Assembly: GCF_041261205.1 (NCBI RefSeq) | Contig: NZ_JBGCCH010000004.1 | Location: forward strand, 372,001-436,000 | Direction of reading: 5' to 3' | Length of the DNA: 64,000 bases | DNA from: Catenulispora sp. MAP5-51 | Lineage (GTDB): Bacteria > Actinomycetota > Actinomycetes > Streptomycetales > Catenulisporaceae | Shown here: in pieces, positions 1-64,000 of the stretch | Numbering within the stretch: the first letter of the stretch is position 1 | How the letters are laid out: every line of letters begins with the position of its first letter | Translations under genes and position numbers: made by a program | Notes under the pieces: model-generated | Database searches by the model: none | What the model saw: only the letters and a program-made list of their open reading frames with translations | Told to the model about the DNA's origin: nothing

Positions 1-230
1 TCCTGGACGTCGACGAGGACGGCGTGCTGCTGGAGGTCGAGGTGCCCGGCAAGAAGAAGGGGCAGCCGTCGACCACCCAGGAGCGGCGGCTGGCCTTCGC
101 CGAGGTCGCCAAGGCGCGCGTGGAGATCGAGTTCAACCGCAAGGACGACGACGAGGCCGACGAGGCCGACGAGGACTACGAGGACGACGCCGCCGCCATC
201 GAGGACGTCGACGAGGACGAGGAGGGCTGA
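1..230 (+). CDS. rimP: RimP ribosome maturation factor, C-terminal part
   Basis: The window opens inside this gene; about 76 C-terminal residues are visible, in frame from position 3 to the TGA at 228-230. RimP binds the 30S subunit and assists its late assembly. The piece has the end of the C-terminal barrel (strand LLEVEVPG, then a KKKG basic turn) and closes with about 28 residues that are mostly Asp and Glu. The assignment rests on that region and on its place 5 bp before nusA, the standard bacterial order. The acidic tail is longer than in the E. coli protein. Confidence 0.85.
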
Positions 231-235
231 CGACC

Positions 236-1210
236 ATGGACATCCCCACGAGTGCATTGCGCGACCTGGAGAAGGACCGCGGGATCCCCTTCGAGAAGCT
301 GGTCGAGGACATCGAGGCGGCGCTGCTGATCGCCTACAAGCGCACCGACGGCGCCAAGGCCCGGGCCCGGGTCCAGGTCGACCGGGGCAGCGGCCACGTC
401 ACCGTGTGGGCCGTGGAGGACATCGAGGACGGCACCACCCGGGAGTACGACGACACCCCGAACGAGTTCGGCCGCATCGCCTCCACCACCGCCAAGCAGG
501 TGATCCTGCAGCGGCTGCGGGACCACGAGGACGAGCAGACCTTCGGGGAGTTCTCCGGCCGCAAGGGCGACCTGATCACCGGCGTGGTGCAGCAGGGCCG
601 CGACCCGCGCGCGGTGCTGGTGAACATCGGCAAGATCGAGGGCACCCTCCCGGCCGCCGAGCAGGTCCCCGGCGAGGAGTACCGGCACGGCGAGCGCCTG
701 AAGTGCTACGTGGTGGACGTCCGCCGCGGCCAGCGCGGCCCCCAGGTGACCCTCTCGCGCACGCACCCGGACCTGGTGAAGAAGCTGTTCGCGCTGGAGG
801 TCCCGGAGATCGCCGAGGGCGCGGTGGAGATCACCGCGATCGCCCGCGAGGCCGGCCACCGCACCAAGATCGCGGTCCGCTCGCACCGCGCCGGGGTGAA
901 CGCCAAGGGCGCCTGCATCGGCCCGATGGGCGCGCGGGTGCGCAACGTGATGGCCGAGCTGCACGGCGAGAAGATCGACATCGTGGACTGGTCCGAGGAC
1001 CCGGCCGAGATGGTCGGCAACGCGCTGTCCCCGGCCCGGGTGTCCAAGGTCCAGGTCGTCGACCTGGACCAGCGCAGCGCCCGGGTGATCGTGCCGGACT
1101 TCCAGCTCTCGCTGGCCATCGGCAAGGAGGGCCAGAACGCGCGGCTGGCGGCGCGGCTGACCGGCTGGCGGATCGACATCCGCTCGGACGCGGAGCCGGT
1201 GACGGAGTAG
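236..1210 (+). CDS. nusA: Transcription termination/antitermination factor NusA
   Basis: NusA binds RNA polymerase and nascent RNA and modulates pausing, termination and antitermination. The 324-residue product has an N-terminal polymerase-binding domain (about 1-125), an S1 domain (about 130-200, from GDLITGVV), KH1 with [10 protein letters not shown] and KH2 with [14 protein letters not shown] near the end. It stops after KH2 and lacks the acidic repeats of the E. coli protein, as is usual in actinobacteria. It starts with ATG 5 bp after rimP, so the two are cotranscribed. A very strong hairpin follows at once, and ylxR-infB, the usual next genes, lie 4.8 kb away. Confidence 0.96.
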
Positions 1211-1217
1211 CGAGCAC

Positions 1218-1257
1218 TGCCAATAAGGGCCCTCCTTCAGGAGGGCCCTTATTGGCA
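1218..1257 (+). terminator. Perfect 19-bp hairpin after nusA
   Basis: Arms 1218-1236 and 1239-1257 are exact reverse complements; allowing a four-base loop, about 18 pairs form. It has no T tract, as is common for terminators in high-GC actinomycetes. It lies 8 bp after the nusA stop and probably ends the rimP-nusA transcript. Confidence 0.85.
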
Positions 1258-1314
1258 TGCAACGGTCTGTCGGCATCCTGCTGTCTTGGGTGTCATGACT
1301 AACCGACCAAGGCG

Positions 1315-1890
1315 GTGGGGGCAGTGAGACATGCCGAGGGGTTGGACGGGGAGGGGACGGCGGGCTCTGGGGCGGCGAGCCGTGAGGCACCGGGCACCGA
1401 GGCGGAGTTCCGCGAGTTCGCGATCGGCCGCTGGCCGGCGCTGGTCCGGTTCGCCTACGGCCTCACCGGCGACACCGGCCACGCCGAGGACCTGGCCCAG
1501 ATCACGCTGTCGAAGGCGTACGCGTCCTGGGGCCGGGTCCGGCGCGCCGACGATCCTGACGCCTACGTCCGCCGCATCTTGATCAACGCGCACCACACCC
1601 GGTTCCGCAAGCGCCGGGTCCGGGAGATGACCGGGCCGCACCTGCCCGAACCGGTGACCGCCGACGGCACCGACGCCCTGGACCAGCGCAGCGACCTGAT
1701 AGCGGCGCTCATGGAGCTGCCCCCGAAACAGCGCGCGGTGGTGATGCTGCGCTACTGGGACGGACTGACCGAGACCCAGGCCGCGGCGGTGCTCGGCTGC
1801 TCGGTCGGCAACGTCAAGAGCCAGGCCTCGCGCGCTCTGGCCAAGCTCCGCACCAGCCCTCAGCTCCAGGACGGGAGCCTGCCATGCTGA
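1315..1890 (+). CDS. ECF RNA polymerase sigma factor, SigE-like family
   Basis: A small sigma-70 factor of about 190 residues that would direct RNA polymerase to a limited promoter set. Region 2 is visible from FREFAIGRWPALVRFAYGLTGD through AEDLAQITLSKAYASW and YVRRILINAHHTRFRKRR. Region 4 has the helix-turn-helix LPPKQRAVVMLRYWDGLTETQAA. The alternative GTG at 1324 is equally plausible, because GC-rich Shine-Dalgarno-like sequence precedes both. The stop overlaps the next start (ATGCTGA), the arrangement of a sigma factor and its regulator. Its signal and target genes cannot be read from sequence. Confidence 0.9.
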   Translation: MGAVRHAEGLDGEGTAGSGAASREAPGTEAEFREFAIGRWPALVRFAYGLTGDTGHAEDLAQITLSKAYASWGRVRRADDPDAYVRRILINAHHTRFRKRRVREMTGPHLPEPVTADGTDALDQRSDLIAALMELPPKQRAVVMLRYWDGLTETQAAAVLGCSVGNVKSQASRALAKLRTSPQLQDGSLPC

Positions 1891-2969
1891 ACGACGAACT
1901 GCTCGAAGAGCGCCTGCACTGGGACCTGGACCGGGTCCGGCCGGGCGTCGTGCCGCTGGACGCGCTGGTCGGTCACGGCCGGGTGATCAAGGCCAGGCGG
2001 CGCGCGGGGCTCGCGGCCGGACTGGCGGCGGTGGCGGCGCTGGCGGTCGGCGTGCCGACGGTGCTGAGCGGTGGCGGGTCGGCGGGGGTGTCCAGCGGGG
2101 GGCACCGGACCGTGCTGGCGTCGGGGACGATCGACGGCAAGGAGTGGTCTTTCGTGACGGAAGACCCGGTCCCTGTCCACTGCCCGGGTGACGTGTCGGG
2201 GCGGTGGGGCACGACTAGCGCGGAAAGCTGCCTGGGAGAATTCCCTGCGGCGACCGACCCGGTGTCCCTCACCAGCAGTGGTGGCTTCGGCGAGGTGGAT
2301 TTCTACATCGCCCAGCTGCGGGCGGATGTGGACCATGTGACGCTGACCGGGACCGACGGTGCGGTGTGGACCCCGACTGTCGCGCGGGTCTCCGGCCGCC
2401 GCTATGCGCTCTTCGCGGTGCCGCCCAAGCAGGGCATCGCGCGCCTCGATACGTACGCCCCCGATGGGAAGGCCATCGCGTATACGGTGCCGTATATCGG
2501 GCCGGCCGATATGCCGAATCTGGTCGAGACCTGGTACCCGGCTGGGACGACGCCGACGCAGGCGGCGGTAAAGCAGACCCTCCTTTCGGACACGATGGCG
2601 CCCGCGTCGACGCTGGTGACGGCCACGGTCGACATGGGCCCGTTCGGCGTGTGCTTCCAGGTGTCGGTGCCACAAGGCTTGACCGGGGCCACCGGCTTCG
2701 GCCCCGACTGCTCGTCGGCGGCCCCGCCGGCCGCGACCGTGCTGTCCCTGCGCGACTACCAGCTCGGTGCGCGCGACCTGAAGCTGGCCGATGTGAACAA
2801 CGCGGTCGATCATGTGGTCGCCACGCTGTCCGACGGGACCACCTCTCGGCTCATCCCGCTCCGGGTCGGCGGCCGATCGTTCGTCGTCACCTTCCTCGCG
2901 CCCGGCGTCAAGCTCGTGGGCGCGACGGCGTACGGCGCCTCCGGCGATCAGCTCGCGAAGACGCCGTAG
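1884..2969 (+). CDS. Membrane-anchored partner of the ECF sigma factor (unknown function)
   Basis: 361 residues, overlapping the sigma gene by 7 bp, so the two are translationally coupled. A short N-terminal cytoplasmic part (about 1-37) is followed by one transmembrane helix (about 38-60, Ala/Leu/Val rich). The rest, about 300 residues rich in Ser/Thr/Gly, would be extracellular. This single-pass topology fits an anti-sigma factor or sensor, but no zinc-binding anti-sigma motif or named domain is visible, so the role is inferred from position only. It converges with the next gene, leaving 14 bp. Confidence 0.7.
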   Translation: MLNDELLEERLHWDLDRVRPGVVPLDALVGHGRVIKARRRAGLAAGLAAVAALAVGVPTVLSGGGSAGVSSGGHRTVLASGTIDGKEWSFVTEDPVPVHCPGDVSGRWGTTSAESCLGEFPAATDPVSLTSSGGFGEVDFYIAQLRADVDHVTLTGTDGAVWTPTVARVSGRRYALFAVPPKQGIARLDTYAPDGKAIAYTVPYIGPADMPNLVETWYPAGTTPTQAAVKQTLLSDTMAPASTLVTATVDMGPFGVCFQVSVPQGLTGATGFGPDCSSAAPPAATVLSLRDYQLGARDLKLADVNNAVDHVVATLSDGTTSRLIPLRVGGRSFVVTFLAPGVKLVGATAYGASGDQLAKTP

Positions 2970-2983
2970 CCCAACAGGGGGTG

Positions 2984-3385
2984 TCAGACCGCCTTGGCGA
3001 CCGCCTCGGCGACGGAGACGTCCTGGTCCACCAGACCACCGGAGACGCCGACCGCGCCGATGACTGTGCCGTCGGCGGCGGCCAGCGGCAGGCCGCCGCC
3101 GAAGGACACCAGGCCGCCGTTGGTGGCCTCGATGCCGTAGATCGGGCCGCCGGGCTGGGACATCTCGCCGAGGACGGCGCTCGGCATCGGGAACAGCGCG
3201 GAGGTCCGCGCCTTGCGCTGGGCGAGGTCGACGGAGCCCAGCCAGGCTCCGTCCATGCGCTGGAAGGCCACGAGGTTTCCGGCGGTGTCGACGATCGCGA
3301 TGCTCATGGCGACGCCGATCCCGGCGGCGGCCTCCTGGCCGGCGGCGACGATGCGGGTGGTGGTTTCGATGTTCAGAGTGCTCAT
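2984..3385 (-). CDS. GlcG/HbpS family (DUF336) protein
   Basis: 133 residues with the family pattern: N-terminal helix, then MSIAIVDTAGNLVAFQRMDGAW, SVDLAQRKARTSA, the glycine-rich PGGPIYGIEATNGGLVSFGGGLP and GAVGVSGG near the C terminus. The family includes the secreted haem-binding protein HbpS of Streptomyces and GlcG of glycolate operons. No signal peptide is present, so this copy is probably cytoplasmic. It is transcribed away from an XRE regulator across 102 bp, which suggests regulator and target. Ligand unknown. Confidence 0.85.
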   Translation of the reverse strand: MSTLNIETTTRIVAAGQEAAAGIGVAMSIAIVDTAGNLVAFQRMDGAWLGSVDLAQRKARTSALFPMPSAVLGEMSQPGGPIYGIEATNGGLVSFGGGLPLAAADGTVIGAVGVSGGLVDQDVSVAEAVAKAV

Positions 3386-3487
3386 GGCGACCAGCGTCGT
3401 CCGGGTCGGCCGGGGCAACCAGAGCTCACCTGTTCCTGGGGACGGCAGCCCCAGGAACGCGGGCGGCCCGGATGGGATGCTGGAGAC

Positions 3488-4324
3488 GTGAGCGAGCTTG
3501 GTGATTTCCTCAAGTCGAAGCGTGCGGCTGTCGCGCCGGAGTCCGTGGGCCTGCCCGCGGTCGGGAACCCGCGGCGCGTGCGCGGGCTGCGCCGGGAGGA
3601 GGTGGCCCAGCTCGCGGCCATGAGCGTGGACCACTACACGCGCTTGGAGCAGGGCCGCGTCACCACGGCCTCGGACAGCGTGCTGAACGGCATCGCCATG
3701 GCGCTGCGCCTGACCGAGGCCGAGCGCACCTACCTGGGGATCCTGGCGCAGCCGCCGACGCGTCCCCGGAGCACCGCCGCCGAACCGGCCGGCGGCACCG
3801 TCGTCGGCCCGCTGGTGTGGCACCTGCTGGACGCCATGCGGGACGTTCCGGCCCTGGTCATCGACCCGCGGGGGGACATCGTCGGCTGGAACGCGCTCGC
3901 CGTGGCGCTCTACTTCGACTTCGCCGAGATGCCGCCGCGCGAGCGGAACATGATCCGCATGCTGTTCCTGGAGCCGCGGGTCCGGGGCATGCACCGCAAC
4001 TGGGAGGAGGTCGCCTCGGTCAGCGTTGCGCGGATGCGCATGAGCGTCGGCCTGATGCCGGGCGACCGCCGCATGGCGGAGCTGGTGAGCGAGCTGCTGG
4101 ACCGCGACCCGGACTTCCGCCGCTGGTGGGGCGGCCACGAGGTGCGCGCCACGGATACTTTCCGCAAGAGCTTCGACCATCCGGTGGTCGGCCCGATGCT
4201 GCTGGACTGGCAGGCGCTGTCGGTCGCGGCCGATCCGGACCTGACGATGATCGTCTTCACCGCGCCGCCCGGGAGTCCGACCGCGGACTCGCTGCGGATG
4301 CTGGCTTCCTGGGCCGCGGGCTGA
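3488..4324 (+). CDS. XRE-family transcriptional regulator with MmyB-like ligand domain
   Basis: 278 residues from GTG 3488. The N-terminal helix-turn-helix (about 5-75) carries the hallmark RRVRGLRREEVAQLAAMSVDHYTRLEQGR. The C-terminal MmyB-like ligand domain (about 105-275) carries VIDPRGDIVGWNALA and the conserved ending WQALSVAADPDLTMIVFTAPPGSPTADSLRML. Members of this actinobacterial family usually control an adjacent, divergent oxidoreductase or small-molecule gene. Here the divergent neighbour is the GlcG/HbpS-like gene, the likely target. Confidence 0.92.
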   Translation: MSELGDFLKSKRAAVAPESVGLPAVGNPRRVRGLRREEVAQLAAMSVDHYTRLEQGRVTTASDSVLNGIAMALRLTEAERTYLGILAQPPTRPRSTAAEPAGGTVVGPLVWHLLDAMRDVPALVIDPRGDIVGWNALAVALYFDFAEMPPRERNMIRMLFLEPRVRGMHRNWEEVASVSVARMRMSVGLMPGDRRMAELVSELLDRDPDFRRWWGGHEVRATDTFRKSFDHPVVGPMLLDWQALSVAADPDLTMIVFTAPPGSPTADSLRMLASWAAG

Positions 4325-4429
4325 GCTGACTCGCGCGCTGGTCGACCCCGCCCTCGAACGGACCGCGGCCGTGCTCGGCGAACACCCCCTCGGTGCACCG
4401 TGCGCGGCCGCGTCTGCGAGCCGGCCTCC

Positions 4430-5068
4430 TCAGCCGTCTCCGTCCGTGCGCACTTCGTCCTCATGCACCGTCTTGCGCACCGTGTAGTGCAGGTGCGTGA
4501 CCCGGTCGCCCTGCACCACCGTCGTCGGATCGTCGAGCAGCATCTGGCCGTCGGCGTAGTCGCCGAAGAACCGCTTCCCGGAGCCGAAGACCACCGGGAC
4601 CAGCGCCACGTCCAGCTCGTCGACCAGCCCGGCCGCGAAGGCCTGGCCGCCGACGTCGCCGCCGTTGAGGGAGACGTCCCGGTCGGGGCCGGCGACCTCC
4701 TTCGCCTGCGCGATGGCGCTGGCGACGCCGTCGGTCACGAAGGTGAACGGGGCCGCGCCGAGGAGCTCCCAGTCGGTGGGGACGCTGTGCGTCACCACGA
4801 ACACCCGGTCGCCGGCCACCGGGACGCCGTTCCAGCCGTTGGTGATGTCGAACAGCCGGCGGCCGATGACCATCGCGCCGATGCGGGACCACTGGGCGTC
4901 CAGGTAGCTGGCCGAGACCGCCGAGGCCTTGAACGACATGGGCTGGTTCCCCGCGGTGACGGGGGTGTCGCCGTTGAAGTAGAAATCGTGCAGCGGTCCG
5001 ACCTGGTCCTGGTCGGTCGCCAGGAACCCGTCCAGCGAGACCGCGTCGGCCATGACGACCTTGCTCAT
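4430..5068 (-). CDS. Dihydrofolate reductase/RibD C-terminal-like reductase
   Basis: 212 residues of the RibD C-terminal / dihydrofolate-reductase-like fold. The N terminus VVMADAVSLDGFLA, the central IGAMVIGRRLFDITNGW and DVSLNGGDVGGQAFAAGLVDELDVALVPVVFGSGKRFF are typical. The family binds NADPH, but most members such as YyaP have no known substrate, so a folate role should not be assumed. It is the last gene of a leftward operon with an SRPBCC protein (4-bp gap) and an ArsR regulator. Confidence 0.88.
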   Translation of the reverse strand: MSKVVMADAVSLDGFLATDQDQVGPLHDFYFNGDTPVTAGNQPMSFKASAVSASYLDAQWSRIGAMVIGRRLFDITNGWNGVPVAGDRVFVVTHSVPTDWELLGAAPFTFVTDGVASAIAQAKEVAGPDRDVSLNGGDVGGQAFAAGLVDELDVALVPVVFGSGKRFFGDYADGQMLLDDPTTVVQGDRVTHLHYTVRKTVHEDEVRTDGDG

Positions 5069-5072
5069 CCGC

Positions 5073-5567
5073 TCACACTCCCCGGGCCAGCAGCTCGGTC
5101 AGCCGCGCCATCGACTCCTCGATACCGTGCGCCATTCCGGACGCCAGCGCACCTTCACGGGTCTGCATCGAGGGGAACACCGAGTGCGTCGTCACCCGGG
5201 TCCCGCCCTCCACCTCGGTGAACCGGCAGATGTCGAGCTTCACCTCGTCCGGCACGCCCTCGTACTCGAAGGTCTGGATGATCAGCCGGTCGGCCTCCAC
5301 CGTGTGGAACACGCCGTGGAACCCGGCGCGCCGGTCGCCGAGGTGGCCGCCGTGGTGGATGTAGCGGTAGCTGCCGCCTGGGCGCGCGTCGTACTCCTCG
5401 ATGTCCATCTCCAGGTCGCGCGGGCCCAGCCACTGGGCGACCAGCTTCGGGTTGGTGTACGCGCGGAACAGCTGCGCCGGGGTGGCGTCGAAGTCGCGGG
5501 TCACGTCCAGGAACGGGGTGCCCTCGGGGGCCTCGATGGTCGTGGGATTGGTGGGATTGGTGCTCAT
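5073..5567 (-). CDS. SRPBCC/AHSA1-domain protein
   Basis: 164 residues with the START/Bet v1-like AHSA1 fold: DVTRDFDATPAQLFRAYTNPKLVAQWLGPRDLEMDI, GGSYRYIHHGG, GVFHTVEADRLIIQTFEYEG and a C-terminal helix with MARLTELLA. Such proteins have a hydrophobic ligand cavity and are very often encoded with an ArsR-type regulator, as here. The start ATG overlaps the arsR stop (ATGA). The molecular role is not known. Confidence 0.9.
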   Translation of the reverse strand: MSTNPTNPTTIEAPEGTPFLDVTRDFDATPAQLFRAYTNPKLVAQWLGPRDLEMDIEEYDARPGGSYRYIHHGGHLGDRRAGFHGVFHTVEADRLIIQTFEYEGVPDEVKLDICRFTEVEGGTRVTTHSVFPSMQTREGALASGMAHGIEESMARLTELLARGV

Positions 5568-5905
5568 CGTCCTTCCTCCTCTTTCAGTGCTTCCAGGACT
5601 GCGTCGAGCTTGCGGAAGCGGCTCTCGGCGGCCAGCCGATAGCCGTCGATCCAGCTCGTCAGCGCCTCCAGGGCTGCGGGGTCCAGGTGGCAGGGCCGGC
5701 GCTGGCCGTCGCGGCTGCGGGTGATCAGGCCGGCGTCCTCCAGGACCCCGATGTGCCGGGAGACCGCCTGCTTGGTGATCGGGAACAGGTCCGCGAGTTC
5801 GTTCACGGTGGCCTCGCCGCGGGACAGCCGCGCGATGATCGCCCGGCGCACCGGGTCGCCCAGCGCGGTAAACGCCCGGTCCAGGGCCGTTTCGTCGTCA
5901 ACCAT
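5564..5905 (-). CDS. ArsR-family winged-helix repressor
   Basis: 113 residues from ATG at 5905; an in-frame TTG at 5917 is less likely. The winged helix reads ALGDPVRRAIIARLSRGEATVNELADLFPITKQAVSRHIGVLEDAGLI followed by the wing TRSRDGQRRPCHLD. The product lacks the metal-binding ELCVCDL motif of classical ArsR and belongs to the large non-metal subgroup paired with SRPBCC genes. It heads the three-gene leftward operon and probably represses its own promoter through the repeats at 5909-5935. Confidence 0.9.
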   Translation of the reverse strand: MVDDETALDRAFTALGDPVRRAIIARLSRGEATVNELADLFPITKQAVSRHIGVLEDAGLITRSRDGQRRPCHLDPAALEALTSWIDGYRLAAESRFRKLDAVLEALKEEEGR

Positions 5906-5908
5906 AGT

Positions 5909-5974
5909 GTTAATCAACCATCTCGTTAATCAACCGATGTGTTGACTATAAGTCCGGGGCTGACCCGCCGTCAA
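5909..5974 (-). promoter_or_regulatory. Promoter and candidate operator of the arsR operon
   Basis: On the minus strand there is TTGACG (5974-5969), an 18-bp spacer and TATAGT (5950-5945), close to the housekeeping consensus. Just downstream, near the expected transcript start, an 11-bp sequence (GTTAATCAACC on the plus strand) occurs twice, at 5909-5919 and 5925-5935, 16 bp apart. Each copy contains the short dyad GTT-N4-AAC. This fits an autoregulatory ArsR operator. Confidence 0.6.
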
Positions 5975-6006
5975 TAACCCGGCGAACGCCGGTGTGATCC
6001 AGGCGC

Positions 6007-6020
6007 TAGACTGAAGGGTG
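6007..6020 (+). promoter_or_regulatory. Candidate leaderless promoter of ylxR
   Basis: TAGACT (6007-6012) matches the actinobacterial -10 pattern TANNNT and ends 5 bp before the GTG start at 6018. Transcription could therefore begin at the start codon. No convincing -35 element and no ribosome-binding site are seen. Inferred only. Confidence 0.45.
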
Positions 6021-6314
6021 TCCAGCCAGACGGATGTTCCTGCACGCCCTGCCGCATCGGCACGTCCCGTACCGGTGCGCACTTGTGTGGGTTGCAGGGC
6101 AAAAGCGGCGAAGACGGAGCTGCTGCGTGTCGTGGCGGTCGAGGGCGCTGTCGTCCCCGACCTGCGAGGGCGGTCGCCCGGACGTGGAGCCCATCTCCAC
6201 CCCGATCCGGGATGCCTGGCCCTCGCCGAGAAGCGGCGGGCGTTCCCGCGGGCGCTGCGGGTCGATGGTCCGTTGGAAACAACGGAGGTCCGCGCGTTGT
6301 TGGAAAGCAGCTGA
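6018..6314 (+). CDS. ylxR: YlxR family RNA-binding protein
   Basis: 98 residues from GTG 6018. The conserved core is VRTCVGCRAKAAKTELLRVV, followed by GRGAHLHPDPGCLALAEKRRAFPRAL, the pattern of the YlxR/DUF448 family encoded between nusA and infB in most bacteria. The fold resembles nucleic-acid-binding proteins and some members affect transcription, but the cellular role is not settled. Here the gene is cut off from nusA by the accessory block at 1.3-5.9 kb and seems to have its own promoter. Confidence 0.93.
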   Translation: MSSQTDVPARPAASARPVPVRTCVGCRAKAAKTELLRVVAVEGAVVPDLRGRSPGRGAHLHPDPGCLALAEKRRAFPRALRVDGPLETTEVRALLESS

Positions 6315-6390
6315 AGCAAGACATCCCTGTCCGCGTCAGGTGCGTGGAACAGAGAACCCAGTACTAGTCGGAAGCAGGTCGAGTCAGGCG

Positions 6391-6439
6391 ATGAGCACTC
6401 GATGAGCAGCAACACGCGATGAGTACGCCCATGCAGTAA
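6391..6439 (+). promoter_or_regulatory. infB leader with three overlapping mini-ORFs
   Basis: Three tiny reading frames are chained by ATGA overlaps: 6391-6405 (MSTR), 6402-6422 (MSSNTR) and 6419-6439 (MSTPMQ, ending TAA). Each new ATG lies across the stop of the one before. A GC-rich imperfect hairpin (about 6445-6469) follows, then the infB ribosome-binding site AGAAGGAG (6471-6478). The arrangement suggests a translated leader that could couple ribosome traffic to infB expression. No strong ribosome-binding site precedes the first ATG. Function is inferred. Confidence 0.45.
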
Positions 6440-6482
6440 CCAGACGGCTTCGCGAACAGGCGCGGGCCGAAGAAGGAGTGAA

Positions 6483-9400
6483 GTGGCCAAGGTCCGGGTC
6501 TATGAACTCGCCAAGGAACTCGGAGTAGAGAGCAAGGTCGTGATGGCCAAGCTCCAAGATCTGGGTGAGTTCGTCCGCTCGGCGTCCTCCACAGTAGAGG
6601 CGCCGGTCGTCCGTAAACTGATCGACAGCATCCAGCAAGGTGAATCCGGCGGCGCCAAGGGCGGCGCCGCGAGGTCGGCCGCCTCCGGGCAGTCGGCCCC
6701 CGCCGCGAAGTCCGCGGCCACCTCGAGCACCCCGCGTCCCGGCGGTGCCCCCAAGCCCGGTCCGCGCCCCGGCCCGGTCGCGCCCAAGCCCGGCCCCGCG
6801 GTCCCCGCGCAGGCCCAGGCGGCGGCAGCGGCTGCGAGCCCGGTGGCCGAGACCCCCGCGCCGGCCGCCCCCGAGGCTCCGGCCGCTCCGGCCGAGGCCA
6901 GCCCGGCCGCGACCAGCCCGGCGGCTCCGTCCCCGGCGCCCACGCGCCCGGCGTCCTCGCCGAACCGCCCGAACCAGGGTCAGGGCCAGGGCGGCCAGGG
7001 TCAGGGTGCCGGCGGGGCGATCCCGCCGCGCCAGTCCCCGTCCGCCGGCGGCAGCATCCCGGGTCGCCCGGGTCCGCGCCCCGGTACGCCCGGCGCCCCC
7101 GGACAGCGTCCCGGCGGCGACCGTGACCGTGACCGTGATCGCGGTGACCGCGGCGACCGCGGTGATCGCGGCCAGCGCCCGGCGCCCGGCGGTGCCCGTC
7201 CGGGTCCGGCCGGCGCCCAGCGTCCCGGTCAGGGCCAGGGTCAGGGCCAGGGCAACCGTCCCGGCGCCCCGACCCCGGGTCCGCGTCCGGCCGGTCCGCG
7301 TCCCGGCAACAACCCGTTCACGTCCTCCGGCTCGACCGGCATGCAGCAGCCCCCGCGGCCCGCGCCGCGTCCGGGCCCGCCGACCGGCTCCACCGGCGGC
7401 GGCGACGGCGGCCCGCGTCCGGGCATGCCGCCGCGTCCCGGCGGCGTCCCCGGCGCCCCGCGTCCGAACCCGGGCATGATGCCCGGCCGTGCCGCGCCGC
7501 GTCCCGGCGCCGGTCAGGGCCGCCCCGGCGGTCCCCGTCCGGGTGCTCCGGCCGGCGGTCCCGGCGGCCGCTCCGGCGGTCCGCGCCCCGGCGCTCCGGC
7601 CGGCGGTCCCGGTGCCCGTCCCGGCGGCGGTGGCGGTGGCGGCGGTTACGGCGCCCCGCGTCCCGGCGGCGGTGCTCCCGGCGGCGGCGGTGGCGGCGGC
7701 TACGGCGGCCGTCCCGGCGGCGGTGGCGGCTACGGCCGCGGCGGCCGTGCCGGCGGCGGCGGTACCGCGGGTGCCTTCGGCCGTCCCGGCGGTCGTCCGG
7801 GCCGCGGTCGCAAGTCCAAGAAGCAGCGGCGTCAAGAGTTCGACAACATGCAGGCGCCGTCGCTCGGCGGCACGATGCTGCCCCGCGGCAACGGGCAGAC
7901 CATCCGCCTGCCCCGCGGCGCCTCGCTGGTCGACTTCGCCGAGCGCATCAACGCCAACCCGGCGTCCCTGGTGCAGGTGATGTTCCACCTCGGCGAGATG
8001 GTGACGGCGACGCAGTCGGTCTCCGACGACGTCTTCGAACTGCTCGGCCAGGAGCTCGGCTTCACCGTGCAGATCGTCTCGCCGGAGGAGGAGGACCGCG
8101 TACTGCTGGAGTCCTTCGACATCGACTTCGGCGAGAACGAGGGCGGCGAGGACGACCTGCGCGTGCGTCCGCCGGTCGTGACCGTCATGGGTCACGTCGA
8201 CCACGGTAAGACGCGCCTGCTGGACGCCATCCGCAAGACCAACGTCATCGAGGGCGAGGCCGGCGGCATCACCCAGCACATCGGCGCCTACCAGGTGGTC
8301 GCCGAGGTCGCGGGCAACGAGCGGGCCATCACCTTCATCGACACCCCCGGTCACGAGGCGTTCACCGCCATGCGTGCCCGCGGTGCCAAGGCCACCGACA
8401 TCGCGATCCTGGTGGTCGCGGCGGACGACGGCGTGATGCCCCAGACGATCGAGGCGCTGAACCACGCCCAGGCGGCCGACGTGCCGATCGTGGTCGCGGT
8501 CAACAAGATCGACAAGGAGGGCGCCGACCCGACGAAGGTGCGCGGCCAGCTCACCGAGTACGGGCTGGTGGCCGAGGAGTACGGCGGCGAGACCATGTTC
8601 GTCGACATCTCCGCCCGGGAGGGCCTGAACATCGACCAGCTGCTGGAGGCGGTCGTGCTGACCGCCGACGCCTCGCTGGACCTGCGGGCCAACCCGGACA
8701 TGGACGCCCAGGGCGTGGCGATCGAGGCCAACCTCGACCGCGGCCGCGGCGCCGTGGCCACGGTGCTGGTGCAGCGCGGCACGCTGCGCGTGGGCGACTC
8801 GATGGTCGTGGGCGACGCCTACGGCCGGGTGCGCGCCATGATGGACGACAACGGTGAGAACGTCACCGAGGCCGGGCCCTCGCGTCCGGTCCAGGTGCTC
8901 GGTCTGACCAGCGTCCCGGGCGCCGGCGACACCTTCCTGGTGGTCGAGGAGGACCGCGTGGCCCGGCAGATCGCCGAGCGCCGCGCGACCCGCGAGCGGA
9001 ACGCGGCCATGGCCCGCTCCCGCAAGCGCGTCTCCATCGAGGACTGGGAGAACGTCATCAAGGCCGGCGAGGTCCAGCAGCTCAACATCATCATCAAGGG
9101 TGATGGTGCGGGCTCGGTGGAGGCCCTGGAGGACTCCCTGCTCAAGCTGGACGTCGGCGACGAGGTCGACCTGCGCGTCGTGCACCGCGGCGTCGGTTCC
9201 ATCACCGAGTCCGACGTGGACCTGGCGATGGCCTCCGACGCGGTCATCCTGGGCTTCAACGTCCGACCCGACGGTCGGGCGAAGACCAAGGCCGACCGCG
9301 AGGGCGTCGAGATCCGCTTCTACTCGGTCATCTACCAGGCGATCGAGGAGATCGAGGCGGCCCTGAAGGGCATGCTGAAGCCGGAGTTCGAGGAAGTGCA

Positions 9401-9689
9401 GCTCGGCACCGCCGAGATCCGCGCGATCTTCCGCTCCAGCAAGATCGGCAACATCGCCGGCTGCATGGTCCAGGACGGGGTCATCCGGCGGAACTCCAAG
9501 GCGCGCCTCATCCGGGGCGGGTCCGTGGTCGCCGACAACCTCACGATCGTCGGGCTGCGGCGCGAGAAGGATGACGCCACCGAGGTCCGCGAGGGCTTCG
9601 AGTGCGGTATCAACCTCGGGTCGTACAACGACATCAAGGAGGGCGACATCGTCGAGACCTTCGAGATGCGTGAGAAGCCGCGCGCCTAG
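6483..9689 (+). CDS. infB: Translation initiation factor IF-2
   Basis: The GTPase that delivers initiator tRNA to the 30S subunit and promotes subunit joining. 1068 residues from GTG 6483, placed by AGAAGGAG just upstream. In order: an IF2N domain (1-55, [20 protein letters not shown]); a long Pro/Gly/Arg/Ala-rich linker (about 60-445); a second IF2N-like domain (about 465-555); the G domain with GHVDHGKT (about 568), DTPGHEAF and NKID; then domains II-IV ending GDIVETFEM. The long disordered linker is normal for actinobacterial IF-2. A hairpin terminator follows. Confidence 0.98.
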
Positions 9690-9710
9690 TAGGTCGCGGT
9701 AGCGGTAAAT

Positions 9711-9734
9711 GGGGCGGCCCATCCGGGCCGCCCC
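9711..9734 (+). terminator. Hairpin terminator after infB
   Basis: Ten-base perfect arms GGGGCGGCCC (9711-9720) and 9725-9734 with loop ATCC, followed by a pyrimidine-rich stretch with several T residues, 21 bp after the infB stop. Confidence 0.8.
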
Positions 9735-9799
9735 GACTACTCTCTTCTTTGTAAAGGGAAGAGAACTCATCCCCTGGGCCGGGTTGGCCCTGATGTCCA

Positions 9800-10096
9800 G
9801 TGTTCGTGGGGATTATGACCCTCGACATCCTCCTCGGCGACGTGCATTCGCTGAAGGAGAAGCGCGGGATCGTGAAGCCGATCCTGGCCGAGTTGGACCG
9901 GCGCGCCGGAGTCGGCGCCGCCGAGACCGGCCATCTAGATCTCCACCGCCGCGCCGAGATCGGCGTCGCGGTGGTCGCGGCCACGGCCGCACGAGTGAAT
10001 GAAGTCCTGGACGATCTCGAGGGCGCCGTAGCGTGGCGTCCGGAGATCGAGCTGCTCAGCGCCCGAAGACGGCTGCGCAGTGATGAGGACGACTAG
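9800..10096 (+). CDS. DUF503 family protein
   Basis: 98 residues with the family pattern MTLDILLGDVHSLKEKRGIVKPILAEL, ETGHLDLHRRAEIGVAVVA and ELLSARRRL. DUF503 genes lie between infB and rbfA in most Gram-positive bacteria; the biochemical role is unknown, with a ribosome-assembly link suggested only by context. The GTG at 9800 is chosen because it places VGIMTLDILLGD at the N terminus; no clear ribosome-binding site is visible. rbfA begins 29 bp later. Confidence 0.88.
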   Translation: MFVGIMTLDILLGDVHSLKEKRGIVKPILAELDRRAGVGAAETGHLDLHRRAEIGVAVVAATAARVNEVLDDLEGAVAWRPEIELLSARRRLRSDEDD

Positions 10097-10124
10097 GCAT
10101 CCGAGCTAGAAGGAGTGAGTTCGC

Positions 10125-10583
10125 ATGGCGAACAACGGAACGCGCGCCGCGAAGCTGGCCGACCGGATCCGGGTGATCGTCGCCGAGACCCTCAAAAACC
10201 GGGTCAAGGACCCCCGGCTCGGATTCGTCACGATCACCGACGTGCGCATCACCGGCGACCTGCGCGACGCCACGGTGTTCTACACCGTCTACGGCAGCGA
10301 GGAGGAGCGGGCCGAGTCCACGGCCGCGCTGGAGTCGGCCAAGGGCATCCTGCGCACCGAGGTGGGCCGGCAGACCGGCGTGAAGCACACGCCGTCGCTG
10401 ACCTTCATCGCCGACGCCATCCCCGAGGGCGCCCGGAACATCGAGGACCTGCTGGCCAAGGTCGCGGTGTCCGACGCCGCGGTCCGGGACACGGCGGCCA
10501 CCGCGGCCTACGCCGGCGAGCCGGACCCCTACCGGGCCCCGCGCGCCGACGAGGACTTCGACGACGAGGACGAGGACGCCTGA
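10125..10583 (+). CDS. rbfA: Ribosome-binding factor A
   Basis: RbfA binds the 30S subunit and helps mature 16S rRNA, notably at low temperature. 152 residues: a single KH-like domain (about 1-115) with KLADRIRVIVAETLKNRVKDPRLGFVTITDVRITGDLRDATVFYTVYG, LRTEVGRQTGVKHTPSLTFIAD and IEDLLAKV, then a short acidic tail. ATG 10125 is preceded by AGAAGGAG. The gene lies 4 bp before truB, with which it is cotranscribed. Confidence 0.96.
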   Translation: MANNGTRAAKLADRIRVIVAETLKNRVKDPRLGFVTITDVRITGDLRDATVFYTVYGSEEERAESTAALESAKGILRTEVGRQTGVKHTPSLTFIADAIPEGARNIEDLLAKVAVSDAAVRDTAATAAYAGEPDPYRAPRADEDFDDEDEDA

Positions 10584-10587
10584 GCCG

Positions 10588-11505
10588 GTGGGCAAGCGCA
10601 CGAAGGCCGACGACGGCCCCGGCGGTCTGGTGATCGTCGACAAGCCGGCCGGCTGGACCTCGCACGACGTGGTGGGCCGGGTGCGGCGGCTGGCGCGCAC
10701 CCGGCGCGTCGGCCACGCCGGCACGCTGGACCCGATGGCCACTGGCGTGCTCGTGGTGGGCGTGGAGAAGACCACGCGGCTGCTGGGCCACCTGGCCCTG
10801 ACCCGCAAGACCTACGAGACCACCATCCGCCTGGGCCAGAGCACGATCACCGACGACGCCGAGGGCGAGGTGACCGACAGCGCCGACGCCGCGAACGTGT
10901 CAGATGACACGATCCGTGGCGCGATTCCGTCGTTCACCGGCGAGATCATGCAGCGTCCGTCGGCGGTGTCGGCGATCAAGGTGGACGGCGTCCGGTCCTA
11001 CAAGCGGGTCCGCGAGGGCGAGACGGTGGAACTGGCCGCGCGGCCGGTGACCATCCACCGCTTCGACGTCCTCGCGATCCGACGGCAGGGCGCACTGGTC
11101 GATGTGGACGCCATAGTCGAGTGCTCGTCGGGCACCTACATCCGGGCTCTGGCCCGCGACCTCGGCGCGACGCTCGGCGTCGGCGGGCATCTCACGATGC
11201 TGCGGCGCACCGCGGTCGGCCCCTACGGACTGGCCCTGGCGCACCCGCTGGCCGAGCTGACCGACCTGGTGGACGGCGGCGGGGAGCTGCCGGTCGTGCC
11301 GCTGGAGGTGGCCGCGCGGGCGGCCTTCCCGGCGCGGGACGTCGGCGCCGAGGAGGCCGGTGCGGTGGCGCACGGCGGATTCCTGGAGGCCTCCGGGCGC
11401 CCGGGGGAGCCGGTGGCCGTGTTCGGTCCGGACGGGCGGTTCCTCGCGCTGTACGAGGATCTGCCGAGCGGGAAGAAGGCCAAGCCGGTCGCGGTCTTCA
11501 TCTGA
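10588..11505 (+). CDS. truB: tRNA pseudouridine(55) synthase TruB
   Basis: Converts U55 of the tRNA T-loop to pseudouridine. 305 residues: VIVDKPAGWTSHDVVGRVRR, then the catalytic-Asp motif GHAGTLDPMATGVLVVG, the substrate loop YETTIRLGQSTITDDAEGE, RPSAVSAIKVDGVRSYKRVREGE and the late motif SSGTYIRALARDLG. A C-terminal extension holds PUA-like sequence (about 240-300, VAVFGPDGRFLALYED). GTG 10588 directly follows rbfA. The following 345 bp contain an inverted-repeat element rather than another gene. Confidence 0.97.
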   Translation: MGKRTKADDGPGGLVIVDKPAGWTSHDVVGRVRRLARTRRVGHAGTLDPMATGVLVVGVEKTTRLLGHLALTRKTYETTIRLGQSTITDDAEGEVTDSADAANVSDDTIRGAIPSFTGEIMQRPSAVSAIKVDGVRSYKRVREGETVELAARPVTIHRFDVLAIRRQGALVDVDAIVECSSGTYIRALARDLGATLGVGGHLTMLRRTAVGPYGLALAHPLAELTDLVDGGGELPVVPLEVAARAAFPARDVGAEEAGAVAHGGFLEASGRPGEPVAVFGPDGRFLALYEDLPSGKKAKPVAVFI

Positions 11506-11521
11506 CCGGCTGGTCCCCAAG

Positions 11522-11744
11522 CCCTAGACGATTGATTCCTGGGGGTTCCGGCAAGCAGCACCGCACCTGACAAGCAGTCTTGCGAAACGGTTCAGCAGCA
11601 AGCATGGGCGTCACGGACGACCTCCCTCATCCTGGTTGGCTGTGGGTGGTCGGCCGGGGCGGCCAGGCGCCGCTGATCAACCACTGCGCCGAAGGCGCCA
11701 ACGGATACAGCGCGCCGGTACCCCCAGGAACCAATCGTCTAGGT
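11522..11744. mobile_element. MITE-like inverted-repeat element (no transposase)
   Basis: 30-base terminal arms at 11523-11552 and 11714-11743 are inverted copies with 28 of 30 identical. The outer ends read CCTAGACGATTG and CAATCGTCTAGG. The pentamer CCAAG lies directly outside both ends (11517-11521 and 11745-11749), as a target-site duplication would. The roughly 160-bp interior has no convincing gene. The structure fits a non-autonomous miniature element, or the remnant of an insertion sequence whose centre was lost. It could also simply be a large stem-loop. Confidence 0.5.
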
Positions 11745-11766
11745 CCAAGATCCCAGAAAGATCGCA

Positions 11767-11798
11767 CCGGGGACCGATTGCGCGTCGGCGGTCCCCGG
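11767..11798 (+). promoter_or_regulatory. GC-rich hairpin in the ribF leader
   Basis: Arms CCGGGGACCG (11767-11776) and 11789-11798 pair perfectly around a 12-base loop, about 50 bp before ribF. It may terminate transcription entering from truB or structure the ribF leader. No FMN riboswitch consensus is recognisable. Confidence 0.5.
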
Positions 11799-11850
11799 AT
11801 GGCACTCTTGTGTGTCGGCAGACTCTTCCAACCCCAAGGCAGGCACCCCC

Positions 11851-12813
11851 GTGGAACGCTGGCACGGCACCGCCGAGGTCCCGCAGGACTTCGGCCCCTC
11901 GGTCGTCACGATCGGCGTCTTCGACGGCGTTCACCGCGGGCACCGCGAGGTGGTCCGCACGGCGGTGGCGCAGGGCCGCGCGCTCGGCGTGCCGACCGTC
12001 GTGCTCACCTTCGACCCGCACCCCAGCGAGATCGTGCGCCCGGGCAGCCACCCGCCGCTGCTGACCACCCAGCGCCACCGCGCCGAGCTGCTCGCTTCCG
12101 AGGGCGTGGACGCGGTGCTGGTGCTGCCGTTCAGCCTGGAGGTCTCGCGCTGGTCGCCGGAGGAGTTCATCCGGACGGTGCTGGTGGAGTGCCTGCACGC
12201 GCGCGCGGTCGTGATCGGCGCCAACTTCCGCTTCGGCCACCGGGCCGCCGGCGACGCCGCGGCGCTGCAGGAGGCCGGCGGCCGGTACGGCTTCGACGTG
12301 GTGCCGGTGAGTCTGAAGGGGCCCGAGGGGGAGACCGCCGACAACCGCTTCTCCTCCACCCGGGTCCGCGCCCTGATCGGCGAGGGCGACGTGGCCGAGG
12401 CCGCCGCGCTGCTGGGCCGGCCGCACCGGGTCGAGGGCGTCGTGGTGCGCGGCGACCAGCGGGGCCGGGAGCTCGGCTACCCGACGGCGAACGTCGAGAC
12501 CGTGCCGTTCGCGGCGGTTCCGACCGACGGCGTCTATGCCGGTTGGCTGATCACCGACGTCGACAAGCCGGACAAGGCGGTCCGGCACCCCGCGGCGATC
12601 TCCATCGGGACCAATCCGACCTTCGACGGTGTCGACCGCCGCGTCGAGGCCTACGCGCTGGACCGCGACGACCTGGACCTGTACGGCACGCACGTCGCCG
12701 TGGAGTTCGCCGCGCGCATTCGGGACACCCTGAAGTTCGACTCGGTCGAGGCCCTGCTGGTCCGGATGGCCGACGACTGCAAGGTCGCCCGGGAGATCAC
12801 CGACGCCGCCTGA
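11851..12813 (+). CDS. ribF: Bifunctional riboflavin kinase/FAD synthetase
   Basis: Phosphorylates riboflavin to FMN and adenylylates FMN to FAD. 320 residues: the nucleotidyltransferase half (about 1-180) shows [47 protein letters not shown] and [12 protein letters not shown]; the riboflavin-kinase half shows [31 protein letters not shown] and [19 protein letters not shown] 11851 is chosen because AAGGCAGG precedes it and MERWHG is where relatives begin. An in-frame GTG at 11812 would add 13 residues. Confidence 0.95.
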
Positions 12814-12862
12814 GGCGTTCGTCACAGCGGGGGCGGCCCACGTCACAGGGCCGTCACCGCCA

Positions 12863-12888
12863 GGAATACCGCTGTCCCCCACTCGGTT
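12863..12888 (+). promoter_or_regulatory. Sigma-R (SigR/SigH) type promoter of sigR
   Basis: GGAAT (12863-12867), exactly 18 bp, then GTT (12886-12888): the thiol-stress sigma-R consensus GGAAT-N18-GTT. Transcription should begin near 12895. It lies just before sigR, giving positive autoregulation as known in Streptomyces coelicolor. Confidence 0.85.
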
Positions 12889-12937
12889 GTACCGCGTGAA
12901 CCCTCAAGGGTCCGACCACGTTGTCGAGGGGACAGGA

Positions 12938-13720
12938 ATGACTTTGGCACTGAAGCAGCGCCGTCCGGCAGTCAAGATCGATTTGTCGGCGGCCACGCCT
13001 TGGATAAGCTCTTCGGGTACCCCCGAGGAGGTGAGGACGGTCGCCGTGACCGCTGACGACGCACGTGGCGAGGCCGTCATTACCGAGGCCGTGTCACCCG
13101 TGGAGAAGGCCGCAGACGCGCCGCGCGTGGACCCCGGTGAATCCGAGGACGCCCGCAACGAGCGCTTCGAGCGTGACGCCCTCGTCTACCTGGACCAGCT
13201 GTACCCGGCCGCGCTGCGCATGACGCGCAACCCGGCCGACGCCGAGGACCTGATCCAGGAGACGTTCGCCAAGGCGTTCGCCTCCTTCCACCAGTTCCGC
13301 GAGGGCACCAACCTCAAGGCCTGGCTGTACCGGATCCTCACCAACACGTTCATCAACAGCTACCGCAAGAAGCAGCGCGAGCCCCAGGTCAGCCCGACCG
13401 AGGAGATCGAGGACTGGCAGCTGGCCCGGGCCGAGTCGCACAGCTCGGCGGGGCTGCCCTCGGCCGAGACCGTGGCCCTGGACCACCTGCCCGACTCCGA
13501 CGTCAAGGAGGCCCTGCAGGCCATCGGCGAGGAGTTCCGCATCGCGGTCTACCTGGCCGACGTCGAGGGCTTCGCCTACAAGGAGATCGCCGACATCATG
13601 GGCACGCCGATCGGCACCGTGATGTCCCGGTTGCACCGCGGGCGCCGGCAACTCCGTGCGATGCTTGAGGACTACGCGCGGGAGCGCGGCCTGGTGGCCG
13701 CCGCGTCGGAAGGGAACTGA
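12938..13720 (+). CDS. sigR: Thiol-oxidative-stress ECF sigma factor SigR
   Basis: ECF sigma factor for the disulfide-stress regulon of thioredoxin and mycothiol genes. Region 2 ([70 protein letters not shown]) and region 4 ([37 protein letters not shown]) are almost textbook SigR. Three in-frame starts are possible: GTG 12896 (near-leaderless), ATG 12938 (GAGGGGACAGGA upstream) and GTG 13046 (about 224 residues, near the 227 of S. coelicolor SigR). Long forms match the unstable sigma-R-prime isoform. rsrA follows 6 bp later. Confidence 0.95.
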
Positions 13721-13726
13721 AGCGCC

Positions 13727-14008
13727 ATGAGCTGCGGCCAGCCGCATGAGACGCCGTGCACCGAGGTCCTCGACCATCTCTACGAGTACATCGACAACGA
13801 GATGCCCGATGAGGACTGCGCGGCGGTTAAGCGCCACCTGGACGAATGCGCGCCCTGCCTGGAGAAGTACGGGCTGGACGCGATGGTGAAGAAGCTCGTG
13901 CAGCGCTGCTGCGGGTGTGACGAGCCGCCGGTGGACCTGCGCGACAAGGTGCTCGCCCGGATCCGCCAGGTGCGCGGCGAGGTCGCTGTGGGTGGCGCGG
14001 GGGAGTAA
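13727..14008 (+). CDS. rsrA: Redox-sensing zinc anti-sigma factor RsrA
   Basis: 93 residues. RsrA holds SigR while its thiols are reduced and releases it on oxidation. The zinc-binding anti-sigma motif H37-x3-C41-x2-C44 (HLDECAPC) is intact, with C3 and C11 N-terminal to it; C11, H37, C41 and C44 fall at the positions used in Streptomyces RsrA. An extra cluster CCGC (C61, C62, C64) lies nearer the C terminus. Cotranscribed with sigR; two hairpins follow. Confidence 0.95.
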   Translation: MSCGQPHETPCTEVLDHLYEYIDNEMPDEDCAAVKRHLDECAPCLEKYGLDAMVKKLVQRCCGCDEPPVDLRDKVLARIRQVRGEVAVGGAGE

Positions 14009-14021
14009 AGACGGTAACGGA

Positions 14022-14050
14022 CCAAGGGCGCGCTTCGGGCGCGCCTTTGG
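14022..14050 (+). terminator. Hairpin terminator after rsrA
   Basis: CCAAGGGCGCGC (14022-14033) pairs with GCGCGCCTTTGG at 14039-14050 around a short loop, with one G-T pair. It lies 14 bp after the rsrA stop. Confidence 0.75.
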
Positions 14051-14063
14051 CATGTTCCGGTCG

Positions 14064-14088
14064 GATCCACTCGTACGAGTGGATCTTT
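14064..14088 (+). terminator. Second terminator after rsrA: 22-bp palindrome plus T run
   Basis: 14064-14085 is a perfect 22-bp palindrome (GATCCACTCGT and its complement), followed directly by TTTT. It is less GC-rich than its surroundings. Together with the hairpin at 14022-14050 it makes a tandem terminator isolating sigR-rsrA from the HD-GYP operon. Confidence 0.7.
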
Positions 14089-14357
14089 TCTTGACTGGCG
14101 GCAGATTTTCCTCTGTACTCGTACGTGCTTTGATCCATTCCCGCGGTTCTGAGGGCCGCGGGTAAGTCATGGAAGACGGTGTTTCGGAATGCTCCATCTC
14201 ATCGGCGGCGGGCTCTGAGTCGGGCCATCCCGACTCCTGCCATCCCACAGGCCGGTGCCGCCCCATGTGCCGGCCTGTGGACCTGCCGGGCGTTTCGTGA
14301 CAGGGTTTTGCGTTGACCGGTGCTGACGCGCTCCCTGCGCGGACTAGAGGATGACCG
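14086..14357 (+). other. Intergenic leader of the HD-GYP operon
   Basis: About 270 bp without a gene. It holds one strong hairpin (CCACAGGCCGG at 14245-14255 with its complement at 14270-14280, loop 14256-14269) and the ribosome-binding site AGAGGA just before ATG 14358. TTGACC near 14314 resembles a -35 box, but no well-spaced -10 follows. No riboswitch class is recognised. Confidence 0.4.
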
Positions 14358-16691
14358 ATGCCGTTCTCCGTGCGGTGCTACATCTTCGGTTTGGTGGCGG
14401 CGGCCGTGACGGTCGACGCCACGTTGCCGCTGTCGCGAACCGGGCTGCCCCTGCTGCTGGCGCTGTGCGCGCTGGTGGTCGCGGCGGAGCGGCTCTCGCG
14501 GGTCCAGATCGGCACCTCGGGCTGGACCATGTCGGTGTCGCTGGTCGTCACGCTCATCACCGTGCTGGTCCTGCCGCCGCCGGGGGCCGCGCTGGTCGGC
14601 CTGGCCAGCTCGGTGCCGATGCCCCGGCAGCCGAGCTGGACCTGGACCAAGCAGACCATCAACTCCGCGATGTCGAGCCTGATCCCGGCCAGCGGCTCGG
14701 CCGTCTGCTACCTCGCGGGCGGCCACGATTCCAGCCACTTCCTGTACTTCCCGGAGTTCCTGTGGCCCGCCGCCGCCGCGTTCACCACCTGCCTGGTGGT
14801 CAACGCGCTGGTCATCGCCAGCTATGTGGGGCTGGCCACGCACCACCGTTTCGTGGACGCCCTGCGCGGCGACATCCGCCGTGCGACCATGCCGTACTAC
14901 TCCTCGGGCGTGCTGGCGCTCATCTTCCTGTCGCTGTGGGACGACATCGGCTGGTACACCGCGCCGCTGGTGGTCGTGCCGATGTACATCGCGCACTGGA
15001 GCCTGTCGCAGTACGCGAAGGAGAACGCGGCGCACGAGGGGACGATCGCGGCGCTGGTGCAGGCCGTGGAGATCAAGGACTCCTATACCCGCGGCCACAG
15101 TGAGCGGGTCGCGCGCGGCGCGGAGATGCTCGCCGAGCAGCTGAAGATGCCGCAGGACCGCCTGGCGATGCTCCGCTTCGCCGGGTTGCTGCACGACATC
15201 GGCAAGCTCGGCGTCCCCACCCGTCTGCTCACCAGCACCGGGGGTCTGACCGAGGAGGAGTTCAAGCTCCTGTGCATGCACCCCAACCACGGGGTGGCGG
15301 TGCTGCGCGACATCCGCTTCCTGACCGAGGTCTACGAGGGCGTCCTCTACCACCACGAGCGTCTCGACGGCCGCGGCTACCCGACCGGCAAGTCCGGCGA
15401 GCAGATCCCGGAGTTCGCCCGCATCATCGGCGTCGCCGACGCCTTCGACGCGATGACCTCCACCCGCTCCTACCGCGCGGCCCGCTCGGTCGAGGAGGCG
15501 GTGGCCGAGCTGCGCCGCGGCGCCGGCACCCAGTTCGACCCGGTGCTGGTCCGCGCCTTCGAGGACGCGCTGGAGTTCGCCGAGCGCGCCGGCAAGCCGT
15601 GGGTGCCCACGGAGCTGGTGCCCGCCGAGCCCGCGCAGGACGACGGGACGAGCACGGCCGCGTCGAGCCCGTGGCCGCTGCCCAAGCGGGTGCCGGGCTT
15701 CTCCTTCGCCGACCACGACGACCCCTTCGTCCCGGTGGAGTGGTTCTCGACCTGGTACCCGAGCTGGCTGACGCCCGAGGGCGAGCCGGGCCCGGACGGC
15801 GAGGGGCAGGTCGGCGGGATCCCGGGCCAGCGCGCGGGCGAACCGGAGCCGGCGGTCGCCGAGATCGAGGCCGTGGTGGAGGCCGTGGTGGAGGCCGAGG
15901 TGGGGGCCGTGGTGGAGGCCGTGGCCGAAGCGGACCTCGACGACGGCTGGTCGGAGCGGATGCACTCGGCCGTGGTGCGCGAGCCGGAGCCGGAGCTCGA
16001 CGAGGGCTGGGCTTGGGACGCGGAGCGGGGTGCGGTCGAGGCGGAGGGTGGCGAGGCTGAGCCTGAACCCGGGTCCGAACCCGAGTCGGATCTAGAGGCT
16101 TCAGTCGAGGATCATTCGGTGACGCTGGAGCAGCCGACAAAGTCCGAGCCCGCGCCCGAGCACCCCGCCGGGAACGCCACCGCGGCACCGTCCACCCGCT
16201 GGCCGGTCGACCCCGGCCTGAACGGCGAACCCCGCGGCTCCATGCGCGTGCGCACCCCGACTCCGGCCGCCGACGGCGATCCGCGCGGTACCGGCACCGT
16301 GTCGGCCGTCGACGGCTCTGCGGCTCCGGACGCTGATTTCGACCTGCGCAAGCCGGCCGCCCTCTGCCAGGGGGTCGCGGGCCCCGCCGTCGAGCCGGGA
16401 GACGCGGCCGAGGACACTGTGGCCATGCCCAAGGCCGGCGACCCCGAAGCGTGGACCCCCTCACCGGAGCCGTGGGTCGCCTCCGAGTCGTCCGCCGAGG
16501 TCCCCGGGGCTCCGAAGGCCGGCGACCCGGCCGACGCCGACGGCCGCTCCGGGCCGTCCCTGGGCTCGGCGTGGTTCGCGCGCGGCGCGGGCGGCTCTTC
16601 CCCGACGCTCCACTTCTTCGGCCCCGGCGACAGCAGTCCGTGGCCGCCGCGCGACCCCGACGCGAAGGACTCCGAGGAGTCCCCTGCATGA
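14358..16691 (+). CDS. Membrane HD-GYP phosphohydrolase with long disordered tail
   Basis: 777 residues. An N-terminal membrane region (about 1-215, five to seven helices) precedes an HD-GYP domain (about 225-420) with H in GHSERVARGAE (about 247), the metal-binding pair in FAGLLHDIGKLG (about 276), HPNHGVAVL, YHHERLDGRGYP and IIGVADAFDAMTS. All metal-ligand motifs and the GYP triad are present, so phosphodiesterase or related phosphohydrolase activity is plausible; c-di-GMP as substrate is inference. Residues about 430-777 are low complexity, rich in Glu, Pro and Ala, with AVVEA-type repeats. ATGA overlap with the next gene. Confidence 0.88.
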   Translation: MPFSVRCYIFGLVAAAVTVDATLPLSRTGLPLLLALCALVVAAERLSRVQIGTSGWTMSVSLVVTLITVLVLPPPGAALVGLASSVPMPRQPSWTWTKQTINSAMSSLIPASGSAVCYLAGGHDSSHFLYFPEFLWPAAAAFTTCLVVNALVIASYVGLATHHRFVDALRGDIRRATMPYYSSGVLALIFLSLWDDIGWYTAPLVVVPMYIAHWSLSQYAKENAAHEGTIAALVQAVEIKDSYTRGHSERVARGAEMLAEQLKMPQDRLAMLRFAGLLHDIGKLGVPTRLLTSTGGLTEEEFKLLCMHPNHGVAVLRDIRFLTEVYEGVLYHHERLDGRGYPTGKSGEQIPEFARIIGVADAFDAMTSTRSYRAARSVEEAVAELRRGAGTQFDPVLVRAFEDALEFAERAGKPWVPTELVPAEPAQDDGTSTAASSPWPLPKRVPGFSFADHDDPFVPVEWFSTWYPSWLTPEGEPGPDGEGQVGGIPGQRAGEPEPAVAEIEAVVEAVVEAEVGAVVEAVAEADLDDGWSERMHSAVVREPEPELDEGWAWDAERGAVEAEGGEAEPEPGSEPESDLEASVEDHSVTLEQPTKSEPAPEHPAGNATAAPSTRWPVDPGLNGEPRGSMRVRTPTPAADGDPRGTGTVSAVDGSAAPDADFDLRKPAALCQGVAGPAVEPGDAAEDTVAMPKAGDPEAWTPSPEPWVASESSAEVPGAPKAGDPADADGRSGPSLGSAWFARGAGGSSPTLHFFGPGDSSPWPPRDPDAKDSEESPA

Positions 16692-18025
16692 ACCACGCCA
16701 AGCCCCCGAGCCACCGGGCCTTCGAGGCCGACAGCGACGCGCAGACGGCCTGGGCGCAGAGCAACCCGCTGCTGATCGTCCTGGCCTGCTTCGTGGCGTT
16801 CGCCGCGGTCGCCGCCTGCGCGGTCCACGGCTTCGACCAGCCCGGCTACGCCCTCGCCTTCGGCGCGATCATCGCCGCCGGCGAGGCCTTCCGGGTGCGG
16901 CTGCCCGGCGGGCGCGAGGCGGCGCCGCTGGGGGCGGCCACCGGCCTGGCCTACGCCGTGCTCACCGAGGTCGGCCACCAGCCGGCGCTGCACAACGCGT
17001 CGCAGGCGGTCGCGGTGGCGGCGTTCGGCTTCCTGGTCGGTTCCGTGCCGCACCTGGCGGTCCGGCGGCCGGCCACCCTGGACTACACCGCCCGCCGCTT
17101 CCTCATGGTCGCGCTCACCGCGTGGCTGTTCCGGATGTTCTACCTGCGCTGGGTGCTCGGCACCCGGGTCGACAACCCTCGGCTGCTGCAGCCGGACCCG
17201 CTGGACCCGACCTTCCTGAGCCGGCACCTGCACAGCCTGGCGGTGGGCTCGGCGACCGCCGGGTTCCTGCTGCTGGCCATCGTCGGCGACGGCGTGGTCG
17301 GCTCGATCCTGCAGGCCGGCCAGCACCGGCGCCCGATCCTGGCCGCGGCCCGGGACGAGGCGACCTTCACCACCCGCGTCGGGCTGGCCGTGGTGGCCAC
17401 CACTCTGCTGGTCTGCCTGGCCTCGCGCACCATGTCCATCTGGGTCCTGCCGGCCCTGTGCCTGCCGCTGGCCTTCACCCAGCTCGCGCTGCGCCGCTAC
17501 GCGCGCATCAAGGAAGTCCACCTGGAGACGATCAGGGCCCTGTCCCGCATCACCGAGGTGGCCGGCCTGACCCAGCCCGGGCACGCCCGCCGGGTGGCCC
17601 GCACCTGCCAGCGCATCGGCCGCGAGCTGGGCCTCAGCGAGGCACAGCTGCTGGACCTGGAGTACGCCTCCCTGATGCACGACATCGGGCAGCTCTCCGT
17701 CGCCGAGCCGGTGCACGGCGGCCGCACCGCGCCGCTGTCCCTGGTGCGCCAGCGCGAGCTGGCCCGGGCCGGCGCCGAGGTGATCCGCCGCGCCGGCGCC
17801 CTGGGCAACGCCGCGGAGATCGTCGAGCACCACCCCGACCCGTTCGGCGCCGCGGGCCCGCTGCCCAGCCGCATACTGCGGGTCGCCAACGACTACGACG
17901 ACCTGGCCGGCGCGCAGCCGGAGTCGGCCGAGCGCACCGAGGCGCTGCGCCACATCCGGCTCGGGCTGGCGGTGCACTACGACCCGGCGGTGGTGGAGTC
18001 GCTGAGCCGGATGGTCGGGGAGTAA
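16688..18025 (+). CDS. Membrane protein with degenerate HD domain, partner of the HD-GYP protein
   Basis: 445 residues, overlapping the HD-GYP gene by 4 bp. Membrane helices lie at about 25-110 and 140-285. The C-terminal HD-like domain has HARRVARTCQRIG, YASLMHDIGQLSVAEP (about 329; the HD pair is kept, but the GK of HDIGK is GQ), IVEHHPDPFGAAGP where the GYP motif should be, and ILRVANDYDDLAGA. Topology and order mirror the upstream protein, so it probably arose by duplication. It may be an altered-specificity enzyme or a regulatory partner. Confidence 0.8.
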   Translation: MNHAKPPSHRAFEADSDAQTAWAQSNPLLIVLACFVAFAAVAACAVHGFDQPGYALAFGAIIAAGEAFRVRLPGGREAAPLGAATGLAYAVLTEVGHQPALHNASQAVAVAAFGFLVGSVPHLAVRRPATLDYTARRFLMVALTAWLFRMFYLRWVLGTRVDNPRLLQPDPLDPTFLSRHLHSLAVGSATAGFLLLAIVGDGVVGSILQAGQHRRPILAAARDEATFTTRVGLAVVATTLLVCLASRTMSIWVLPALCLPLAFTQLALRRYARIKEVHLETIRALSRITEVAGLTQPGHARRVARTCQRIGRELGLSEAQLLDLEYASLMHDIGQLSVAEPVHGGRTAPLSLVRQRELARAGAEVIRRAGALGNAAEIVEHHPDPFGAAGPLPSRILRVANDYDDLAGAQPESAERTEALRHIRLGLAVHYDPAVVESLSRMVGE

Positions 18026-18114
18026 CCACCACCCCTGCGCGGGCATGTACGTGGTGCGGCGTGATTGGATGCGCTCGTACATCGTTAGCTTGTGACTGCG
18101 AGGGAGCATCGAAC

Positions 18115-18330
18115 GTGGCCGAGGAAGTCCGCGCCGAGATGGTGGCCAACGTGTGGAAGATCGTGGTCGCCGAGGGCGACGACGTCGAGGACGGCGACAC
18201 GATCGTGATCCTCGAGTCGATGAAGATGGAGATCCCGGTCCTGGCCGAGGTCTCGGGCAAGGTGTCGCGCCTGGGCGTGGCCGAGGGCGACGTGGTGCAG
18301 GAGGGGGACCTCATCGCCGTGATCGGCTGA
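18115..18330 (+). CDS. Small biotin/lipoyl-attachment carrier protein
   Basis: 71 residues, essentially one biotinyl domain: AEMVANVWKIVVAEGDDVEDGDTIVILESMKMEIPV and VSRLGVAEGDVVQEGDLIAVIG. The lysine of ESMKMEIP is the expected biotinylation site, and the domain matches the carboxyl-carrier type of acyl-CoA carboxylases. No carboxylase subunit is adjacent; the BsaP-like protein that supports biotin synthase lies 94 bp downstream on the other strand. GTG 18115 follows GAGGGA at a suitable distance. Confidence 0.9.
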   Translation: MAEEVRAEMVANVWKIVVAEGDDVEDGDTIVILESMKMEIPVLAEVSGKVSRLGVAEGDVVQEGDLIAVIG

Positions 18331-18350
18331 GGTCTCAGCCCGCTCATGAC

Positions 18351-18387
18351 GAAGCGCGCCGCCGGATCCCTCCGGTCGGCGCGCTTC
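18351..18387. terminator. Terminator between convergent carrier-protein and bsaP genes
   Basis: GAAGCGCGCCG (18351-18361) pairs with 18377-18387, extended by an inner CCGG pair (18362-18365 with 18372-18375). It lies between two genes that face each other and may serve both. Confidence 0.75.
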
Positions 18388-18424
18388 TGTGTTGCTCAGG
18401 CTGGTGTTCCTCAGCCTGCGTTCC

Positions 18425-18604
18425 TCAGCCCGTGACGGTCCCGTGCTCGACGCAGCGCGCCGACCACCCGGTGGGCACGACCTGCACCACCATCCGCCGC
18501 CGGCAGTGCCCGCAGTACCGCGGCGGTTCCAGCTCCGCCCGCGCGGCGCACCGCTCATGTCCGGTCACCGCCGTCGGCTCGCCGCACTGCCCGCAGTAGT
18601 CCAT
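18425..18604 (-). CDS. bsaP: BsaP-like biotin synthase auxiliary protein
   Basis: 59 residues from ATG 18604. Two Cys clusters: N-terminal YCGQCG and the C-terminal signature [27 protein letters not shown]. The second strongly resembles the mycobacterial Rv1590 family, BsaP, thought to support the iron-sulfur cluster of biotin synthase. That family is usually encoded beside bioB; here bioB is 13 kb away and the near neighbour is a biotin-acceptor protein. The match is from memory of the motif, so the family call is good but the function is inferred. An upstream in-frame start would add up to 29 residues. Confidence 0.75.
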
Positions 18605-18706
18605 GCAGGCAAGGTAACACCCGCTCACCCTTCTCCCGCCACCGCCCGGATGCCGCCGAACAGGTGACGCGGCTTTGGTATCACAGAACACGCCTCCACT
18701 ACGCTG

Positions 18707-18740
18707 CGTGATCAGCTGTCCACCGTGATCAGCTGTCCAC
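18707..18740 (+). promoter_or_regulatory. Exact tandem 17-bp repeat upstream of cydA
   Basis: CGTGATCAGCTGTCCAC occurs twice head to tail with no gap (18707-18723 and 18724-18740), ending 19 bp before the cydA start codon. Each copy contains TGATCA and CAGCTG half-palindromes. TACGCT just upstream (18700-18705) resembles a -10 box, which would put the repeats at the transcript start, an operator-like place. The Rex consensus known for cyd operons in relatives is not visible here. Confidence 0.55.
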
Positions 18741-18759
18741 GCCCGCAGGAGGCCGAGCC

Positions 18760-20199
18760 GTGTACCCGTCCGTGACCACCGCGATGGACCCGGTGTTGGT
18801 GGCGCGCTGGCAGTTCGCGAGCACCACGGTCTACCACTTCCTGTTCGTCCCGCTGACCATCGGCACGGCGTTCCTGGTCGCCGGCTTCCAGACGGCCTGG
18901 TACCGCACCGGCAAGGAGCAGTACTACCGGGCCACGAAGTTCTGGGGCCGGCTGTTCCTGATCAACTTCGCCCTCGGCCTGGTCACCGGGCTCGTGCAGG
19001 AGTTCCAGTTCGGCATGAACTGGTCGGAGTACTCCCGCTTCGTCGGCGACATCTTCGGCTCGCCGCTGGCCATCGAGGCGCTGCTGGCGTTCTTCCTGGA
19101 GTCCACGTTCCTGGGCCTGTGGATCTTCGGCTGGGAGCGGCTGCCCAGGGGCGTGCACCTGGCCTGCATCTGGATCGCCGCGTTCGGCACCATGGCCAGC
19201 GCCTACTTCATCCTGGCGGCCAACTCCTTCATGCAGCACCCGGTCGGCTACGTGTACAACGAGCTCAAGGGCCGCGTGGAGCTGACCGACTTCTGGGCCG
19301 TGATCACCCAGCGGACCACCGTGATCACTTTCCTGCACGTGCTGACCGCCTGTTTCCTGTGCGCCGGCGCCGCGCTGGTCGGCATCTCCTGCTACCACCT
19401 GCGCAAGAAGCAGGAGCCCGCGGTCTTCCGGCCCTCGCTGCTGGTCGGGCTCTGGGCCCTGCTGATCGCCGGCGTCGGGGTCGCGCTGACCGGGGACCAG
19501 CAGGGCAAGGTGATGTTCGAGCAGCAGCCGATGAAGATGGCCTCGGCCGAGGCGCTGTGGGACACCCAGGGCCCGGCGCCGTTCTCCCTGTTCGCCATCG
19601 GCGACGTGGAGAAGGGCCGCAACTCGGTCGAGATCCAGATCCCGCGCCTGCTGTCCTTCCTGGCCCACGGCAACTTCCACGACCCGGTCCCCGGCATCAA
19701 CCAGACCAATGCCGCCGAGCAGGCCGAGTTCGGGCCCGGCGACTACCGGCCGTGGATCCCGATGGCGTACTGGTCCTTCCGCTGGATGATCGGCTTCGGG
19801 ATGTTCTCGGTCCTGGTGGCGGTCGTCGGGCTCTGGTTCACCCGCCGGGGCCGCACGCCGTCCGGCCGCTGGGGCGCCTGGTTCTGGCGCTTCGGCCTGT
19901 GGACCCTGGTCTTCCCGGTGATCGGCTCGGCCTGGGGCTGGATCTTCACCGAGACCGGACGCCAGCCCTGGATCGTCTACGGCCTGATGCGCACCCGCGA
20001 CGGCGTCTCGACGTCGGTGCCGGCCGGCCGGGTGCTCACCTCGCTGATCCTGTTCGCGGCGCTCTACGCGGTGCTCGCGGTGGTCGAGGTGGGCCTGTGT
20101 GTCAAGTACGTCCGCGCCGGGGCCCACGACGTCGTCCCGGCGGCCGCGCCGGCCGGTTCCGACGGCGACGACGACCAGCCGCTGGCGTTCGCGTACTGA
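18760..20199 (+). CDS. cydA: Cytochrome bd ubiquinol/menaquinol oxidase subunit I
   Basis: The haem-bearing quinol-oxidising subunit of the high-affinity terminal oxidase. 479 residues, about nine membrane helices. Visible family marks: [20 protein letters not shown] (haem b595 His ligand), [64 protein letters not shown] and [13 protein letters not shown]. The quinol loop is the short form usual in actinobacteria. GTG 18760 is placed by AGGAGG 7 bp upstream. First gene of cydA-cydB-cydDC. Confidence 0.97.
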
Positions 20200-20238
20200 G
20201 CGTCGGCTTCGCGCCCTGAGCACGAGAGGTGGACGGCC

Positions 20239-21243
20239 GTGAGCCTGGTGGACTTCTGGTACCTGCTGATCGCGGTGCTGTGGATCGGCTACTTCTTCCT
20301 GGAGGGCTTCGACTTCGGGGTCGGGATCCTGACCCGGGTGCTGGCGCGCGACGAGACCGAGCGCCGGGTCCTGATCAACACCATCGGCCCGGTCTGGGAC
20401 GGCAACGAGGTGTGGGTGATCACGGCGATCGGCGCCACCTTCGCCGCGTTCCCCAACTGGTACGCCACCCTGCTGTCCGGGTTCTACGTGCCGTTGCTCC
20501 TGGTGCTGCTGGCCCTGATCGTCCGCAACGTCGCCTTCGAGTACCGCGGCAAGAGCGACGCCCGGCACCGTCCCTGGTGGGACTGGTGCATCTTCCTCGG
20601 CTCGCTGCTCCCGCCGCTGCTGTGGGGCCTGGTGTTCGGCTGCATGTTCTCCGGCACCGCCATCGGCCCCGACATGAACTTCCACGGCACGATGTCCGAC
20701 TTCCTCACCACCTTCGACGGCATCGTCGGCGCCCTGGCCTTCCTGGTCCTGTTCCTCACCCACGGCGCCGTCTACACCGCGCTGAAGACCCGCGGCCCGA
20801 TCCGCGACGGTGCGCGGCGGCTCGCGGTTCCGGGCGCGCTGGTGAGCGTGGTGCTGGTCGGCGTGCTGCTGGGCCGGGTGAACAACCGCTGGGGTGGGCC
20901 GCTGTCCTGGACGGTGGCGGTGGTGCCGCTGGTGGCGCTGCTGGTGTGCGCGGCCGTGCTGCGGACCGGGCGGCGGGACGGCTGGGCCTTCGTGTTGTCG
21001 GGGGTGGCGGTGGCGGCGATGGTGGCGTCGATGTTCATCGCGCTGTTCCCGATCGTGATGCCCTCCTCGCTGAACCCGCAGTGGTCGCTGACGGTGCACT
21101 CGGCGGCGTCCTCGCACTACACGCTGACGGTGATGAGTGTGGTGGCGTGCGTGTTCACGCCGCTGGTGCTGCTGTATCAGAGCTGGACGTACTGGGTGTT
21201 CCGCAAGCGGATCGGGGTTCGGAACATCCCGGCGGCGCACTGA
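20239..21243 (+). CDS. cydB: Cytochrome bd oxidase subunit II
   Basis: 334 residues, about eight membrane helices, the partner of CydA. Signature segments are FWYLLIAVLWIGYFFLEGFDFGVGIL, INTIGPVWDGNEVWVITAIGATFAAFPNWYATLLSGFYVPLLLVL and NVAFEYRGK. Its stop TGA overlaps the ATG of a nine-codon mini-ORF that leads into cydDC (TGATG). GTG 20239 follows GAGAGGTGGA. The product sits in the cytoplasmic membrane. Confidence 0.97.
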   Translation: MSLVDFWYLLIAVLWIGYFFLEGFDFGVGILTRVLARDETERRVLINTIGPVWDGNEVWVITAIGATFAAFPNWYATLLSGFYVPLLLVLLALIVRNVAFEYRGKSDARHRPWWDWCIFLGSLLPPLLWGLVFGCMFSGTAIGPDMNFHGTMSDFLTTFDGIVGALAFLVLFLTHGAVYTALKTRGPIRDGARRLAVPGALVSVVLVGVLLGRVNNRWGGPLSWTVAVVPLVALLVCAAVLRTGRRDGWAFVLSGVAVAAMVASMFIALFPIVMPSSLNPQWSLTVHSAASSHYTLTVMSVVACVFTPLVLLYQSWTYWVFRKRIGVRNIPAAH

Positions 21244-21272
21244 TGGCCTCGCGCGTCTCGGTGTGGTGCTGA
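21243..21272 (+). CDS. Nine-codon mini-ORF bridging cydB and cydDC
   Basis: ATG 21243 overlaps the cydB stop and encodes MASRVSVWC; its stop TGA (21270-21272) overlaps ATG 21272 of cydDC. Both junctions are TGATG, so a ribosome could pass from cydB through the mini-ORF to cydDC by termination-reinitiation. The peptide ends Trp-Cys. It may be a coupling device or chance. If cydDC really starts at GTG 21263 or 21266, the exact bridge disappears. Confidence 0.35.
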   Translation: MASRVSVWC

Positions 21273-24200
21273 TGCTCGACCGTCGGCTGGCGCTTCACGC
21301 CGGCGCGGTGCGTCCGTGGGTGGTGCTGTGCGCGGCGCTCGGGACGCTGTCGGCGCTGTCGGTGATCGGCCAGGCGTGGGCGCTGGCCTCGCTGATCGCG
21401 GTCGGCTTCCGAGATCAGCCGGCCGCCACGGCGCCGGCGGTCTGGCCGTGGCTGGCGCTGCTGGCCGTCAGCGTCGGGGCGCGGGCGGCGATCGCGTGGG
21501 CCACGGAGGCGGCGGCGTTCCGGGCGGCGGCGTCGGTGAAGTCGGAGCTGCGCGGCCGCCTGGCCGCCGCCTTCCTGGCGCTGGGCCCGCGATGGCTGGC
21601 CGGCCGCAAGACCGCCCCGCTGGTGACGCTGTCCACCCGCGGCGTGGACGGCCTGGACGGCTACTTCGCGCGCTACCTGCCGCAGCTGGTGCTCTCGGCG
21701 ACGGTCCCGGCGGCGGTCCTGGCGGTGCTGTTCACCGCGGACTGGGAATCAGGCCTCATCGTCGCGGTGACGCTCCCGCTGATCCCGCTGCTCCTGTGGC
21801 TGGTCGGCGCGGCGACGCGCACGCACGTGGAGCGCCGCCGCCGGGCCCTGGACGTGCTGGCCGGACACTTCCTGGACGTGGTCGCGGGCCTGCCGGACCT
21901 GCTGGTCTTCGGCCGCGCCCGGGCCCAGGCCGCCGCGATCCGGCGCGCGACGGACGAGGACCGCGCGGCGACGCTGCGGACGCTGCGGCTGGCGTTCCTG
22001 TCGTCGCTGGTGCTGGAGCTGGCCTCGACGATCGCGGTGGCGATGGCCGCGGTCGGCGTGGGCCTCCGGCTGGTGGCCGGGACGCTGGACCTGCGCACGG
22101 GTCTGCTGGTGCTGATCCTGGCGCCGGAGGCGTACTGGCCGCTGCGGCAGGTGGGGGCGTTCTACCACGCGAGCGCGGAGGGGACGGCGGCTGCGGCGGA
22201 GGTTTTGGAGGTGCTGGAGGCGGTGCCGGCGGGGTCGGTGGGGTCGAGTCGGGTCCCGGTCCCGATCCCGATGCCGCGTGTCTCGCTGCCTGCCGCCGGT
22301 ATCGAGATCAAGGGGCTGACGGTCAGATACCCGGGCCGTGAGGAACCGGCTTTGTCGGACTTCTCTCTGATGGTGGCGCCGGGGGAGTGCGTGGCACTGG
22401 TCGGGGCTTCGGGCGCGGGCAAGTCGACGGTGCTGAAGGCCCTGCTGGGCTTCGTGGACCCGGAGTCGGGAACGGCGGCCACCGGCGCACCGGTGGCGTG
22501 GCTGCCGCAGCATCCGTACTTGTTTGCCGGGACGGTGGCGGAGAACGTGCGCCTGGCCCGCCCGGACGCCCAGGACGCGGCGGTCTGGGCGGCCCTGCAC
22601 GCGGCGGCGGCAGCGGACTTCGTCGCGGCCCTTCCAGGCGGTCTGGCAGCCCAGATTGGCGAGGGCGGCCACGGGCTGTCGGCAGGCCAGCGGCAACGGC
22701 TCGGCATTGCCCGGGCTTTCCTGGCGGACCGCCCGGTGGTCCTGCTCGACGAGCCGACCGCGTCCCTGGACCCGGCTGCGGAGGCCGAGGTGGTGGCCGG
22801 CATCCGCCGCCTTATGGCGGGCCGCACCGCGCTCGTGGTGGCGCACCGTGCGGCGCTTCTGGAGGTGGCCGATCGGGTGGTGGTGGTCGGGCGCACCGCT
22901 GAGGTGGATGGATGCGAGCCGGAAGAGGCTTCGCCTGCCGACTACTGCGATGCTGCCGCCGAGCGCTGTGCAGCAGTCGAGTGCGATGTCCCAGCCGACC
23001 GCCACCCGACCGCCCGCCTCGCCCTCGCCTCCGCCCTCGGCGCCGCAGCGTTCGCCGCCGCGGCCGGCCTGGCGGCCACGTCGGCGTGGCTCATCTCGCG
23101 GGCGGCGCAGCGTCCGCCGATCTTCGATCTCATGATCGCCATCACCGCGGTCCGGACCTTCGGCATCGGCCGGGCCGTGTTCCGCTATGCCGAGCGTCTC
23201 GTCGCGCACGATGCGGCCTATCGGATCCTCGCCTCCCTCCGTGCACGCACCTACGACCGCCTCTGCCGCCAGGCGCCGGGGCGGCGGCGTGGCGAGTTGC
23301 TGGCCCGCTTCGTCGCCGACGTCGACGCGGTCCAGGACCGCTACGTCCGCTTCCTGATCCCGGCGGCCGCGGCGGGGGTGGTCGGCGCGGTCGGCGTCGC
23401 GGCGCTGGCGACGGCGCTGCCGAGTGTCGCGGCGATCACGGCCCTGGGCCTGCTCGCCACCGGCATCGTGATCCCGCTCGTGGCATCCCGCACCTCCGCC
23501 AAGGCCGACCGGCACCTGGCCCCGGCCAAAGGCCGCCTCACCGCCGAACTCCACGACCTCCTGCGCGGCGCCCCCGACCTGATCGCCGTCGGCGCCACCG
23601 CGCCCCGCCTGAAGCGCGTCCAGGCCGCCGACCACGACGTCACCGCCGCCGAACGCCGCTCAGCCGCCGCCCGGGGCCTCGGCGCGGCGCTCACGATCCT
23701 CGCGACCGGCGCCACGGTCTGGGGCGCCGCCTACGCCGGACTGGAGGTGCTGCACGAGGGTGCGGCCCAGGCCACACAAGCGGCCACACAGGGGCCCACA
23801 GCTGCTGTCGGCCACGCCTTCGCTACTGCCGCTGGCCACGCTGCTGTCGGCCATACCTTCGCTACTCCCGCTGGCCACGCCGCCACAGCAGCCACAGCCG
23901 CTGCGCACCAAGCAGCAACCCACCCCCACATCCCCGCCACCCTCCTGGCCGTCCTCGTCCTCACCCCCCTCGCCCTCCTCGAAGCCACCGCCGCCCTCCC
24001 CCAAGCCCTCCAGCACCTCCGCCGCGCCCGAGCCGCCGAGCTCCGCGTCCGCGAAGTCCTCGCCGCCCCCGACGCCGTCCGCGAGCCCACCGCCCCGCCC
24101 GAGCTCCCGTCGGACCACACCATCCGCGTCGCCGACCTCCACGTCACCTGGCCCGGCCGTCCCGAGCCCGCCCTCAGCGGTCTCGACCTCGACCTCGCGC

Positions 24201-24835
24201 CCGGCCGCAAGATCGCCGTCGTCGGCCCCAGCGGCTCGGGCAAGACCACTCTCATCAGCGCCCTGCTCCGATTCGTCGACCCCGCGTCCCCGGGTGCCGT
24301 CACCCTCGGCGGCGTCCCGCTCACCGACCTGCGCTCCGAGGACGTGCGCCGCGTTGTCGGCCTGTGTGCGCAGGACGCCCACGTCTTCGACAGCACCCTG
24401 CGTGAGAACCTCCGCCTGGCGCGGCCCGACGCCACCGAGGCAGACCTCGCCGACGTCCTCGCCCGAGCCCGCCTCGCCGACTGGGTCCGCACCCTGCCGG
24501 CCGGTCTGGACACCTTCGTCGGCGAGCACGGCGCGCGCCTGTCCGGCGGCCAGCACCGCCGGCTCGCGCTCGCGCGGGCGCTGCTCGCCGACTTCCCCGT
24601 CCTGCTCCTGGACGAGCCCACCGAGCACCTCGATCCCGCCACCGCCGATGCCCTGCTGCGCGACCTCCTCGTGCTGCCGAAGACCCTGCTCCTGGTCACC
24701 CATCGACTCGGCGGGCTGGAGGCGGTCGACGAGATCGTCGTGCTCGACGGCGGCCGCGTGATCGAGCGTGGTACCTGGGCCGAGCTGATGCGCAAGCGGG
24801 GCGCCTTCCACAGCCTGTGTAGGGTCTACGCGTGA
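21272..24835 (+). CDS. cydDC: Fused CydDC heterodimeric ABC transporter
   Basis: 1187 residues, a CydD-CydC fusion. CydDC is a thiol/haem-linked exporter needed to assemble cytochrome bd. First half: membrane domain (about 10-330), Walker A GASGAGKST (about 378), PQHPYLF, signature LSAGQRQRLGIARAF, Walker B VVLLDEPTASLD, VVAHRA. Second half: membrane domain (about 580-910), Walker A GPSGSGKTT (about 984), CAQDAHVF, LSGGQHRRLALARALL, LLLDEPTEHLD, LVTHRL. Both sites look complete. An Ala/His-rich insert of tandem 13-residue repeats lies at about 844-869. The stop overlaps the thioesterase start (GTGA). Confidence 0.93.
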   Translation: MLDRRLALHAGAVRPWVVLCAALGTLSALSVIGQAWALASLIAVGFRDQPAATAPAVWPWLALLAVSVGARAAIAWATEAAAFRAAASVKSELRGRLAAAFLALGPRWLAGRKTAPLVTLSTRGVDGLDGYFARYLPQLVLSATVPAAVLAVLFTADWESGLIVAVTLPLIPLLLWLVGAATRTHVERRRRALDVLAGHFLDVVAGLPDLLVFGRARAQAAAIRRATDEDRAATLRTLRLAFLSSLVLELASTIAVAMAAVGVGLRLVAGTLDLRTGLLVLILAPEAYWPLRQVGAFYHASAEGTAAAAEVLEVLEAVPAGSVGSSRVPVPIPMPRVSLPAAGIEIKGLTVRYPGREEPALSDFSLMVAPGECVALVGASGAGKSTVLKALLGFVDPESGTAATGAPVAWLPQHPYLFAGTVAENVRLARPDAQDAAVWAALHAAAAADFVAALPGGLAAQIGEGGHGLSAGQRQRLGIARAFLADRPVVLLDEPTASLDPAAEAEVVAGIRRLMAGRTALVVAHRAALLEVADRVVVVGRTAEVDGCEPEEASPADYCDAAAERCAAVECDVPADRHPTARLALASALGAAAFAAAAGLAATSAWLISRAAQRPPIFDLMIAITAVRTFGIGRAVFRYAERLVAHDAAYRILASLRARTYDRLCRQAPGRRRGELLARFVADVDAVQDRYVRFLIPAAAAGVVGAVGVAALATALPSVAAITALGLLATGIVIPLVASRTSAKADRHLAPAKGRLTAELHDLLRGAPDLIAVGATAPRLKRVQAADHDVTAAERRSAAARGLGAALTILATGATVWGAAYAGLEVLHEGAAQATQAATQGPTAAVGHAFATAAGHAAVGHTFATPAGHAATAATAAAHQAATHPHIPATLLAVLVLTPLALLEATAALPQALQHLRRARAAELRVREVLAAPDAVREPTAPPELPSDHTIRVADLHVTWPGRPEPALSGLDLDLAPGRKIAVVGPSGSGKTTLISALLRFVDPASPGAVTLGGVPLTDLRSEDVRRVVGLCAQDAHVFDSTLRENLRLARPDATEADLADVLARARLADWVRTLPAGLDTFVGEHGARLSGGQHRRLALARALLADFPVLLLDEPTEHLDPATADALLRDLLVLPKTLLLVTHRLGGLEAVDEIVVLDGGRVIERGTWAELMRKRGAFHSLCRVYA
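23801..23878 (+). repeat. Two 39-bp tandem repeats inside cydDC
   Basis: 23801-23839 and 23840-23878 are near-identical 39-bp units (a few substitutions) encoding AAVGHAFATAAGH and AAVGHTFATPAGH. They lie within an Ala/Thr/His-rich segment between predicted membrane helices of the CydC half. Confidence 0.85.
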
Positions 24836-25239
24836 CCGAAGCCCACGCCACCGCCGGCGGCGACGCCGAAGGCGCGCCGATCCAGGCGCAGATCACCCTG
24901 CACGTCACCGAAGCCGACACCGCGCAGGCCGTCGGCTCCGGCGATCTCCCGGTCCTCGGCACGCCGCGCCTCGTCGCCCTGGCCGAGCAGGCGACCGTGG
25001 CGGCGGCCGAGCCGCTGCTGGGCGGGGGCCAGACGACGGTCGGCACGCGCATCCGCTTCGACCACCTCTACCCGACCCCGGTCGGCGGCAGCGTCACCGC
25101 CGCCGCCGAGCTCGCGCACCGCGACGACCGGCTCCTGCGCTTCACCGTGGCCGCCCACGACGCTGACGGCCGCCTGATCGGCGAGGGCGAGATCACCCGC
25201 GTCATCGTCAACGCCGAACGGTTCATGGCGAAGCTCTGA
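24832..25239 (+). CDS. Hotdog-fold thioesterase, FlK (fluoroacetyl-CoA thioesterase)-like
   Basis: 135 residues. The hotdog core shows GSGDLPVLGTPRLVALAEQATVAAAEPLL, TTVGTRIRFDHLYPTPVGG and FTVAAHDADGRLIGEGEITRVIVNAERFM. The Thr of GTPR, the Glu of LAEQA and the His of FDHLYPTP match the catalytic trio of FlK-type acyl-CoA thioesterases. GTG 24832 overlaps the cydDC stop by 4 bp, so it is translationally coupled to the cyd operon, an unexplained pairing. Specificity for fluoroacetate should not be assumed. Confidence 0.85.
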   Translation: MTEAHATAGGDAEGAPIQAQITLHVTEADTAQAVGSGDLPVLGTPRLVALAEQATVAAAEPLLGGGQTTVGTRIRFDHLYPTPVGGSVTAAAELAHRDDRLLRFTVAAHDADGRLIGEGEITRVIVNAERFMAKL

Positions 25240-25266
25240 TCCGGCAGGACTCGGTAAACCAGGGTT

Positions 25267-26097
25267 CTAGCTTTCCTTGGCGGCCCGCAGCGAGAACATC
25301 AGCGGCACTCGGGGCATCCCGGCCGGCAGCCTGAAGGTGCCGTCCCGCTCCTCCAGCACCCGGTACCGCGGGAACAACGTCATCTCGTACTCGTGCAGGA
25401 ACTCCAGCCGCAGCCCGGCGCCGATCAGGGCACTGACGATCTCCCCGATCCCGTGGTTGAACTGCACGGTCACGTTCTCCAGCGTCGAGGCCTCGAGGTC
25501 CGCGTACGTCCCGGGCTCGTCCCACACCTGCGGCGAGGCGTCGAAGTAGTCGTAGGCGACCGTGCGGCCGTCCTCGTCGCTCAGCGTGTTCCCGAACGGG
25601 TGGAACTCCGAGACGTACAAGAACCCGCCCGGTTTCACCATCGACGCCGCCACCCGCGCCCACCGCTCGATGTCCGGCAGCCAGCACAGGGCGCCCTTGC
25701 CGGTGTAGACGACGTCGAACTGCTCGCCGTCCAGCGCTTCGGCGGCCTGGTAGACGTCCGAGGTGACCCAGCGCGAGCCGGCGACGCCGATCCGCTCGGC
25801 CAGGGCCGCCGCGGCCGCCGTCGCCGGCGCCGAGAAGTCCAGTCCGGTGACCACGGCGCCGTGCCGGGCCCAGCCCAGCGTCTCGGTGCCGATGTGGCTC
25901 TGCAAATGCAGCAACTGCTTGCCGTGCACGTCGCCGACCTCGGCGAGCTCGAAGTCCTCCAGCGTCTCCCGTCCGGCGACGAAGGAGTCGAGGTCGTAGA
26001 ACCGGCCGCCGACGTGGATCGGCACCCGCTCGTCCCAGTTGGCGCGGTTGTACTCCAGCCAGTTCGCGGGATCCGGGGCGGTCGCTTCGGGGCTCAT
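25267..26097 (-). CDS. Class I SAM-dependent methyltransferase
   Basis: 276 residues with a Rossmann-type methyltransferase core: motif I LLHLQSHIGTETLGWARHGAVVTGLDFS, motif II EQFDVVYTGKGALCWLPDIERWARVAASMVKPGGFLYVSEFHPFG and a C-terminal domain with FNHGIGEIVSALIGAGL and FPRYRVLEERDG. Motif I is the LQSHIGTETL variant found in uncharacterised actinobacterial enzymes. The substrate is unknown. It converges with the thioesterase gene (27 bp). Confidence 0.88.
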   Translation of the reverse strand: MSPEATAPDPANWLEYNRANWDERVPIHVGGRFYDLDSFVAGRETLEDFELAEVGDVHGKQLLHLQSHIGTETLGWARHGAVVTGLDFSAPATAAAAALAERIGVAGSRWVTSDVYQAAEALDGEQFDVVYTGKGALCWLPDIERWARVAASMVKPGGFLYVSEFHPFGNTLSDEDGRTVAYDYFDASPQVWDEPGTYADLEASTLENVTVQFNHGIGEIVSALIGAGLRLEFLHEYEMTLFPRYRVLEERDGTFRLPAGMPRVPLMFSLRAAKES

Positions 26098-26147
26098 GGA
26101 ATCCGACGCTAATGCGCGCTCAGCGGGCGATCAAAGGGAATACTGCC

Positions 26148-26807
26148 TCAGGCGTAATCCCGGTCCCGCGGGTCCGGCCGGTCCAGGTTCCAGTGCCGGC
26201 CGACGCCGACGATCCAGTCCGCGAGGTTCCCGTCCTTCTCGCGGGGCCGCAGGACGAAGCGGCAGATGCTGCTCTGTCCGCCCTCGTGGTCGCTGTACAG
26301 GACCTCGACGGTGAACACCCGCCGCTCCTTGATCGCCGCCGCCATCACGTCGTACTGCGGGTCGTCGGTCTGGCGGATCGCGGCGTGCCAGTAGCCGACG
26401 TCGTGGGCCGGGATGAACAGGTCGCGGACCATGCGGCGGTAGTCCTGGGGCGCCGTGTGCCGGTCCTCCGGCCCTCTGCGCTCGTCGGAGACCGACCAGC
26501 CCTGCAGGACCGCCAGTCCCGCGCCGGAGTTGCGGATCGAGATCGCGAAGTAGATGTTGCCGTCGACGGTCTCGGCGTAGCCTCGGCCGCCGCTGACCAC
26601 CGCCCAGTGGTCGTCGGCCCAGAAGATCTTCTCGTCGCGGTCGGTCAGCCGCGAGGTCAGCAGCACCGGACGCAGCCCCACCAGCACGGCCCGCTCGGCG
26701 GCGGCCGCGGCGCGCGAGGCCGAGCGCACCGATTTCAGCGTGGCCGCCGCCAGGATCACCGTGGTCCCGGCGGTGGCCAGCGAGGATATGGTCACCCAGT
26801 CAGTCAC
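26148..26807 (-). CDS. Hypothetical membrane-anchored protein
   Basis: 219 residues. One N-terminal membrane helix (about 5-25, WVTISSLATAGTTVILAAATL) precedes a soluble region with VLVGLRPVLLTSRLTDRDEKI, IYFAISIRNSGAGLAVLQGWSV and FIPAHDVGYWHAAI. The run of beta strands suggests a folded beta-rich cytoplasmic domain. No family with a known role is recognised. GTG start at 26807; the stop lies 50 bp from the methyltransferase start on the same strand. Confidence 0.75.
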   Translation of the reverse strand: MTDWVTISSLATAGTTVILAAATLKSVRSASRAAAAAERAVLVGLRPVLLTSRLTDRDEKIFWADDHWAVVSGGRGYAETVDGNIYFAISIRNSGAGLAVLQGWSVSDERRGPEDRHTAPQDYRRMVRDLFIPAHDVGYWHAAIRQTDDPQYDVMAAAIKERRVFTVEVLYSDHEGGQSSICRFVLRPREKDGNLADWIVGVGRHWNLDRPDPRDRDYA

Positions 26808-26826
26808 GCGGTGGAGACTACAAAAC

Positions 26827-28506
26827 TCAGAGCCCTGTGGTCGATCGCGGATAGGCGATCGTCTGGTCGGTGGCGATGTTGACCAGGTACGGCACGCCCG
26901 AGGCGAAGGCCCGGTCCAGCGCCGGCCCGATCTGCGCCGGGTCGGTCACGAACTCCCCGCCGCCGCCGAGCGCCTGCACCACCTTGTCGTAGCGCGCGTC
27001 GGGGTTCAGATCCGCGGCGACGTCGTACCCGTACAAAGCCTGCATCGGGTGCTTCTCCAGGCCCCAGCACGCGTTGTTGCCCATCACCATCACGACCGGA
27101 AGCCCGTGCCGCACCAGGGTGTCCACGTCCATCAGCGAGAAGCCGGCCGCGCCGTCGCCGAACAGCAGCACCACCTGCGAGGTGGGCCGCGCCAGCCGGG
27201 CGGCGATCGCGTAGCCCAGGCCCGTGCCCAGACAGCCGTAGGGGCCCGGGTCCAGCCAGCAGCCGGCGCGGCCGGGCTCGACGAAGCGGCCGGCGAAGGA
27301 CACGAAGTCGCCGCCGTCGCCGATCACCACCGCGTCGTCGGCCAGGCGGGGCAGGAGTTCGCCGTAGATCCGGGCCGGGTGGATCGGATCGGAGGCGGCG
27401 GTCAGCATGTCCCGGTCGGAGGCGATGGCCGCGGCGGCCTTGTCCTGCAAGGCGGACAGCCAGTCCGCGTACGCGCCCGGCTTCGCCGCCTCGCGCCAGG
27501 ACTCCGCGATGCCCTCGAAGGCCGTCGCCAGGTCGCCGGCGGCGCTCGCGGCCAGCCCGATATGCCCGCTGAGCTGCCCGGGGGAGTCCACGAGGTGCAC
27601 GACCGGCGCGAGCGGACCGCCGTCCCGGCCGCCGAACATCCCGTAGCCCAGGCGGAAGTCCAGCGGGGTGCCGGCGACGATCACCAGGTCCGCGCCGCCG
27701 AACGCGGCCGAGCGGGCCCGGGTGACCAGCTGGCGGTGGCCGCGCGGCAGGATGCCGCGGCCCATGCCGTTGGTGATGACCGGGACCCCGGTCTCCTCGG
27801 CGAAGGCCAGCGCGGCGGTGTCGGCGTTGTCCATCCAGACGTCCGAACCCAGCACCAGCACCGGCTTGGCGGCGCGGGCGAGCAGATCGCCGATGGCCGC
27901 CAGCGCGTCGGCGTCCGGGGCGAGGGCCCGGCGCGCCCCGACCGCCGGCAGCGGCGCGGCGTCGACGTCGAACGCCGCCTCCAGGGACAGGTCGAGGAAG
28001 ACCGGCCCGCGGTGCGGGGCGTCGGCGAGCGTGAAGGCGCCGTCGAGGTCCGCCGCCAGCGTCGCCGTGGTGTGCACGGTCGCCGAGTGCTTGGTCACCG
28101 GGGCCAGCAGCGGCGGGTGGTCCAGCTCCTGCAGCGCGCCCTTGCCCCAGTTGGAGTCCGCCGCCCGCCCGCCGAGCACGACCACCGGCGAGCCGTTGAA
28201 GTGCGCCGTGGTGACCGCCGAGACGCCGTTGGTGATGCCGGGGCCGGCGGTCAGGACCGCCAGGCCCGGCTTGCGGGTCAGCTTGGCGGTGGCCTCGGCG
28301 GCGAAGACGGCGGTCTGCTCGTGCCGGACGTCCAGGATCGGCATCGGCGGGTCGGCCTTCACCGCGCCGTCATAGAGCGAGAAGACGTGTCCGCCCGAGA
28401 GCGTGAACATCGTCTGGACGCCGTGCGCGCGGGCCACCTCGACGGAGATCTGGCCGCCGTGCAGCGGTTGCGGGGTTTCGGGCTGTGCTTCGGTCACGAC
28501 GGTCAC
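26827..28506 (-). CDS. Thiamine-pyrophosphate enzyme, acetolactate-synthase-like (IlvG type)
   Basis: 559 residues with the three domains of the acetolactate synthase family: N-terminal pyrimidine-binding domain with E63 in VRHEQTAVFAAEA and LTAGPGITNGVSAV; middle domain (about 190-330, KPVLVLGSDVWMDN); and C-terminal domain with GDGAAGFSLMDVDTLVRHGLPVVMVMGNN, the metal/diphosphate motif. It resembles mycobacterial IlvG (Rv1820) more than the biosynthetic IlvB, so the true reaction is uncertain and could be oxalyl-CoA-like or acetolactate chemistry. No small regulatory subunit is adjacent. GTG start. Confidence 0.88.
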   Translation of the reverse strand: MTVVTEAQPETPQPLHGGQISVEVARAHGVQTMFTLSGGHVFSLYDGAVKADPPMPILDVRHEQTAVFAAEATAKLTRKPGLAVLTAGPGITNGVSAVTTAHFNGSPVVVLGGRAADSNWGKGALQELDHPPLLAPVTKHSATVHTTATLAADLDGAFTLADAPHRGPVFLDLSLEAAFDVDAAPLPAVGARRALAPDADALAAIGDLLARAAKPVLVLGSDVWMDNADTAALAFAEETGVPVITNGMGRGILPRGHRQLVTRARSAAFGGADLVIVAGTPLDFRLGYGMFGGRDGGPLAPVVHLVDSPGQLSGHIGLAASAAGDLATAFEGIAESWREAAKPGAYADWLSALQDKAAAAIASDRDMLTAASDPIHPARIYGELLPRLADDAVVIGDGGDFVSFAGRFVEPGRAGCWLDPGPYGCLGTGLGYAIAARLARPTSQVVLLFGDGAAGFSLMDVDTLVRHGLPVVMVMGNNACWGLEKHPMQALYGYDVAADLNPDARYDKVVQALGGGGEFVTDPAQIGPALDRAFASGVPYLVNIATDQTIAYPRSTTGL

Positions 28507-28579
28507 CTGTGGGGTTCGGGCGGACTGGGGCGAAGTTACGTGCCAGTAGCTTTCCGCCCCGCCCCGGCTTCCGCAAGGG

Positions 28580-29185
28580 TCACAGGTCGATCCTCATCAC
28601 CCGGCGCCGGGGTGTCGGGCTGCTCACCTCCTGGAATCCGCAGGCCTCGTAGGTGCTCTTCGCCCCGACGAACAGCTCGCCCCACACGACCTCCTTGCCG
28701 GGCTCGGTGATCAACGCGTAGCCCTCGACGGCGGTCGCTCCGCGCTCGCGGGCGAAACCGACCGCGGCCTCGGTCAGCGCCCGGCTGACGCCGCGGCGGC
28801 GATAGCCCGTGCGGACCACGAAGCAGGTGATCGCCCAGACCCCGGGGTCGTCGCGGTCCTCGTCGCGGCCGGTCCACGGCACTCGCATGCCCCGCAGCCG
28901 CGGATACGCCGTTCGGGGCTCCACCGCGCACCAGCCGACCGGCTCGCCGCCGAGATAGGCGACCAGCCCGCTGGTGCTCCCGGACTCCGGTTCGCCGCAG
29001 CGGGTCTGATCCCGCAGGCGGGACTCCTTCTCCTGCTGCGCCATAGTGCGCCACTCCTTGGCAGGGGACTTGAACCACTGGCACTGGCAGTCATACGGCA
29101 CACCGCGCTCGCCGAAGACCGTGCGCAGGTCCTCTGCCGAGGCTTGGTTCGCCGGGACGACGGTGATGATCGTGGAGTCCGTCAT
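28580..29185 (-). CDS. GNAT-family N-acetyltransferase
   Basis: 201 residues. The acetyl-CoA-binding segment VWAITCFVVRTGYRRRGVSRALTEAAVGFARERGA carries the RxxGxS-type pyrophosphate loop (RRRGVSRAL), and GLVAYLGGEPVGWCAVEPRTAYPRL is the typical beta4 region. The N terminus has closely spaced Cys (PYDCQCQWFKSP), also seen in related actinobacterial proteins. The acceptor substrate is unknown. Confidence 0.87.
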   Translation of the reverse strand: MTDSTIITVVPANQASAEDLRTVFGERGVPYDCQCQWFKSPAKEWRTMAQQEKESRLRDQTRCGEPESGSTSGLVAYLGGEPVGWCAVEPRTAYPRLRGMRVPWTGRDEDRDDPGVWAITCFVVRTGYRRRGVSRALTEAAVGFARERGATAVEGYALITEPGKEVVWGELFVGAKSTYEACGFQEVSSPTPRRRVMRIDL

Positions 29186-29231
29186 AGGCGCACGATAGAC
29201 CCGGCCACGGACGGCGCCAGGGCGGCACGGC

Positions 29232-30266
29232 TCACAGACCGATCGCCTCGGCGACCTCGGCCAGGTCCTGCGCGGTCAGCCGCACCGCGCCGGCCTTCGC
29301 CCAGCCGTCCACCTGCGCGGCGTTCCGCGCTCCGACGATCGCGCCGGTGACCCCCGGCCAGGCCAGCGTCCAGGCGATGACCGCCTCGGTGACGCTCATC
29401 CCGTGGCGCGCCGCGATCGGCTTGAAGGCATCGGCGACGCGTAGGTTCGCCGCCAGGTTGGTGGTGTAGTCCGCGCTGTTGCGGCGCCAGTCGTCGGCCG
29501 GCAGGTTCGCGACGCGCTCTGCGGAGAAGGTGCCGGTGAGCAGGCCGGATTGCAGCGGCGAGTAGACGATGACGCCGGCGTCGTGCTCCTTCGCCCAGGC
29601 GATGTCCGCCGCGGCCGAGCGGTTGAGCGCGGAGAACGGCGGCTGGATCGCGTCCACGTGCGCGATGGACTCCGCGACGTCCAGCTGCGCGGCGTCGTGG
29701 TTGGACAGGGCGATGGCGCGGATCTTGCCCTCGGCCTTGAGGTCGGCCATCAGCTGCCAGTACTCCTCCAGCGGGGTGTGGTTCGGGGAGCCCGTGCCGC
29801 CGTCCTCCCCGTACACGAAGGCCTCGCCGGTGTCGGGCCAGTGCACCTGGTACAGGTCGACGCGTTCGACACCGAGGCGGCGCAGCGAGTCCTCCAGCTC
29901 GCGGCGGACGCTGGCCGGCTTCATGGTGCGGATCGGGGCGCCCTGCGGGTTCTCCGGGTCCCAGACCAGGCCGACCTTCGTGAAGACGTAAGGGCGGTCG
30001 GCGTCGGAGTAGGCCGAGATCGCCTTGCCGACCAGGTGCTCGGAGTGGCCGAGGCCGTAGACCGCGGCGGTGTCGATCCAGTTCACGCCGGAGTCGACCG
30101 CGTGGCGGATGGCGGCGATCGATTCGGCGTCGTCGGTGGCGCCCCAGCTGTAGGCCCAGCCGCTGCCGGAGACGGCCCAGGAGCCGAAGCCGACGCGGGT
30201 GACGGCCAGGTCGGTGGTGCCGAGCCGGGCGGTCTCCAGGCTCTGATTCGCGGTCTCGTTCGTCAT
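29232..30266 (-). CDS. Aldo/keto reductase
   Basis: 344 residues, an NADPH-dependent TIM-barrel carbonyl reductase. The tetrad is visible: Asp and Tyr in NWIDTAAVYGLGHSEHLVG, Lys in YVFTKVGL and His in DLYQVHWPD. The cofactor end shows ALSNHDAAQL, VIVYSPLQSGLLTG and GVTGAIVGARNAAQVDGW. It diverges from an XRE/MmyB-type regulator (96 bp between starts), the usual arrangement of such regulators with an oxidoreductase target. Physiological substrate unknown. Confidence 0.93.
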   Translation of the reverse strand: MTNETANQSLETARLGTTDLAVTRVGFGSWAVSGSGWAYSWGATDDAESIAAIRHAVDSGVNWIDTAAVYGLGHSEHLVGKAISAYSDADRPYVFTKVGLVWDPENPQGAPIRTMKPASVRRELEDSLRRLGVERVDLYQVHWPDTGEAFVYGEDGGTGSPNHTPLEEYWQLMADLKAEGKIRAIALSNHDAAQLDVAESIAHVDAIQPPFSALNRSAAADIAWAKEHDAGVIVYSPLQSGLLTGTFSAERVANLPADDWRRNSADYTTNLAANLRVADAFKPIAARHGMSVTEAVIAWTLAWPGVTGAIVGARNAAQVDGWAKAGAVRLTAQDLAEVAEAIGL

Positions 30267-30362
30267 GACGGCAACGATCCGCCTTTCGCGCGGGCCTACC
30301 CAGGACCGCCCGATGCCTAGGCACGGGATGACCAGGATGCGCCGCGCGTGTTAGGCAGGATC

Positions 30363-31238
30363 GTGAGCATCGACAGGCGTGCGGAGTTGGGCGAGTTCCT
30401 GCGGTCCCGGCGAGCCAGGCTCAACCCGGCCGACGTGGGGCTGCCCGACCACGGCGGCCGGCGCCGGGTCCCGGGGCTGCGGCGCGAGGAGCTGGCGCTG
30501 CTGGCCGGGGTCAGTGTGGACCACTATGTGCGGCTGGAACAGGGCCGCAGCCTGCAGTTCTCTGAAGAAGTCCTCGACGCCGTGGCCCGGGCGCTCCAGC
30601 TGGATCCGACTGAGCGGGAGCACCTGTACCGGCTCGCGCGAACGCCTTCCGCTCAGGTGTATCAGGGCACGGGCAAACGCGAACCGCAAGAAGTACGGCC
30701 GGGGCTGCGCAGGCTGCTGGACTCCACGATCGATGTCCCGGCCTACGTCGTGGGTCTCGGCACTGATGTGCTCGCGTGGAACCAGCTCGCGGCGGCACTG
30801 CTCACCGACTTCGGCACCCTGGCGCCGCACGAGCGGAACCTGGCCTGGCTGGTCTGCCACGACGAGGGATTCCGCGCGCTGTTCGCCGATCCGCTCGCGA
30901 AGATGCAGGACATCGCGGCGTACGTGCGATTCGACGTCGGCCGGCACCCCGGCGACCAGGCACTCGGCGCCCTCATCGCGGAGCTGTGCCGCAACGCGGA
31001 GTTCGCGCGGGTGTGGGCCGAGCACGACGTGCGCGACAAGACCCACGGGAGCTACACCTACCGGAACCCGGTCGTCGGCGAGATCAGGCTCGACTACGAG
31101 ACCTTCAGGGCCCCCGACGACCCGGACCAGGCGCTGATCATGCAGACCGTGCCGGAGGGCTCGCCGGCCGAGGCGGCGCTCCGGCTGCTCGCCGCCGCCA
31201 ACGCGCGCACACTGGGATCATGGATGACGATGAGCTGA
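30363..31238 (+). CDS. XRE-family regulator with MmyB-like ligand domain (second copy)
   Basis: 291 residues from GTG 30363 (GGCAGGA upstream). Helix-turn-helix region GGRRRVPGLRREELALLAGVSVDHYVRLEQGRSLQFSEEVLDAVARAL, then an MmyB-like domain with VVGLGTDVLAWNQLAAALLTDF and the ending DQALIMQTVPEGSPAEAALRLL. It is homologous to the regulator at 3488-4324 but only moderately similar. The likely target is the divergent aldo/keto reductase. The 3' end overlaps the next small gene by 19 bp. Confidence 0.92.
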   Translation: MSIDRRAELGEFLRSRRARLNPADVGLPDHGGRRRVPGLRREELALLAGVSVDHYVRLEQGRSLQFSEEVLDAVARALQLDPTEREHLYRLARTPSAQVYQGTGKREPQEVRPGLRRLLDSTIDVPAYVVGLGTDVLAWNQLAAALLTDFGTLAPHERNLAWLVCHDEGFRALFADPLAKMQDIAAYVRFDVGRHPGDQALGALIAELCRNAEFARVWAEHDVRDKTHGSYTYRNPVVGEIRLDYETFRAPDDPDQALIMQTVPEGSPAEAALRLLAAANARTLGSWMTMS

Positions 31239-31549
31239 CCCAGAAGGTCGTCGGCTTGATGCGGCTCGCCCACACCATGGTCAAGGACTCGTCCCCGGTC
31301 AGCGACGCGGCTTTCGCGCAGGAGATGCGGGACGTCGCCGGCGGCCTGGGCAAGCCCGTGCTCGACCCGGACGCCAGCGAGGAGGTCCGCGCCGCCGTGA
31401 ACGCAGCCTCCGCGCAGGTCAGCGGTGACCTCACGCGGGCCCTGGGGCTGTCGCTCGGACTGTTCGGCGTCTTCTCGGCCACCATCGAACGTGAGTACGC
31501 AGGTATTGACGTCGCGGCCTTCCTGGACCACCTCGCCGGCCACCAGTGA
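31220..31549 (+). CDS. Small protein of unknown function
   Basis: 109 residues from ATG 31220, overlapping the regulator's end by 19 bp in another frame. It begins MDDDELTQKVVGLMRLAHTMV and looks mostly helical, with one hydrophobic segment (LTRALGLSLGLFGVFSATI, about 72-90) and a C-terminal helix. No family is recognised. Coding is supported by third-position GC bias and the tight coupling to the regulator; a bioB-strand alternative in this span looks poorer. Confidence 0.6.
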   Translation: MDDDELTQKVVGLMRLAHTMVKDSSPVSDAAFAQEMRDVAGGLGKPVLDPDASEEVRAAVNAASAQVSGDLTRALGLSLGLFGVFSATIEREYAGIDVAAFLDHLAGHQ

Positions 31550-31558
31550 CGCGGCCGG

Positions 31559-31612
31559 GCGACCAGGCGACCTGGCTCGACCTAGCGACCTGGCGATCTG
31601 GCGATCTGGCGG
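31559..31612 (+). repeat. Degenerate 8-9 bp tandem repeat (GCGACCTGG-like)
   Basis: Directly after the stop at 31549, variants of GCGACCTGG and GCGATCTG recur about six times. The tract is non-coding and lies between the small gene and the bidirectional terminator. Confidence 0.7.
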
Positions 31613-31634
31613 ACACAGCGTGCCGACACGAAAA

Positions 31635-31671
31635 CGGTCCGGGCCGGCTGACCACCAGCCGACCCGGACCG
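31635..31671. terminator. Bidirectional terminator between convergent genes
   Basis: 16-base arms (31635-31650 and 31656-31671) pair at 15 positions around a 5-base loop. It lies between the rightward small gene and leftward bioB, 13 bp past the bioB stop. AAAA on its left side gives a T run for the bioB transcript. Confidence 0.85.
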
Positions 31672-31684
31672 CGAAAGCTGTGTG

Positions 31685-32698
31685 CTACAGCGTCTTGGAC
31701 AGCTCCTTGATCGGCATCTCCAGCTTGGTCAGCAGCGCCAGGTCGTCCTCGGGCGAGCGCCCCAGCGTCGTCAGGTAGTTCCCGACGATGACCGCGTTGA
31801 TGCCGCCCATCAGCCCCTGCTCCGTGCCCAGGTCGCCGAGGGTGATCTCGCGGCCGCCGGCGTAGCGCAGGATGGTGCGCGGCAGCGCCAGCCGGAAGGC
31901 GGCGATGGTCTTCAGCGCCTCCTTGGAGCCCAGCGGCTCCATGTCGCCGAAGGGGGTGCCCGGGCGCGGGTTGAGGAAGTTGAGCGGGACCTCGTCCGGG
32001 GTCAGGGCGGCCAGCTGCGCGGCGAACTCGGCGCGCTGCTCCAGGGTCTCGCCCATGCCGACGATGCCGCCGCAGCAGACCTCCATGCCGGCGTCGCGGA
32101 CCATGGTCAGGGTGTCCCAGCGCTCTTCCCAGGTGTGGGTGGTGACCACGTTCGGGAAGTGGGAGCGCGCGGTCTCCAGGTTGTGGTTGTAGCGGTGCAC
32201 GCCCATGTCGGCCAGGTCGTCGACCTGCTCCTGGGTGAGCATGCCCAGGGACGCCGCGACCTGGATGTCGACCGCGTCCTGGATCGCCTTCACGCCCTGG
32301 CGCATCTGCTTCATCAGGCGCTCGTCCGGGCCCCGGACGGCCGCCACGATGCAGAACTCCGTCGCGCCGGTGGCCGCGGTCTGCTTGGCGGCCTCGACCA
32401 GTTCCGGGATGTTGAGCCAGGCGGCGCGCACCGGGGAGGGGAACAGGCCGGACTGCGAGCAGAAGTGGCAGTCCTCGGGGCAGCCGCCGGTCTTCAGCGA
32501 GACGATGCCCTCGACCTCGACCTCCGGGCCGCACCATTTCTCGCGCACCTCGTGCGCCAGCTGAAGCAGCTCCGGCAGGGCCTCGTCGGGCAGGCGCAGG
32601 ACCGCCAGCACCTGCTCCTCGGTCAGCCCCACGCCCTCGTCGAGCACCTGGTGCCGGGCCGCCGCGAGGATATCGAGGTCTTGGTCAGTGGTTGTCAT
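31685..32698 (-). CDS. bioB: Biotin synthase
   Basis: Radical-SAM enzyme inserting sulfur into dethiobiotin. 337 residues. The 4Fe-4S motif C73-x3-C77-x2-C80 lies in [12 protein letters not shown]; later segments [84 protein letters not shown] and [11 protein letters not shown] are standard. ATG 32698 lies 3 bp after the bioD stop, so bioD-bioB is one operon. A separate BsaP-like helper is encoded at 18425-18604. Confidence 0.97.
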
Positions 32699-32701
32699 GG
32701 T

Positions 32702-33430
32702 TCAGGCCGCCTTCCGAGGGTCCCAGGTCTGCCGAAATTCTGCCGGATCGAAGGTGCCGCCGAAGGCCGGGGAAAGCCCGGCCCGGGCGGCGAGGAGGAA
32801 CTCGGCCGGGTCCAGCCGCCCCGCGCCCTCCGGGAGCGCGCCGGCCAGCGGCCGGGCGCCGATGGTCTCCAGGTCGCGGATGTTGCAGCGCATCGCCAGG
32901 TCCGGCTCGGCGGGCCAGCTGCCCAGCACGATCCCGGCCAGGTCCAGGCCGCGCGCGGCCATCGCCTCCAGGGTGAGCGCGGCGATGTTCAGGGTGCCCA
33001 GGTTCGGGTGCGCGACCAGCAGCACCGGCGCCTTCAGCGCGTGCGCCAGGTCGGCCAGGGTGCTGCCGTCCTCGTCGTTGCGGACCAGCAGGCCGCCGGC
33101 GCCCTCGACGAGCACCAGGCGGCGGCTGTCGGCGAGCTCGGCGATACGCCGGACGGTGTCGTCGAAGTCCAGCGGCGGGATGCCCGAGCGGCGCGCGGCG
33201 GCGGCGGGGGAGAGCGGGTCCGGGTAGCGGACGTACTCGTGCAGATCGGTCACGCCGGCCAGCTGCTTCACGATCGCCAGATCGCCCGGCCCGTCGGGGG
33301 TGACCCCGGTCTGCGCCGGCTTCACCACGGCCACGGAGGTGCCGCGGGTGGCGGCCAGGGTGGCGACGGCGGCGGTGACGACGGTCTTGCCGACGTCCGT
33401 GTTGGTTCCGGTGACTACGACGATGGACAC
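32702..33430 (-). CDS. bioD: Dethiobiotin synthetase
   Basis: ATP-dependent formation of the ureido ring from diaminopelargonic acid. 242 residues. The P-loop is at the N terminus (VVVTGTNTDVGKTVVTAAVA), followed by VAVVKPAQTGV, LVLVEGAGGLLVRNDE and APVLLVAHPNLGTLNIAALTLEA. GTG 33430 start. It precedes bioB in a tight operon; bioF is at 44.2-45.3 kb and bioA is not in the window. The 93 bp upstream hold no recognisable biotin-repressor operator. Confidence 0.96.
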   Translation of the reverse strand: MSIVVVTGTNTDVGKTVVTAAVATLAATRGTSVAVVKPAQTGVTPDGPGDLAIVKQLAGVTDLHEYVRYPDPLSPAAAARRSGIPPLDFDDTVRRIAELADSRRLVLVEGAGGLLVRNDEDGSTLADLAHALKAPVLLVAHPNLGTLNIAALTLEAMAARGLDLAGIVLGSWPAEPDLAMRCNIRDLETIGARPLAGALPEGAGRLDPAEFLLAARAGLSPAFGGTFDPAEFRQTWDPRKAA

Positions 33431-33523
33431 GACGCGACTTTACGGCAGGCCAATGCCCGCACCGTGCGATCACGGGGTGAGTTGGGACACGCCCTCCCGG
33501 AGCCGGGACCCGTCCCTCCTCGT

Positions 33524-34333
33524 CTACTCCCCGTTGGGCCGCTTCAACCGCGCCACGAACTTGTACCGGTCCCCGCGGTACACCGAGCGGACCCACTCCA
33601 CGGGCTCGCCCTCGGTGTCGATGGAGTGCCGGGACAGCAGCAGCATCGGCAGGCCGGTGTCGGTGCCCAGAAGGCCCGCCTCGGTCGGCGTGGCCAGCGC
33701 GGTCTCGATGGTCTCCTCGGCCTCGCCCAAGTGCACGCCGTACTCGTCGGCCAGCGCCGTGTACAGGGAGGAGTACCGCCCCAGCAGCTTGCGCAGGTTC
33801 GGGAAGCGCTGCTGCGACAGGTGCGTGGTCTCGATCGCCATCGGCTCGCCGTTGGCCAGTCGCAGACGGCTGATGCGCAGCACCTTGGCCGACGCCCGGA
33901 TGCCCAGGCGCTCGCCGAGCTCCACGCCGGCGGCCACGTACTCCATCTCCAGCAGCCGCGAGGTGGGCTCCAGGCCCTGGGCCCGCATGTCCTCGGTGTA
34001 GGAGGTCAGCTGCAGCGACTGCGCCACCTTCGGCTTGGCCACGAAGGTGCCCTTGCCCTGGATCCGCTCCAGCCGGCCCTCCACCACCAGCTCGGCCAGC
34101 GCCTGCCGGACGGTGGTGCGCGAGGTGTCGAACTCGGTCGCCAGCAGCCGCTCCGGGGGGACCGGGGTGCCCGGGGGCATCGTCTGCGTGAGGTCGAGCA
34201 GATGTTGCTTCAACCGGTAGTACTTCGGAACGCGCACGGTTTCCAGTGCCGATTCCAGCCCTGATTCCAGCGCCGGGCTCGGCCCCGGCGACCCCTGGGT
34301 CTCCAGAGCGATGTTCGCGGGTTCTGCGGTCAT
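33524..34333 (-). CDS. dasR: GntR/HutC-family regulator DasR
   Basis: Global regulator of N-acetylglucosamine and chitin use, released from DNA by glucosamine-6-phosphate. 269 residues from ATG 34333 (AGGAGGGG upstream). Helix-turn-helix: [66 protein letters not shown] domain: [94 protein letters not shown]. Match to Streptomyces DasR is very close. The N-terminal tail is somewhat longer. Divergent from dasA. Confidence 0.95.
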
Positions 34334-34512
34334 GAACGGCCCCTCCTCGTGGCCCAAAGTGCCATGGACCCGCGCGTGTGTCCAGCCGGGCGATCTCGGT
34401 GCGGACTTTCTTCGGATACCGGTGTTTACCTGGGGCGGGATTGTGTATGTCAGTGCTGGTTGCGTCTTGGTAACGGGTTGGACAACCGGGGTCGCGCAGT
34501 CTTGACGGCCCC

Positions 34513-34550
34513 AGTGGTCTATGCCAGTCTCCGGACTGGTCTAAACCAAT
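34513..34550 (+). promoter_or_regulatory. Two DasR operators (dre sites) upstream of dasA
   Basis: AGTGGTCTATGCCAGT (34513-34528) and ACTGGTCTAAACCAAT (34535-34550) each match the 16-bp dre consensus AGTGGTCTAGACCACT at about 13 positions. They lie about 200 bp before the dasA start, 22 bp apart start to start (two helical turns), which would allow side-by-side binding of DasR dimers. The remaining intergenic DNA (34334-34750) has no gene. Confidence 0.8.
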
Positions 34551-34750
34551 CGGGAAAAGCGGGGAGACGCTTCAGGAGGCGCCTTCTCGAAAGAGACAAG
34601 CCCGGCCTTTTCTGATCGCTCGACACCACACAACGGATCCACGACCGGATTACCGATCTAACGCAGCACGGGACGGCATCGCTCAGGGTTGCCGTGTCGC
34701 GCGGTCGGTCTGTGGGTCGCTCAGATCCCTCACCTACCAAGGAGTACGGC

Positions 34751-36136
34751 ATGAGGCGCAAGCTCATAGCCCTGTCGTCGGCGGCCGTGGCCGTGGCGCT
34801 CATGGCTTCCGCGTGCAGCTCGTCGAAGTCCAGCACGTCCGCGTCCGGCAGCGGCGGCACCACCGCGGCCCCGTCGTCCAACCAGCTCGGTACCGGCGGC
34901 ACCGGCTCGACCGGTTCGGCGATCACCACCGACGGCAAGGGCAAGACGGTCAACATCTGGCTGATGCAGGACGCGCAGAAGGGCTGGGAGAACGTCGTCG
35001 ACCAGGCCAACCAGCGCTTCACCGCGGAGACCGGCGCGCAGGTCAAGATCAACTGGCAGACCTGGACCAACTACGGCCAGACCGTGGACGCCGCCATCGG
35101 CTCCTCCTCGGCCCCGGACGCGATCGAGCTGGGCAACACCCAGACCGCCAAGTACATCGGCGCGAACCAGCTGGTCGACCTCACCGGCGACAAGTCGAAG
35201 TTCGACAACTCCGGCGCGTGGCTGGACAGCCTCGCGGCCTCCGGTGCCTCGCCCGACGGCAGCAAGCAGTTCGCCGTCCCCTACTACGCCGGTTCGCGCG
35301 TCCTGATCTACCGCAAGGACCTGTGGGCCGCGGCGGGCGTGACCACCGCGCCCACCACGCTCGACGAGCTCAAGGCGGACCTGGACAAGGTCAAGGCGGC
35401 GAACACCTCCACCGCCAACTTCTCGGCGCTCTACCTGCCGGGCCAGAACTGGTACACCGCGATCTCCTTCGGCGCCGGCTCCTACGGCGTCAACGGCGTC
35501 ATCGCCAAGTCCGACGGCAACACCTGGACCGGCACGATGACCGACCCGAAGTTCCTGTCGGGCATCCAGACCTGGGACGACCTGCAGAAGAACTACTCGG
35601 TCGGCGGCGCCACCAAGGACGAGACCGACCAGGACGCCCTGATGGCCAAGGGCAACATCTCGGCCATCATCGGCAACGGCTGGGAGGCCGCGCAGGTCTA
35701 CGACCCCAAGGTCGGCGACCCGACGCTGAAGGACAAGCTCGCTGAGATCGCCGTCCCCGGCGTCACCGCCGACGCGCCGACCCCGGCCTTCCTGGGCGGC
35801 TCGAACCTGGCGGTCCCGAGCAAGGCGGCCAACTCCAAGCTCGGCGAGGAGTGGATCCGCATCTTCACCGACACCACCAGCATGAAGCTGCTGGCGGCCA
35901 AGGCGATCCCGAACAACAAGACCCAGATCGCCGACTACATCGCCGCCGACCCGGCCAACCAGGCCACCGGCGACGCGGCCAAGGGCGTCACCTGGTTCAT
36001 CCCGAACTCGCCGAACTGGGCGCCGGCCGACGAGACGCAGCTGAAGACCGCGTTCGGCCAGATCGCCTCGGGCAAGGACCCGGCGAGCGTGCTCAAGGGA
36101 CTGCAGGACAGCATCCTGAAGGATCTGAACAGCTGA
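34751..36136 (+). CDS. dasA: Sugar ABC transporter substrate-binding lipoprotein DasA
   Basis: 461 residues from ATG 34751 (AAGGAG upstream). A lipoprotein signal peptide ends at the lipobox MASAC (Cys22), followed by a Ser/Gly/Thr linker (to about 65) and a family 1 solute-binding domain with VNIWLMQDAQKGWENVVDQANQRFTAETGAQVKINWQTW, PDAIELGNTQTAKYI and FLGGSNLAVPSKAANSKLGEEWIRIFTD. In Streptomyces DasA binds N,N'-diacetylchitobiose. Two dre sites lie upstream; dasB and dasC follow. The ATPase is not encoded nearby, as expected if a shared MsiK energises the system. Confidence 0.93.
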   Translation: MRRKLIALSSAAVAVALMASACSSSKSSTSASGSGGTTAAPSSNQLGTGGTGSTGSAITTDGKGKTVNIWLMQDAQKGWENVVDQANQRFTAETGAQVKINWQTWTNYGQTVDAAIGSSSAPDAIELGNTQTAKYIGANQLVDLTGDKSKFDNSGAWLDSLAASGASPDGSKQFAVPYYAGSRVLIYRKDLWAAAGVTTAPTTLDELKADLDKVKAANTSTANFSALYLPGQNWYTAISFGAGSYGVNGVIAKSDGNTWTGTMTDPKFLSGIQTWDDLQKNYSVGGATKDETDQDALMAKGNISAIIGNGWEAAQVYDPKVGDPTLKDKLAEIAVPGVTADAPTPAFLGGSNLAVPSKAANSKLGEEWIRIFTDTTSMKLLAAKAIPNNKTQIADYIAADPANQATGDAAKGVTWFIPNSPNWAPADETQLKTAFGQIASGKDPASVLKGLQDSILKDLNS

Positions 36137-36336
36137 TCCGCCCAGGCCTTCAAAAGGCCGGCTGATCGACAACGGGGGGATGGGGACGCGGGACGGCCAC
36201 GGGGCCGGCCCCGCGTCCGCCAGAAGTTCACTTCAGGTGGCCGGCGTCGTGAGGGGGTCCTCACCCGCCGGCCGTTTGTTTGCCGCCGCCTGCGAGCCGC
36301 CATCAGCGCCGGGCGCCCGAGAGGATCGCGGATCCC
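36137..36336 (+). other. dasA-dasB intergenic region with stem-loop
   Basis: 200 bp with no gene. GGACGCGGG (36184-36192) pairs with 36210-36218, with a further GC-rich dyad inside the loop. Such a structure could partly terminate or stabilise the transcript and so give more DasA than membrane subunits. GAGAGGAT near 36320 is the likely dasB ribosome-binding region. Confidence 0.55.
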
Positions 36337-37305
36337 ATGAGTGTCATCGAGAACAGGGCTTCCCAACGGGAGGTCCAAAGCCCACCGCCCAAGAGGCGGG
36401 GCGTAACCGTGCGGGGCAAGTCCCTGCCCTACCTCTTCCTGGTCCCGTCGGTCGTCGTGCTCGCCACGATGATGGGCTATCCGCTGGTGCGGATGGTCCT
36501 GCTGGCGTTCCAGAACATGAACAACTACCGCAAGTTCGTCAATCCGAGCCTGGTCAGCTACGTCGGCTTCAACACCTTCAGCTCGATCCTGCAGGACCCG
36601 CTGTTCTGGCAGGTGATCCGGCGGACCCTGGTCTGGACGGCGCTGAACGTCGCCCTGAGCATGGTCATCGCGATGGCCGTCGCCGCGCTGCTGGGCCGGA
36701 TCTCGCCCTGGGCCCGGGTCACCCTGATCACGGTGCTGCTGTTCGTCTGGTCCATGCCGACGATCGTCACCGGGACCGTGTTCCGCTGGCTGTTCGACAA
36801 CGCCTACGGCGTCATCGACTACATCCTGTACCTGTTCGGGTTCAAGGGGATGCTGCACCACGACTGGTTCGCCGACCCGAATCAGGGTCTGTATGTGGTC
36901 GTCACCTCCGTGGTGGTCTGGGGCGCGCTGCCGTTCCTGGTCCTGGCCCTGCACGCCGGCATGACCCAGGTGCCCACCGAGCTCAAGGAGGCCGCCCGGG
37001 TGGACGGCGCGTCCCCGCTCCAGGTCTACCGGAACGTGACGCTGCCGATCCTGCGCCCGCTGCTGCTGATCACCACGGCGCTGTCCTTCATCTGGGACTT
37101 CCAGGTCTTCAACCAGATCTGGACCATGCGCAACGGCGCGCCCGAGCAGGGGTACTGGACCATCGGCGTCTACCTCTTCGAGGAGGCCTTCGACCGGAAC
37201 CGGTACAGCGACGGCGCGGTGATCTCGATCGCGATGATCGTCATCATGCTGCTGGTGCTCGTCTTCTACATCCGTCAGATGCTCAGGATCGGGGAGCAGA
37301 AGTGA
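36337..37305 (+). CDS. dasB: Sugar ABC transporter permease DasB
   Basis: 322 residues, six membrane helices (first at about 30-50, PYLFLVPSVVVLATMMGYPLV), MalF type. The cytoplasmic EAA loop that contacts the ATPase reads ELKEAARVDGASPLQVYRNVTLPILRPLL. The start at ATG 36337 removes a proline-rich upstream stretch that is unlikely to be translated. The last codons overlap dasC (GTGA). Works with DasA and DasC in chitooligosaccharide uptake. Confidence 0.93.
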   Translation: MSVIENRASQREVQSPPPKRRGVTVRGKSLPYLFLVPSVVVLATMMGYPLVRMVLLAFQNMNNYRKFVNPSLVSYVGFNTFSSILQDPLFWQVIRRTLVWTALNVALSMVIAMAVAALLGRISPWARVTLITVLLFVWSMPTIVTGTVFRWLFDNAYGVIDYILYLFGFKGMLHHDWFADPNQGLYVVVTSVVVWGALPFLVLALHAGMTQVPTELKEAARVDGASPLQVYRNVTLPILRPLLLITTALSFIWDFQVFNQIWTMRNGAPEQGYWTIGVYLFEEAFDRNRYSDGAVISIAMIVIMLLVLVFYIRQMLRIGEQK

Positions 37306-38150
37306 GCACCTTCCGCAGGGCCCCGCGCCGGGGCATGACAGCCTTCTGGAACACCGTGGCGATGGTGATCGCCATCGTGCTGGGCTTCCCGATCTACTGG
37401 ATGCTGCTCACGACGGTGAAGTCCAACAAGGACCTCATCTCCCAGCACCCGACCTTCTGGCCGTCGCACTTCGACTTCTCCTCCTTCTCCTCGGCGATGG
37501 ACGACAATTTCGGCGGCAACCTGCTGAACACCGTCTACATCACGCTGGGCTCGGTCGGCATCAGCTTGGTCGTCGGCCTGCTGGCGGCGCTGGCCGTGGC
37601 CCGCTTCGACTTCCGCGGCCGCAAGCCGTTCATCGTGGCGATCCTGGTGGTCCAGATGGTCCCGCTGATCACCATCCTGGTCGGCCTGCTGCCGGTGCTG
37701 AACGCCACGAACCTCTACGGCTCGGTGCTCGGCGTGATCCTGGCCTACCTGGTCTTCACGATCCCGTTCATCATCTGGACGCTGCGCACCTACATCGTCG
37801 GCATCCCGGTCGAGCTGGACGAGGCGGCCATGGTGGACGGCTGCACCAAGGCCCAGGCCTTCCGCCGGGTCGTGCTGCCGCTGCTGGCCCCCGGTCTGGT
37901 CTCCACCGGCGTGTTCGCCTGGATCCAGGCCTGGAACGAGTTCGTGATGGCGCGGCAGATCCTCGCGCCGGCCCAGAACAAGACGGCCATGGTGTGGCTG
38001 ACGTTCTTCAGCGACACCCCGACCCACGGCTCGGACTACTCCGGGCAGATGGCCGGAGCGCTGATCATCGCAGCCCCCGTCATCATCTTGTTCACCGTCT
38101 TCCAAAGCCGCCTCTCGACCGGTCTCACCGCCGGCGCGGTGAAGGGGTAA
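37302..38150 (+). CDS. dasC: Sugar ABC transporter permease DasC
   Basis: 282 residues, MalG type, about six membrane helices. The EAA loop is ELDEAAMVDGCTKAQAFRRVVLPLLAPGL, followed by AWNEFVMARQIL, a family mark. GTG 37302 overlaps the dasB stop by 4 bp. The C terminus ends in the usual FQSRLSTGLTAGAVKG. The GH3 gene starts 16 bp later in the same direction, so the glycosidase is probably in the operon. Confidence 0.94.
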   Translation: MSTFRRAPRRGMTAFWNTVAMVIAIVLGFPIYWMLLTTVKSNKDLISQHPTFWPSHFDFSSFSSAMDDNFGGNLLNTVYITLGSVGISLVVGLLAALAVARFDFRGRKPFIVAILVVQMVPLITILVGLLPVLNATNLYGSVLGVILAYLVFTIPFIIWTLRTYIVGIPVELDEAAMVDGCTKAQAFRRVVLPLLAPGLVSTGVFAWIQAWNEFVMARQILAPAQNKTAMVWLTFFSDTPTHGSDYSGQMAGALIIAAPVIILFTVFQSRLSTGLTAGAVKG

Positions 38151-38166
38151 GGGGTACGGCGCGCGC

Positions 38167-39987
38167 ATGGGAGAGCAACTGCTGCGCGACGCCGCCGCCG
38201 TCCTCCAGCCGGGGTTCGTCAACGACGAATCCGGCAGGGTCCCGGACTGGGTGCGTCGCGCCCTGACCGAGGACGGACTCGGCGGTGTCGCCTACTACGG
38301 ACGGAACATCGCGGCGACGCCGGAACGCACCGGCGAGCTGTCGGCGGCGCTGCGTGCGGAGAACCCGCACGTGCTGGTCGCCGTGGACGAGGAAGGGGGC
38401 GACGTCACCCGGCTCGACGTCGCGACCGGGTCGGTGTTCCCGGGCAACTACGCCCTGGGCCACGTGGACGACCCGGAGCTGACCGAGCGGGTCGCCCGGC
38501 AGATCGGCCGCTCGCTGTGGCGGGCGGGGATCAACCTGAACTACGCGCCGGACGCGGACCTGAACACCAACCCGGACAACCCGGTGATCGGGACCCGGTC
38601 CTTCGGGTCCGACGCGGACGTCGCGGCGCGGCACTCCGCTGCGTACGTCAGGGGCCTGCAGGCGGCCGGCGTGGCCGGCTGCGCCAAGCACTTCCCCGGG
38701 CACGGCGACACCGCCGTGGACTCGCACCACGGCCTGCCGCTGGTGCAGCACTCGGACGAGGAGTGGGCCAAACACCTGGCGCCGTTCCGGGCCGCGATCC
38801 AGGCCGGGGTGAAGTCGGTCATGACCGCGCACATCCTGGCGCCCCGCTACGACCCGGAGTTCCCGTCGACCATGAGCCGCAAGGTCCTGGTGGACCTGCT
38901 GCGCGGCGAGCTCGGCTTCACCGGGCTGGTGGTCACCGACGGCATCGAGATGGCCGCCATCGCCGACACGTTCGGGATCGCCGAGGGGACGGTCCTGGCC
39001 CTGGCCGCGGGCGTCGACGCGGTGTGCGTCGGCGGCGGCCTGCGCGACGAGGCCGACTACCTGATGCTGCGCGACGCGCTGGTGGCCGCGGTGCGCGAGG
39101 GCCGGCTGCCGGCCGAGCGGCTGCACGACGCCGCCACGCGGGTGCGCGAGCTGGGCGCATGGGCCGCCGCACAGCGGGCGGGCGTGGAGGGGACGCACGC
39201 CGCAAACGGCGGGGTTGGTGGTGCCGGTGGTGCCGATGACACCGGCGGCGCTTATGGCGCTGACGGGACTGGAGCTGCCGGCGCTGACGGCGTGGCGTTG
39301 CTGACCGGAACCGTGGTGCCGAGCGGCGCTTCGGACGCGGCGGTGAACGGCGCTGCCGGCGGGCGTCCCGACCGGGGTCGCGACGGGACTGCTGACCGGG
39401 GTCTCGACGGCGAAGGCGCCCTCGCGGCCGCCGACGGTGCGCGCACGATCGGCCTGACCGCCGCCTCGCGCGCGCTGTCCGTCTCCGGGGCCCCGCTCGT
39501 GCCGCTGGCCGGTCCGGTCACGGTCCTGGAGTTCGTGCCTTTGGCGAACAACGCGGCCGGGACCGCGGTCCCGTGGGGCCTGAGCCCGGTGCTGTCCGAG
39601 CTACCGGCCGGCAGCACGGCGGCGCGGTTCGTGGAACCGGGCGTGGCGACCAGCTTCGCCGGCGACGACGACACCGCCGCGGCGCTGGCCGCGGTGCGCC
39701 CGCGGCTCGTCGCGGTCCCGTACACCCCGGCCGGGGTGTCCGAGGCCGTCGCCGCGGCGGCGGGCCGGCCGCTGGTGCTGGTGGTGCGCGACGCGCACCG
39801 GCACGCCTGGATGGCCTCGGCCCTGGCCGCCGTCACCGCCGTCCGGCCCGACGCGATCGTGGTCGAGATGGGGATCGCGTACGGTCTGGGGGAGAAGCCC
39901 GCCGGGGCGACTCTGATAGCCACCCATGGCGCGGCGTTGGTGTCCGGGCTCGCGGTCGCCCGGCTTCTGACGAAGGGATCGGCCTAG
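38167..39987 (+). CDS. Glycoside hydrolase family 3 beta-N-acetylglucosaminidase-like (DasD position)
   Basis: 606 residues. The GH3 barrel (about 1-340) shows VAVDEEGGDVTRLD, the NagZ-type GCAKHFPGHGDTAVDSHHGLP with the catalytic His loop, SVMTAHILAP and the nucleophile Asp in VVTDGIEMAAI. A low-complexity Gly/Ala/Asp linker (about 342-375) precedes a Rossmann-like C-terminal domain. It presumably cleaves imported chitobiose to N-acetylglucosamine and sits where Streptomyces has dasD. No signal peptide, so intracellular. Its stop abuts the next GTG (TAGGTG). Confidence 0.9.
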   Translation: MGEQLLRDAAAVLQPGFVNDESGRVPDWVRRALTEDGLGGVAYYGRNIAATPERTGELSAALRAENPHVLVAVDEEGGDVTRLDVATGSVFPGNYALGHVDDPELTERVARQIGRSLWRAGINLNYAPDADLNTNPDNPVIGTRSFGSDADVAARHSAAYVRGLQAAGVAGCAKHFPGHGDTAVDSHHGLPLVQHSDEEWAKHLAPFRAAIQAGVKSVMTAHILAPRYDPEFPSTMSRKVLVDLLRGELGFTGLVVTDGIEMAAIADTFGIAEGTVLALAAGVDAVCVGGGLRDEADYLMLRDALVAAVREGRLPAERLHDAATRVRELGAWAAAQRAGVEGTHAANGGVGGAGGADDTGGAYGADGTGAAGADGVALLTGTVVPSGASDAAVNGAAGGRPDRGRDGTADRGLDGEGALAAADGARTIGLTAASRALSVSGAPLVPLAGPVTVLEFVPLANNAAGTAVPWGLSPVLSELPAGSTAARFVEPGVATSFAGDDDTAAALAAVRPRLVAVPYTPAGVSEAVAAAAGRPLVLVVRDAHRHAWMASALAAVTAVRPDAIVVEMGIAYGLGEKPAGATLIATHGAALVSGLAVARLLTKGSA

Positions 39988-41094
39988 GTGAGCGATACCA
40001 GGTCCGGAGAGCCCGGCGAGACCGGCCCGGGGCAGCTCGTCCAGCCAGGACAGCTCGTCCAGCCAGGACAGATCATGGCCCGGGAGATCGCCGAACAGCC
40101 GGCGGTGCTGGAGCGGATCCTCACCGAGGGTCTGCCCCGTATCCGCGAGGCGGCCGAGCAGGTGAAGGCGGCCCGCCCGCGCTTCGCTCTGCTCACCGCC
40201 CGCGGGACCAGCGACAACGCGGCGTACTACGCCAAGTACCTGATGGAGATCGCGCTCGGCCTGCCGGTCGGGCTGACCTCCATGTCGACCACCACGGCCT
40301 ACCACGCGCAGCCCGACCTGCGCGACGTGCTGTGCGTGACGGTCTCGCAGTCCGGCGGCTCCCCGGACCTGGTCGCCCACACCGAGATGGCCAAGGCGCG
40401 CGGTGGTCTGACGCTGGCCGTGACCAATGTCGCCGGCTCACCGGTGAACCGGGCCTCGGAGCTGTCTCTGGACGTCCTGGCGGGCCCGGAGCTGGCACTT
40501 CCGGCGACGAAGACGTACACCGCGGAGCTCCTCACCCTGTGGCTCCTGGTGGACGCACTCCGCGGCGGCGACGGTTCGGCGGCCAAGGCCCTCCCGGACC
40601 TGGCCGCCACGGTCCTGGCCCGGGAATCCGAGGTGGCCGACCTGGCGCAGCGCTACCGCTTCGCCTCCCGCCTGGTCCTGACCGGACGCGGCTACTCCTA
40701 CCCGACAGCCCGCGAGGCGGCACTGAAGGTCATGGAGACCAGCTACCTGCCGGCCCACGCCTTCTCCGGCGCGGACCTCCTCCACGGCCCCCTGGCCATG
40801 GTGGACAACGTCAGCCCGGTGGTCGCCGTCGCTGCCGAGGGCGCCGGCGGCACCGCCCTGGAGCCGGTCCTGGAGCGGCTGCGCGAGCGCGGTGCGGATC
40901 TGGTCGTGATCGGCTCCGCCGAGCACGTCGCCGGAGCCACGGCCGGGTTCGTGCTGCCGTCCGGCCTGCCGGAGGAGCTGTCGCCGATCCTGGAGATCCT
41001 GCCGCTGCAACAGCTGGCGTACCACGTCACGATGGGGCGGGGCTTGAATCCGGATGCGCCGCGGGCTTTGGCGAAGGTGACGCGGACGCACTAG
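39988..41094 (+). CDS. SIS-domain sugar-phosphate isomerase/deaminase (NagB-II/GlmS-like)
   Basis: 368 residues with two SIS domains and no glutaminase domain: ARPRFALLTARGTSDNAAYYAKYLMEI, DVLCVTVSQSGGSPDLVAHTEMAKARGGLTLAVTN, LPATKTYTAELLTLWLL, and second SIS LVLTGRGYSYPTAREAALKVMETSYLPAHAFSGADLLHGPLAMV. This is the form called NagB-II or GlmD, likely glucosamine-6-phosphate deaminase here. The N terminus has a tandem 18-bp repeat (40033-40068, QLVQPG twice), so ATG 40075 may be the true start (MAREIAEQPAV). A strong terminator follows. Confidence 0.85.
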   Translation: MSDTRSGEPGETGPGQLVQPGQLVQPGQIMAREIAEQPAVLERILTEGLPRIREAAEQVKAARPRFALLTARGTSDNAAYYAKYLMEIALGLPVGLTSMSTTTAYHAQPDLRDVLCVTVSQSGGSPDLVAHTEMAKARGGLTLAVTNVAGSPVNRASELSLDVLAGPELALPATKTYTAELLTLWLLVDALRGGDGSAAKALPDLAATVLARESEVADLAQRYRFASRLVLTGRGYSYPTAREAALKVMETSYLPAHAFSGADLLHGPLAMVDNVSPVVAVAAEGAGGTALEPVLERLRERGADLVVIGSAEHVAGATAGFVLPSGLPEELSPILEILPLQQLAYHVTMGRGLNPDAPRALAKVTRTH

Positions 41095-41112
41095 CGGGTT
41101 TTCGCGAGCGGG

Positions 41113-41158
41113 CTCAGGGCCCGTCGGCCTTCATCGGTCGGCGGGCCCTGAGTCTTTT
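41113..41158 (+). terminator. Terminator of the das operon
   Basis: CTCAGGGCCCG (41113-41123) pairs with 41142-41152, with further pairing in the loop, followed by TCTTTT. It lies 19 bp after the deaminase stop and closes dasA-dasB-dasC-GH3-deaminase. Confidence 0.85.
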
Positions 41159-41201
41159 CATGATTTCCTTCCCCGGAGGGAACCCGCGACGGGGCCGGGG
41201 C

Positions 41202-41978
41202 GTGTCCGATCGGTGGCGCCGCGAGGGCGGGATGGCCGGCGCCGCGGACGCGATGCGCCGGGGGCGGAGGCGTTCGCTGCGGGCGCGCGGCGGCGTGGCG
41301 GTGCTGGGGGTGGCCGCGATCGGCGGCGCCCTCGGGGTGACCGCGACGCTGGGCGGTCTCGCGGGCGGGGCCAAGGCGGTGGCCGCGGCCGACGCGCCGA
41401 CGACGCCCACGACCTCGACGCAGTCGGCGCCGCCGGCCCGCGGCGACGGCCTGCTGGCGGCGAACCTGTGGCCCGGCTACAGCCTGGCGCACTGGGATCC
41501 CGAGCCGACCAACCTGCCGGCCACGCAGTCGATCGGATCGATGATCAACCACTGCGACACCGACCCCGCCGACCTGGGGAAGTACAGCTTCCCGGTCACC
41601 GGGGCGAAGCAGTGGGGCACCACGTACATCACGGCCATCCGCGCGGACGCCGAGGAGGACCTCTTCGTCTTCGCGGACGCGTCGCACGCCGCGGCCTTCC
41701 TCGCCGACGCCAGGGGCGCCGGCACCGCCAAGTCCTGCAGTACCGGCCCGGCGGCGCAGGTGCCCTCGCCCGGTGTCAGCACGGACTACGGGGTGTCGTG
41801 GGTGGTGAGGCAACAGGACGGCGGCGTGGACCATCTGCCGTCGATCGACCACCGGTACCTGGTGCAGTCCGGCAACCGGGTGGCGCTGCTGCGGGCGATG
41901 CAGTTCGGTACCGACTTCGAGAGCACTTCCGGTGACGCGAAGGTCCTCGCGGATCTCCAGGCGGCGCTGGAGAAGTAG
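41202..41978 (+). CDS. Secreted or membrane-anchored protein of unknown function
   Basis: 258 residues from GTG 41202; ATG 41232 (GAGGGCGG upstream) is as likely. ATG 41160 is unlikely because it directly follows a terminator T run. A basic N terminus and hydrophobic helix (GGVAVLGVAAIGGALGVTATLGGLAGG) form a signal anchor. The exported part has a Thr/Ser/Pro linker and a beta-rich domain with two Cys (INHCDTDPADLG and AKSCSTGPAAQ) that could form a disulfide. It resembles PknH-like sensor domains only in general layout. Confidence 0.7.
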   Translation: MSDRWRREGGMAGAADAMRRGRRRSLRARGGVAVLGVAAIGGALGVTATLGGLAGGAKAVAAADAPTTPTTSTQSAPPARGDGLLAANLWPGYSLAHWDPEPTNLPATQSIGSMINHCDTDPADLGKYSFPVTGAKQWGTTYITAIRADAEEDLFVFADASHAAAFLADARGAGTAKSCSTGPAAQVPSPGVSTDYGVSWVVRQQDGGVDHLPSIDHRYLVQSGNRVALLRAMQFGTDFESTSGDAKVLADLQAALEK

Positions 41979-41987
41979 CAGCACGCA

Positions 41988-42030
41988 CGCCGCGGGCCCG
42001 CCGAGATGATCGGCGGGTCCGCGGCGTTTT
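41988..42030 (+). terminator. Strong terminator with T run
   Basis: 17-base arms 41988-42004 and 42010-42026 (one mismatch) with a 5-base loop, followed by TTTT. Confidence 0.88.
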
Positions 42031-42140
42031 CCGGGGTACAGATGAGGGCGCCGACAAGGATGCCGATGAGTTTCGCCGCGCCAGGCCGTCTGAAGGGATG
42101 ACGGCCCACCCGGACGTCCCACCCAACCGGAGGAAATCCC

Positions 42141-42677
42141 ATGCGCAAGCTGGTCGCGACCCTGTTCCTGTCCCTCGACGGCGTCGCCGAGAGCGCGGAC
42201 AAGTTCTGCCTCGACTGGGACGACGTGGTGGACGCCAACGGCGAAGCCATCATCGCCACCCAGGACGCGGTGATCCTCGGCCGGCGCAGCTACGACGAGT
42301 GGGTCGAGTTCTGGCCGGGCAGCGACATCGAGCCGTTCGCCACGTTCATCAACGAGGTCCCGAAGTACGTCGCGACCTCCACGCCGCTGGAGCGGCCGTG
42401 GCACAACGCGACGGCGATCGAGGGCGGCCTGGTGGAGTTCGTCCAGGACCTCAAGAACTCCGAGGGCGGCGACATCGGGGTGCATGCCAGCATCTCGGTC
42501 GTCCAGGCGCTGCTTGCCGCCGGAGTCCTGGACGAGCTGCGGCTCGCGGTCGCGCCGGCGGTCGTCGGGCAGGGGAAGCGGCTGCTGGACGGAGTGCCGC
42601 CGATGCGATTCGAGACGATGCGCAGTGTGACCACGCCGAGCGGATATCTGCTCGCCGACTACCGGGTGTCGCACTGA
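42141..42677 (+). CDS. Dihydrofolate reductase/RibD-like reductase (second copy)
   Basis: 178 residues: KLVATLFLSLDGVAESADKFCLDWDD, DAVILGRRSYDEWVEFWPGSD, GGDIGVHASISVVQALLAAGVLDELRLAVAPAVVGQGKRLLDG and a final YLLADYRV. It is the same broad family as 4430-5068 but only distantly similar. It stands alone between two intergenic gaps; ATG 42141 follows GGAGGAAAT. Substrate unknown. A role in folate metabolism is not implied. Confidence 0.88.
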   Translation: MRKLVATLFLSLDGVAESADKFCLDWDDVVDANGEAIIATQDAVILGRRSYDEWVEFWPGSDIEPFATFINEVPKYVATSTPLERPWHNATAIEGGLVEFVQDLKNSEGGDIGVHASISVVQALLAAGVLDELRLAVAPAVVGQGKRLLDGVPPMRFETMRSVTTPSGYLLADYRVSH

Positions 42678-42867
42678 GGCGGCTCGGCCGCGATCCCGGC
42701 CCCGGGCCCGCGGCGGTGTCGGCCCCTCAACCTCCACCGCCGCGCTAGCCCGTGGCCTTCTTGGTTCGCCGCCGTCCCGGCCGTCCGGCGAGGCGTGCGG
42801 AGCCTCGTCGTGCGTTGCCGCCGGGTGGCGGCCTGGTCGGAAACACCAGTCCCCGCGCCTGTCAGGG
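42678..42867. other. Intergenic stretch without a recognisable feature
   Basis: 190 bp between convergent genes, GC-rich. Some short dyads but no convincing terminator with a T run, no promoter and no gene. It must contain the ends of both transcripts. Confidence 0.5.
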
Positions 42868-44079
42868 CTAGGCGGGTTGGTGCTCCCTCGCCAGTCTGTG
42901 GGGCCCGTTCGGCGCCTGGGCGCTCGAACCGGCCTCGAATACGCTACGCCCTGCGACCCAGGTGTGCAGCGGGTGGTACCCGTCGTCGAACCACACCAGG
43001 TCGGCGCGGGCGCCGGGCTCGATGCGGCCCAGGTCCGGCCGGCCGAGGGCGTCCGCGGGGACCCGGGTGGCCGCGACCAGGACCGATGCCTCGTCCAGGC
43101 CGATGCCGACCAGGTTGCGGATGGCGCGGTCCAGGGTCAGGGCCGAGCCGCCGATGACGCCGGCCGCGTCGCGCGGCACGCCGTCCTCGCCGAGGTAGAC
43201 CTTGATTCCCGACAACTCGTATTCGCCCGGCGGCATTCCGGCCGCCGCTATGGCGTCCGTCACCAGCGCCACCCGGCCGCCGGCCGCGCGCCAGATCAAC
43301 GTGCAGATCTCAGGAGCCACATGGTGCAGGTCGGCGATCAGGCCGCAGGTGAACCGGGTGTCGTACAGCGCCGCGCCCGGGACCCCGGGCTCGCGGTGGT
43401 TCAGCGGGCGCTGGGCGTTGAAGATGTGGGTGACCAGGGTCGCGCCCTCGTCGGCCGCGTCGACCACCTGTGCGGCCAGCGCGTCGGTGTGCCCCAGCGA
43501 GACCCGTACGCCGGCCTCGGCCAGGCGTCGCACCGCCTCCGGGCCGCCCTCGAGCTCAGGCGCCAGGGTCACCATCGTGACCACGCCCCGGGTCTCATCG
43601 GCGGTCAGTGTGGCCAAAATCGCGCCGACGCGCTCGGGCGTCGGCGGGACCAGGTAGCGCGGGTCGTGGACCCCCGGGCGCTGCGGCGACAGGAACGGCC
43701 CCTCCAGGTGAACCCCCATCGCCTGCGCGCCGCGCAGGGAGCCGAAGACCGCGCCGGCCTGCTTCACCCCGGCCAGCAGGGTCTCCAGCGGCGCGGTGAT
43801 GTAGGTGGGCTGGAACGCCGTCACACCGGTGCTCGGCAGCCGGTCGGAGACCAGCCGCCAGTCCTCGTCGGAGGCGGTGATGAAGTCGACGCCGAAGCAG
43901 CCGTTGGTCTGGATGTCCACCAGCCCCGGCGCGAGCACGCCGGAGTCCAGGACTATGTCCGCCTCGGGCGAAGCGCCTTCCAGCACCTCGGCCACTACCC
44001 CGTCGTCCACGACGACGGTGGCGGGTCCCGCCAGGCGCCCGCCAAGCAGGACGCGCGGTGCTGAGATGCTGCTGGTCAC
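42868..44079 (-). CDS. nagA: N-acetylglucosamine-6-phosphate deacetylase
   Basis: Removes acetate from N-acetylglucosamine-6-phosphate, the step before the deaminase encoded at 39988-41094. 403 residues of the amidohydrolase superfamily: APGLVDIQTNGCFGVDF, metal site GVHLEGPFLSP, SLGHTDA and VTHIFNAQRPLNHREPG, catalytic Asp in VALVTDAIAAAG, and the end AIRNLVGIGLDEASVLVAATRVPADALG. GTG 44079 has no good ribosome-binding site. DasR-type operators lie immediately upstream (44090-44124). Confidence 0.96.
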   Translation of the reverse strand: MTSSISAPRVLLGGRLAGPATVVVDDGVVAEVLEGASPEADIVLDSGVLAPGLVDIQTNGCFGVDFITASDEDWRLVSDRLPSTGVTAFQPTYITAPLETLLAGVKQAGAVFGSLRGAQAMGVHLEGPFLSPQRPGVHDPRYLVPPTPERVGAILATLTADETRGVVTMVTLAPELEGGPEAVRRLAEAGVRVSLGHTDALAAQVVDAADEGATLVTHIFNAQRPLNHREPGVPGAALYDTRFTCGLIADLHHVAPEICTLIWRAAGGRVALVTDAIAAAGMPPGEYELSGIKVYLGEDGVPRDAAGVIGGSALTLDRAIRNLVGIGLDEASVLVAATRVPADALGRPDLGRIEPGARADLVWFDDGYHPLHTWVAGRSVFEAGSSAQAPNGPHRLAREHQPA

Positions 44080-44089
44080 GAGAAGAGAT

Positions 44090-44124
44090 TGTGGACTAGA
44101 CCAATCGGCGATGTCTAGACCTAT
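44090..44124 (-). promoter_or_regulatory. DasR operators (dre) upstream of nagA
   Basis: TGTGGACTAGACCAAT (44090-44105) matches the dre consensus at 13 of 16 positions. A second, weaker copy built round TCTAGACC (44109-44124) matches at 11. They lie 10-45 bp upstream of the nagA start in the 72-bp gap after bioF, so nagA likely has its own DasR-controlled promoter. Confidence 0.75.
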
Positions 44125-44151
44125 GTTCAGATTTGGGCGCGGAGCGTCTCC

Positions 44152-45342
44152 TTAACGGGTGGTGGTGGGAGACGGGTGGGGCTGACTATCCGCGAGATCA
44201 CTCAGAACCGAACGAATGTGATCCGTTTCAAGGTCGGACAAATCGGCACGTGCCGTCACTCGCAGCCGCGATTTGCCGTCCGGAACCGACGGCGGCCGGA
44301 AACAGCCGACGTGCAGCCCGCGCTCCAGACAGAAGTCCCGCGCGGCCACCGCGGCCTCCGGGGCGCCCAGGATGATCGACGTCACCGCGCCGCTCGGGGG
44401 AGTGGCCTCCAGCCCCAGCGCGAGCGCCAGCTCGTAGATCTCCCACGACCGCTTGCGCACCAGCTCCGGCAGCCCGGGATCCCTGCGGATCACCTTCAGC
44501 GCCGCCAGCGCCGCCCCGGCCGAGGCCGGCGCCAGCCCGGTGTCGAAGATCATCGACCGCGCCGCGTCCACCAGGTGCGCGATCAGCTCCGCCGAGCCGA
44601 GGATCGCGCCGCCCTGCGAGGCGAAGGCCTTCGACAGCGTCGCGGCCACGATCACGTCCGGCTGCCCGGCGAGCCCCGCGTCGAAAACGGCTCCACGGCC
44701 CTCAGGACCGGCCACGCCGAACCCGTGCGCCTCATCCACCACAAGGACCGCGCCGTGCGCTCTACAGGCCTCGTGGAGCTCTCTGAGGGGTGCTGTGTCC
44801 CCGTCGACGGAGAACAGGGATTCGACGACCACCAGAGCGCGCTCCTCCGAGCGGCCCGCCAAAGCCGCGGCGACCGCGTCCACGTCGCTGTGCGGCGTGA
44901 TGGCCACCCGGGCGCGGGACAGGCGCGCGGCGTCGATCAGGGAGGCGTGGTTGAGGCTGTCGGAGACGATCAGGTCGCCGCGTCCGGCCAGCGCCGTGAT
45001 CACCCCGAGGTTCGCCAGGTACCCGGAGGAGAACACCAGGCCGGCCTCCATGCCGGCGTGCTCGGCCAGGCCCGCCTCCAGCTCCGCGTGCAGCTCGGTG
45101 GTCCCGGTCACAAGGCGCGAGCCGGTGGACCCGGTGCCCCAGCGGCGCACCGCCTCGACGGCGCCCTCGACGACCTCCGGATGGCGGGTCAGGCCGAGGT
45201 AGTCGTTGCCGGCCAGGTCGATCAGCGGGGAGTCCGCGGTCCGCGGGACCAGGGTCCGGCGCAGGCCCGCTGCCCGGCGCTCGTCGGCGTGCCGGGCGAG
45301 CCAGGACAGCGGATGGGGAGAAGGCTGGTCGAGGGTGCTCAC
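44152..45342 (-). CDS. bioF: 8-amino-7-oxononanoate synthase
   Basis: PLP enzyme condensing pimeloyl thioester with alanine in biotin synthesis. 396 residues: LIDLAGNDYLGLTRHPEV, RWGTGSTGSRLVTGTTELHAELE, FSSGYLANLGVITALAG, LNHASLIDAARLS, VVESLFSVDGDTAPL, LVVDEAHGFGVAGPEGRG and the PLP lysine in AATLSKAFASQGG. GTG 45342 start. It is separated from bioD-bioB by the das locus and lies 72 bp upstream of nagA on the same strand. A related 2-amino-3-ketobutyrate ligase role is less likely given bioB and bioD nearby. Confidence 0.93.
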   Translation of the reverse strand: MSTLDQPSPHPLSWLARHADERRAAGLRRTLVPRTADSPLIDLAGNDYLGLTRHPEVVEGAVEAVRRWGTGSTGSRLVTGTTELHAELEAGLAEHAGMEAGLVFSSGYLANLGVITALAGRGDLIVSDSLNHASLIDAARLSRARVAITPHSDVDAVAAALAGRSEERALVVVESLFSVDGDTAPLRELHEACRAHGAVLVVDEAHGFGVAGPEGRGAVFDAGLAGQPDVIVAATLSKAFASQGGAILGSAELIAHLVDAARSMIFDTGLAPASAGAALAALKVIRRDPGLPELVRKRSWEIYELALALGLEATPPSGAVTSIILGAPEAAVAARDFCLERGLHVGCFRPPSVPDGKSRLRVTARADLSDLETDHIRSVLSDLADSQPHPSPTTTR

Positions 45343-45473
45343 GAAGCCAAGAGGCTACCCGCCCGCGGACCGGCCGGGACCTGCCGGAACTTCCAAAACG
45401 ATCGAGGGCGCTTTGGCCGGGCCGGCAATCAGATCGCGGGCGCCGGCTTGTGATACGAAGAAGCATGCCGTCC

Positions 45474-47030
45474 ATGAACGACCTGGTCCACACGCGCACC
45501 GACCTCGACGAGGCCGATCTGGACTGGCTGCACCTGCTGACCGCGGACTGGCAGCTGCTGGCCGACCTGTCCTTCGCGGACCTGGTGCTGTGGGCCCCGA
45601 TCAAGACCGAGGACGCCGACGAGTCCGGGCAGGCGCCGCTCACCGAGCCGGGTTACGTGGCGGTCGCGCAGATGCGCCCGAACACCGGCCCCACCTGCTA
45701 CACCGCCGACCTCGTCGGCTCGACGATAAAGCGCGGCCAGCGGCCGATGCTGGACCTGGCCCTCGACTCCGGGCGGATCCGGCGCGAGGGCGACCCGGAG
45801 TGGCGCGAGGACGTGCCGGTCCGCGTCGAGGCGATCCCGGTGCGCCGCGGGGACCGGGTCATCGCGGTGATCTCGCGCAACACCAACCTGCTCGCCGCCC
45901 GCACCCCGAGCCGGCTGGAGCTGACCTATCTGCAGACCGCGGCGGACCTGGCGCGGATGATCGCCGAGGGGATATTCCCCTACCCGGAGTCGCGCGATCA
46001 GCAGGACAACTCCCCGCGCGTCGGCGACGGCGTGATCCGGCTGGACGCCGACGGGGCCGTCGTCTACGCCAGCCCGAACGCGCTGTCCGCCTACCACCGG
46101 CTCGGCTACGCCGCCGACATGGTGGGGGAGCACCTCGGCGACCTGACCGCGGCCCTGGCCCCGGTCCAGGGCGCGATGGAGGAGGCGCTGCAGGTGGTGG
46201 CCTCCGGCCGCAAACCGCGCGAGGCCGAGGTCGAGGGCAACGGCACCGTGGTCCAGCTGCGCGCCATCCCGCTGCGGCCGCAGGGGGAGCGCACCGGCGC
46301 CCTGGTCCTGGTGCACGACGTCACCGAGCTGCGCCGCCGCGAGCGCGAGCTGATCAGCAAGGACGCGACGATCCGCGAGATCCACCACCGGGTCAAGAAC
46401 AACCTGCAGACCGTGGCCGCGCTGCTGCGCCTCCAGGCCCGCCGGATAGACGACGGCACCGGCCGCGCCGCGCTGGAGGAGGCGGTCCGCCGGGTGGGCT
46501 CGATCGCGCTGGTCCACGAGACCCTGTCCCAGACCCTCGACGAGCGGGTCGACTTCGACGAGATCGCCGACCGGGTGCTGGCCATGGTGGTGGACGTCGG
46601 CGCCGGCGGCCCGGGCGGTCCCGGCGGGGTCAGCGTGCGCTCGCGCCGCACCGGGCGCTTCGGCGTGCTGCCGGCCCAGATCGCCACCCCGCTGTCGATG
46701 GTGCTGACCGAGGTCCTGCAGAACTCGCTGGAGCACGGCCTGGCCGACCGGGGCGGATCTCTGGAGGTCCAGGCGCATCGCGCCGGGCCGCGTCTGAAGG
46801 TGGTCGTCACCGACGACGGAAACGGCCTCCCGGCGGGTTTCGACGCCGCCACGGCCGGGAACCTCGGTCTTCAGATCGTCAGAACACTTGTGCACGGCGA
46901 TCTCAAGGGCACCTTCGATCTCCGGCCGGCCCCCAGCGGCCGAGGCGCGGTGGCCGTGCTGGACCTGGAGGTCGGCGAGGCGCCCGCGGCGCAGGAGCCG
47001 GACGGCCGGGGCGCGCAGAGCACCGACTGA
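45474..47030 (+). CDS. PdtaS-type sensor histidine kinase
   Basis: 518 residues from ATG 45474 (GAAGAAG 9 bp upstream, MNDLV as in relatives). Soluble: no membrane helices. An N-terminal GAF domain (about 5-150, ADLSFADLVLWAPI, MRPNTGPTCYTADLVG), a PAS domain (about 170-290), a HisKA_2 phosphoacceptor EIHHRVKNNLQTVAALLRLQ (His near 304) and an HATPase domain with TEVLQNSLEHG and DDGNGLP. The actinobacterial partner PdtaR is an ANTAR RNA-binding antiterminator; no such gene is in this window. wblE lies convergently 240 bp on. Confidence 0.9.
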   Translation: MNDLVHTRTDLDEADLDWLHLLTADWQLLADLSFADLVLWAPIKTEDADESGQAPLTEPGYVAVAQMRPNTGPTCYTADLVGSTIKRGQRPMLDLALDSGRIRREGDPEWREDVPVRVEAIPVRRGDRVIAVISRNTNLLAARTPSRLELTYLQTAADLARMIAEGIFPYPESRDQQDNSPRVGDGVIRLDADGAVVYASPNALSAYHRLGYAADMVGEHLGDLTAALAPVQGAMEEALQVVASGRKPREAEVEGNGTVVQLRAIPLRPQGERTGALVLVHDVTELRRRERELISKDATIREIHHRVKNNLQTVAALLRLQARRIDDGTGRAALEEAVRRVGSIALVHETLSQTLDERVDFDEIADRVLAMVVDVGAGGPGGPGGVSVRSRRTGRFGVLPAQIATPLSMVLTEVLQNSLEHGLADRGGSLEVQAHRAGPRLKVVVTDDGNGLPAGFDAATAGNLGLQIVRTLVHGDLKGTFDLRPAPSGRGAVAVLDLEVGEAPAAQEPDGRGAQSTD

Positions 47031-47131
47031 GTACTGACCGAGAGGGGCTACCCGGGGGCGCAACAGAGTGGTAACAGGACTCCGCTACGCTAGGGGCGGA
47101 ACCAACGGAGAAGACCCCGGAAAACCAACAG

Positions 47132-47201
47132 AGCGGCCCTCAGGGACCGCTCGGTTCAGGTATCCGTACTGCGGTCCAAGAACGCCGCAGCACGGAGATA
47201 C
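47132..47201. terminator. Two hairpins between the PdtaS-type gene and wblE
   Basis: GAGCGG-CCC (47132-47140) pairs with GGG-A-CCGCTC (47144-47153). A longer imperfect stem runs from GTATCCGT (47160) to its partner ending at 47201, with CTGCGG/CCGCAG in the middle. Between convergent genes they are probably transcript ends; a small RNA cannot be excluded. Confidence 0.55.
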
Positions 47202-47272
47202 GTACATATGCTGATGAAGTTGTCGTGCGGTCGTGCGAGAGCTTTGCCGGTACGGGACGGCGGAGGGCCTGG

Positions 47273-47524
47273 TCAGGCCATCCGGCTGCGGGCCCGAGCC
47301 GCGCGGCGCTTCAGTGCACGGCGCTCGTCCTCGCTCATCCCGCCCCACACGCCGGCGTCCTGGCCGCTCTCCAGCGCCCACTGCAGGCACTGGTCGACGA
47401 CGTCGCAACGACGGCATACAGCCTTGGCATCTTCGATCTGCAGCAACGCCGGCCCGGTGTTCCCGATCGGGAAGAAGAGCTCTGGGTCCTCGTCACGGCA
47501 GGCAGCGCGGTGGCGCCAGTCCAT
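47273..47524 (-). CDS. wblE: WhiB-family iron-sulfur regulator, WhiB1/WblE type
   Basis: 83 residues from ATG 47524 (GAAGGAG upstream). The four cluster ligands are C9, C37, C40 and C46 (AACRDED; AVCRRCDVVDQC). The GVWGG turn and the basic C-terminal tail RRALKRRAARARSRMA are present. The sequence MDWRHRAACRDEDPELFFPIG is characteristic of WhiB1 (mycobacteria) and WblE (Streptomyces), an essential NO-sensitive regulator that binds the main sigma factor. An in-frame upstream extension to 47608 is less likely. A Crp-like site lies 268 bp upstream. Confidence 0.93.
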   Translation of the reverse strand: MDWRHRAACRDEDPELFFPIGNTGPALLQIEDAKAVCRRCDVVDQCLQWALESGQDAGVWGGMSEDERRALKRRAARARSRMA

Positions 47525-48212
47525 GGGGTCCACTCCTTCGGTTTCGTGGTGTACGTGTGTGCGTGCGGTTCCGGCGCTCCGAAGCGATGACTCGACCTGG
47601 TCCCCCACGGCCCTGGCGGGTCCGGTCGCTCCGGTGTGCCGGGTACTACAGCCACAACGCCGGACGCGGGTGTCCGGTCACTGTGGGTCCTGCTGTTGTA
47701 CGTCTTCTGTACGGCTTTACCTGTCTGGCGGCGGGCCCGCCACTGGACAACCGCCGCGTGGGTTCCCGTGTTCCGGCGTCCACCTTGTGAATGTGAACGC
47801 TTTCACTAGTAACCCCGGCGGTCGGGACCACTCGAACTACTGGGCAGTTGGCCTGGCGCGGAGATCGCTGGCGCGCTCCGCGGACTAAGGCATGACACAA
47901 AGGGAGAACCGCGACCCGGGTGTGATCCGTGCCGCTTCTCTCTCGCGTCCAACCGCACCGGGCCGGGTGATCCTCCGACAGGTGCCTTCACAAAGGGTGT
48001 CAGGGGTTCCGGCCGGTGCACAAGCCCTTGGTCCGATGTTTTTGGATTTCCAGGCTGTCTCCTCGCTCACACCTTGCCTTCCAAGGGGGTGAGGAGGAGA
48101 CGCTGACTAGTCCAAAGGCACTAGAGCGAACTAGTACCTGGGAATCCTCGGCGGCGCCCGGGTTCAGCCTGTGTTCGGCAGAGCCCCGGCGGCCGACCGT
48201 GACTCCATGTCA
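47525..48212. other. Long intergenic region upstream of wblE
   Basis: About 690 bp without a credible gene, unusual in this dense window. It should hold the wblE promoter and leader (leftward) and the 3' end of the diacylglycerol-kinase-like gene. I see the Crp-like dyad at 47792-47807 and several ACTAGT hexamers (47805, 48106, 48130), but no certain -10/-35 pair. Confidence 0.6.
47792..47807 (-). promoter_or_regulatory. Crp-like binding site upstream of wblE
   Basis: TGTGA-N6-TCACT (TGTGAACGCTTTCACT) matches the Crp consensus TGTGA-N6-TCACA at 9 of 10 defined positions. Mycobacterial whiB1 is known to be Crp-regulated. The site lies 268 bp upstream of the wblE start, so it would require a long leader or distal promoter. 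Confidence 0.55.
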
Positions 48213-49145
48213 TCACATCGCGACCCGCAGCGCGTCGCGAATCGCGCGGAACGTCACACTTTCGCGCAGTCCCAAGTGGTCGCCGTCGACCTGGAAGTCG
48301 GTCGGGACGTCCGCGGTCAGCGTGAATTCCGTCAGATCATGGTGCAGGCTGACATTCCTTCCGCGGACCAGTTTCTCACTGGACGTGAACATCTGCCTGA
48401 CTATCCGCAGCGCGGCCCGGCCGGACATCCTGGTGACGCCGAACAAGTCCAGGCCGTCCTCGAACGAGGAATCCGGCGTGATCACGATCGGCTTGTTGCC
48501 GAGATACGTCCAGGGCGAAGTGTTGGTGACGATGGCCATGAACAGTCGGGGTATCTCCGTGCCGTCGGCCATCTTCATGCCGATCGGGGGATTGCGCCGG
48601 TCCAGGCCGTGCCAGTAGTGCCGCAGGGCCGAACGGATGTACAGGGAGCCGGTCGACTTGTGGCCGGCGCTGCGGCGCTCCTCCACTATCCCGACCACCG
48701 CGGCGTCGAAGCCGTAGCCGGCGGTGAAGGTGAAGTAGCGGTCGTCGGCCAGGCCCATGGACACCGGCCGCCGGCGGTTCTCGTGGATCGCGTCCAACAG
48801 GACGCCGGTGGCCTCCACCGGGTCGTTGGGCAGCCCGAGCGCGCGGGCGAAGACGTTCGTCGAGCCGCCGGGGACCACGCCGAGGTCGGGGCGCGGGGCG
48901 CCGTCCGGGAGAGCGGCGCCCATTATCCCGTTCACGACCTCGTTGACCGTGCCGTCCCCGCCGAGCGCGACGATCAGGTCCACCCCGTCCTCCGCGGCCG
49001 CGCGGGCCAGCTCGACGGCGTGCCCGCGGTAGGCGGTCTCGCCGATCGCCGTGTCGAGCTCCCCGGCCAGCGCGTGGGCCAGCACTTCGCGCGTGCGTTC
49101 GGACGTGCTGGTGGCCTTGGGGTTCATGACCAGGAGCGCGCGCAT
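48213..49145 (-). CDS. Diacylglycerol kinase-family lipid kinase
   Basis: 310 residues from ATG 49145; a GTG two codons earlier is possible. The catalytic domain has LLVMNPKATS, LIVALGGDGTVNEVVNGIM and GVVPGGSTNVFARALGLP, the nucleotide-binding motifs of DAGK_cat enzymes; the C-terminal beta-sandwich holds FTAGYGFDAAVVGIVEE and VPTDFQVDGDHLG. Acts on a membrane lipid such as diacylglycerol, or in polyprenol/phosphoinositide-type pathways; substrate not readable. No ribosome-binding site is visible, so the transcript may be leaderless. Confidence 0.9.
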   Translation of the reverse strand: MRALLVMNPKATSTSERTREVLAHALAGELDTAIGETAYRGHAVELARAAAEDGVDLIVALGGDGTVNEVVNGIMGAALPDGAPRPDLGVVPGGSTNVFARALGLPNDPVEATGVLLDAIHENRRRPVSMGLADDRYFTFTAGYGFDAAVVGIVEERRSAGHKSTGSLYIRSALRHYWHGLDRRNPPIGMKMADGTEIPRLFMAIVTNTSPWTYLGNKPIVITPDSSFEDGLDLFGVTRMSGRAALRIVRQMFTSSEKLVRGRNVSLHHDLTEFTLTADVPTDFQVDGDHLGLRESVTFRAIRDALRVAM

Positions 49146-49298
49146 GGGCACACGTTACTGGTTCGTATTACGACTGCGGTATGCGACCCGCCCGCACCCG
49201 GTCCGAGGTGGCCGTGAGCCCCCGCCGCGCCGCTGGCGTATTTTGGTCTACGCCTGCTGGACGCCGGGACGGGCACCGCCGTTGCTACCCTCCTGAGT

Positions 49299-49754
49299 AT
49301 GTCGAGCGATCCGACTTCGCAAGCCGCCCCGGTTGTCCCCGGCGCCGCGGAACACCTCCCACGCCCCCTGGCGGTCGCCGCCGCCATCACCGCGGTGGAG
49401 AGCCTGGTGGCACTGGTCTACTCGGTGTGGCTGGTGGTCGAGGCGTTCGTCGGGACCCCGCGCGAGCGCGGACAGGCCATCGCCGTCGGGATCACGTTCC
49501 TGATACTGGCGATCCCGCTGCCGCTGGTGCCGCGCGGGCTCTCGCGGGCCAGCATGCGGGCCCGGACGCCGGCTGTGATGCTGCAGTTGCTGGCGCTGTG
49601 GGTCGCCTACTTCATGGTCCAGGCGCAGTTCTGGATCGGGGCGGTGCCGGCCGTGGCGGCCGCGGTCGTCGGGCTGGTGTGCATCTTCACCCCGGTCTCC
49701 ACGGCCGCGCTGACCAAGCACTGGCGCGAGGACGAGAGTCCGGCTGCGAACTGA
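49299..49754 (+). CDS. Four-helix integral membrane protein of unknown function
   Basis: 151 residues. Four hydrophobic helices: about 24-48 (LAVAAAITAVESLVALVYSVWLVVE), 60-80, 92-112 (MLQLLALWVAYFMVQAQFWI) and 114-134. The polar N terminus and short charged C terminus are probably cytoplasmic. No motif is recognised. ATG 49299 lies in a 150-bp gap divergent from the lipid-kinase gene and is followed by the palindromic terminator. Confidence 0.8.
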   Translation: MSSDPTSQAAPVVPGAAEHLPRPLAVAAAITAVESLVALVYSVWLVVEAFVGTPRERGQAIAVGITFLILAIPLPLVPRGLSRASMRARTPAVMLQLLALWVAYFMVQAQFWIGAVPAVAAAVVGLVCIFTPVSTAALTKHWREDESPAAN

Positions 49755-49785
49755 CCCGAGATCAAGAACAAGAACAAGTAGGAGA

Positions 49786-49823
49786 AAAAGAAGTGGCGGC
49801 CCGATCGGGCCGCCACTTCTTTT
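49786..49823. terminator. Perfect 38-bp palindromic bidirectional terminator
   Basis: 49786-49804 (AAAAGAAGTGGCGGCCCGA) is the exact reverse complement of 49805-49823. A-rich on the left and T-rich on the right, it works in both directions between the rightward membrane-protein gene and the leftward sigma-factor gene. Confidence 0.92.
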
Positions 49824-49839
49824 GATTCGTCCTAAAGGC

Positions 49840-50964
49840 TCACTCGTCCACGAGAAGCTGCGCGCGCAGCTGCTCCAGGGTCCGGGCCAGCAGGCGGGAC
49901 ACGTGCATCTGCGAGATGCCGATCTCCTCGGCGATCTGCGACTGCGTCATGTTGCCGAAGAAGCGCAGCAGCAGGATCTTCTTCTCGCGCGGGGGCAGCT
50001 GCTCCAGCAGCGGCTTGAGGGACTCGCGGTACTCCACGCCCTCCAGCGCCTCGTCCTCGCTGCCCAGGGAGTCCGCGACGGCCGGCGAGTCCTCGTCGCC
50101 GCCCTCGGAGACGTCCAGGGACAGCGTGGAGTACGCGTTGGCGGACTCCAGGCCCTCCAGGACCTCCTCCTCGGAGATCTTGAGGTACTCGGCCAGCTCG
50201 GCCACGGTGGGGGAGCGGCGGTTGCGCTGCGAGAGCTCGGAGGTGGCGCTGGTCAGCGAGAGCCGGAGCTCCTGCAGGCGGCGCGGGACGCGGACCGCCC
50301 AGCCCTTGTCGCGGAAGTGGCGCTTGATCTCGCCGATCACCGTCGGCGTGGCGTAGGTCGAGAACTCCACGCCGCGCTCGGTGTCGAAGCGGTCCACCGA
50401 CTTGATCAGGCCGATGGTCGCCACCTGGGTCAGGTCGTCCAGGGGCTCGCCGCGGTTGCGGAAGCGCCGGGCCAGGTGCTCCACCAGCGGCAGGTGCATC
50501 TGGACCAGCTCGTCGCGGATCTGCTTGCGCTCGGTGGAGCCCTCGGGGAGCTCGTTCAGCCGGGCGAACAGCTCGCGGGCCCGGGCGTGCGCCTCGGCGT
50601 GCGGGCCGCCCTGGCGCGGCGTGCGGCGCAGCGGGAAGGAGGCGACCGGGGCCGGGGTGCTCTCGCCGTCGGTGTCGGGCTCGGCGTCGGCGTCGGCGTC
50701 CTCGTGCTCCTCCTCGACGGCGAGCACGTCGATCTCCAGGCCGGGCTCGTCGAAGTCGCCGTCCTCGGTGTCCTCGGTGTCCTCGGCGTCGGTTTCGGCG
50801 TCGGCGTCCGGCTCCTGGCCGGGGTGGTCCGCGGTGTCGTCCGGGGCCGCGGCGCCGGACGGGGACGTGCCGCCGCGCTGCCCCTCGCCGTACCCGGCCC
50901 GGCGGGCGGCGGGGATCTCGTCGGGCTCGAAGGCGCGCACTGGGATCTCCTCGGCGGCGCTCAC
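49840..50964 (-). CDS. SigB/SigF-family RNA polymerase sigma factor with acidic N-terminal extension
   Basis: 374 residues. Regions 2-4 begin near 120: HLPLVEHLARRFRNRGEPLDDLTQVATIGLIKSVDRFDTERGVEFSTYATPTVIGEIKRHFRDKGWAVRVPRRLQEL, RSPTVAELAEYLKISEEEVLEGLE and the region 4 helix-turn-helix REKKILLLRFFGNMTQSQIAEEIGISQMHVSRLL. This is the stress/differentiation group (SigF, SigB, SigH of Streptomyces). Residues about 35-105 are an acidic Asp/Glu-rich extension, absent from most relatives. The GTG start overlaps the anti-sigma stop (GTGA). Confidence 0.94.
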   Translation of the reverse strand: MSAAEEIPVRAFEPDEIPAARRAGYGEGQRGGTSPSGAAAPDDTADHPGQEPDADAETDAEDTEDTEDGDFDEPGLEIDVLAVEEEHEDADADAEPDTDGESTPAPVASFPLRRTPRQGGPHAEAHARARELFARLNELPEGSTERKQIRDELVQMHLPLVEHLARRFRNRGEPLDDLTQVATIGLIKSVDRFDTERGVEFSTYATPTVIGEIKRHFRDKGWAVRVPRRLQELRLSLTSATSELSQRNRRSPTVAELAEYLKISEEEVLEGLESANAYSTLSLDVSEGGDEDSPAVADSLGSEDEALEGVEYRESLKPLLEQLPPREKKILLLRFFGNMTQSQIAEEIGISQMHVSRLLARTLEQLRAQLLVDE

Positions 50965-51398
50965 GAAGCTCCCACGCCGCGCTGCTTGAGCATGCTGATG
51001 GTGACGATCTGCCCGATGCCGGCGCCGGCCGGGCCGTCCGGACCCTCCGCGTCGGAGACGCGCGCGTCGACCTGGCCGGCCAGCGCGGCCAGCACCGTCC
51101 AGGCGAAGGTGTCGCGGGCCGGCGTCTTGCCGTCCAGCGTGGGCACCGAGACGTCCACGCCCAGCGCGCCGCCGCGCAGCTCGAACCGGCAGGTCAGTCC
51201 CGAGCCCGGCACCGCCTTGGTGAGCAGGATGGCGCAGGCCTCGTCCACCGCGATGCGCAGGTCCTCGATCTCGTCCAGGGTGAAGTCCAGCCGGGCCGCC
51301 AGGCCCGCCGTCGCCGTTCGCAGCACCGACAGGTACGCACCCTCGGCCGGGATGCGGACCTCGACGAAGTCCTGCGGGGCACCGTTTTGTTGTCCCAT
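50961..51398 (-). CDS. RsbW-like anti-sigma factor (GHKL kinase fold)
   Basis: 145 residues from ATG 51398 (AGGAAGCGG upstream). The protein has an RsbW/SpoIIAB-type ATP-binding domain: VEVRIPAEGAYLSVLRTATAGLAARLDFTLDEIEDLRIAVDEACAILL and TISMLKQRG; the N-box glutamate-Asn region reads DEACAILL. Such proteins bind the cognate sigma factor and phosphorylate an anti-anti-sigma factor. It is first in a two-gene operon with the sigma gene (4-bp overlap). No anti-anti-sigma gene is adjacent. Confidence 0.9.
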   Translation of the reverse strand: MGQQNGAPQDFVEVRIPAEGAYLSVLRTATAGLAARLDFTLDEIEDLRIAVDEACAILLTKAVPGSGLTCRFELRGGALGVDVSVPTLDGKTPARDTFAWTVLAALAGQVDARVSDAEGPDGPAGAGIGQIVTISMLKQRGVGAS

Positions 51399-51590
51399 TC
51401 CGCTTCCTGCGCTCGTTGAGGCGATTGTGGGGACGGCTGTCCGCTGGGCAGAGTGCTGATGCACGACACCTCCGCTGCTGGAGTGAATCATTCTGCTGCG
51501 GATCGTACGCCGAACGCGTGCCCGGGCGTGCCCCGGACGCACCCTCAGTGCTCGTCCCTCACACTCAACGTACCCCGAACGGGGGACAGA

Positions 51591-51633
51591 CGAGCCGTCC
51601 TGCGCCGGGGAAAATCCGGCGCCGGACGGCTCG
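51591..51633. terminator. Two-step hairpin downstream of sodN
   Basis: Outer arms CGAGCCGTCC (51591-51600) and 51624-51633, inner arms GCGCCGG (51602-51608) and 51616-51622, loop GGAAAAT. It lies about 40 bp past the sodN stop. The remaining 51399-51590 is the presumed promoter region of the anti-sigma/sigma operon; no clear element was found. Confidence 0.8.
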
Positions 51634-51673
51634 CGGGTCCGCAGTGATCGCCCCGGGGCCGATCAAGGGCGGT

Positions 51674-52075
51674 TCAGGACTGCTTGGTCTCCCAGAAGAT
51701 CTTGGAGATCTCCTCGATCTTGGCCAGCAGCTGCTCGGCGGTCGCCGGGTCCATGCTGCCCTTGGTGCCGCCCGCGCCGGCCAGCTTCGTGGCCTCGTTG
51801 AACAGCGTGTTCAGCTGCGGGTACTTCTCGAAGTGCGGGGCCTTGAAGTAGTCGGTCCACAGCACCCACAGGTGGTGCTTCACCAGCTCGGAGCGCTGCT
51901 CCTTGATCAGGATGGCGCGGGTCCGGAAGGCCTCGTCGGAGCTGTCGGCGTACTTCTTGGTGATCGCCAGGACCGATTCGGCCTCGATCCGGGCCTGCGC
52001 CGGGTCGTAGACGCCGCACGGCAGGTCGCAGTGGGCGTGGACGGCAGTGGTGCGGGAGAAGATCCGCGAGAACAT
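51674..52075 (-). CDS. sodN: Nickel-containing superoxide dismutase
   Basis: Dismutates superoxide using nickel bound by the N terminus. 133 residues; the nickel hook HCDLPCGVY starts at residue 15, so a 14-residue propeptide (MFSRIFSRTTAVHA) must be removed, the normal form of this enzyme. The rest, EAESVLAITKKYADS to AEQLLAKIEEISKIFWETK, is the four-helix bundle. ATG 52075 follows AGGGG. It diverges from the maturase gene sodX across 83 bp. Nickel- and Nur-dependent control is known in relatives; no site was identified here. Confidence 0.97.
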   Translation of the reverse strand: MFSRIFSRTTAVHAHCDLPCGVYDPAQARIEAESVLAITKKYADSSDEAFRTRAILIKEQRSELVKHHLWVLWTDYFKAPHFEKYPQLNTLFNEATKLAGAGGTKGSMDPATAEQLLAKIEEISKIFWETKQS

Positions 52076-52158
52076 TTGAGGTTCCCCTATCTTGTGTGCC
52101 GGATTGCCGGACAACGTGATGCCACGACCCTACTGCCCGCCATAGTCCGGCGCGTGAC

Positions 52159-52527
52159 ATGGTGTGGTCCGTGAGATCGGCCACGGACCCCGGCACGGCG
52201 CGCTGGTCCGTGCTGCGGGTGAGCGGTCCGTCGATGGTCCCGGCCCTGCGCGACGGGGACTTCGTCCTGGTCCGCAGGACGCGCCCGGGAAGGATCCGCC
52301 CGGGTGACGTGGTGGTCGCCCGGCATCCGGGCCGCACCGACGGGATGCTCGTCATCAAGCGCGCGGCCCGTCCCGAGAACGGGGGCTGGTGGCTCCTGAG
52401 CGACAACGAGTTCGTGACCTCGGACTCGCGCGAGTTCGGCGCGGTGCCGGACGCCGCGGTCCTGGCCCGCGCCGTACTGCGGCTTCGGGACCCGTGCCGG
52501 ATCGCCCGGATCCCGAAGAAACGCTGA
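52159..52527 (+). CDS. sodX: Nickel-SOD maturation protease (S26 type)
   Basis: 122 residues of the signal-peptidase I fold without a membrane anchor. The catalytic Ser lies in VSGPSMVPALRDGDFVLVRR and the general-base Lys in GMLVIKRAARPENGGWWLLSDN, both expected for S26 enzymes. It is thought to remove the SodN propeptide, and the divergent arrangement with sodN is the standard one. Downstream lies a tandem-repeat tract, not a gene. Starts at ATG 52159; an in-frame GTG a few codons later is possible. Confidence 0.92.
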   Translation: MVWSVRSATDPGTARWSVLRVSGPSMVPALRDGDFVLVRRTRPGRIRPGDVVVARHPGRTDGMLVIKRAARPENGGWWLLSDNEFVTSDSREFGAVPDAAVLARAVLRLRDPCRIARIPKKR

Positions 52528-52536
52528 AGTACTGAT

Positions 52537-52581
52537 GCGCTGAAAGCGCTGAAAGCGCCGAAAGTGCTGAAAGTGCTGAAA
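52537..52581 (+). repeat. Five 9-bp tandem repeats (GCGCTGAAA-type)
   Basis: Five contiguous 9-bp units from 52537 to 52581: GCGCTGAAA twice, GCGCCGAAA, GTGCTGAAA twice. The array starts 9 bp after the sodX stop. Confidence 0.9.
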
Positions 52582-52585
52582 TCAT

Positions 52586-52621
52586 GCGGCCGCCCGACGG
52601 GAAAGACCCGTGGACGGCCGC
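52586..52621 (+). terminator. Hairpin after sodX repeat array
   Basis: GCGGCCG (52586-52592) pairs with 52615-52621, with an inner GACGGG/CCCGTG stem and AAAG loop. Lies between convergent sodX and the CGNR gene. Confidence 0.65.
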
Positions 52622-52677
52622 TGAGGCGCTGTGAGTGACTCCGGCGCGGCGAAGCTCCCAGTGGGGCTGGGAACTCC

Positions 52678-53316
52678 TCAGCGGCCGGGTGCGGCGCTTC
52701 CGGCGCCGGCCATGACCTTGGCGCCGGCGGCGGTCGCGGCGGTCGCGGCGGCCTCGGCCTCGACGGCCGCCGCGGCACGTGCCTGCTCCTTGCGCCGGGC
52801 CCGGTAGGCGGCCACGTTCGCGCGGGTGGCGCAGCGGTCCGAGCAGTAGCGGCGCGAGCGGTTCGTCGAGGTGTCGATGAACACCTCGCGGCACGGCGCG
52901 GCCTGGCAGACGCCGAGCCGGTCGAAGCCCAGCTCGGTGGCCTGCACGGCCAGGCCCATGGCCGCCTTCGCGCCGTAGACGGCGGCGATGGTCGGCGCGC
53001 CCTCGGCCAGGTGCAGGTGCCACGAGGCGCCGTCGTGGTCGGTGACCACCGGGCGGATCGGGTACTGCTTCATCAGGGAGTTGAGGACCTGGACGGCGCG
53101 CGGGACGCGCCCGGACTCGGCGGCGTCGAAGACCTCGCGGAGCCGGTCCCGGATGGCACGCAGCTCTGCCACGTCGGCGTTCGTGACGCGGCACCTGCCC
53201 TCCGGCGCCAACAGCTCCTTGGCCTGCTCACACGTGGTGAGCGTGTCCCGGTGCCGGTAGGGGTCGGCGGTGTTCACCAGCGACACCGCCCGATCTGCGT
53301 AGGATGCGAGTTCCAC
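52678..53316 (-). CDS. CGNR zinc-finger DNA-binding regulator
   Basis: 212 residues. The N-terminal ABATE-like stress-response domain (about 1-125) shows LASYADRAVSLVNTADPYRHRDTLTT and WHLHLAEGAPTIAAVYGAKAAMGLAVQATE. The C-terminal zinc finger reads FDRLGVCQAAPCREVFIDTSTNRSRRYCSDRCATRANVAAYRARR, with four Cys and the CATR variant of the CGNR motif. The last 45 residues are Ala-rich and low complexity. Probably a DNA-binding regulator; target unknown. GTG 53316 start. Confidence 0.9.
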   Translation of the reverse strand: MELASYADRAVSLVNTADPYRHRDTLTTCEQAKELLAPEGRCRVTNADVAELRAIRDRLREVFDAAESGRVPRAVQVLNSLMKQYPIRPVVTDHDGASWHLHLAEGAPTIAAVYGAKAAMGLAVQATELGFDRLGVCQAAPCREVFIDTSTNRSRRYCSDRCATRANVAAYRARRKEQARAAAAVEAEAAATAATAAGAKVMAGAGSAAPGR

Positions 53317-53540
53317 GGTCTTCTGTCCTTGTTCGCCTTGCAGTGCGGCAGGCGCCCGTTGCCCGACGTTCTGCTCGTTTAGTAGCCATGACGGTACGCC
53401 GTTCGGGGTCGCTGCGCGAGGGTCAAATCATCGCTGATTCGCCCGCCCGTCTCCCACCACCACCCGTTGAGGAGACGCTTCGCGCCACAGCATTTCTTAG
53501 ATTCGACACATCCGACCTTTGTGGGGAACGGCCAACGAAG
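53317..53540. other. Gap between the ABC operon terminator and the CGNR gene
   Basis: About 225 bp without a gene; it should contain the leftward CGNR promoter. No confident promoter element is seen. Confidence 0.5.
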
Positions 53541-53576
53541 CGGCCGCGGAACGCTCTTGGAAACGTTCCGCGGCCG
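53541..53576 (-). terminator. Terminator of the amino-acid ABC transporter operon
   Basis: Perfect 13-base arms (53541-53553 and 53564-53576) around a 10-base loop, 30 bp past the stop of the ATP-binding subunit on the minus strand. Confidence 0.85.
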
Positions 53577-53606
53577 AATGAGGCCGGATCCAGGGATCCG
53601 GGCCGC

Positions 53607-54416
53607 TCAGCGCACCTTCGCCAGGAAGGCCTGGGTGCGTTCGTGCTGCGGATCGCTGATCACCTGGCGGGCGTCGCCGTGCTCCACGATGACGCCGCCG
53701 TCCATGAACGCCACGGTGTCGCCGACGTCCCGGGCGAAGCCCATCTCGTGGGTCACCACGATCATCGTCATCCCGGAGTCGGCCAGCGCCCGCATCACCG
53801 CGAGCACGTCCCCGACCAGTTCGGGGTCCAGCGCCGAGGTCGGCTCGTCGAACAGCATGAGCGAGGGCTGCATGGCCAGGGCCCGGGCGATCGCCACCCG
53901 CTGCTGCTGCCCGCCGGAGAGCTGACTGGGGTAGTTGCCGGCCTTGTCCGACAGCCCCACCTTCTCCAGGTGCTCGCGGGCCTCGGCCAGCGCCGCGTCC
54001 CGACTCTTGCCGAGCACCTGCATCGGCGCCTCGATGATGTTCTCGAGCGCGGTCTTGTGCGGGAACAGGTTGAACCGCTGGAACACCATGCCGATCGTGC
54101 GCCGCTGCTTGGCGACGTCGCGGTCGTGCATCTCGTGCAGCCGCCCGTTGCGCTCGTGGTAGCCGACCAAATGGCCGTGTACGCAGATCCGCCCGGCGTC
54201 GATCTTCTCCAGGTGGTTGACGCAGCGCAGCAGGGTGGACTTGCCGGAGCCGGACGGGCCGATCAGGCAGGCCACCTCGCCCTCGCGGACCGCCATGGAG
54301 ACGCCCTGCAGGACGTCCACGCGGCCGAAGGACTTGTAGACGTCCTCGATCTCGACCGCGGGGCGGTCTGCGGCCCGGCCCGAGCCGAGGCCCTGGGGGA
54401 CAGTGTCCTGGGTCAT
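53607..54416 (-). CDS. Polar amino-acid ABC transporter ATP-binding subunit
   Basis: 269 residues from ATG 54416. Walker [11 protein letters not shown] loop [13 protein letters not shown], signature [15 protein letters not shown], Walker [14 protein letters not shown] and H loop [16 protein letters not shown] are complete; the sequence is of the polar amino-acid (GlnQ/GltL) class. The start overlaps the permease stop (4 bp). It powers the permease and binding protein encoded upstream in the same leftward operon. Confidence 0.96.
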
Positions 54417-55399
54417 GTCCGTCCCTCCCCGGTGGGTGCGACGGTGTACGAGGTCCGGCGCCACGACAGGTTCCGCTTGAGCAGCTTCTGCAGCGGCGTG
54501 GGCGGCAGGTTCCGGCTGGAGCCGCGGGCGTAGTGCCGCTCGACGTAGAACTGGCCGATGGACAGCACCGTGGTGAAGAACAGGTACCACAGCGAGGCCA
54601 CGACATAGAACGGGATCGCCTTGAAGTACAGGTGGATCGCCGACTCGCTGGCGTCCGTCAGCTCGACCACGCCGATCACCGAGGCCAGTGACGAGGTCTT
54701 CAGCATGCTGATGGTCTCGTTGCCGGTCGGCGGGATGATGACCCGCATCGCCTGCGGCAGCACGATCCGGCGCATGATCCTCGCGCGCCGCATGCCCAGG
54801 GACGCCGCGGCCTCGGTCTGCCCCTCGTCCACCGACAGGATGCCGGCGCGGACGATCTCGGACATGTAGGCGGCCTCGTTCAGCCCCAGCGCGAGCACCG
54901 CGGCGGTGAACCGGGTGATGGTGGAGTTGGTGTCCAGGTGGAAGAACTGCGGCCCGAAGGGCACGCCGAAGCCGACCTGCTGGCCGACCAGCGCCGCGAT
55001 GTTGTTCCAGAACAGCAGTTGCACCAGCACCGGGGTGCCGCGGAAGAACCACGTGTAGGCCCAGGCCGCGCTGGCGGACACCGGGTTGCTCGACAGCCGC
55101 ATCACGGCCAGCAGCACACCGCCGATGATGCCGATGAGCATCGCGTAGACGGTCAGCTGCAGGGTGACGAACACCGCCTGGACGATGGTGTGCCAGAAGA
55201 GCCACTGCCGGACCAGGTCCCAGCCGAAGTTCTTGTTGAACGCCAGCATGTTGAAGAACATGAGGGCCAGCACGGCCAGGACGGCCGCGCTGATCCACCG
55301 GCCGGGACGCCGGACCGGTACCGCACGGATCGCGGCGGGCCGGGCGGCGTCCAGGACGGACGCGTTGTCCGCGTCCGCCGTCGGATTGCTCTTACTCAC
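54413..55399 (-). CDS. Polar amino-acid ABC transporter permease
   Basis: 328 residues. Membrane helices at about 32-52, 68-100, 105-130, 160-180, 215-240 and 260-285. The EAA loop reads [59 protein letters not shown], diagnostic for HisM/GlnP-type permeases. Only one permease gene is present, so the channel is probably a homodimer. GTG 55399; overlaps the ATPase gene by 4 bp. Confidence 0.94.
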
Positions 55400-55406
55400 T
55401 CGCGGC

Positions 55407-56348
55407 TCAGCTCGTCGCCTGGTTCAGACCGGGGGTGGTGTAGTCGCCCGCCTGGATCCCGTACTTGGTGGTGAGCTGGTGGTAGGTGCCGTCGGCCACC
55501 AGGTCCTTCAGGGCGGCCAGGAAGGCCTGCGACAGCCCGCTGTTGCTCTTGGCGATGGCGATGCCGTAGGGGGCGCCGGAGTAGAGGTCGCCGACCGCCT
55601 GGAAGTTGCCGCTCTTGGCGTAGTAGTCCACGACCGGGGAGTCGGCCAGGACCGCGTCGCAGCGGCCCGAGGACAGGGACTCGTTGATCTGGTCCTGGGT
55701 GTCCTGGGAGAGGGTCTTGATGTCCGGCTTGCCGGCCGCCTCGCAGGCCTTGTTGCGGGTCGGGATGTCCGGGTTCTCCTGGATCGTGCCCTTCTCCACG
55801 CCGATGGTCAGGCCGCACAGCGACAGGTCGGTCGGGGAGTTGTCGGTGAGGTTCTTCGGGTTGCCCTTGGGGACCATCAGCTTCGTACCGGCGTTGAAGT
55901 ACGTCACGAAGTCGTCGACGCCCTCACGCGTCTTGTTGTCCGTGATGGAGGACATGCCGGCGTCGTACTTGTTCGTCGAGATGCCGGTGACGATGTCGTC
56001 GAAGGTGACCTCGGTGAAGTTCGCCTTCAGGCCCAGCTTCGCGGCGATCGCGTTGCCCATGTCCACGTCCCAGCCGACGATGTTGCCGTTCTGGTCCTTG
56101 GACTCGTTCGGCGGGTAGCTGGGGTCGGTGGCGATGGTGATGGTGCCCTTGCTCTTGATCGCGGCCGGGACCAGGGCGGCGGCCGCGCTGTCGACGGCGC
56201 CCGAACCCGAGGAGGAGGCGGCGGAGGTCGTCGACCCGGACGAGCCGCTTCCCGGCTTGCTGCCGCTTCCGCAGCCTGCCGCGGTGAGGACCAGCGCGAT
56301 CCCCGCGGCCCCGACTATGACGGCCCTGGATGTTCTCCCGGCTCGCAT
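55407..56348 (-). CDS. Amino-acid ABC transporter substrate-binding lipoprotein
   Basis: 313 residues from ATG 56348 (AGGAGGAG upstream; an earlier in-frame start is not supported). The signal peptide ends at the lipobox TAAGC, followed by a Ser/Gly-rich linker and a family 3 solute-binding domain: TITIATDPSYPPNESKDQNGNIVGWDVDMGNAIAAKLGLKANFTEVTFDDIVTGISTNKYDAGMSSITD and GRCDAVLADSPVVDYYA. Probable ligands are Glu, Gln or another polar amino acid. First gene of the leftward transporter operon. Confidence 0.93.
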   Translation of the reverse strand: MRAGRTSRAVIVGAAGIALVLTAAGCGSGSKPGSGSSGSTTSAASSSGSGAVDSAAAALVPAAIKSKGTITIATDPSYPPNESKDQNGNIVGWDVDMGNAIAAKLGLKANFTEVTFDDIVTGISTNKYDAGMSSITDNKTREGVDDFVTYFNAGTKLMVPKGNPKNLTDNSPTDLSLCGLTIGVEKGTIQENPDIPTRNKACEAAGKPDIKTLSQDTQDQINESLSSGRCDAVLADSPVVDYYAKSGNFQAVGDLYSGAPYGIAIAKSNSGLSQAFLAALKDLVADGTYHQLTTKYGIQAGDYTTPGLNQATS

Positions 56349-56658
56349 GTGTTCTCCTCCTGGTGGGTTATCCATTACCCGCTCAAGCAACGTTCATGGG
56401 GTACGGTGCTGGAATCCTTGCACCGGCAAATGGCTGTTGAACATAGGCAGCCATGTAAAAATCGCATCACGGGCGAACCCCGCGTCGTCGGTGCGACAGC
56501 GTCGAACGGACCCATCGGACCTTGTGAAGCGCGGTACGGAAGAGCATCCGACTGCAGCCGAACGAGCCCGGCGAACCTCCCCTCAACCCCTCAACAGGTT
56601 CACGGTCCGGCCTTTACCGTTCCCTCAACAAGCCGCTCGCGGCAGCTAGGGGTAAGCC
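56349..56658. other. Divergent gap between the binding protein and malic enzyme
   Basis: 310 bp containing both promoters. No strong -10/-35 pair or operator was identified; GC drops slightly near 56440-56480, where promoter elements might lie. Confidence 0.4.
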
Positions 56659-57879
56659 ATGTCAGGGCAGCTCATCCCGACCCAGTCCCTCGAAACCGAC
56701 ACCGCCGACGACGAAGTGGGTGATACGGGCGAAACGCCCGTCTTCGATCTGCACCGCGGCGGGAAGATGGAGGTGCGCGCCACGGTCCCGCTCCGGGACC
56801 GGGCCGACCTCTCGCTGGCCTACACGCCGGGTGTCGCAGAGGTCTGCAGTGCCATCGCCGCTCGTCCGGAGCTCGCGATGGACTACACGTGGAAGGCGAA
56901 CACGGTCGCGGTGGTCACCGACGGCACCGCCGTCCTGGGCCTGGGCGACATCGGACCGCTGGCCGCGCTCCCGGTGATGGAGGGCAAGGCGGTCCTGTTC
57001 AAGCAGTTCGGCGGGGTCGACGCCGTCCCGGTCTGCCTGGACTGCACGGACGTGGACGACCTGGTCGAGACCATCGCCCGGCTGGCCCCGGCCTTCGGCG
57101 GCATCAACCTGGAGGACATCTCGGCCCCGCGCTGCTTCGAGGTGGAGCGCCGCCTGCAGGAGCGCCTGGACATCCCGGTCTTCCATGACGACCAGCACGG
57201 CACGGCCATCGTGCTGCTGGCCGCCCTGCGCAACGCCGCCAAGGTCGTGAACCGGCCGCTGGCGGACCTGCGCGCGGTGATCTCCGGCGCCGGCGCGGCG
57301 GGCGTGGCGATCGCCAAGATCCTGCTCGACGCGGGCATCGGGGATCTCACCGTGGTGGATTCCCGCGGGATCGTCTCCGCGGAGCGCACCGATCTGACCC
57401 CGGTGAAGGCCGAGCTCGCGGCGATCACCAACCGGGCGCGGCTCACCGGCGGCCTGGCCGAGGCGATGCGCGGCGCGGACGTCTTCATCGGCGTCTCCAG
57501 CGGCCAGGTCCCCGAGGAGTACGTCGCCACCATGGCCCCCGGTGCGATCATCGCGGCGATGGCCAACCCCACCCCCGAGATCCACCCCGACGTCGCGCAC
57601 AAGTACGCCGCCGTCGTGGCCACCGGCCGCTCGGACTTCCCCAACCAGATCAACAACGTCCTGGCCTTCCCCGGCGTCTTCGCCGGCGCCCTGTCTGTCC
57701 GCGCCTCGCGCATCACCGAGGGCATGAAGCTGGCCGCCGCCGAGGCCCTGGCAGCGGTGGTCGCCGACGAACTGTCCGCCGACAAGGTGATCCCCAGCCC
57801 CTTCGACGAGCGGGTCGCCCCGGCCGTCACCGCGGCCGTCGCCGACGCCGCGCGCCGCGACGGGGTCGCCCGGCTGTAG
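56659..57879 (+). CDS. NAD(P)-dependent malic enzyme
   Basis: Oxidative decarboxylation of malate to pyruvate. 406 residues, the short bacterial form without a phosphotransacetylase tail. YTPGVAEVCSAIAARPEL, AVVTDGTAVLGLGDIGPLAALPVMEGKAVLFKQFGGVDA, GGINLEDISAPRCFEVERRL, FHDDQHGTAIVLLAALRNA and the Rossmann motif ISGAGAAGVAIAKILLDAG are all present, then MANPTPEIHPDVA and GRSDFPNQINNVLAFPGVF. Cofactor preference cannot be read. A strong terminator follows. Confidence 0.96.
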   Translation: MSGQLIPTQSLETDTADDEVGDTGETPVFDLHRGGKMEVRATVPLRDRADLSLAYTPGVAEVCSAIAARPELAMDYTWKANTVAVVTDGTAVLGLGDIGPLAALPVMEGKAVLFKQFGGVDAVPVCLDCTDVDDLVETIARLAPAFGGINLEDISAPRCFEVERRLQERLDIPVFHDDQHGTAIVLLAALRNAAKVVNRPLADLRAVISGAGAAGVAIAKILLDAGIGDLTVVDSRGIVSAERTDLTPVKAELAAITNRARLTGGLAEAMRGADVFIGVSSGQVPEEYVATMAPGAIIAAMANPTPEIHPDVAHKYAAVVATGRSDFPNQINNVLAFPGVFAGALSVRASRITEGMKLAAAEALAAVVADELSADKVIPSPFDERVAPAVTAAVADAARRDGVARL

Positions 57880-57916
57880 CCGCGGCCGTGGCCGAGGCTG
57901 TATTACTTTGCTCACG

Positions 57917-57969
57917 GGACACCGGTTCCCGGCAGCTGCTCAGGAGCTGCCGGGAACCGGTGTCCTTTT
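57917..57969 (+). terminator. Perfect 21-bp hairpin terminator after malic enzyme
   Basis: Arms 57917-57937 and 57945-57965 are exact complements with a 7-base loop, followed by TTTTC. Confidence 0.93.
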
Positions 57970-58017
57970 CTCAGGTGTCCCTTGGCGTGTCCGGGGGTTA
58001 TGCGGTGAAGTGAGGGC

Positions 58018-58779
58018 ATGACCTCTCACGATCCTGATGCGCGTGTCATGGCCTTCGATCTGGACGGCACCCTCGCCGAATCCAAGTCCGCGATCACCCC
58101 CCGCATGGCGGGCCTGCTGGTCCGTCTCCTGGACGAGGTCCAGGTCTGCATCATCTCCGGCGGTGCCTTTCCCCAGTTCCGGACCCAGGTTCTGGACTAT
58201 CTGGACGCCACCCCGGGGCAGCTCGCCAAACTGAACCTGATGCCGACGAACGGGACGCGCTACTACCTCTACCGCGACGAGAACTGGCGGGAGATCTACT
58301 CCGAGGATCTGCCCGAGGCCACCAAGCGCACGGTGATCGACGTCCTGACCGAAGGCGCGAAGACCCTGGGCCTGTGGGAGGAGAAGACCTGGGGCGACAT
58401 CGTCGAGGACCGGGGGAGCCAGATCACCTTCTCCGCCCTGGGCCAGCAGGCCCCCGTGCCGGCCAAGAACACCTGGGACCCGGACGGCTCGAAGAAGGAG
58501 CGCCTGCGCGCCTGGGCCGCCGAGCGGCTGCCCGGTCTGGAGGTCCGCAGCGGCGGCACCACCTCGATCGACGTCACCGCGGAGGGCATCGACAAGGCCT
58601 ACGGCATGCGCAAGCTGATGGCCGAGCTGGAGGTCGGCATGGCCGGCATCCTCTTCGTCGGCGACCGCCTCGACCCGCAGGGCAACGACCACCCGGTCGA
58701 GGCGATGGGCATCCGCTCGGTGGCCGTGAAGAACTGGCAGGACACCGCGGACTTCGTGGAGAACTGGCTGGAGAGCTGA
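58018..58779 (+). CDS. HAD-superfamily hydrolase, subfamily IIB (PMM-like)
   Basis: 253 residues. Motif I AFDLDGTLAES with the nucleophile Asp, motif II CIISGGA, the C2 cap (about 90-190) and motif IV GILFVGDRLDPQGNDHPVEAMGIRSVAV are present. The subclass includes eukaryotic phosphomannomutase and sugar phosphatases; in bacteria such proteins are usually phosphatases of sugar phosphates. ATG 58018 follows the malic-enzyme terminator by about 50 bp. It converges with the next gene (4 bp). Confidence 0.88.
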   Translation: MTSHDPDARVMAFDLDGTLAESKSAITPRMAGLLVRLLDEVQVCIISGGAFPQFRTQVLDYLDATPGQLAKLNLMPTNGTRYYLYRDENWREIYSEDLPEATKRTVIDVLTEGAKTLGLWEEKTWGDIVEDRGSQITFSALGQQAPVPAKNTWDPDGSKKERLRAWAAERLPGLEVRSGGTTSIDVTAEGIDKAYGMRKLMAELEVGMAGILFVGDRLDPQGNDHPVEAMGIRSVAVKNWQDTADFVENWLES

Positions 58780-58783
58780 CCGC

Positions 58784-60091
58784 TCACCGCGGCTTGATCT
58801 GCTTCAGCGCCGGCTCGGCCCCGGCCTTGGCGAGCACCCGGGTCCAGGCCCGCTGCTGGGCCGGCGTCAGCCGCACCGGGACGGCGATCCGCAGGACGTC
58901 GCCGTCCCGGGGCACGATCTGTTCGGTGGTCTCGGTGACCAGACCCCAGTGCCGCCCGGCTTTCTTCGGCAGCCCCATCCGCCAGGCTTCCCCGTGGCCG
59001 CCTCGCACTTCCCACAGCAGAGTCCGGGCCAGACTGCCGGTCACCGGATGCGTGATGTAGTGCTCCAGCCAGTCCTCCAGCGGGATCTCGCGCCGCTCGC
59101 CCTGCGCCGACGCCAGGCGCGTGCGCGCCGCGCGGACCGCGGTCCGCAGCTCGGCGGCGAGCTCCGAGACCTCCCGCAGCGCGTCCTGATCCACCGTCGC
59201 CGCGGTCGGCCTGCCGGCCAGCGGCCGGCCCTCCACCGCCTCGGGCCCGCTGCGCTCGTGGTAGCGGACCTTCACCCGGCCGCCGAGCTGTATCCGGATG
59301 ATCGCCACGTGGTCCGGTCCCACCGAGATCCGGACCTGGCGGGCGCCGTCCAGCCCGAAGGTGCTGACCGTCCACTCCGGCGCGTCCGAGAGCGTGCGCA
59401 GCCGCCGCTTCAGCTCCGAGTACGCCGCCTTCCGCAGCGCCGCCAGCCGGGCCTCGGCGGCCAGCTGGTGCAGCGCCGGCGGCACCAGTTCCCCGTGCAC
59501 CGCGGCCAGCGCCCGGATCGCGGCGCGCGCCATCGGCATCGATCCGGCGGTGAGCCGGGACTGCTGTGCGGCCAGCCGGACCAGCAGCGGCACCGCCTCC
59601 TCGGCGGGCAGCAGGGACAGGGCTTTGATCAGGCCGCTGACGAACTCCGCCGACTGGGGCGGCGTCAGCCCTTCCTTGTCCACCAGCCGGCTCAGGGCCA
59701 ACCCGGCGTGCGGCGCCCGATCGACCAGGCGGCACGCGGCGGCCTCGTCCCACGGGGAGCTCCGCTCGCAGTAGTCCAGCAGGGCACTGACGTCGGCGTC
59801 GTCCGCGAGCGAACCGAGCAGCCGCTCGTACGCGCCGTCTTCGAGGTAGCGCCACGGGATGCGGTCCTGCGCCGGCGCCGCAGGCTCGGACGACGCGTCC
59901 GGCTTCCGCCCGAAGGCGGCGCCGGCCGCGTCGGGGCTGCCGGCAGCCGACGCCTGTCGAACGTCTGCCGCCGTCGCCGTCGCTGCTGCCTTCGCCGCTG
60001 CCGCGCCGGGTGCGTTTGTCGGCACCGCTGTGGACGCCTCCCCGGCCGCCCCGGCGTCGCGCCGCTTCCGCCGCCCCCGCAACCACCCCAT
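58784..60091 (-). CDS. DUF4132-like protein of unknown function
   Basis: 435 residues. An N-terminal low-complexity part (about 1-75, Ala/Arg rich) precedes an alpha-helical repeat-like middle (about 80-250) and a C-terminal domain with RQVRISVGPDHVAIIRIQLGGRVKVRYHERSGPEAV, LEDWLEHYITHPVTGSLARTLLWEVRGG and GDVLRIAVPVRLTPAQQRAW. The HPVTGSLARTLLW element recalls DUF4132, an uncharacterised family. No catalytic motif is seen. Start ATG 60091. Confidence 0.7.
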   Translation of the reverse strand: MGWLRGRRKRRDAGAAGEASTAVPTNAPGAAAAKAAATATAADVRQASAAGSPDAAGAAFGRKPDASSEPAAPAQDRIPWRYLEDGAYERLLGSLADDADVSALLDYCERSSPWDEAAACRLVDRAPHAGLALSRLVDKEGLTPPQSAEFVSGLIKALSLLPAEEAVPLLVRLAAQQSRLTAGSMPMARAAIRALAAVHGELVPPALHQLAAEARLAALRKAAYSELKRRLRTLSDAPEWTVSTFGLDGARQVRISVGPDHVAIIRIQLGGRVKVRYHERSGPEAVEGRPLAGRPTAATVDQDALREVSELAAELRTAVRAARTRLASAQGERREIPLEDWLEHYITHPVTGSLARTLLWEVRGGHGEAWRMGLPKKAGRHWGLVTETTEQIVPRDGDVLRIAVPVRLTPAQQRAWTRVLAKAGAEPALKQIKPR

Positions 60092-60107
60092 CGCACGCCC
60101 CTCTTAT

Positions 60108-60167
60108 GGTCGGTCAACTGGTCGGTCAACTGGTCGGTCAGCCGGTCGGTCAGCCGGCCGGTCAGCC
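60108..60167. repeat. Five 12-bp tandem repeats (GGTCGGTCAACT-type)
   Basis: Units 60108-60119 and 60120-60131 (GGTCGGTCAACT), 60132-60143 and 60144-60155 (GGTCGGTCAGCC), 60156-60167 (GGCCGGTCAGCC). The last unit contains the NAT stop codon; the array fills most of the gap before the next gene. Confidence 0.9.
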
Positions 60168-61031
60168 CTGCTGCGCGGCCCACGCCACGTGCTGCTCCCA
60201 CACCCGCTTCCACAACCGCTCCTGCGCCACGTCGCCGACGCCCGGCAGGCGCAGCGAGAACACGTCGGCCAGCGCGTCGAACCACTCCTCGGAGTCGGTG
60301 ATCTCGCGCGTGGTGAGCGTGGTCCCGTCCGAGCGGGTCAGCACACAGCCGCGCAGATGGTCGACGCCGGCGGCGTCGCGCCGGTACACGTCGAGGTTCT
60401 TCACGAACACGGATTCCGGATTCGTTTCCATCCACTCGTGCCGCGCCAGGAAGTCCGGCAGCGCCGCGATCCGCTCCTCGAACACCATGCCGGTGAACGA
60501 ATCGGCCTTCGGGTCGTGGGTGAAGCTCCACCCCGACGCGCCGTTCTCGAACCGGGTGCGCTCCAGCTTGTACGTGTACGGGCCCTGCACCGTCTCGCCG
60601 GGAACGCACAGCACCGGCTCGTGCGGCCCGTCGCCGAGTCCGGTGTCGCAGTAGTAGAGGGTGTCCTCGGCCTCCACGAGCAGCACCAGGTGGTTCGGCT
60701 CGTCGATGATCGGCCCGAGCCCGTGGCCGCCGCGGTCCTGGCTGCGCCAGACCCGGCCGCGGTGCGTCGTCACGTCGTAGCCCAGGGTCTCCAGCAGAGC
60801 CCCGAACGCGCCGTTCAGGTGGTAGCAGTACCCGGACTCGCCGGCCACGATGCGGGCCGCCGAGTCGTACGGGTCCGGTGTCGTGCGCTGGCCGAGGTGG
60901 ACCTGCAAGGAGGTGTACGCCACACGTTCCACGTGCGCGCGGTGCAGCGCGAAAAGGCCCTCGATGGTGGGCTTTCCGGGATGCTCCATGCCCAGGCGGC
61001 GGAGATACCCCTGGACGTCTATGTTCGCCAT
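60162..61031 (-). CDS. Arylamine N-acetyltransferase
   Basis: 289 residues; transfers acetyl from acetyl-CoA to arylamines or hydrazines. The Cys-His-Asp triad is C69 (GESGYCYHLNGAFGALL), H114 (DEPNHLVLLV) and D129 (YYCDTGLGDGP). GESGYC replaces the common RRGGYC, so the substrate pocket may differ, but all catalytic residues are kept. ATG 61031 start. The stop lies inside the tandem-repeat array, and the LLM gene lies upstream on the same strand with a 24-bp gap. Confidence 0.93.
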   Translation of the reverse strand: MANIDVQGYLRRLGMEHPGKPTIEGLFALHRAHVERVAYTSLQVHLGQRTTPDPYDSAARIVAGESGYCYHLNGAFGALLETLGYDVTTHRGRVWRSQDRGGHGLGPIIDEPNHLVLLVEAEDTLYYCDTGLGDGPHEPVLCVPGETVQGPYTYKLERTRFENGASGWSFTHDPKADSFTGMVFEERIAALPDFLARHEWMETNPESVFVKNLDVYRRDAAGVDHLRGCVLTRSDGTTLTTREITDSEEWFDALADVFSLRLPGVGDVAQERLWKRVWEQHVAWAAQQG

Positions 61032-61054
61032 GGTGACATAGGGTAAAGCAGTCT

Positions 61055-61966
61055 TCAGGCGTTGGCGGGCGCGATCTCGTCAAGGACGTGCGCGGGGGTG
61101 GCGTAAGCCCCTGATTCGCGGGGATGGTGGACCACGAAATCGGTGAAGCCGAGTTCCTCGACCCGCCCCGCGACCTCGTCGAACCGCGCCTTGGACTCCA
61201 TCGTCCGCAGCGGCGACAGGCCGGTCAGCAGCAGCCGCGGCAGCGAGGCCGGATCCCGGCCCTCCTTCTCGCAGGCCTCGTCCAGCTTCTTCGTGACCTT
61301 CTCCAACGCGGCCCAGGTGTCGGCGGCGGTCGGGCCCTCGCCGTCCCGGCCGGCCAGGGTGTCGTCGGCGATCCACAGCTGCGCGTGCTTCACCACGGTC
61401 CGCAGACCCAGCGGCCCGGTCGCGGCCAGCCCGAAGGGCACCCGCGGCTGCTGGACGCAGCCCGGCTCCATCCGGGCGTCCACCGCCTCGTAGTAGGTGC
61501 CGCGGTAGGTGGTGCGGGTCCGGCCCTCCGCCGCCCCGCGCAGCAGCTGGTCCAGGATCTCCACCGACTCCCGGTAGCGCTCGCCGCGCTCCTTGGCCGA
61601 CCAGCCCTCGCCGTCCGGGCCGTAGCCGAGCACCCGGGCGTCCGGGCCGAAGGAGCCGGCGCCGTAGCCGAGGATGAAGCGGCCCTGCGAGACGTCGTCC
61701 AGGGACATGATCTCCTGGGCGAACGGCACCGGATGGCGGAAGTTGGCCGAGGCCACCAGAGTTCCCAGTTTGATCCGTTCGGTCACCGCGGCGGCCGAGG
61801 CCAGGGTGGTGACCGCGTCGTACCAGGGGCCGTCCGGGATGCCGCTGAAGGTGATGTGGTCGTACGTCCACGCGTGCTCGAACCCGAGTTCCTCCACCCG
61901 GCGCCAGCGCGCGGCGGCCTCGCGGAACGGACGGTCGGGCAGGACGCAGACGCCGAGACGCAACAT
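61055..61966 (-). CDS. LLM-class flavin/F420-dependent oxidoreductase
   Basis: 303 residues with the TIM-barrel luciferase-like fold: LRLGVCVLPDRPFREAAARWRRVEELGFEHAWTYDHITFSG, VTERIKLGTLVASANFRHPVPFAQEIMSLDDVSQGRFILGYGAG, YRESVEILDQLLRG and EELGFTDFVVHHP. These segments are typical of the actinobacterial F420-dependent branch. Cofactor and substrate cannot be proved from sequence. It lies directly upstream of the NAT gene on the same strand, possibly one transcription unit. Confidence 0.92.
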   Translation of the reverse strand: MLRLGVCVLPDRPFREAAARWRRVEELGFEHAWTYDHITFSGIPDGPWYDAVTTLASAAAVTERIKLGTLVASANFRHPVPFAQEIMSLDDVSQGRFILGYGAGSFGPDARVLGYGPDGEGWSAKERGERYRESVEILDQLLRGAAEGRTRTTYRGTYYEAVDARMEPGCVQQPRVPFGLAATGPLGLRTVVKHAQLWIADDTLAGRDGEGPTAADTWAALEKVTKKLDEACEKEGRDPASLPRLLLTGLSPLRTMESKARFDEVAGRVEELGFTDFVVHHPRESGAYATPAHVLDEIAPANA

Positions 61967-62054
61967 GCCCCCGAGCCTATTACGATCACCCCAGGAATGG
62001 AGCGGGCGGCAGGCCGCGGGTGAACACAGGATCGATGATCAACGGAGCCGGACT

Positions 62055-63170
62055 GTGCGGACGTTCTGGGGCGTGTTCGGGAGCCTGATCGTGCTGGGCA
62101 CCCTGATGTCGGAGGTGCGGACCCTCGTGGTGCCGCGGGTCTTCCGTCCTGGGCTGTCGAACCTCCTGGGGCGCACCGTCTACCGCACATTCCAGCTGAT
62201 GGCCAACCGCTTCGACCGGTACGAGACCAAGGACCGCATCCTGGCCTACGCCGGACCGCTGTCCGTGGTCACCAAGCTGGTCGGCTGGCTCGGCGCCTTC
62301 CTCATCGGCTACTCCATGCTCAACTTCTCGCTCGGCGCCCTGGGCTGGCGGGCCTCGGTCCGCGAGGCCGGGTCCTCGCTGCTCACCCTGGGTTTCGCCT
62401 CCGCCGACAAGACCCGGCTGAACGCGATCGACTTCTGCGCCGCAGTCACGGGACCGGTCTCCATCGGCCTGCTGGTCGGCTACCTGCCGGCGCTCTACTC
62501 CGCCTACGCCAGGCGCGAGACCGAGGTGACGATGCTGGAGGCGCGCGCCGGCGGTCCGGCCTGGGGCCCGGAGATCCTGGCGCGCTATGCGATGGTCAAC
62601 CTGAACGACCAACTCCCGGACCTCTATAGAGGATGGGAGCGCTGGACGGCCGACGTGTCCGAGAGCCACACCAGCTATCCGGTTCTCATCTATTTCCGGT
62701 CCCCCCGCGCGCAGCGCAACTGGCTGATCGCCCTTTTGGCCGTCATGGACGCCGCCGCCCTGCACGTGTCGTTCAACCCGTCACAGAACGTCGGCGAGAT
62801 CCGCATGGCCTTGCGCAGCGGCTATGTGACCCTTCGCGAGATCGCTCGCACCGAGCGCGTGGCCTATAACCCGGACCCCTCTCCGGACGACCCGATCCTG
62901 CTCACCAAGGAGGAGTTCCTCTATGGCGTGCAGCGAATGCGCGCCCAGGGCTATGAGTTTGAACGGACGCCCGATGAGGCGTGGCCGCATTTCCAGGGGT
63001 GGCGTGTGAACTACGAGGCGGTGGCGTACGCCCTGGCCTACCGCATCGACGCGGTCCCGGCCCGCTGGTCGGGCCCGCGGCGCACCTCGGAGGCACAGAT
63101 CGACGTCATCACCCCGGTGAACCGGCAGCCCGCGAAGTCCAAGCCGGTGGCGGACGACGTGCGGGGCTGA
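62055..63170 (+). CDS. Membrane protein with possible channel pore motif
   Basis: 371 residues from GTG 62055 (GGAG upstream). Hydrophobic segments lie at about 4-22, 65-90 (VTKLVGWLGAFLIGYSMLNFSLGAL), 135-160 (AVTGPVSIGLLVGYLPALYSAY) and about 220-240. Between the second and third comes GSSLLTLGFASADK, a short re-entrant-like stretch resembling a K+-channel selectivity loop with TLGFAS in place of TVGYGD. The C-terminal half is soluble. Its function is unknown; the resemblance is suggestive only. Confidence 0.75.
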   Translation: MRTFWGVFGSLIVLGTLMSEVRTLVVPRVFRPGLSNLLGRTVYRTFQLMANRFDRYETKDRILAYAGPLSVVTKLVGWLGAFLIGYSMLNFSLGALGWRASVREAGSSLLTLGFASADKTRLNAIDFCAAVTGPVSIGLLVGYLPALYSAYARRETEVTMLEARAGGPAWGPEILARYAMVNLNDQLPDLYRGWERWTADVSESHTSYPVLIYFRSPRAQRNWLIALLAVMDAAALHVSFNPSQNVGEIRMALRSGYVTLREIARTERVAYNPDPSPDDPILLTKEEFLYGVQRMRAQGYEFERTPDEAWPHFQGWRVNYEAVAYALAYRIDAVPARWSGPRRTSEAQIDVITPVNRQPAKSKPVADDVRG

Positions 63171-63256
63171 TTTTCCGCCCCGTGGATCACCATTCCCCAG
63201 TTCATGATCACGCAGTAGGTTCCGTACGCGGCTCACGTCGACTACGGAGGGGAACC

Positions 63257-63850
63257 ATGTCTTCAGACCAGTACGGACCCGGCTATGGCCAGGGCGGGCA
63301 GGGGTACGGGCAGGGCGGGCAAGGCGGTCAGGGGTACGGCGGGCAGGGGTACGGACAAGGCGGACCCGGCTATGGGCAGCAGCCTCCCGGCTACGGCCCG
63401 CCGGCGGGCGGTCAGGGCAGTCAGGGTGGTCAGGGCGGACCCGGCTATGGGCCTCCGGCCGGCGGTCCGGGCGGACCCGTTTACGGCCCGGGTCCCGGCG
63501 GTCCCGGCGGACCCGGCTACGGCCCCGGGCCGAGCCCGTACGGCGGCCGGCCGCCGCAGGGCGCCGGCTACCCGGTGAAGGTGCAGTTCCAGTACCCGGA
63601 GAAACTGAGCCGGGGCCTCATCTTCGTCAAGATCTTCATGCTCATCCCGCACTTCATCGTGCTGTACGCCCTGGGCCTGTGCGCCGGCATCGCGAGCTTC
63701 ATCGCCTGGTGGGCGATCCTGTTCACCGGCCGCTACCCGCGGGGGCTGTGGAACTTCGTCACCGGCGTCCTCCGCTGGCAGACCCGGGTGTCGAGCTACA
63801 TGTACCTGACGCACGACGCCTACCCGCCGTTCTCGCTCGAGGACCAGTAG
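63257..63850 (+). CDS. DUF4389 membrane protein with Gly/Tyr/Gln-rich N terminus
   Basis: 197 residues. The first about 105 are low complexity, GYGQGGQGY-type repeats rich in Gly, Gln, Pro and Tyr. The DUF4389 domain follows: YPVKVQFQYPEKLSRGLIFVKIFMLIPHFIVLYALGLCAGIASFIAWWAILFTGRYPRGLWNFVTGVLRWQTRVSSYMYLTHDAYPPFSLED, with two membrane helices. The family is uncharacterised. ATG 63257 follows GGAGGGGAA. Its 3' end overlaps the convergent gene below by 31 bp. Confidence 0.88.
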   Translation: MSSDQYGPGYGQGGQGYGQGGQGGQGYGGQGYGQGGPGYGQQPPGYGPPAGGQGSQGGQGGPGYGPPAGGPGGPVYGPGPGGPGGPGYGPGPSPYGGRPPQGAGYPVKVQFQYPEKLSRGLIFVKIFMLIPHFIVLYALGLCAGIASFIAWWAILFTGRYPRGLWNFVTGVLRWQTRVSSYMYLTHDAYPPFSLEDQ

Positions 63851-64000
63851 GTCCCGTCGAGCATGTGCTCGAGCGTCGCGGCGTGGTTCACCAGTCCGTC
63901 CGGTTCGGCCGGGGCCTCCTGCTCTCCGAACCGGACGCGGCGCTGGTTCACCCGGGCCATCACGATCCCGTGCCGCAGCGCGGCGTACACCTCGTAGAAC
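63820..64000 (-). CDS. Probable phosphotransferase (APH) family protein, C-terminal fragment
   Basis: The window ends inside this leftward gene; 59 codons plus the stop (TAG at 63822-63820) are visible. The fragment reads FYEVYAALRHGIVMARVNQRRVRFGE, then a Pro/Glu/Ala-rich stretch, LVNHAATLEHMLDGTYWSSS and a short Gly/Asn end. FYEVYAALRHGIVMAR is characteristic of the C-terminal helix of actinobacterial aminoglycoside-phosphotransferase-like kinases, and the shared helix supports that family, but only part of the gene is here. The overlap with DUF4389 is convergent. Confidence 0.65.
   Translation of the reverse strand, partial: FYEVYAALRHGIVMARVNQRRVRFGEQEAPAEPDGLVNHAATLEHMLDGTYWSSSENGG

What the first reader, a model, noticed from the sequence alone, without database searches (positions are those of the whole stretch)
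14358..18025. Paired HD-GYP and degenerate HD membrane proteins with a long disordered tail
Two coupled membrane proteins share layout, but the second has lost the GYP and HDIGK residues. The first has a roughly 350-residue acidic, repeat-rich C-terminal tail that is unusual for HD-GYP enzymes. The pair may be an active enzyme with a pseudoenzyme partner, linking nucleotide second messengers to the cell envelope. They sit just downstream of sigR-rsrA.
Basis: partly seen in the sequence, partly recalled or inferred. Interest (0 to 1): 0.52.

Follow-up and report, generated by a model that had tools for sequence, protein, structure and literature searches.

The report
Ancient HD-GYP enzyme with pseudoenzyme partner
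Two neighbouring genes make a membrane enzyme that probably destroys the bacterial signal molecule c-di-GMP and a related membrane protein that has lost key catalytic residues; the pair is already described in Streptomyces as HdgA and HdgB, but it turns out to be kept together widely across its bacterial phylum.

Summary
The pair is real. hdgA (14358-16691, 777 aa) has an intact HD-GYP domain; hdgB (16688-18025, 445 aa, ATGA overlap) a degenerate one. The pair is known: Al-Bassam et al. 2018 (PMC6205966) named it hdgA/hdgB in Streptomyces. New here: (i) in 296 class genomes, membrane-type HdgA occurs in 91 and HdgB in all 91; (ii) 40 of 40 regions picked elsewhere in the phylum hold the tandem pair, and 32 of 32 sampled HdgB form one group; (iii) rsrA lies upstream in 82 of 82 class regions long enough to show it; (iv) nucleotide contacts (GYP Tyr, RSYR Tyr) are gone from all 128 HdgB examined, while metal ligands eroded gradually; (v) both membrane halves resemble ECF S-components; (vi) a tail motif D[HDN]DDP in 50 of 89 class tails. 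The long acidic tail is peculiar to the window's family, longest in its genus. Best reading: c-di-GMP phosphodiesterase plus obligate non-catalytic regulatory partner. Complex and activity are untested.

The parts
12863..12888 (+). sigma-R-type promoter-like site (GGAAT-N18-GTT) before sigR
   Evidence: pattern scan; consensus recalled, not from a call
12887..13720 (+). sigR open frame (family match from residue 85 on, so the true start is probably later)
   Evidence: TIGR02947 350 bits
13727..14008 (+). rsrA, anti-sigma factor
   Evidence: TIGR03988 99.2 bits
14020..14096 (+). two terminator-like hairpins with U runs between rsrA and hdgA
   Evidence: RNA fold z -5.1 and -3.8
14358..16691 (+). 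hdgA, membrane HD-GYP protein, 777 aa
   Evidence: name from PMC6205966
14421..14957 (+). HdgA residues 22-200, membrane part with ECF S-component-like fold
   Evidence: model m9555af54615b
15024..15587 (+). HdgA HD-GYP domain (HDIGK 15192-15206, GYP 15375-15383, RSYR 15465-15476)
15588..16688 (+). HdgA acidic low-confidence C-terminal tail
15711..15725 (+). tail motif DHDDP (residues 452-456)
16688..16691 (+). ATGA start-stop overlap of hdgB and hdgA
   Evidence: sequence; same spacing in 62 of 91 class pairs and 45 of 79 named pairs, starts chosen by script
16688..18025 (+). hdgB, membrane protein with degenerate HD-GYP domain, 445 aa
17498..18022 (+). HdgB degenerate HD domain (HDIGQ 17678-17692; Asn401 codon 17888-17890)
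18115..18330 (+). biotin/lipoyl-binding carrier protein, downstream neighbour
   Evidence: NF004547 125.9 bits

Best explanation
HdgA is a membrane-bound c-di-GMP phosphodiesterase: an S-component-like membrane domain leads through a long stalk helix into a catalytic HD-GYP domain. HdgB is its homologous tandem partner whose HD domain has lost the residues that hold c-di-GMP and, in this class, half of the metal ligands; it is kept as a dedicated regulatory subunit, most likely pairing with HdgA through stalk and HD domains and gating it according to what the membrane domains sense. Shown here: intact site in HdgA, regularly altered site in HdgB, strict pairing, one HdgB group in the tree, purifying selection on both. 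Inferred: c-di-GMP as substrate, hetero-association, gating, ligand sensing. The long tail is a family-specific addition.
For: HdgA: all 8 metal ligands (E or D at the first) in 87 of 88 class members; K283 in 89 of 90, GYP 91 of 91 rows present; equivalents of DvhD's c-di-GMP contacts K520, Y523, P567, R650, Y652 in 86-87 of 88 and Y621 in 88 of 88. Class HdgB: Q for K in 94 of 94, N for the VAD Asp in 87 of 94, HD and the upstream H in 94 of 94; HP His in 0 of 88, GYP Tyr 0 of 88, RSYR Tyr 0 of 88. Membrane-type HdgA in 91 class genomes, HdgB in all 91; of 4 genomes with HdgB only, 3 end at a contig end and one has an HdgA shortened in front. Phylum: 40 of 40 regions hold the tandem pair (chosen for an HdgB-profile match); 32 sampled HdgB are one side of a branch at 99%. 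dN/dS of HdgB 0.16-0.40, HdgA core 0.19-0.28. GGDEF proteins in 93 of 95 HdgB genomes against 162 of 201 others (p 2e-5 without correction for relatedness); one of the two exceptions (G178) has the only full-length class HdgA with changed catalytic His and Lys. One same-order HdgB lost most of its membrane part but keeps the altered HD domain and the ATGA overlap.
Against: No binding or activity data. Published BACTH text reports HdgB homomeric interaction and names no HdgA-HdgB contact (its supplementary figure not seen). Deletion of hdgA or hdgB in S. venezuelae gave no developmental phenotype (PMC6205966). The other GGDEF-less genome (G048) keeps an intact HdgA. HdgA plus HdgB as one clade is not recovered in the free tree and not rejected (p-AU 0.21). 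5 of 27 genomes of the Streptomyces-like genus g2 lack both, so the pair is dispensable. Outside the class 15 of 40 second genes keep 7 of 8 metal ligands and 7 of 40 the Lys, and 8 of 40 score slightly better with the HdgA profile, so inactivity is not certain there.
Confidence: 0.48

Rival explanations
1. HdgB's HD domain still works on another ligand or substrate: the kept E, H, HD and the new fixed residues form a different site (another hydrolase, or a metal or nucleotide sensor).
For: Class HdgB: E290 90 of 94, H299, H331, D332, Q335 94 of 94, G345 and T347 94 of 94, N401 87 of 94: too regular for mere loss. Outside the class 15 of 40 keep 7 of 8 metal ligands.
Against: The Lys position is R, M, K, H, A, V, S or L outside the class and the Asp position mostly Ser (23 of 40), so no single new site is kept across the phylum; 0 of 128 have all 8 ligands.
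Confidence: 0.22
2. HdgA and HdgB act as separate homo-oligomers in one pathway; the operon only sets their ratio.
For: Homomeric HdgB interaction in BACTH (PMC13232838); hdgB and hdgA differ in transcript levels in S. venezuelae (PMC6205966).
Against: Strict pairing, fixed order, commonly overlapping genes.
Confidence: 0.17
3. HdgB is a c-di-GMP receptor of the DvhD kind (degenerate HD-GYP that binds but does not cut).
For: DvhD HD-GYP (9rbz) is the first Foldseek match of the HdgB model (E 3e-3, tied with 4mcw); DvhD shows that degenerate HD-GYP domains can be receptors (PMC13090378, passages).
Against: Equivalents of K520, Y523, Y621, Y652, R653 in 0 of 88, R650 in 1 of 88, P567 in 3 of 88 class HdgB.
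Confidence: 0.08
4. The pair belongs to the sigma-R thiol-stress response.
For: rsrA upstream on the same strand in 82 of 82 class regions with enough sequence; sigR found in 80.
Against: sigma-R-like promoter in 5 of 86 hdgA upstream regions against a mean of 1.8 (maximum 7) in shuffles, none in the window; terminator-like hairpins between rsrA and hdgA; stop-to-stop distances of 1.2 to 6.3 kb.
Confidence: 0.1

Closest known systems
HdgA/HdgB of Streptomyces venezuelae (vnz24090/vnz24095), PMC6205966
   Same: Adjacent genes, likely operon, 6TM-HD-GYP followed by 6TM-degenerate HD-GYP lacking GYP (passages)
   Different: The window HdgA has a tail of about 370 residues with DHDDP; the 22 same-order tails read are 38-138 residues and 0 of 22 have D[HDN]DDP. 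The S. venezuelae sequence itself was not compared
V-cGAP3 of Vibrio cholerae (PDB 5z7c)
   Same: A second, weaker HD-GYP-like stretch precedes an active domain in one chain; best PDB sequence match of the HdgA domain (E 6e-44)
   Different: One chain, order reversed; soluble as far as recalled
DvhD of Desulfovibrio vulgaris (9rbz, 9rc0), PMC13090378
   Same: Degenerate HD-GYP domain on a stalk behind a membrane segment; first Foldseek match of HdgB
   Different: DvhD lost HD but kept c-di-GMP contacts; HdgB kept HD and lost the contacts
ECF transporter S-components and 5TMR receptors (PMC11109136, passages)
   Same: Membrane parts of both models align to S-components (16 of 50 rows for HdgA, Z 10.3-14.1; 7 of 50 for HdgB, Z 10.2-13.0)
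   Different: No clear sequence family: weak Pfam MASE9 in 17 of 49 HdgA (best E 2e-5), none for HdgB; the term HD-GYP does not occur in that paper's main text

Membership tests
HD-GYP phosphodiesterase (HdgA) | metal ligands E/H, HD, H, HH, D | tested here: met
   87 of 88 class members, the window among them
HD-GYP phosphodiesterase (HdgA) | HDxxK and GYP motifs | tested here: met
   K 89 of 90, GYP 91 of 91 class rows present
HD-GYP phosphodiesterase (HdgA) | hydrolysis of c-di-GMP or cGAMP | not testable with these tools
   needs an assay
HD-GYP phosphodiesterase (HdgB) | catalytic Lys, HP His, VAD Asp, GYP | tested here: not met
   K, HP His, Asp and GYP Tyr each in 0 of 88 class HdgB
HdgA/HdgB pair of Streptomyces | membrane HD-GYP gene followed by membrane degenerate HD-GYP gene | tested here: met
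HdgA/HdgB pair of Streptomyces | sequence orthology to vnz24090/vnz24095 themselves | not tested
   S. venezuelae sequence not fetched; 22 of 27 genomes of genus g2 of the same order (taken as Streptomyces by inference) carry the pair
DvhD-type c-di-GMP receptor (HdgB) | canonical c-di-GMP contact residues | tested here: not met
   0 of 88 for Y523, Y621, Y652, R653 (and bridging K520), 1 of 88 for R650
ECF S-component fold (membrane parts) | S-component fold | tested here: met
   best Z 14.1 over 162 residues of a 164-residue chain; HdgB 13.0; near 13 is borderline for helical bundles, so moderate support
ECF transporter | EcfT/EcfA module and transport | not tested
   not looked for
sigma-R regulon | sigma-R promoter before hdgA | tested here: not met
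   none in the window; 5 of 86 against 1.8 shuffled

The most novel reading that the evidence does not exclude
HdgA-HdgB is an ancient, phylum-wide heteromeric membrane receptor of Actinomycetota in which two S-component-like sensing domains control one active HD-GYP site through an obligate partner that first lost nucleotide binding and then, in the main class, its metal site; a tail motif D[HD]DDP[TS] recruits a further component. Its role was missed because Streptomyces, the genus studied, has lost the motif and sometimes the pair.
Probability: 0.4. Interest if true: 0.62.

Novelty: new member of a known kind. Interest (0 to 1): 0.42.

Why it matters
[quoted passage not shown] Over the class the picture differs: in 296 genomes the membrane-type enzyme was never found without its degenerate partner, the sampled partners form one group in a tree over the phylum, and several genomes of 1.2-1.7 Mb keep both. 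That makes a clean test case for why a pseudo-phosphodiesterase is kept, offers two candidate sensor domains whose ligands can be sought, and gives a short tail motif as a handle for a partner.

Tried and rejected
Rejected: HdgB as decaying duplicate (dN/dS like the HdgA core; Gln fixed in 94 of 94). Rejected: HdgB as DvhD-type receptor by the known contacts. Rejected as general: the long tail as a family trait of HdgA (38-138 residues in 89 class tails; longer only in the window's own bacterial family). Rejected: sigma-R promoter before hdgA.

Mended on checking: an earlier count aligned the lost HP His with an Ala; the joint alignment puts Ile there (79 of 88) and the His is absent in 88 of 88. 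The same check showed that outside the class many second genes keep most metal ligands, which one search had not shown; I lowered the best explanation from 0.5 to 0.48, the homo-oligomer rival from 0.18 to 0.17 and raised the first rival from 0.2 to 0.22 for that reason.

Led nowhere: genes between rsrA and hdgA differ between families and were not identified; no NCBIfam model above its cut-off for either protein; no Pfam family for the HdgB membrane part. Galperin and Chou 2022 on HD-GYP domains (PMC9017333) is not held. Paper searches combining HD-GYP with sigR, SCO5216-5219 or S-component, and rsrA with HD domain, gave nothing, in an open-access library only; a search for MASE9 gave nothing relevant. 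No heterodimer model: the structure tool takes one chain.

Dropped or limited: 4 HdgA fragments (96-310 aa) and HdgB outside 395-470 aa were left out of the profile sets (88 rows each, window included) but counted where a column was present; tails were read only where HHE..DG.GYP matched (89 of 91 class HdgA, 72 of 79 named), and 8 of 14 family loci (one is the window). The tree used 84 rows chosen by hand. The 40 phylum regions were picked from the best HdgB-profile matches outside the class, and 'A' and 'B' there are first and second gene by position, so 40 of 40 is no rate for the phylum.
Full report
What is there. hdgA spans 14358-16691 (777 aa) and hdgB 16688-18025 (445 aa); stop and start overlap as ATGA. 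Both match Pfam HD_5 (1.9e-44 and 6.2e-12). AlphaFold2: HdgB mean pLDDT 85, pTM 0.82; HdgA residues 1-493 pLDDT 80, pTM 0.68, with 429-493 under 50. In both, one long helix runs from the membrane part into the HD domain (172-239 in HdgA, 217-291 in HdgB). Upstream are sigR and rsrA, downstream a biotin/lipoyl carrier protein. Two terminator-like hairpins lie between rsrA and hdgA.

The pair is known. Al-Bassam et al. 2018 (PMC6205966; passages) describe hdgA and hdgB in S. venezuelae as 6TM-HD-GYP and 6TM-degenerate HD-GYP lacking GYP, very likely one operon, both in the membrane fraction, not involved in developmental control, with orthologs in 76 and 79 of 93 strains. A 2021 table for S. ghanaensis lists both genes (PMC7911125, passages). 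A 2026 paper (PMC13232838; passages, section 9) reports homomeric HdgB interaction. My searches found no paper that places the pair next to sigR or follows it outside Streptomyces, within an open-access library.

Co-occurrence. In 296 genomes drawn from the class, HdgB (E<1e-20) is in 95 and HdgA with its membrane part in 91. All 91 have HdgB. Of the four with HdgB only, three are at contig ends and one (G089) has an HdgA shortened in front. In 94 fetched regions an HdgA frame, whole or partial, was found in 91, always on the same strand. The 4-base overlap is the commonest spacing: 62 of 91 and 45 of 79 named pairs, with starts chosen by script. rsrA lies upstream on the same strand in 82 of these 91; in the other nine the sequence ends within 2.6 kb of the hdgA stop. 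Of 27 genomes in genus g2 of the same order, 22 have the pair and 5 neither.

Phylum. An HdgB profile matched 128 of 296 genomes drawn from the phylum at 1e-20, many listed matches covering only the HD part. I fetched 40 regions outside the class from strong matches; each holds two such genes in tandem on one strand, the first scoring far higher with the HdgA profile, the second lacking GYP and scoring higher with the HdgB profile in 32 of 40, slightly lower in 8. In a tree of 84 HD domains the 32 HdgB rows are one side of a branch at 99% support; HdgA plus HdgB as one clade is not recovered and not rejected (p-AU 0.21).

Catalytic residues. Of eight metal ligands, class HdgA keeps all in 87 of 88 (E or D at the first), outside the class 37 of 40. 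Class HdgB keeps exactly four in 83 of 88, typically E, H, H and D; HP His and VAD Asp are in 0 of 88. Outside the class the second gene keeps 7 of 8 in 15 of 40, 6 in 5, 5 in 10, 4 in 9, 3 in 1; none keeps all. Lys is in 0 of 88 and 7 of 40. Common to all 128: no Tyr of GYP, no Tyr of RSYR, no equivalents of K240 and Y243. So nucleotide contacts are gone everywhere examined, while loss of metal ligands is graded and deepest in the class. In HdgA outside the class the P of GYP is in only 13 of 40 and the Lys in 34 of 40. Against the c-di-GMP contacts named for DvhD (PMC13090378, passages), HdgA keeps nearly all and class HdgB almost none; K582 is not kept by HdgA either.

Substrate. GGDEF proteins occur in 255 of 296 class genomes and in 93 of 95 with HdgB. 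Of the two exceptions, G178 has the only full-length class HdgA with changed catalytic His and Lys; G048 has an intact one. So one case fits c-di-GMP as substrate and one does not.

Membrane part. Foldseek and VIA-align place both membrane domains on ECF S-components. HdgA: 16 of the 50 rows shown, best Z 14.1 over 162 residues; HdgB: 7 of 50, best 13.0 (Foldseek alone only E 8). No other membrane fold is among the VIA rows shown. Such values are borderline for helical bundles, but two models of different sequence agree. S-component-like receptors are in print (PMC11109136, passages). Polar residues are conserved in these parts (HdgA N102 and N149 49 of 49; HdgB E66 54 of 55, R69 and R76 55 of 55).

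Tail. In the class the part after the cut point (window residue 397) is 38-138 residues (89 tails). Of family loci read, five of the window's genus (the window included) have 309-462, three of sister genera 141-215. D[HDN]DDP is in 50 of 89 class tails (shuffle mean 0.07) and 66 of 72 named ones, most often 33-34 residues after the cut and followed by T or S in 97 of 116; in the window it is at 55. The 22 same-order tails have it in 0. Its function is unknown; a docking site is my guess.

Selection. Among Catenulispora relatives dN/dS is 0.16-0.40 for HdgB, 0.19-0.28 for the HdgA core, 0.26-0.47 for the tail (simple Nei-Gojobori; several HdgB comparisons partial, and two of the eight rows probably repeat a species).

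Verdict. New here are breadth, strict pairing, the single HdgB group, the sigR neighbourhood, the pattern of residue losses, S-component-like membrane parts and the tail motif. The mechanism remains inference.

Noticed in passing
window 17828-17833 (HdgB residues 381-382): The window HdgB has HH in columns where other class members mostly have R/Q then Q; the second aligns with the first of HdgA's paired His, which 1 of 88 class HdgB keeps.
   Followed up: partly
L122 6465-7166: HdgB of a same-order genome (G234) has lost most of its membrane part but keeps the HD signature and the ATGA overlap.
   Followed up: yes
L123 (G178) HdgA: Genome listed as 100% complete without a GGDEF match; its HdgA is the only full-length class one with changed catalytic His and Lys.
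   Followed up: yes
   Followed up: no
window 14056-14130: Palindrome GATCCACTCGTACGAGTGGATC followed by TTTT, with ACTCGTACG repeated downstream.
   Followed up: partly
L037, L043, L064 between rsrA and hdgA: An oppositely oriented similar open frame of unknown kind (LRLLPELE-like start) lies between rsrA and hdgA.
   Followed up: no
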